DNA from: Minisyncoccota bacterium
GTDB lineage: Bacteria > Patescibacteriota > Microgenomatia > UBA1400 > PJMF01
Direction of reading: 5' to 3'
Length of the DNA stretch: 13,162 bases
Assembly (NCBI GenBank): GCA_014728425.1
Contig: WJLO01000062.1
Span: forward strand, 1 to 13,162
Positions 1-13,162 of the stretch are shown here, piece by piece (within the stretch, counting starts at the first letter, position 1; every line of letters starts with the position of its first letter). Position numbers and translations under genes: made by a program. The notes beneath the pieces were generated by a model. The model had not been told where the DNA came from. It was given only the letters and a program-made list of their open reading frames with translations, and made no database searches.

Positions 1-2
1 AA

Positions 3-503
3 GTAGAACATCCCGAACCAATGGATAATCGCGGTCAATTAGGCGAGAGGATAGAAAATTTAATTAGCAATATAAGTAGATTTAAGATGATTTTTGGTAA
101 ATTAAAAAGCGAAGCCTTTGATCAGTTTAGGGGGCTCATTAAATTAATGGTCCTTATGTATGTGAGAAAATTGTTTACTCAATATAATAAGTTGCCTTCA
201 GAGCCTAGAGGCTTAATTGATAAGTTCAGATTTAAAAGCCCTAGGGTGATTTTTGTAGAAGAGGCTAGGCAAGAGTTTCACGATGGTACTTTGCCCGGTT
301 TTATTCAAGATTTTATGCTTGATGTTTTAGGCAAAGCTTCTGCCAGAATCTCAGTGGGCAATAGGTGGGCAACTTTCTTCACAGAGTCTAGTGTGCCAAC
401 TGATGTGTATATACTAACTTTGTTTGGAGCAAATATGGCCACGGAGTTTAGGGGCTGGTTTAAGCCTCAGGCTACAGAACCAGAAAAAGACCCCAATGAA
501 TAG
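3..503 (+). CDS. Unrecognised protein, C-terminal part (5' end outside window)
   Basis: The reading frame is open from the left edge to a TAG at 501-503. The first ATG, at 21, has neither a Shine-Dalgarno nor a good -10 at the 7-base spacing seen in front of other genes here, so the true start is probably upstream and this is a 3' fragment. The visible part is about 167 residues, with mixed charge and aromatic residues, no signal peptide and no clear membrane span. A moderately hydrophobic stretch (LIKLMVLMYV, about 40 residues past the ATG) looks more like a buried helix than a membrane segment. The tail is Pro/Glu-rich and polar. I do not recognise a family. It converges on the TrbL-like gene with only 11 bases between the two stop codons, so it belongs to a different transcription unit. 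The coding call is moderately secure; the function is unknown. Confidence 0.6.
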   Translation, partial: VEHPEPMDNRGQLGERIENLISNISRFKMIFGKLKSEAFDQFRGLIKLMVLMYVRKLFTQYNKLPSEPRGLIDKFRFKSPRVIFVEEARQEFHDGTLPGFIQDFMLDVLGKASARISVGNRWATFFTESSVPTDVYILTLFGANMATEFRGWFKPQATEPEKDPNE

Positions 504-517
504 ATTTAGTTAATCTA
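501..517. repeat. Inverted repeat made from two convergent stop codons
   Basis: TAGATT (501-506) and AATCTA (512-517) form a perfect 6-bp stem with a 5-base loop. The left arm begins with the TAG stop of the plus-strand gene. The right arm ends with the complement of the TAG stop of the minus-strand gene. The stem is AT-rich and has no clear U-tract on either side, so it is at best a weak shared terminator and may be chance. Confidence 0.35.
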
Positions 518-2275
518 CTGCCTAAGAGATTCTTTAAGTCGATCATACACATCTTCCATAGTTTGCTGTTGTTCTTGTTTCTTTCTTTCTTCTTCAGTTA
601 AGAGTTTTTTGTCTAATCTGTCTGTAATTAAATTGAACGCATCGGGTTGATCTGCGCCTACGTACCTAGAAGTCTTCGCTGCCATACCGGCTCCTTTAGA
701 CGCTCCCTGCTTGATGCCGCCGCTCATAATTGGTCTGCCCTGTTCATCAACCCCAACTTTTACACCCCTGTATACGCCTCCTGCCACCCCTCTGCCAATT
801 TTTGACAATCTTCTACTCATGCTTAAACCAGGGGCTGTTGCGGGAACAAGGGCGCCTATTCCGCCCCGCAGACCTCCCACAGCTCCTCCAGCTACACCGC
901 CTATACCAGTTCCTGCAATTCTTCCACCAAGAGGCAACCCTTCCTTGGTTTGAGCAATCGCTCCTTGCATCAACTCCCCAAACACCCCCTCTTTCGCTCC
1001 CATAGCCTCTTTGACTTTTTTGACAATTTCGGGAATGACCAAGATAATGCCAATCCCAACTAAAGAAACAATGACGCTGCCATTGCCTCGTCCTAACATG
1101 TAAGGGGGTAAAAAACCACCAGTTGTTAGTTCTGTCTCAACCATTTTGCGATGCATGATTAGAATCATCAACACCGTAGGAAAAGCAGCTAGGTTGCCCA
1201 TGATTCCTCTTGCCCAGGACCAAAAAGTATTTTTTCCTGGCAATGCTCCCATCATCAAAGCCAATGGAGCAAAAGCAATATTTAAGATAATGGCAATATA
1301 GGTTTTTAGTAGCTCAAAGAATAGTTTAAAAACACCAATAAGCACAGCAATTGAGACGATTAAGCCCACGGTTACTCCGCTTAACCAGCCAATTACATCA
1401 CCCACTGGGCCAGCTAGGGCTGACTGAACCAAGTGCTCAACAGCCCTCTTGGTGGAGTTAAAAACCGAAGGTCCAGAGCCGCCAGAGATTAGTTGTTCGG
1501 CAAGGCTAAAAATATGCATATCAATTAACTGAGTATCGCCTTGAAACAGGCCAATTAACAAATACATAACCAAGTACATAATATCAATCATGAGTCCAGC
1601 AATAGCGTAAGAAAAAGTTACAAATAACAAAGCTACGATAATATGAGGAATAGCTTGTTGGGCGGTAACCACGGTTTGGCCACTGATTTTGTGACGGAAC
1701 ATGATCATAAAGCCAATTATTAGAAAAATGCCCACAAAGAACAAATAAGCAACATTACGAAAGACTTTCCAGGTTTCTAAAATTGGGTCTAGAGCAGCAA
1801 AACCTAGCCCTTGGGCGTAGGCAGGTGGCACAATGTGAGCAGATTTCATAAGGTCTGCTACATAGGTTTGAGTGTTGGCTGGAGGGGTGTACATCCAAGC
1901 AATGGCGCCGCCCAGATCACCAATAGCCCCTCGCCCGTAAGTTTGATAAGCAATTTGTTTTTGTTCTTCAGTAAAAGTTACCCCAGGCTGTTCTACTACT
2001 TCTTCAGCGCCCACTATTCTGAGCATAATATCGGCCATAAAATGACCATTGTTATTGCCTACACTTTTTCCTGAGTTAGGATTGGTGGCGGCTACTCCCT
2101 CAACTTGTTTAACTAGCTCTTGATTGGTGTCTCCAGCAGCGGTATAAGCATTAACAACTGCATCATTGAGTCGGTCAAAAAAGCTGTCTTGAGCCTTGGC
2201 TGGCTGGGCAAGCCTAAAACTAGCACCCAGCATCACCATTAAAATCAACAACACCCAGATGAGTTTTTTGCGCAT
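515..2275 (-). CDS. TrbL/VirB6-like polytopic membrane protein (T4SS-like)
   Basis: This 586-residue protein looks like the inner-membrane channel component of a type IV secretion-like apparatus. Residues 1-28 form a signal peptide (cleavage probably after AKA). A soluble segment of about 140 residues follows. Hydrophobic segments lie near 173-193, 207-243 (two spans), 300-345 (two spans), about 360-374 and 400-418. The stretch around 330-360, with APLALMMGALPG followed by FWSWARG, resembles the conserved core of TrbL/VirB6-type proteins from CPR genomes, from family memory. Residues 430-540 are a Gly/Ala-rich tail with basic residues, ending in a charged helix (about 553-586), probably cytoplasmic. 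The ATG at 2275 is supported by a promoter that ends 6 bases upstream. The gene shares its strand with the two pilin-like genes and the glycosidase/lysozyme gene, but the DHH-like gene on the opposite strand separates it from them. An alternative is a generic polytopic envelope protein. Confidence 0.75.
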   Translation of the reverse strand: MRKKLIWVLLILMVMLGASFRLAQPAKAQDSFFDRLNDAVVNAYTAAGDTNQELVKQVEGVAATNPNSGKSVGNNNGHFMADIMLRIVGAEEVVEQPGVTFTEEQKQIAYQTYGRGAIGDLGGAIAWMYTPPANTQTYVADLMKSAHIVPPAYAQGLGFAALDPILETWKVFRNVAYLFFVGIFLIIGFMIMFRHKISGQTVVTAQQAIPHIIVALLFVTFSYAIAGLMIDIMYLVMYLLIGLFQGDTQLIDMHIFSLAEQLISGGSGPSVFNSTKRAVEHLVQSALAGPVGDVIGWLSGVTVGLIVSIAVLIGVFKLFFELLKTYIAIILNIAFAPLALMMGALPGKNTFWSWARGIMGNLAAFPTVLMILIMHRKMVETELTTGGFLPPYMLGRGNGSVIVSLVGIGIILVIPEIVKKVKEAMGAKEGVFGELMQGAIAQTKEGLPLGGRIAGTGIGGVAGGAVGGLRGGIGALVPATAPGLSMSRRLSKIGRGVAGGVYRGVKVGVDEQGRPIMSGGIKQGASKGAGMAAKTSRYVGADQPDAFNLITDRLDKKLLTEEERKKQEQQQTMEDVYDRLKESLRQ

Positions 2276-2281
2276 AAGGGT

Positions 2282-2310
2282 ATTGTAAAACAGTCAAGAG
2301 TAAGAAACAA
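2282..2310 (-). promoter_or_regulatory. Promoter of the TrbL/VirB6-like gene, near-leaderless
   Basis: On the minus strand TTGTTT (2310-2305) is followed by a 17-base spacer and TACAAT (2287-2282). Only 6 bases then precede the ATG at 2275. Transcription starting at the usual distance would begin at or within one base of the start codon. No Shine-Dalgarno is present. Confidence 0.6.
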
Positions 2311-2339
2311 GTTTTTGTTCGAGAAAGTTTTTACTACTT

Positions 2340-2368
2340 TGTTGTTAAACCACTACTTTTCAACAACA
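2340..2368. repeat. Inverted repeat in divergent intergenic region
   Basis: TGTTGTT (2340-2346) pairs perfectly with AACAACA (2362-2368) across a 15-base loop. It lies between the divergent TrbL-like and DHH-like genes, just upstream of a TATAGT at 2380-2385. It could be an operator for one or both promoters. There is also a short direct repeat, ACTACTTT, at 2333-2340 and 2352-2359. The functional claim is speculative. Confidence 0.3.
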
Positions 2369-2419
2369 TAAAAATCGTTTATAGTGGGTCAAAGTAAAGC
2401 TCAATATTACTCCTGCCGT

Positions 2420-2425
2420 TATAGT
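2420..2425 (+). promoter_or_regulatory. Candidate -10 of the DHH-like gene
   Basis: TATAGT lies 13 bases before the ATG at 2439, predicting a leader of only about 5-7 bases. A second TATAGT at 2380-2385 has TTTCAA (2358-2363) 16 bases upstream and could be an alternative promoter with a leader of roughly 47 bases. No good -35 is visible for the nearer one and no Shine-Dalgarno precedes the ATG. Confidence 0.35.
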
Positions 2426-2438
2426 TTGTCTTTAAGTT

Positions 2439-3446
2439 ATGATCGAGCCAACCACCCTTACTAATTTAAAAGAGCTGATTAACCAATCACAAACCATTTT
2501 GGTAATTTTTGGCACTAAAGCCAAGATGGATCAATTAATGTCTGCTACTAGTTTGTTTTTGGGTCTCAAACAAATAGGCAAAGATGTTAGTTTACTAGCA
2601 CCACAACAACCCAATCCCAGTAACCCTGTTTTAGCACAACAACTTAAACAAGCAGCTGGCTTGAATGAGCTGAAAACCGAGCTGGGTAAACAAAACCTGG
2701 TAGTGAGTTTTGATTACAGTAAAACAGCAGTGGATAATGTAAGTTATCACATTAGTGAACAAACCAATAAGTTTTACCTAACTATTAAGCCGCAAAAAGG
2801 ACATTCGCCTTTGGATAGCAGCAAGGTGGAGTTTTCTTATGCTGGTGCTCAGGCAGACTTGATTTTTTTAGTAGGAGAGTATCAGTTAGAAGAACTTGAT
2901 CAGCTTTATTATGGTTATGAGGGTTTGTATGAAGACACAGCCATGGTAACAGTTCATAGCTTTGAGCCAGAAATCGGCAACATTAAACTAGATGTTTCAC
3001 ATCAAACCAGCATGAGTGAAGCCATGGTTGAGGTTTTGGAAGGCATGGGTATTGGCTTAGATGCTGATATGGCCACTAATTTGTTAATGGGTATTGAAAA
3101 CGTTACTCAAAGCTTTAAGTCACGAATAACTACTGCAGCAACTTTTGAAGTAGCTGCTAAGTTAATGAGAATGGGAGCAAGGCGAGTAAAAACACAAGCG
3201 TCTTCAGTAACCACTGTTCAGCCTCAGGGCAAAATCAAAGCCAGTAAGTCTCAAGTTAAAGAGCTTAAGCCTGGTCAAGAGATCAAGCAGTTGAAACAAC
3301 AGCAGGTCGTTAAAGATCGAGGTAAGCAAAATCCCCAACAGTTGCAAAAAAAACCTCAGCAAGCTAGCAGGCGTCAAAAACAATCACAGCAAAAATCATC
3401 ATCTGCAAAGAAAAAGCAACATCGATCCAATGGCATGAGGCGCTAG
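2439..3446 (+). CDS. Degenerate DHH-family protein with basic Gln/Lys-rich tail
   Basis: The 335-residue protein has the outline of a DHH/DHHA1 phosphoesterase of the NrnA type. An opening strand-helix unit (residues 18-54, ILVIFG then LFLGLKQIGKDV) matches the usual first motif. Residues 187-248 (HQTSMSEAMVEVLEGMGI, then DADMATNLLMGI, then SFKSRITTAATFEVAAKLMRMGA) match the family's Ser/Thr-helix and substrate-side region. The metal-binding residues appear lost: the first motif, normally H-x(3)-PDxD, reads GTKAKMDQL; no DHH triad is visible; and the DTxxF position reads VTQSF. It is therefore probably catalytically inactive. From about residue 250 the chain becomes a low-complexity, strongly basic Q/K/S-rich tail, which suggests binding to nucleic acid or another polyanion. 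An in-frame stop just upstream (2433-2435) fixes the ATG at 2439. It converges on the next gene with a 7-base gap. The fold call is fairly secure; the role is unknown. Confidence 0.7.
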   Translation: MIEPTTLTNLKELINQSQTILVIFGTKAKMDQLMSATSLFLGLKQIGKDVSLLAPQQPNPSNPVLAQQLKQAAGLNELKTELGKQNLVVSFDYSKTAVDNVSYHISEQTNKFYLTIKPQKGHSPLDSSKVEFSYAGAQADLIFLVGEYQLEELDQLYYGYEGLYEDTAMVTVHSFEPEIGNIKLDVSHQTSMSEAMVEVLEGMGIGLDADMATNLLMGIENVTQSFKSRITTAATFEVAAKLMRMGARRVKTQASSVTTVQPQGKIKASKSQVKELKPGQEIKQLKQQQVVKDRGKQNPQQLQKKPQQASRRQKQSQQKSSSAKKKQHRSNGMRR

Positions 3447-3453
3447 TTTTTGT

Positions 3454-6400
3454 TTAATGGATGTCACAGTATGCTGGCTGAGCAGTGGCCCAAGGATTCC
3501 AGTTGGTCCCTCCAGTAGAGATACGCATAGCTTCTTTAATGTTGTTTTCTGGATTAGCCATGTTGTTGCTGCATTTATCGACTTGGGACTGATCAACTAG
3601 TATTTCACAACTTGGCGGTTCCCAAGAATAGTTAAAGTATTCTGAGCAGCTATGAGCAAGCAGGTTGATTTGAAACAATCCTACACTGTAGTCAACAGAG
3701 CTGCCATCAGTGCAACCTTTATTAATAGAGTTGGCATTACCACCGCTTTCGGCATTACAAATAATAGAGGCATTGGTAGCTCGTTGAGTCAAAGTGCTTT
3801 CGTCTAACTGACCCTCCTCTCCGAGTTTTTCGTTCCAGTAAGCCTGAATATATGGTTTTAAGTTGTCCACACTGCAGGGATTATTGTTATCGGTGATTGG
3901 TGCACAACGCTCTTGATTAAAATTAGTACTACCATTATAAGGCAGCCCATCTGGGGTGCCATATTTTTGCTGCGTGTTGCCTTTGCACCGTCCTAAAAAC
4001 AAATCTTCAACTCGCTGGCAGGAGCGAACATACTCCCAAGCTTCTGTGCCATGCTCTCTTAAATTTTCTTGAAGTTTACGAATCATCCAGCCCAGTTTAG
4101 CACCAGGAATGTATAGGCCTACATTGTGATCGTCCAGCTTGATGGCAAAGCTACGACATTTTACTGGCTCACAAATTGTTTCACAAGTTTTTTCACCAGT
4201 AGATCTATCAACATGGCAAGACTCTTGACAACTATTGTTGCATCTATCTGGATCGTAAAAATGCTCTTCTGCTTTGCTGCTGTAGCCAAACTCAACTTGA
4301 TCGATGGGGAAAAATTTTGGCAGACCGCTTTTGCCTTCAGCATCGGGTAAAACACTGCTTGCTTTCATCTGCTCAAAATCTGCTGTGGTAAAAAAGCTGC
4401 GCAAGGTTTCTTCAATATAGGTAAGATTGGCGCCAATTGGGGCTACTATATAAGTGCGCAACTGAACTCCTTGTTTGTTATCTTGCCCCTGGATTTTTTT
4501 TTGCACTTCAGCCACATCTTTGAACTTTAAGGCCCAGCCAAAAGTAGCCGAACGCCTAGAAGGCTCTGGCTCATTGTCTTTAACAACAATGCCAGAAAAG
4601 TAGTCAATGTTGCCAGCTCTAAGATCACCACTTTTATCATGTTTAGCATCGCCGCTAACTTTAGCAGGCGAGCCAATATCGCCAGCAAGCTCGGCAGAGC
4701 CAATTGGATTAGTAAAGTAAGTTTTTTCTGCTAAAGAAAACATATCGTCTGGCAGCTCTTCGCTGTGTTCGCAAGAATTTTTATAAGCGTTAATGATGTC
4801 CACCAAAGATTGGTTAAGAGCTCCAGTTTCATGAGCTCCTTCTTGTGGCATGCCAGCAAAGTCAATTAACAATTCCAGCTTAACAGCCTCATCCTGGGAT
4901 CTGGTGCGCATTTCTTGAGCCTCAAGCGCACGGCCATAAAGTTTGTCTCTGCGCTTAGCTTCGTTTTCGGCAATGCTGTTATTAACTTCCTGTTTTCTTA
5001 AGGAGTCGGTAACGATCTCAGCGGTATCTTGATAATTATTTAAACTATGAGCTCGATTGGTAGTAAAATCGGGAATTTTAAAAGCAATAAAGATCGGTGC
5101 ATGTTTGGGTTTATTGATATAGGGGGCAGCACAACCAGCCTCTGGATTGCCAGTGTGACTAAATAAAAACCAAAACGGATCTGCCTTGTTTTTACCAGCG
5201 CAAGCCAAATGAGTAATAGGTTGGTCGTCAGTGTCATTGAGTGGAGCAATCACTAAAAAAGCCAGACGATAAACTCGGTCTAGATTGAGTGACATGTTTT
5301 GAAAACCCTGCTTAAGGGTGGTAAATCTTTCTTGATCAAAGTTAGTAATGGTGTTGCTATCCCAAGGTTGGGAGAGATAGTTGCAAGCTAGCTGATCAGA
5401 AGCAAGGGATTTGCCCACTCCATCGGCTTTAAACTCTTCAAAATCTTTAAGTAAGCTTTGTTGAGCAGCAAATTCGGGATCTCGTTCAAAATCGGGAGGA
5501 AAAACATCAGGGGTGGGTTTATATAAATAGTAGTCGGTGTTAGGAATTGGTTGGCGAAGGGCACAGCTGATGGGGTTTTCAAGCATGTCACACATTTTTT
5601 TAGCAGTGCGCAGGTTGTTGACTTTGATTATGCACTGTTGTTTTAGAGTAAGGAAAGAGTTGGCCACTCCGCTATTAACAGGATCAGAGCTGTTTTCTGG
5701 ATCAATAGCGCCAAAATAACCTTCAAAAGAAGAGGTTTTATGGGTTTGATCTTCTGCCTCTTGGCCACGAAACATAGGTATAGTTGCTTGCATAAAATTG
5801 CCTTTAGCTTGACCATCGGCGCCCATGGTGGTACCAACTTCTTTAATTTGCGGATTGAGATCAATAAATCTTTTTAAAGCATCAGGGCTAGTTAACTCTT
5901 TAGTAATGCGTAAAGCTGGACTAGGGCAGTAGGCTTGATAGCCCTGATCAACTACTAAGTTATGAGTGAGCAAGCGTACTCGATCCTGACCGGCAGCGTC
6001 TGCCAAAGGTTCGGCTAGGTCAAGTGGATAAAGATAGTACTCGCTGGGGTCGCGCCAGGCAGTGGGTGTTGAGCCATCTAGGGGGGTTGACAAGGCGTCA
6101 CAGTTGTCGGGGTTAACTTCTTCACCAAATTGAGTAAACAACTTGCCGTTGATGTAAATTAACCATTCACCAGCCTGATTAAGATTGCTACAAACATTTC
6201 TAACTAGGGGAGTAATGTGCACAGCACCAGTGCCACTAGCTTGATTTTCAATAAACTGCACAACCTTGTTGAGATTTGCATCAGGAGGAGCGTTTCCCCC
6301 AGGAGAAAGCGAAAACTCAGTGAGGTAGAGTTGGGCATTGGTCGTACCCTGTAGACCAGTGTTTTGGGTGTTGGTATTTAAAGGCTGACAGCTTTGAGTA

Positions 6401-6993
6401 TCATCGCCAATACAACCATAAGCATTGGCTGTTCGCACCGAAGCATTTTGATAGATCCTCGTCATGCCTGGAGTTTGAAAAAAATCACCGTCAGGAGGAT
6501 AGTCGGCATTATACCAGTCTAGCGCCGAAGGAGAGATATTGGAAAATTTTTGATTAACAGCATTGTAGTTGGTGACATATTGCCCCCAGTTAGAACACTC
6601 ACGAGCTTGATTGTTAATCTCATTGCCAAAGGTTACTAAAGCATCTTGGCCAAAAGCGTCTTTAACTTTTTGCACAACAGTAACGCTCTCACTTGGGGAG
6701 ATCTCGCAAACACGATTAATTCTTATAATTGGGTAGTAATTATGTGCTTGGATTGCTGCTGCTAAGCGATTAATATCATCAGCACTAGTATTACTATCAA
6801 TCATTAGCGTTACAGGAAAGCCATCATTAGCTCCATTTGCTGGCAGGACCTGATTAATGATGTGCACTTGGCCATTGATGTCACCCACGCCAAGGTGGGT
6901 GCCAGTATTAGCCAAGACGGTTTGGGTGAGGTAACTTAATAGAGTCAAGCCAACCAACACCACTCCGATAAGCTTGCCACCTCGGTTTAACAT
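3454..6993 (-). CDS. Secreted GH-A-like glycosidase plus lysozyme/lytic transglycosylase fusion
   Basis: I start this protein at the ATG at 6993 (1179 residues), not the in-frame ATG at 7002, because a TATAAT covers 7006-7001 and lies 7 bases before 6993. The start gives a compact signal peptide (residues 1-28, ending VLA). Residues about 45-300 look like a clan GH-A TIM barrel: FGNEIN at 122-127 has the typical acid/base Asn-Glu (E125), and LYLTEF at 222-227 has the nucleophile-like Glu (E226). A long middle region of unknown fold follows, with a charged helical stretch (about 660-715) and a six-Cys cluster at 918-946. Residues 1065-1179 are lysozyme/SLT-like: Glu in CNAESGG (E1082), SVGLFQIN (about 1103-1110) and WNPW (1165-1168). 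No membrane anchor other than the signal peptide is seen. The lysozyme domain and the pilin-like neighbours suggest a VirB1-like role in opening peptidoglycan. The glycan target of the barrel is unknown. Confidence 0.8.
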   Translation of the reverse strand: MLNRGGKLIGVVLVGLTLLSYLTQTVLANTGTHLGVGDINGQVHIINQVLPANGANDGFPVTLMIDSNTSADDINRLAAAIQAHNYYPIIRINRVCEISPSESVTVVQKVKDAFGQDALVTFGNEINNQARECSNWGQYVTNYNAVNQKFSNISPSALDWYNADYPPDGDFFQTPGMTRIYQNASVRTANAYGCIGDDTQSCQPLNTNTQNTGLQGTTNAQLYLTEFSLSPGGNAPPDANLNKVVQFIENQASGTGAVHITPLVRNVCSNLNQAGEWLIYINGKLFTQFGEEVNPDNCDALSTPLDGSTPTAWRDPSEYYLYPLDLAEPLADAAGQDRVRLLTHNLVVDQGYQAYCPSPALRITKELTSPDALKRFIDLNPQIKEVGTTMGADGQAKGNFMQATIPMFRGQEAEDQTHKTSSFEGYFGAIDPENSSDPVNSGVANSFLTLKQQCIIKVNNLRTAKKMCDMLENPISCALRQPIPNTDYYLYKPTPDVFPPDFERDPEFAAQQSLLKDFEEFKADGVGKSLASDQLACNYLSQPWDSNTITNFDQERFTTLKQGFQNMSLNLDRVYRLAFLVIAPLNDTDDQPITHLACAGKNKADPFWFLFSHTGNPEAGCAAPYINKPKHAPIFIAFKIPDFTTNRAHSLNNYQDTAEIVTDSLRKQEVNNSIAENEAKRRDKLYGRALEAQEMRTRSQDEAVKLELLIDFAGMPQEGAHETGALNQSLVDIINAYKNSCEHSEELPDDMFSLAEKTYFTNPIGSAELAGDIGSPAKVSGDAKHDKSGDLRAGNIDYFSGIVVKDNEPEPSRRSATFGWALKFKDVAEVQKKIQGQDNKQGVQLRTYIVAPIGANLTYIEETLRSFFTTADFEQMKASSVLPDAEGKSGLPKFFPIDQVEFGYSSKAEEHFYDPDRCNNSCQESCHVDRSTGEKTCETICEPVKCRSFAIKLDDHNVGLYIPGAKLGWMIRKLQENLREHGTEAWEYVRSCQRVEDLFLGRCKGNTQQKYGTPDGLPYNGSTNFNQERCAPITDNNNPCSVDNLKPYIQAYWNEKLGEEGQLDESTLTQRATNASIICNAESGGNANSINKGCTDGSSVDYSVGLFQINLLAHSCSEYFNYSWEPPSCEILVDQSQVDKCSNNMANPENNIKEAMRISTGGTNWNPWATAQPAYCDIH

Positions 6994-7000
6994 AACCACC

Positions 7001-7006
7001 ATTATA
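7001..7006 (-). promoter_or_regulatory. -10 element giving a leaderless start at 6993
   Basis: A perfect TATAAT on the minus strand (7006-7001) is followed by 7 bases (GGTGGTT) and the ATG at 6993. The last two bases of the hexamer are the first two bases of the alternative ATG at 7002, so that codon would not be transcribed from this promoter. The -35 region is poor (TTCTGT at 7029-7024, spacing 17). Confidence 0.6.
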
Positions 7007-7055
7007 AATGATTAAGCAAAGAGACAGAAGTCCGGCACAAGAGAATTGATTAGGT

Positions 7056-7637
7056 TTAATTACCCAAAATTGGCACGTTAAAAATTGTTTCTATTAGCCA
7101 GATAATCCAGTAGGAGACAAACAAAAGAGCAAAGCCAATTACAGCAGCAGTAGCGCGTTGTTTGCCCGCATCCATGGATTTTTTACTGGCAGCTCCAGTG
7201 ATCATTTCAAAGCCGCCCCAAATCAACATGACAAACAAAATCAAACCAGCAAGAGGAAAGGCAAAGAAAATAATCCGATTGATGATTCCGGCTGGAGTAG
7301 AGAGCTCGTCAGCAAAAGGGGAGTTGGTAGTGTTAAGAGGATTGAGGGAGTTGAGTAAGTCTTGAGTGACTGTAGCATTGTCTGTTGAGTCGGGGGTTGC
7401 TGAACAGGTTCTGCCAAAATCTGATTCTTGACCAGTGAGCCAGCCACAGCAGAATTCTCGAGACAATCCGTTGTCATACTCAACCATTCCACTAGAACAG
7501 TTACAGCTATCTTCGTTTTGATTCCAAAAAGAAATATCCATATGGTGGCCACATTCGTAAACATGAGCAAAAGCTGGTTGAATACTAATGAGACTTAATA
7601 TTAGAAATAGGAGAATGTATTTTAGAGATTTCATCAT
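7056..7637 (-). CDS. T4SS pilin-like membrane protein, small
   Basis: This 193-residue protein has a signal peptide (1-24, ending AFA), a short extracellular Cys-rich segment (Cys 29, 45, 47, 63, 64 and 78) and an Asn/Thr-rich linker. Two membrane segments follow (about 119-144 and 163-185), separated by a small basic loop (SKKSMDAGKQR). The TPAGIINRIIFF entry, the GGFEMITGA turn and the final hydrophobic helix ending NVPILGN are the pattern of the VirB2-like T4SS pilin family seen in CPR bacteria (from memory, Pfam T4SS_pilin). It starts 17 bases after the stop of the larger pilin-like gene, so the two are likely co-transcribed. A weaker -10-like TACAAC (7650-7645) stands 7 bases before the ATG and could add an internal start. 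ATG codons at 7637 and 7634 are adjacent; I chose the first. The family call is fairly secure; pilus assembly is inferred. Confidence 0.75.
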   Translation of the reverse strand: MMKSLKYILLFLILSLISIQPAFAHVYECGHHMDISFWNQNEDSCNCSSGMVEYDNGLSREFCCGWLTGQESDFGRTCSATPDSTDNATVTQDLLNSLNPLNTTNSPFADELSTPAGIINRIIFFAFPLAGLILFVMLIWGGFEMITGAASKKSMDAGKQRATAAVIGFALLFVSYWIIWLIETIFNVPILGN

Positions 7638-7644
7638 TACTTTG

Positions 7645-7650
7645 GTTGTA
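7645..7650 (-). promoter_or_regulatory. Weak internal -10-like hexamer before small pilin-like gene
   Basis: TACAAC (7650-7645) is followed by 7 bases and the ATG at 7637, matching the spacing at other genes here. It lies just beyond the stop of the upstream gene, and the 17-spaced position reads CCCGGG, which is not a -35. It is listed only because the spacing fits the local pattern. Confidence 0.2.
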
Positions 7651-7654
7651 TTTT

Positions 7655-8572
7655 TTAAGTCCCAAATCCCGGGATATGTAAAACTGTTACGCCAATAAAT
7701 TGCAAGATTGTGATCGAAAAAATAATAAAGATTAACCCAATTATTGCTGAGGTAATTATGTCTTTGGCTTCTTGTACTCTTTTGGGGTCTCCCTGAGAAA
7801 CCGACAACTGAAAGGCCGAGGTAAGAATTAGCAGTAAAGCCACTCCGCCAGCGACCAAAAGCCCTATTCTTACCACTACAGCAATAATGCTTTCTACTTT
7901 AGTAGGAATACAACCTACTGCTGTCCAAATTCCAGCGGCAGCACCATCTTCGTTAAGGGCACACTCTTCACATTTTTGTTGTAAGTCTGGATCGGCGATT
8001 TGTTGACACAAGTTAAATGGAGTATTAAGAAACTCAGTTACTGGCGTGGGCTCGCCAACACATTCTTCTGGAGCGCATTTTTTACTGATGACAATATCAA
8101 ATCTGCAAAACTCAGGACATGAGCTAAATTTTGCAGTAGAGCAAATTCGTGGCCCAGTGTCCTCGCGCACAGAAATATTGTAAGTTCGATCCTCTCCACC
8201 AGGATTTCCGTCAAAGCCTTTTACAATACAGTCATCCATAACTCCATCAGTAACTGAGTTTTTACAAATCCCTATTCTAGTGCCGCCAATGCTGATAAAA
8301 GCTTCGCCATTAAGAGGTTTGCCGTTTTTGGTTAAGCCGCTTACTTTAATTGTGGTTTGTACGTCTTGCTGCAAACATTGACCAATGCCACCAAAACATT
8401 GCCACAAAGTACCAGGTCCATCTATGTCGGGGATATGTTGTTCTACATAAATTTCACCGCAGCCTCTTTCATCGCTTGCTAAAGCTTTAGTCTGGTTAGC
8501 AATAACAAGCCCCGCCATCATTAAAAAAAAGAGTGTTAATCGAAAAATTATCCTATTTGTTTTCTTCCCCAT
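7655..8572 (-). CDS. T4SS pilin-like membrane protein with Cys-rich ectodomain
   Basis: This 305-residue protein has a signal peptide (about 1-32) and an extracellular domain (about 38-175) rich in Cys. Within that domain the VSGLTKNGKPLNGEAFISI stretch looks like a carboxypeptidase-regulatory/Cna-B type beta-sandwich. A linker with paired cysteines follows (QQKCEECALNEDG, about 198-210), then a WTAVGCIPT motif. Two C-terminal membrane segments (about 228-252 and 273-297) flank the loop QGDPKRVQEAKDIITS, and the chain ends HIPGFGT. That C-terminal module closely fits the T4SS pilin-like proteins of CPR genomes, which carry diverse ectodomains, as I recall them. It is first in a two-gene unit with the small pilin-like gene 17 bases downstream. 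A promoter ends 7 bases before the ATG; the GGA near the ATG is too close to act as a Shine-Dalgarno. It could be a tip or accessory subunit rather than the main pilin. Confidence 0.75.
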   Translation of the reverse strand: MGKKTNRIIFRLTLFFLMMAGLVIANQTKALASDERGCGEIYVEQHIPDIDGPGTLWQCFGGIGQCLQQDVQTTIKVSGLTKNGKPLNGEAFISIGGTRIGICKNSVTDGVMDDCIVKGFDGNPGGEDRTYNISVREDTGPRICSTAKFSSCPEFCRFDIVISKKCAPEECVGEPTPVTEFLNTPFNLCQQIADPDLQQKCEECALNEDGAAAGIWTAVGCIPTKVESIIAVVVRIGLLVAGGVALLLILTSAFQLSVSQGDPKRVQEAKDIITSAIIGLIFIIFSITILQFIGVTVLHIPGFGT

Positions 8573-8579
8573 GTCCTAT

Positions 8580-8608
8580 ATTTTACCTGATTTCAGTCTT
8601 GACGTCAG
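8580..8608 (-). promoter_or_regulatory. Leaderless promoter of the pilin-like operon
   Basis: On the minus strand CTGACG (8608-8603) is followed by a 17-base spacer, TAAAAT (8585-8580), 7 bases and the ATG at 8572. The -35 overlaps an 8-bp palindrome TGACGTCA (8600-8607), which could be a regulator site. Confidence 0.5.
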
Positions 8609-8710
8609 CAGCAGATCTCGGCCTCTGGGGTTTTTAAACACGGTTTTGTAAGGTTGATTGTGGTTTTTGAAATTTTGGATTTGCTCTGCAAATTAAGGTT
8701 TTGATTGCGC

Positions 8711-8716
8711 TATAAT
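8711..8716 (+). promoter_or_regulatory. -10 element giving a leaderless start of the SpoIID gene
   Basis: A perfect TATAAT is followed by 7 bases (TGGCTTA) and the ATG at 8724. The -35 position holds no recognisable hexamer. No Shine-Dalgarno precedes the gene. The rest of 8573-8723 holds only the divergent promoter and AT-rich sequence. Confidence 0.65.
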
Positions 8717-8723
8717 TGGCTTA

Positions 8724-10517
8724 ATGACAAAAAACCAGTTAAGATGGTTAGTTAAGTTTGTTGGTCAAAACTTGTTGGCAGTTAGTTCAGGATTGGTGAT
8801 GCTGGTGGGCTTGACTGGTTTTGTTTTGTGGTGGCGGCCGCCGATTTCTTTTGCTGTAGACCCGGTTGAGGAACTACAGCAACAGATTGATGAGTTAGAG
8901 CGCCTCAAAAAGATGAGCGAAGACGCAACCAAGCCCTTGGAAGATCAGTTACAAGATTTGGAAAAACGTATTAAAAACGCTCGTGCTGGCATAGCGGTGG
9001 CCAAAAACCAAGCTCGAGCACTAGCCCAAGACATTGAAAAAAGAGAAGAGGATTTAGCCATTCATTATGCTATTTTATCGAACCGTGTAGCAGATCAGTA
9101 CAAACGTCAACGTACTTTTTCGCCGATTATGCTGTTTTTAGCAGCAGATGATGCTTCCCAACTAGCCAAAGATCTAGCTTATCGTAACTCAGTGCAGGCT
9201 CAAGATCAACGCTTGATCGATAGCATTGCTCAAGACCTAGCTCAACTAGAAGCAGATAAGGCTAAATTAGAACAAGACCAAATTCGGCTGGCAGCTTTAG
9301 AAAAACAACTAAATGATCAGGCTGAGTTTTTCCGAGTTGAGGTAGAAAAAGCCAAGGACTATCAGCAAGTGCTTTCAAGTCAAATTGCTGAGTTAAGCGC
9401 AGCTCAGGAGGCAATTATCAATGCTCGTTCAGGAACTTATACTACCTCAGTGGGCGAGGTGCCCTTGGCTGATGACTTTAACGCCTCAATTGCTTTTAAA
9501 GCTCAAGCGCCAGGTAATTCTTTTGCAGCATTTAGCTTTGGGGCTTACACGCATCGCAATGGCATGAGTCAGTATGGCGCTAAAGCCCGTGCTGAAAGCG
9601 GTCAGAGTGTAGAAGAAATTCTCAAAGCTTATTATCCCAATGCTACCTTAAAAAAAGACTATCCGGTTATGGGTAGCATTACTGTTGATGGTGTAGGTAC
9701 GATTCTTTTTGAAGATCAGTATTTGCAAGGAATTTATGAAATGCCCGCTAGCTGGTCTATTAATGCTTTAAAAGCTCAAGCCATTGCTGCCCGCACTTAT
9801 GCAGTCAAGTATACTGATAATGGCAGCCGCTCGATCTGCACCACTGAGTCATGTCAGGTTTTTAAAAACAGTAAAAAAGGCGGTGATTGGGAAAAAGCAG
9901 TTAACGAAACCAAGGGTTGGGTTTTAGTTGACGGTGGCGGTAACCCAGTTTCAACTCAGTATGCCTCAACTCACGGTGGTTATGCCAACACTAGCGGTTG
10001 GGACACCACTGACAAAAGCAACTCAGGTGATTGGAGCACTCGTGCTTGGGAAAACAAAGCTGGCAGCCCCTGGTTTTATAAAGCTTGGTATCGTTCTGGT
10101 TACAGTGCTAGCGGGGCTAACTGTGGACGTGCTCACCCTTGGCTTTCGCAAGAAGAATTTAGCGACATTATTAATGCTTGGATTGTGCGCAAAAACCCCA
10201 ATGGAGCTGATGTTGGTCGTATTCAGCCAGTAACTATTAATCAGTGCCAAATTGGTGGTCAGGGCGGCGATCCTTATTCCATTAGTGAACTGCGTAGTAA
10301 GGCTGATAACTCTGGAGGAGCAGTAACCAATGTTTCTAGCGTTAGTGTTAGCCACAACAACAATGGTCAAACTGTCAATGTTCATTTGGAAACTAATCGC
10401 GGGAGTTTAGACATCCCTGGCTCAGAGTTTAAAGAGGCTTTTAACTTGCGCGCTCCGGGTTACTTGCGCATTCCGCAAAGCCGCTTTGCTTTTTTTAACA
10501 TTGAGCACAAAAATTAA
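8724..10517 (+). CDS. Coiled-coil plus SpoIID/LytB-domain peptidoglycan protein
   Basis: This 597-residue envelope protein has an N-terminal hydrophobic segment (about 17-36, possibly a long signal peptide ending near ISFA). A long coiled coil (about 46-232, Glu/Lys/Gln heptads) follows, resembling those of CwlO/EnvC/PcsB-type wall regulators. Residues about 265-425 are a SpoIID domain: FSFGAYTHRNGMSQYGA (about 271-286), then YLQGIYEMPASW, whose Glu (E339) aligns with the family's catalytic glutamate, then LKAQAIAARTYA. Cys372 and Cys377 (CTTESCQ) lie where SpoIID zinc ligands are expected, from memory, and STHGGYA is near 415. SpoIID enzymes are lytic transglycosylases that cleave stem-peptide-free glycan. 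Here the domain continues with about 170 C-terminal residues. CPR bacteria do not sporulate, so a role in division or wall remodelling is more likely than engulfment. It is divergent from the pilin-like operon and sits 37 bases from the convergent Phd-like gene. Confidence 0.85.
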   Translation: MTKNQLRWLVKFVGQNLLAVSSGLVMLVGLTGFVLWWRPPISFAVDPVEELQQQIDELERLKKMSEDATKPLEDQLQDLEKRIKNARAGIAVAKNQARALAQDIEKREEDLAIHYAILSNRVADQYKRQRTFSPIMLFLAADDASQLAKDLAYRNSVQAQDQRLIDSIAQDLAQLEADKAKLEQDQIRLAALEKQLNDQAEFFRVEVEKAKDYQQVLSSQIAELSAAQEAIINARSGTYTTSVGEVPLADDFNASIAFKAQAPGNSFAAFSFGAYTHRNGMSQYGAKARAESGQSVEEILKAYYPNATLKKDYPVMGSITVDGVGTILFEDQYLQGIYEMPASWSINALKAQAIAARTYAVKYTDNGSRSICTTESCQVFKNSKKGGDWEKAVNETKGWVLVDGGGNPVSTQYASTHGGYANTSGWDTTDKSNSGDWSTRAWENKAGSPWFYKAWYRSGYSASGANCGRAHPWLSQEEFSDIINAWIVRKNPNGADVGRIQPVTINQCQIGGQGGDPYSISELRSKADNSGGAVTNVSSVSVSHNNNGQTVNVHLETNRGSLDIPGSEFKEAFNLRAPGYLRIPQSRFAFFNIEHKN

Positions 10518-10554
10518 GGAGAGGTTTCTAATAGGTTTTTCAAGCTAATTGATT

Positions 10555-11121
10555 TTACGGCACCAAGACTCGTTTAAGATTAAATTGTTTAACACTAGTT
10601 GGTGGTTGCGGTGGTTTAAGCCTAGTTGCAGCAGGCTGAGTATTAGCAGGGGTTTTTGCTTGCTGAGTTGTTTTTTGAGCTGATTGTTGCTGTTGTTGGT
10701 TTTTAAGCAAAGCTTGTTTTAAAGCCTCAGTGGTAGCTGAGGTTTGCTTATTAGATAAAGACGACGAAGCTGGCTTGGATGACTGATCTGTGGTTTTTGT
10801 TTGTGTCTGTTTGGTTGACTGACTGGTTTCGCTTGCCTGCTTGGTTTGCTCAAAAGGAGTGGGTCGCAAATGAGTGGGTGGTGTAGGTGGCTTGATTTGA
10901 GCTGTTTCTGGACGAACTGGTTGTTTAGAAGGTTGTTGAGTCATTGGTTTGGCTGCTTTAGTGTTTTCAGCTGGAGACTTACTAGTAGTTGAACCTTGGT
11001 GGGGAATGATTTTAGCCAGAGGTTTAGATCGATAAATCAGTAAATAAGACTTGCCTTTGCGCAAGCCTTTTTTAATAGGAGTAAAGTTTTCCCGCAACTC
11101 CTTCATGGAAATAATTTGCAT
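10555..11121 (-). CDS. Phd/YefM-like N-terminal domain with long low-complexity tail
   Basis: Residues 1-42 of this 188-residue protein (IISMKELRENFTPI, then KGKSYLLIYRSKPLAKIIP) match the N-terminal DNA-binding half of Phd/YefM antitoxins. In those proteins a short toxin-binding segment usually follows and the whole chain is about 80-90 residues. Here instead there are about 130 residues rich in Gln, Thr, Lys, Ser and Pro, followed by a short ordered-looking end (QFNLKRVLVP). No toxin-sized frame follows or precedes it on the same strand. It may be a stand-alone transcription regulator rather than an antitoxin. A TTAAGATTA repeat array covers its promoter, consistent with self-repression as in Phd-type proteins. 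The start is set by TTGACA/TAATCT with 7 bases to the ATG. It converges with the SpoIID gene. The domain call is fairly secure and the function is open. Confidence 0.65.
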   Translation of the reverse strand: MQIISMKELRENFTPIKKGLRKGKSYLLIYRSKPLAKIIPHQGSTTSKSPAENTKAAKPMTQQPSKQPVRPETAQIKPPTPPTHLRPTPFEQTKQASETSQSTKQTQTKTTDQSSKPASSSLSNKQTSATTEALKQALLKNQQQQQSAQKTTQQAKTPANTQPAATRLKPPQPPTSVKQFNLKRVLVP

Positions 11122-11125
11122 AGTA

Positions 11126-11149
11126 TTAAGATTAGCTTAAGATTATCTT
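11126..11149. promoter_or_regulatory. Operator-like repeats over the Phd-like promoter
   Basis: TTAAGATTA occurs twice (11126-11134 and 11137-11145), with an 11-base period close to one helical turn. Two perfect inverted repeats overlap it: TTAAG/CTTAA (11126-11130 and 11136-11140) and AAGAT/ATCTT (11139-11143 and 11145-11149). The array covers the -10 and most of the spacer of the minus-strand promoter. Phd/YefM proteins are known to repress their own promoters through short repeated sites. Confidence 0.5.
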
Positions 11150-11158
11150 TGTTGTCAA
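11129..11158 (-). promoter_or_regulatory. Promoter of the Phd-like gene, leaderless
   Basis: On the minus strand a perfect TTGACA (11158-11153) is followed by 18 bases, a weak -10 TAATCT (11134-11129), 7 bases and the ATG at 11121. The strong -35 and the spacing support it although the -10 is poor. No Shine-Dalgarno is present. Confidence 0.5.
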
Positions 11159-11161
11159 GGG

Positions 11162-11179
11162 ATTGAATATATTGAATAT
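11162..11179. repeat. Two-copy tandem 9-mer
   Basis: ATTGAATAT occurs twice head to tail, just upstream of the -35 of the Phd-like gene. It may be an UP-like AT-rich element, a binding site or chance. The rest of 11180-11283 is AT-rich with a small AAGTT/AACTT hairpin (11243-11255) and no gene. Confidence 0.4.
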
Positions 11180-11283
11180 AAAGAATGTTGGCCGCTCACT
11201 TTGTTTTGGTGGCTTTCAAAAAATAAATAAACCAGTAGCGTGAAGTTGTTAACTTTTGATCGTGGCTTCAAGGTAATAGGTGT

Positions 11284-13155
11284 CTAACTTCCCACCCCCA
11301 CCAAATACTTGGCGCTCCAGGGTTGATAAGTAGAAGTGTATTTATCTTTACGAATGATGTTGCCGTTTTTGTCTTTTACCACATTAACAAATGAGGCGCT
11401 AATACCACTAGCAGCCCAATCAATCTGTTTTTTGGCACCAGGTGGTAAGGAAGGGTCAGGAATGTATACTGGAGGTGGTGGTGGACGATAGCCCCAAACT
11501 TGATGATCTACAATTTCAGTAGTGCGACCATCAGAGGTGCCGTAAAGCTCTACTGTCATATAAAGATTTTGGCTATCTGTAGTAGTGTGCACCAAAATAT
11601 GATGATCAGTGTCATTAATAAAGCGCAGATCAGTGTCTCCAGCATAAACAGTAGCATCAACTCCAGGCTTTTGATTATACTCATAATAACTGACTCGATA
11701 GCTATGGGGCAGGCGTCGAGTAATTGGTAGGCCAGCATCTAAAGCAGCCCGAAAAGTAGTAGTGCTGATTTGACAAACTCCACCGCCTTCGGCCAAAACA
11801 GTAGCTCCGCCTTGGATAATATAAGCAGGTTTAAAGCCAGTGCTGCTGGAGACTTCACCCACAGCTCGATTAACTGAAAACTCTGCTCCTGGTTTGATAA
11901 TAGCGAGATCAAGTTTGTTAGCAGCTACAGCTACGTTGTGAATTCGGCTGGGGATGGAATGATAATAATAACTATCACCAAAACCAATGAGTTCACTAAT
12001 GCCAAGATTGTTAGTATCGGCTAGTGTGATTTGCGGGTCTGTAGTTTTCACTGCTAGTTCGTAGCGATAGGGCTCTTGTTGGTCAAGGGTTTGTGAATCA
12101 GCTTGACTAATTTGTGTAAGTAGTTGTTTAAGTTGTTGCTGTAGGCTTTTTTCATCTACAACTAAACCTTGGCGGTGAGGAACAAATTTAGTGACTTGTA
12201 AAGTTTGCGGATCATAATCAAACTCAGCATTAGTGGGCTGTTGATCAAGTTGTTTTTTCCAAGCTTGAATAAGTTTTTCTGCTGCTAGCTCATTAAGCTG
12301 AGGTGGTTGGCTAACTGGCAGATTAAGTAAAGGCACTAAATCAATGTCTTCTAAAGTAAGCGTGAGGCGTTGTGATTCAGTGTTGATTTTAAACACTGCT
12401 TGTTGGTTAATGATTTTTTTGCCTAACTCATAAGCTTGATCAATTTGTGATTGATTAAGCTGAGCACCAATAGAAGCTACCTGGGCTTTGACTTTAATAA
12501 CTATTTTTTGTTGAGGTAAAGTAGTTTGAAAGTCATGATAATGAAGCTGCTCAAGAATTTTTTCTGAAGTAGCAGCTACTTGCAGCTGTCGTCCCACTTT
12601 GCCAGCTTCAACCCGAAGGCTAGCTGCTGAGCCAGAACGACCTAAGCTAATCTGTGGCATTTTGTCTGGATAGTCGATCTGCTGCTTGAGTTGGTTAATC
12701 ATCTCAGCCAAACTAGCTGCTTCATAAGCAGTGTCGCTGTAAAAATATTGGGGTTGTTGTTTGAGTTTGAAGATTTGCCACAGTCTTTGAATAGGAAAAC
12801 CACTTCGTCCTACCTCAAAAGCTTGTGCTAAAGCTGGCTGGTAGTCTTGATATTGGCCAAGTTGGCTAGAGTCAGAAGCAATTTTAACCTCATCAACAGC
12901 TAGTTCTAGATGATATTGCTTTAATAGGGGTTGTTGGTTTTTAGCAGTGATTAACTTAACAGCCTCGCTTCTGGTTAGGCCGCCAAGATGAAGGCCATCA
13001 AGATAAACTCCTTGATAAAATTTGTTTTGATAACTGTAAAAGAAAAAGCCGCTAGCTAGGATGCTGATAACAACCAGGCCCAATAAAGTGCCGCTCAACC
13101 AGGCTTTGAAACTAGCAGGCAATGCAGACTTGATCATCGAGGCAAAAACAGACAT
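11284..13155 (-). CDS. VanW-family protein with peptidoglycan-binding-like repeats
   Basis: This 623-residue protein has an N-terminal cytoplasmic stub and one membrane anchor (about 20-41). Two alpha/beta regions follow (about 45-215 and 225-350) that resemble the YoaR/PG_binding_4 repeats found in front of VanW domains. The VanW domain spans about 385-520, with SRIHNVAVAA, PGAEFSVN and the signature GGGVCQISTTTF (457-468). A Pro-rich linker (PPPPP near 558) leads to a C-terminal region (GAKKQIDW to KYLVGVG) that looks G5-like. The family is common in Gram-positive-type and CPR envelopes and is thought to act in cell-wall maintenance; its reaction is not established, and its presence does not mean vancomycin resistance. 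Only 7 bases before the ATG at 13155 lie in the window, so its promoter cannot be seen. The stop is 162 bases before the Phd-like start on the same strand. Length and architecture are typical. Confidence 0.85.
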   Translation of the reverse strand: MSVFASMIKSALPASFKAWLSGTLLGLVVISILASGFFFYSYQNKFYQGVYLDGLHLGGLTRSEAVKLITAKNQQPLLKQYHLELAVDEVKIASDSSQLGQYQDYQPALAQAFEVGRSGFPIQRLWQIFKLKQQPQYFYSDTAYEAASLAEMINQLKQQIDYPDKMPQISLGRSGSAASLRVEAGKVGRQLQVAATSEKILEQLHYHDFQTTLPQQKIVIKVKAQVASIGAQLNQSQIDQAYELGKKIINQQAVFKINTESQRLTLTLEDIDLVPLLNLPVSQPPQLNELAAEKLIQAWKKQLDQQPTNAEFDYDPQTLQVTKFVPHRQGLVVDEKSLQQQLKQLLTQISQADSQTLDQQEPYRYELAVKTTDPQITLADTNNLGISELIGFGDSYYYHSIPSRIHNVAVAANKLDLAIIKPGAEFSVNRAVGEVSSSTGFKPAYIIQGGATVLAEGGGVCQISTTTFRAALDAGLPITRRLPHSYRVSYYEYNQKPGVDATVYAGDTDLRFINDTDHHILVHTTTDSQNLYMTVELYGTSDGRTTEIVDHQVWGYRPPPPPVYIPDPSLPPGAKKQIDWAASGISASFVNVVKDKNGNIIRKDKYTSTYQPWSAKYLVGVGS

Positions 13156-13162
13156 AATAGGT

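Follow-up and report, generated by a model that had tools for sequence, protein, structure and literature searches.

Hexamers of the −10 type at fixed spacing before start codons suggest leaderless mRNAs as a major mode beside Shine-Dalgarno initiation in Patescibacteria

The stretch of DNA analysed here (the window) comprises 13,162 nucleotides, positions 1 to 13,162 of contig WJLO01000062.1 in the Minisyncoccota bacterium assembly GCA_014728425.1, a Microgenomates (Patescibacteria) genome, to judge by its named relatives, that is referred to below as G000. Its genes and upstream hexamers are as follows, where the gap is the number of bases between a hexamer and the start codon.

515..2275, minus strand: gene for a 586-aa protein, no Pfam match
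2282..2287, minus strand: TACAAT −10 box, gap 6 to the ATG of gene 515-2275
2420..2425, plus strand: TATAGT, gap 13 to the ATG of gene 2439-3446, an exception from which a leader of about 6 bases would result
2439..3446, plus strand: gene for a 335-aa protein, no Pfam match
3454..6993, minus strand: gene for a large protein with a lysozyme-like SLT_3 domain (Pfam)
7001..7006, minus strand: TATAAT −10 box, gap 7 to the ATG at 6993, overlapping an alternative ATG at 7002
7056..7637, minus strand: gene for a T4SS pilin family protein (Pfam PF18895)
7645..7650, minus strand: weak box TACAAC, gap 7 to the ATG of gene 7056-7637
7655..8572, minus strand: gene for a T4SS pilin family protein (Pfam PF18895)
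8580..8585, minus strand: TAAAAT −10 box, gap 7 to the ATG of gene 7655-8572
8711..8716, plus strand: TATAAT −10 box, gap 7 to the ATG of gene 8724-10517
8724..10517, plus strand: gene for a SpoIID-domain protein (Pfam)
10555..11121, minus strand: gene for a 188-aa protein, no Pfam match
11129..11134, minus strand: TAATCT −10 box, gap 7 to the ATG of gene 10555-11121
11153..11158, minus strand: TTGACA −35 box, 18 bases from TAATCT

The preliminary description had listed boxes before six starts (2275, 6993, 7637, 8572, 8724, and 11121), and all six hexamers and spacings are present as claimed. None of these starts has a usable Shine-Dalgarno (SD) site, as had also been stated; the single AGGA, at 8572, ends 1 base before the ATG. 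The accompanying claim of −35 hexamers is weak. The start at 11121 has a perfect TTGACA at spacing 18, but the hexamer at 8572 (CTGACG, spacing 17) matches in only 4/6 positions, and the remaining window boxes have at most 3/6 matches at spacings of 16-19. A TGN extension is absent from all six window boxes (0/6). The TACAAC of 7637, which is not a TANNNT hexamer, sits in the 17 bases that separate this gene from the one upstream. In the frame 3454-7002, the 5′-most ATG is the one at 7002 that the TATAAT box overlaps.

An exact TANNNT at gap 6 or 7 precedes five of the seven testable window genes, a count for which the starts had been picked in the preliminary description. When these upstream regions were simulated with a first-order Markov model, the mean was 0.45, and five was reached in 4 of 100,000 trials. 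Two genes had been passed over in that description, namely gene 2439 with its TATAGT at gap 13 and a VanW gene, which starts at 13155, only 7 bases from the window end, and lies outside the testable set.

A −10 peak near start codons was found both genome-wide in G000 and phylum-wide among 192 genomes. Whole-genome counts of hexamer, gap, and ATG need no gene calls. In G000, ATG is preceded by TANAAT 145 times at gap 6/7, as compared with 55 at gap 17/18 and 75 at gap 27/28 (p 2.9e-11). Across 37 genomes (G000 and 36 others from its family and order) the total was 5577 versus 2809 and 2842 at the control gaps; the count exceeded both controls in 37/37 genomes, with p<0.01 in 36/37. For TGNTATAAT at gap 6/7 before ATG, the 192 phylum genomes gave a total of 2273 versus 401 at gap 17/18, with 172 genomes above the control, 9 equal, and 11 below, and p<0.01 individually in 84/192. 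Such a pattern could also be imagined as a product of AT-rich upstream DNA and a reader's freedom to pick starts, since TANNNT at gap 6/7 is expected before about 7% of G000 genes (14.1/193). However, the whole-genome counts involve no choice of starts and speak against chance for the genome and for the phylum, which makes it extremely unlikely as a general explanation, although it could account for single window genes, most readily for the TACAAC at 7637.

When starts were chosen blind to the motif, non-coupled genes of G000 carried TANNNT at gap 6/7 in 36/193 cases versus 14.1 expected (p 7e-7). An excess was also present in the other eight Patescibacteria sets, the weakest being G040 (9/53 versus 3.7) and G014 (15/101 versus 6.5). 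As for the controls, 150 kb of D. deserti was positive (9/69 versus 1.3 expected), and 100 kb of E. coli was without TANNNT excess (1/47 versus 2.4). Among the 49 genes of G000 that have just one plausible start there was no box excess (7 versus 6.3 expected), a point on the side of chance, and SD cores were found in 16 versus 1.0 expected; the corresponding subset showed a box excess in the seven other Patescibacteria sets.

The surroundings of the boxes carry further marks of promoters. TGN precedes 105/331 boxes at gap 6/7 versus 131/1415 at gap 20-45 (3.4-fold, p 8e-23), an enrichment that suits a promoter rather than a ribosome site, and in the pooled 70 loci, G003, G026, and G205, TTG has its peak at precisely 17 bases upstream. 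This −35 peak is absent at 17 bases in G000, G009, G014, and G040, and the TGN pattern had no match in the D. deserti plasmid (324,711 bases). A pyrimidine at position −1 is common to SD and −10 genes, and does not separate the two classes. These features bear on the proposal that the boxes are AT-rich, unstructured, S1-type landing sites for ribosomes that look like −10 elements because of their composition, while transcription begins at sites farther upstream. An A-rich composition at −11 to −8 agrees with such sites, and AT-rich signals before starts, with proposed S1 binding, are described for Bacteroidetes and other groups in the available text of PMC3160421. However, TGN and a TTG at 17 bases are signals of transcription and are not known to take part in ribosome binding, TGNTATAAT is strongly gap-dependent, and the TANNNT spacing is kept in SpoIID orthologues, so we consider landing sites very unlikely. 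The boxes would instead be −10 elements of the sigma70/sigmaA type, often extended by TGN, from which RNA polymerase is predicted to begin transcription on the A of the start codon or no more than a base or two away from it. The resulting mRNA would be leaderless, with the ribosome presumably initiating on its 5′-terminal AUG, as happens with leaderless mRNAs of other bacteria.

Only for SpoIID is the exact spacing shown to be conserved. Among its 66 orthologues the box lies at gap 6 in 25 and at gap 7 in 10 (35/66), and each remaining gap between 0 and 40 holds 0-6. For the other window genes, TANNNT stands at gap 6/7 in just 3/32 usable starts of their orthologues. In usable relatives of the VanW gene, TANAAT occurs upstream in 11/12, over a range of gap 10-28, with gap 13-17 in seven and gap 6-8 in none. 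Relatives of gene 2439 carry TTGACA-17-TAAAAC in 6/9 usable upstream regions, at gap 8 in five and gap 9 in one. The expectation that the spacing rule predicts start codons holds in part; it can aid in choosing them, but not all. Gene 2439 and the VanW relatives have the box further out.

These outlying boxes also favor a variant in which the promoters are real but transcription starts 1-10 bases before the ATG in many genes, with non-SD initiation on a very short leader. Besides the VanW relatives (gap 13-17), the 2439 relatives (gap 8-9), and gene 2439 itself (gap 13), TANNNT counts in non-coupled genes are raised at gap 8-12 (33 versus 14.5 in G009; 59 versus 35.3 in G003), so short leaders belong to the picture. 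However, the sharpest peak is that at gap 6-7 in the SpoIID orthologues, and a peak at gap 6-7 also appears in all eight Patescibacteria sets in a constrained mixture model, which permitted only gap 5-10. That many genes have such ultra-short leaders rather than none is possible but rather unlikely.

That model estimated the share of genes with a −10 box at gap 5-10, scored against decoy frames. It gave 44% in G003 (decoys 2-7%), 45% in G009 (2-12%), 65% in G205 (6-18%), 64% in G026 (17-23%), 37% in G014 (9-23%), and 39% in G040 (3-13%), as well as 71% in WWE3 (20-33%), 95% in Collierbacteria (3-39%), 59% in Pacebacteria loci (18-67%), and 73% in Woesebacteria loci (11-64%). Among the controls, E. 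coli gave 13% with a flat gap distribution (decoys 13-30%), and D. deserti gave 16% (decoys 1-4%) and peaked at gap 6. The values for G000 (67% versus 2-34%) and the pooled loci (67% versus 54-68%) were spoiled by composition and set aside. The fractions from a free mixture model are worthless because its 'none' class collapsed to 1-3%, and its spacer peak near 6-8 is all that can be used; in G040 this model detected no −10 motif. Starts chosen by homology (n=325) were not leaned on because many are internal codons (65/325 GTG/TTG, only 13 coupled) and the excess was weak (2/26 versus 1.2 in G000).

The preliminary description had gone further, proposing that most genes appear to be leaderless, that this would be the default mode of the lineage if genome-wide, and that no SD peak would be seen. 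The last prediction fails because in the 193 non-coupled genes of G000 the SD core is enriched more strongly (44 versus 2.2 expected) than the −10 box (36 versus 14.1), and both peaks are present. In a survey of 50 16S loci from genomes elsewhere in the order and phylum, of which 3 were unreadable by the search and to which the G000 assembly, without a 16S, did not contribute, the anti-SD CCTCC was intact in 44/47 readable 3′ ends. Anti-SD variants occur in G133, G213, and G221. The AGGAGG pattern in the 192 genomes was judged by eye (in G000, 9 versus 5 for the reversed pattern) and not relied on. The sets nearest to 'leaderless only', by SD versus −10 excess in non-coupled genes, are G026 (2.4% versus 26.9%), 58 pooled non-WWE3 loci (3.0% versus 16.7%), and G040 (0.6% versus 9.9%). 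Because SD cores are enriched in G000 and the anti-SD is intact in most of the readable 16S ends of other genomes, leaderless transcription would be better described as a major mode beside SD initiation; the −10 peak, the promoter hallmarks, and the SpoIID conservation stand, but 'most' and 'default' are unsupported. On this sequence evidence, we consider it very likely that −10-adjacent promoters make leaderless mRNAs such a major mode in the lineage and in Patescibacteria. The message probably begins with the start codon in many genes of G000 and its relatives, and the leaderless share of G000 genes may perhaps be about one third.

The mode would mainly serve genes that are not directly behind another gene. 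Compared as raw percentages, 8/9 Patescibacteria sets show a smaller box excess in coupled genes than in non-coupled ones, e.g., −0.4% versus 20.8% in G205 and 3.7% versus 11.4% in G000, G014 being the exception (12.5% versus 8.4%). This difference would argue against start-proximal promoters being minor or conditional, with proteins mostly made from longer operon transcripts. Such transcripts would fit the boxes of 7637 and 6993, which lie inside a same-strand gene array, and the coupled genes that are also boxed in G014 (5/32 versus 1.0 expected) and G026 (10/47 versus 1.2, excess 18.7%); we nevertheless judge this reading unlikely.

Promoters of this kind are already known elsewhere, and Patescibacteria would be an additional lineage with them. 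In the available text of PMC12340547, the −10-motif genes of Deinococcus-Thermus have TANNNT about 6-7 bases before the ORF, an absent or very short 5′-UTR, and a dispensable −35; they coexist with GGAG-type RBS genes and make up nearly a third of D. radiodurans genes. Box spacing and SD coexistence are alike in the two groups, whereas Patescibacteria are mostly AT-rich and frequently have TGN. The Deinococcus-Thermus motif was, moreover, tested by mutation and binding (PMC12340547), whereas the Patescibacteria boxes are known from sequence alone. As described there, the domain-wide scan omitted species that are unclassified or symbiotic and thus probably did not include Patescibacteria. According to the available text of Zheng et al. 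2011 (PMC3160421), which covers 953 bacterial genomes, leaderless ('TA-led') genes are recognized by a TANNNT some 12 bp before the start; they mix with SD-led genes in one genome and are fewer where operon-distal genes are many; among the rows listed, the highest bacterial share is that of Deinococcus-Thermus (39.4%). The signal is the same as ours, and the words 'candidate' and 'TM7' are absent from the main text of that paper. In the D. deserti stretches examined here, TGN accompanies 0/10 such boxes. Mycobacterium tuberculosis reportedly shows extensive leaderless transcription (PMC3898074); it belongs to another phylum, and its start sites were mapped experimentally, unlike the boxes described here, which are read from DNA.

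Patescibacteria account for a very large share of the diversity of bacteria, and few of them can be cultivated. Their gene starts, secretion signals, and promoters are consequently known from prediction, in large part by methods centered on SD sites. With a leaderless class of fixed spacing, start codons would be corrected and promoters gained for genetic tools in cultivated Patescibacteria, and the class would bear on initiation by their reduced ribosomes. An extended −10 fused to the start codon might even be ancestral and phylum-wide, of at least the weight seen in Deinococcota and close to a rule for first genes in some genera (G134, G176), which we regard as quite possible, though somewhat short of probable. 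If true, it would represent extreme streamlining, with promoter and translation start as one element. Among the matches listed in the open-access literature there was no report of leaderless genes in Patescibacteria, and the remaining inspected passages that mention 'leaderless' or 'Shine-Dalgarno' together with phylum names were reference entries or unrelated uses. One paper mentions, in its available text, that YchF, which is retained in Patescibacteria, promotes leaderless translation elsewhere.

A TANNNT hexamer stands exactly 6 or 7 bases before the start codon in five of the seven testable genes of the window, whereas simulation gave a mean of 0.45 and reached at least five in 4 of 100,000 runs. 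All six boxes listed in the preliminary description lie where it placed them, the sixth, TACAAC at 7637, being weak. Its claim of accompanying -35 hexamers holds well only at 11121 (a perfect TTGACA at spacing 18), and gene 2439, which it omitted, has its box at a gap (the bases between hexamer and start codon) of 13. Of eight window proteins scanned, three were without a Pfam match. The proteins recognized in the window are:

Two T4SS-pilin-family proteins (Pfam scan)
A large protein with an SLT_3 domain (Pfam scan)
A SpoIID protein (Pfam scan)
A VanW protein

The product of 10555-11121, also without a Pfam match, has the N-terminus MQIISMKELRENF, which we take to resemble a Phd/YefM-type antitoxin, and a remainder rich in Q, T and P. 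The source assembly comprises 846,113 bases in 124 contigs and is 81% complete. Sequence identity of the SpoIID protein reaches 74% with a protein of Candidatus Pacebacteria CG2_30_36_39. Its 70 related loci are recorded as Microgenomates, WWE3, Dojkabacteria and kin, or as unclassified; these relatives would place the genome in the Microgenomates group of Patescibacteria.

The same spacing is favored throughout the genome. When TANAAT-N6/7-ATG was tallied across whole genomes, independently of gene calls and start choice, the source genome gave 145 sites, whereas the control gaps 17/18 and 27/28 yielded 55 and 75, respectively; this is the peak beside start codons that the preliminary description had called for. 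Both controls were surpassed in all 37 genomes (the source and 36 relatives from its family and order), with totals of 5577 at gap 6/7 and of 2809 and 2842 at the two controls, and the excess had p<0.01 in 36 of them and p 0.015 in G003. With motif-blind starts in 425 kb of the source genome, TANNNT at gap 6/7 preceded 36 of 193 non-coupled genes (14.1 expected) and 5 of 69 coupled genes (2.5 expected). The non-coupled test was also positive in the related genomes G003, G009, G014, G026 and G205, in 12 WWE3 loci and in 58 other named loci, and weakly so in G040 (9/53 vs 3.7, p 0.014). The gap 6/7 test was positive in 150 kb of D. deserti and negative in 100 kb of E. coli. In G026 (L221-L227), genes directly behind another gene also showed a high -10 excess (10/47 vs 1.2), so promoters may sit within upstream coding ends.

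The proposal that most genes are leaderless was not borne out as to a majority. Shine-Dalgarno (SD) cores, for which the preliminary description had anticipated no peak, preceded 44 non-coupled genes of the source genome against 2.2 expected, an excess equal to 22% of these genes. Genes with one possible start carried SD in 16 of 49 cases (1.0 expected) and showed no -10 excess (7/49 vs 6.3). The two excesses thus indicate both modes side by side in this genome, with a majority shown for neither. The 80 excess exact TANAAT sites correspond to some 12% of about 640 genes (extrapolated from 322 calls in 425 kb); as TANAAT makes up only 14 of the 35 TANNNT boxes at SpoIID, counted from the orthologue list, scaling would put the total at perhaps close to 200 genes, roughly 30%. 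Consistent with the SD signal, inspection of the anti-SD, as the preliminary description had suggested, revealed CCTCC in 44 of 47 readable 16S 3' ends (50 loci of other genomes, 3 not readable), including 17 of 17 readable ends among 20 family and order loci, so SD initiation is likely intact; the source assembly itself contains no 16S. In three genomes of the wider phylum, G213, G133 and G221 (L173, L177, L179), this region reads ATCTCC, not CCTCC.

Signals of transcription, which a ribosome site would not require, accompany the boxes. A TGN triplet precedes 105 of 331 boxes at gap 6/7 vs 131 of 1415 at gap 20-45, a pattern typical of extended -10 elements. In the 70 pooled loci and in G003, G026 and G205, but not in G000 (the source genome), G009, G014 or G040, occurrences of a TTG triplet rise to a peak at precisely 17 bases upstream. 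Among relatives of gene 2439, TTGACA-17-TAAAAC occurs in 6 of 9 usable cases (gap 8 in five, gap 9 in one). The arrangement is conserved at SpoIID, where, with the 5'-most ATG taken blindly, 25 of 66 usable starts (70 loci) have the box at gap 6 and 10 have it at gap 7; of these 35 boxes, 22 have T at -3 and 22 have G at -2. Counting against promoters are the lack of TGN at all six window boxes inspected and, outside SpoIID, TANNNT at gap 6/7 in just 3 of 32 usable orthologue starts.

The usual distance from a -10 element to the transcription start is 6-7 bases. An extended or -35-assisted -10 element, if active, would therefore make the A of the start codon the first transcribed base, and the leaderless mRNA would be translated from its 5' AUG, with the remaining genes relying on SD sites or coupling. 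Short leaders of a few bases, the nearest alternative, appear to be part of the picture, as counts at gap 8-12 are also raised and 7 of 12 VanW relatives carry TANAAT at gap 13-17. These relatives (L001, L007, L008, L011, L019, L132, L237 and others) present a recurrent short-leader arrangement lacking the gap-6/7 box, and in 7 of 12 the ATG is immediately preceded by CTATT.

Leaderless initiation at gap 6/7 would be of a known kind. The very large lineage would be new for it, and its use there is probably heavy. The arrangement matches the -10-motif or TA-led genes of Deinococcota, Actinobacteria and others (PMC12340547; PMC3160421), and the 2025 domain-wide scan omitted unclassified and symbiotic species (PMC12340547). 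Among the matches listed in an open-access library, none reported leaderless genes in Patescibacteria. The GeneMarkS-2 paper, which reportedly classed some 5,000 genomes, may bear on leaderless use there.

Across 192 evenly drawn phylum genomes, the source included, TGNTATAAT-N6/7-ATG occurs at 2273 sites, with at least one in 184 genomes, against 401 sites in 150 genomes at gap 17/18; 172 genomes lie above the control, 9 equal it and 11 fall below. Exact TGNTATAATN{6,7}ATG sites number 129 in G134 and 115 in G176, in about 700 kb each (L246-L248), compared with 12 and 9 for a gap of 17/18, suggesting that one genus makes extreme use of putative leaderless promoters of the extended -10 type. 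Over some 50 kb of G134, TATAAT lies 6-8 bases before the ATG of several genes and GGAG-type sites precede several others.
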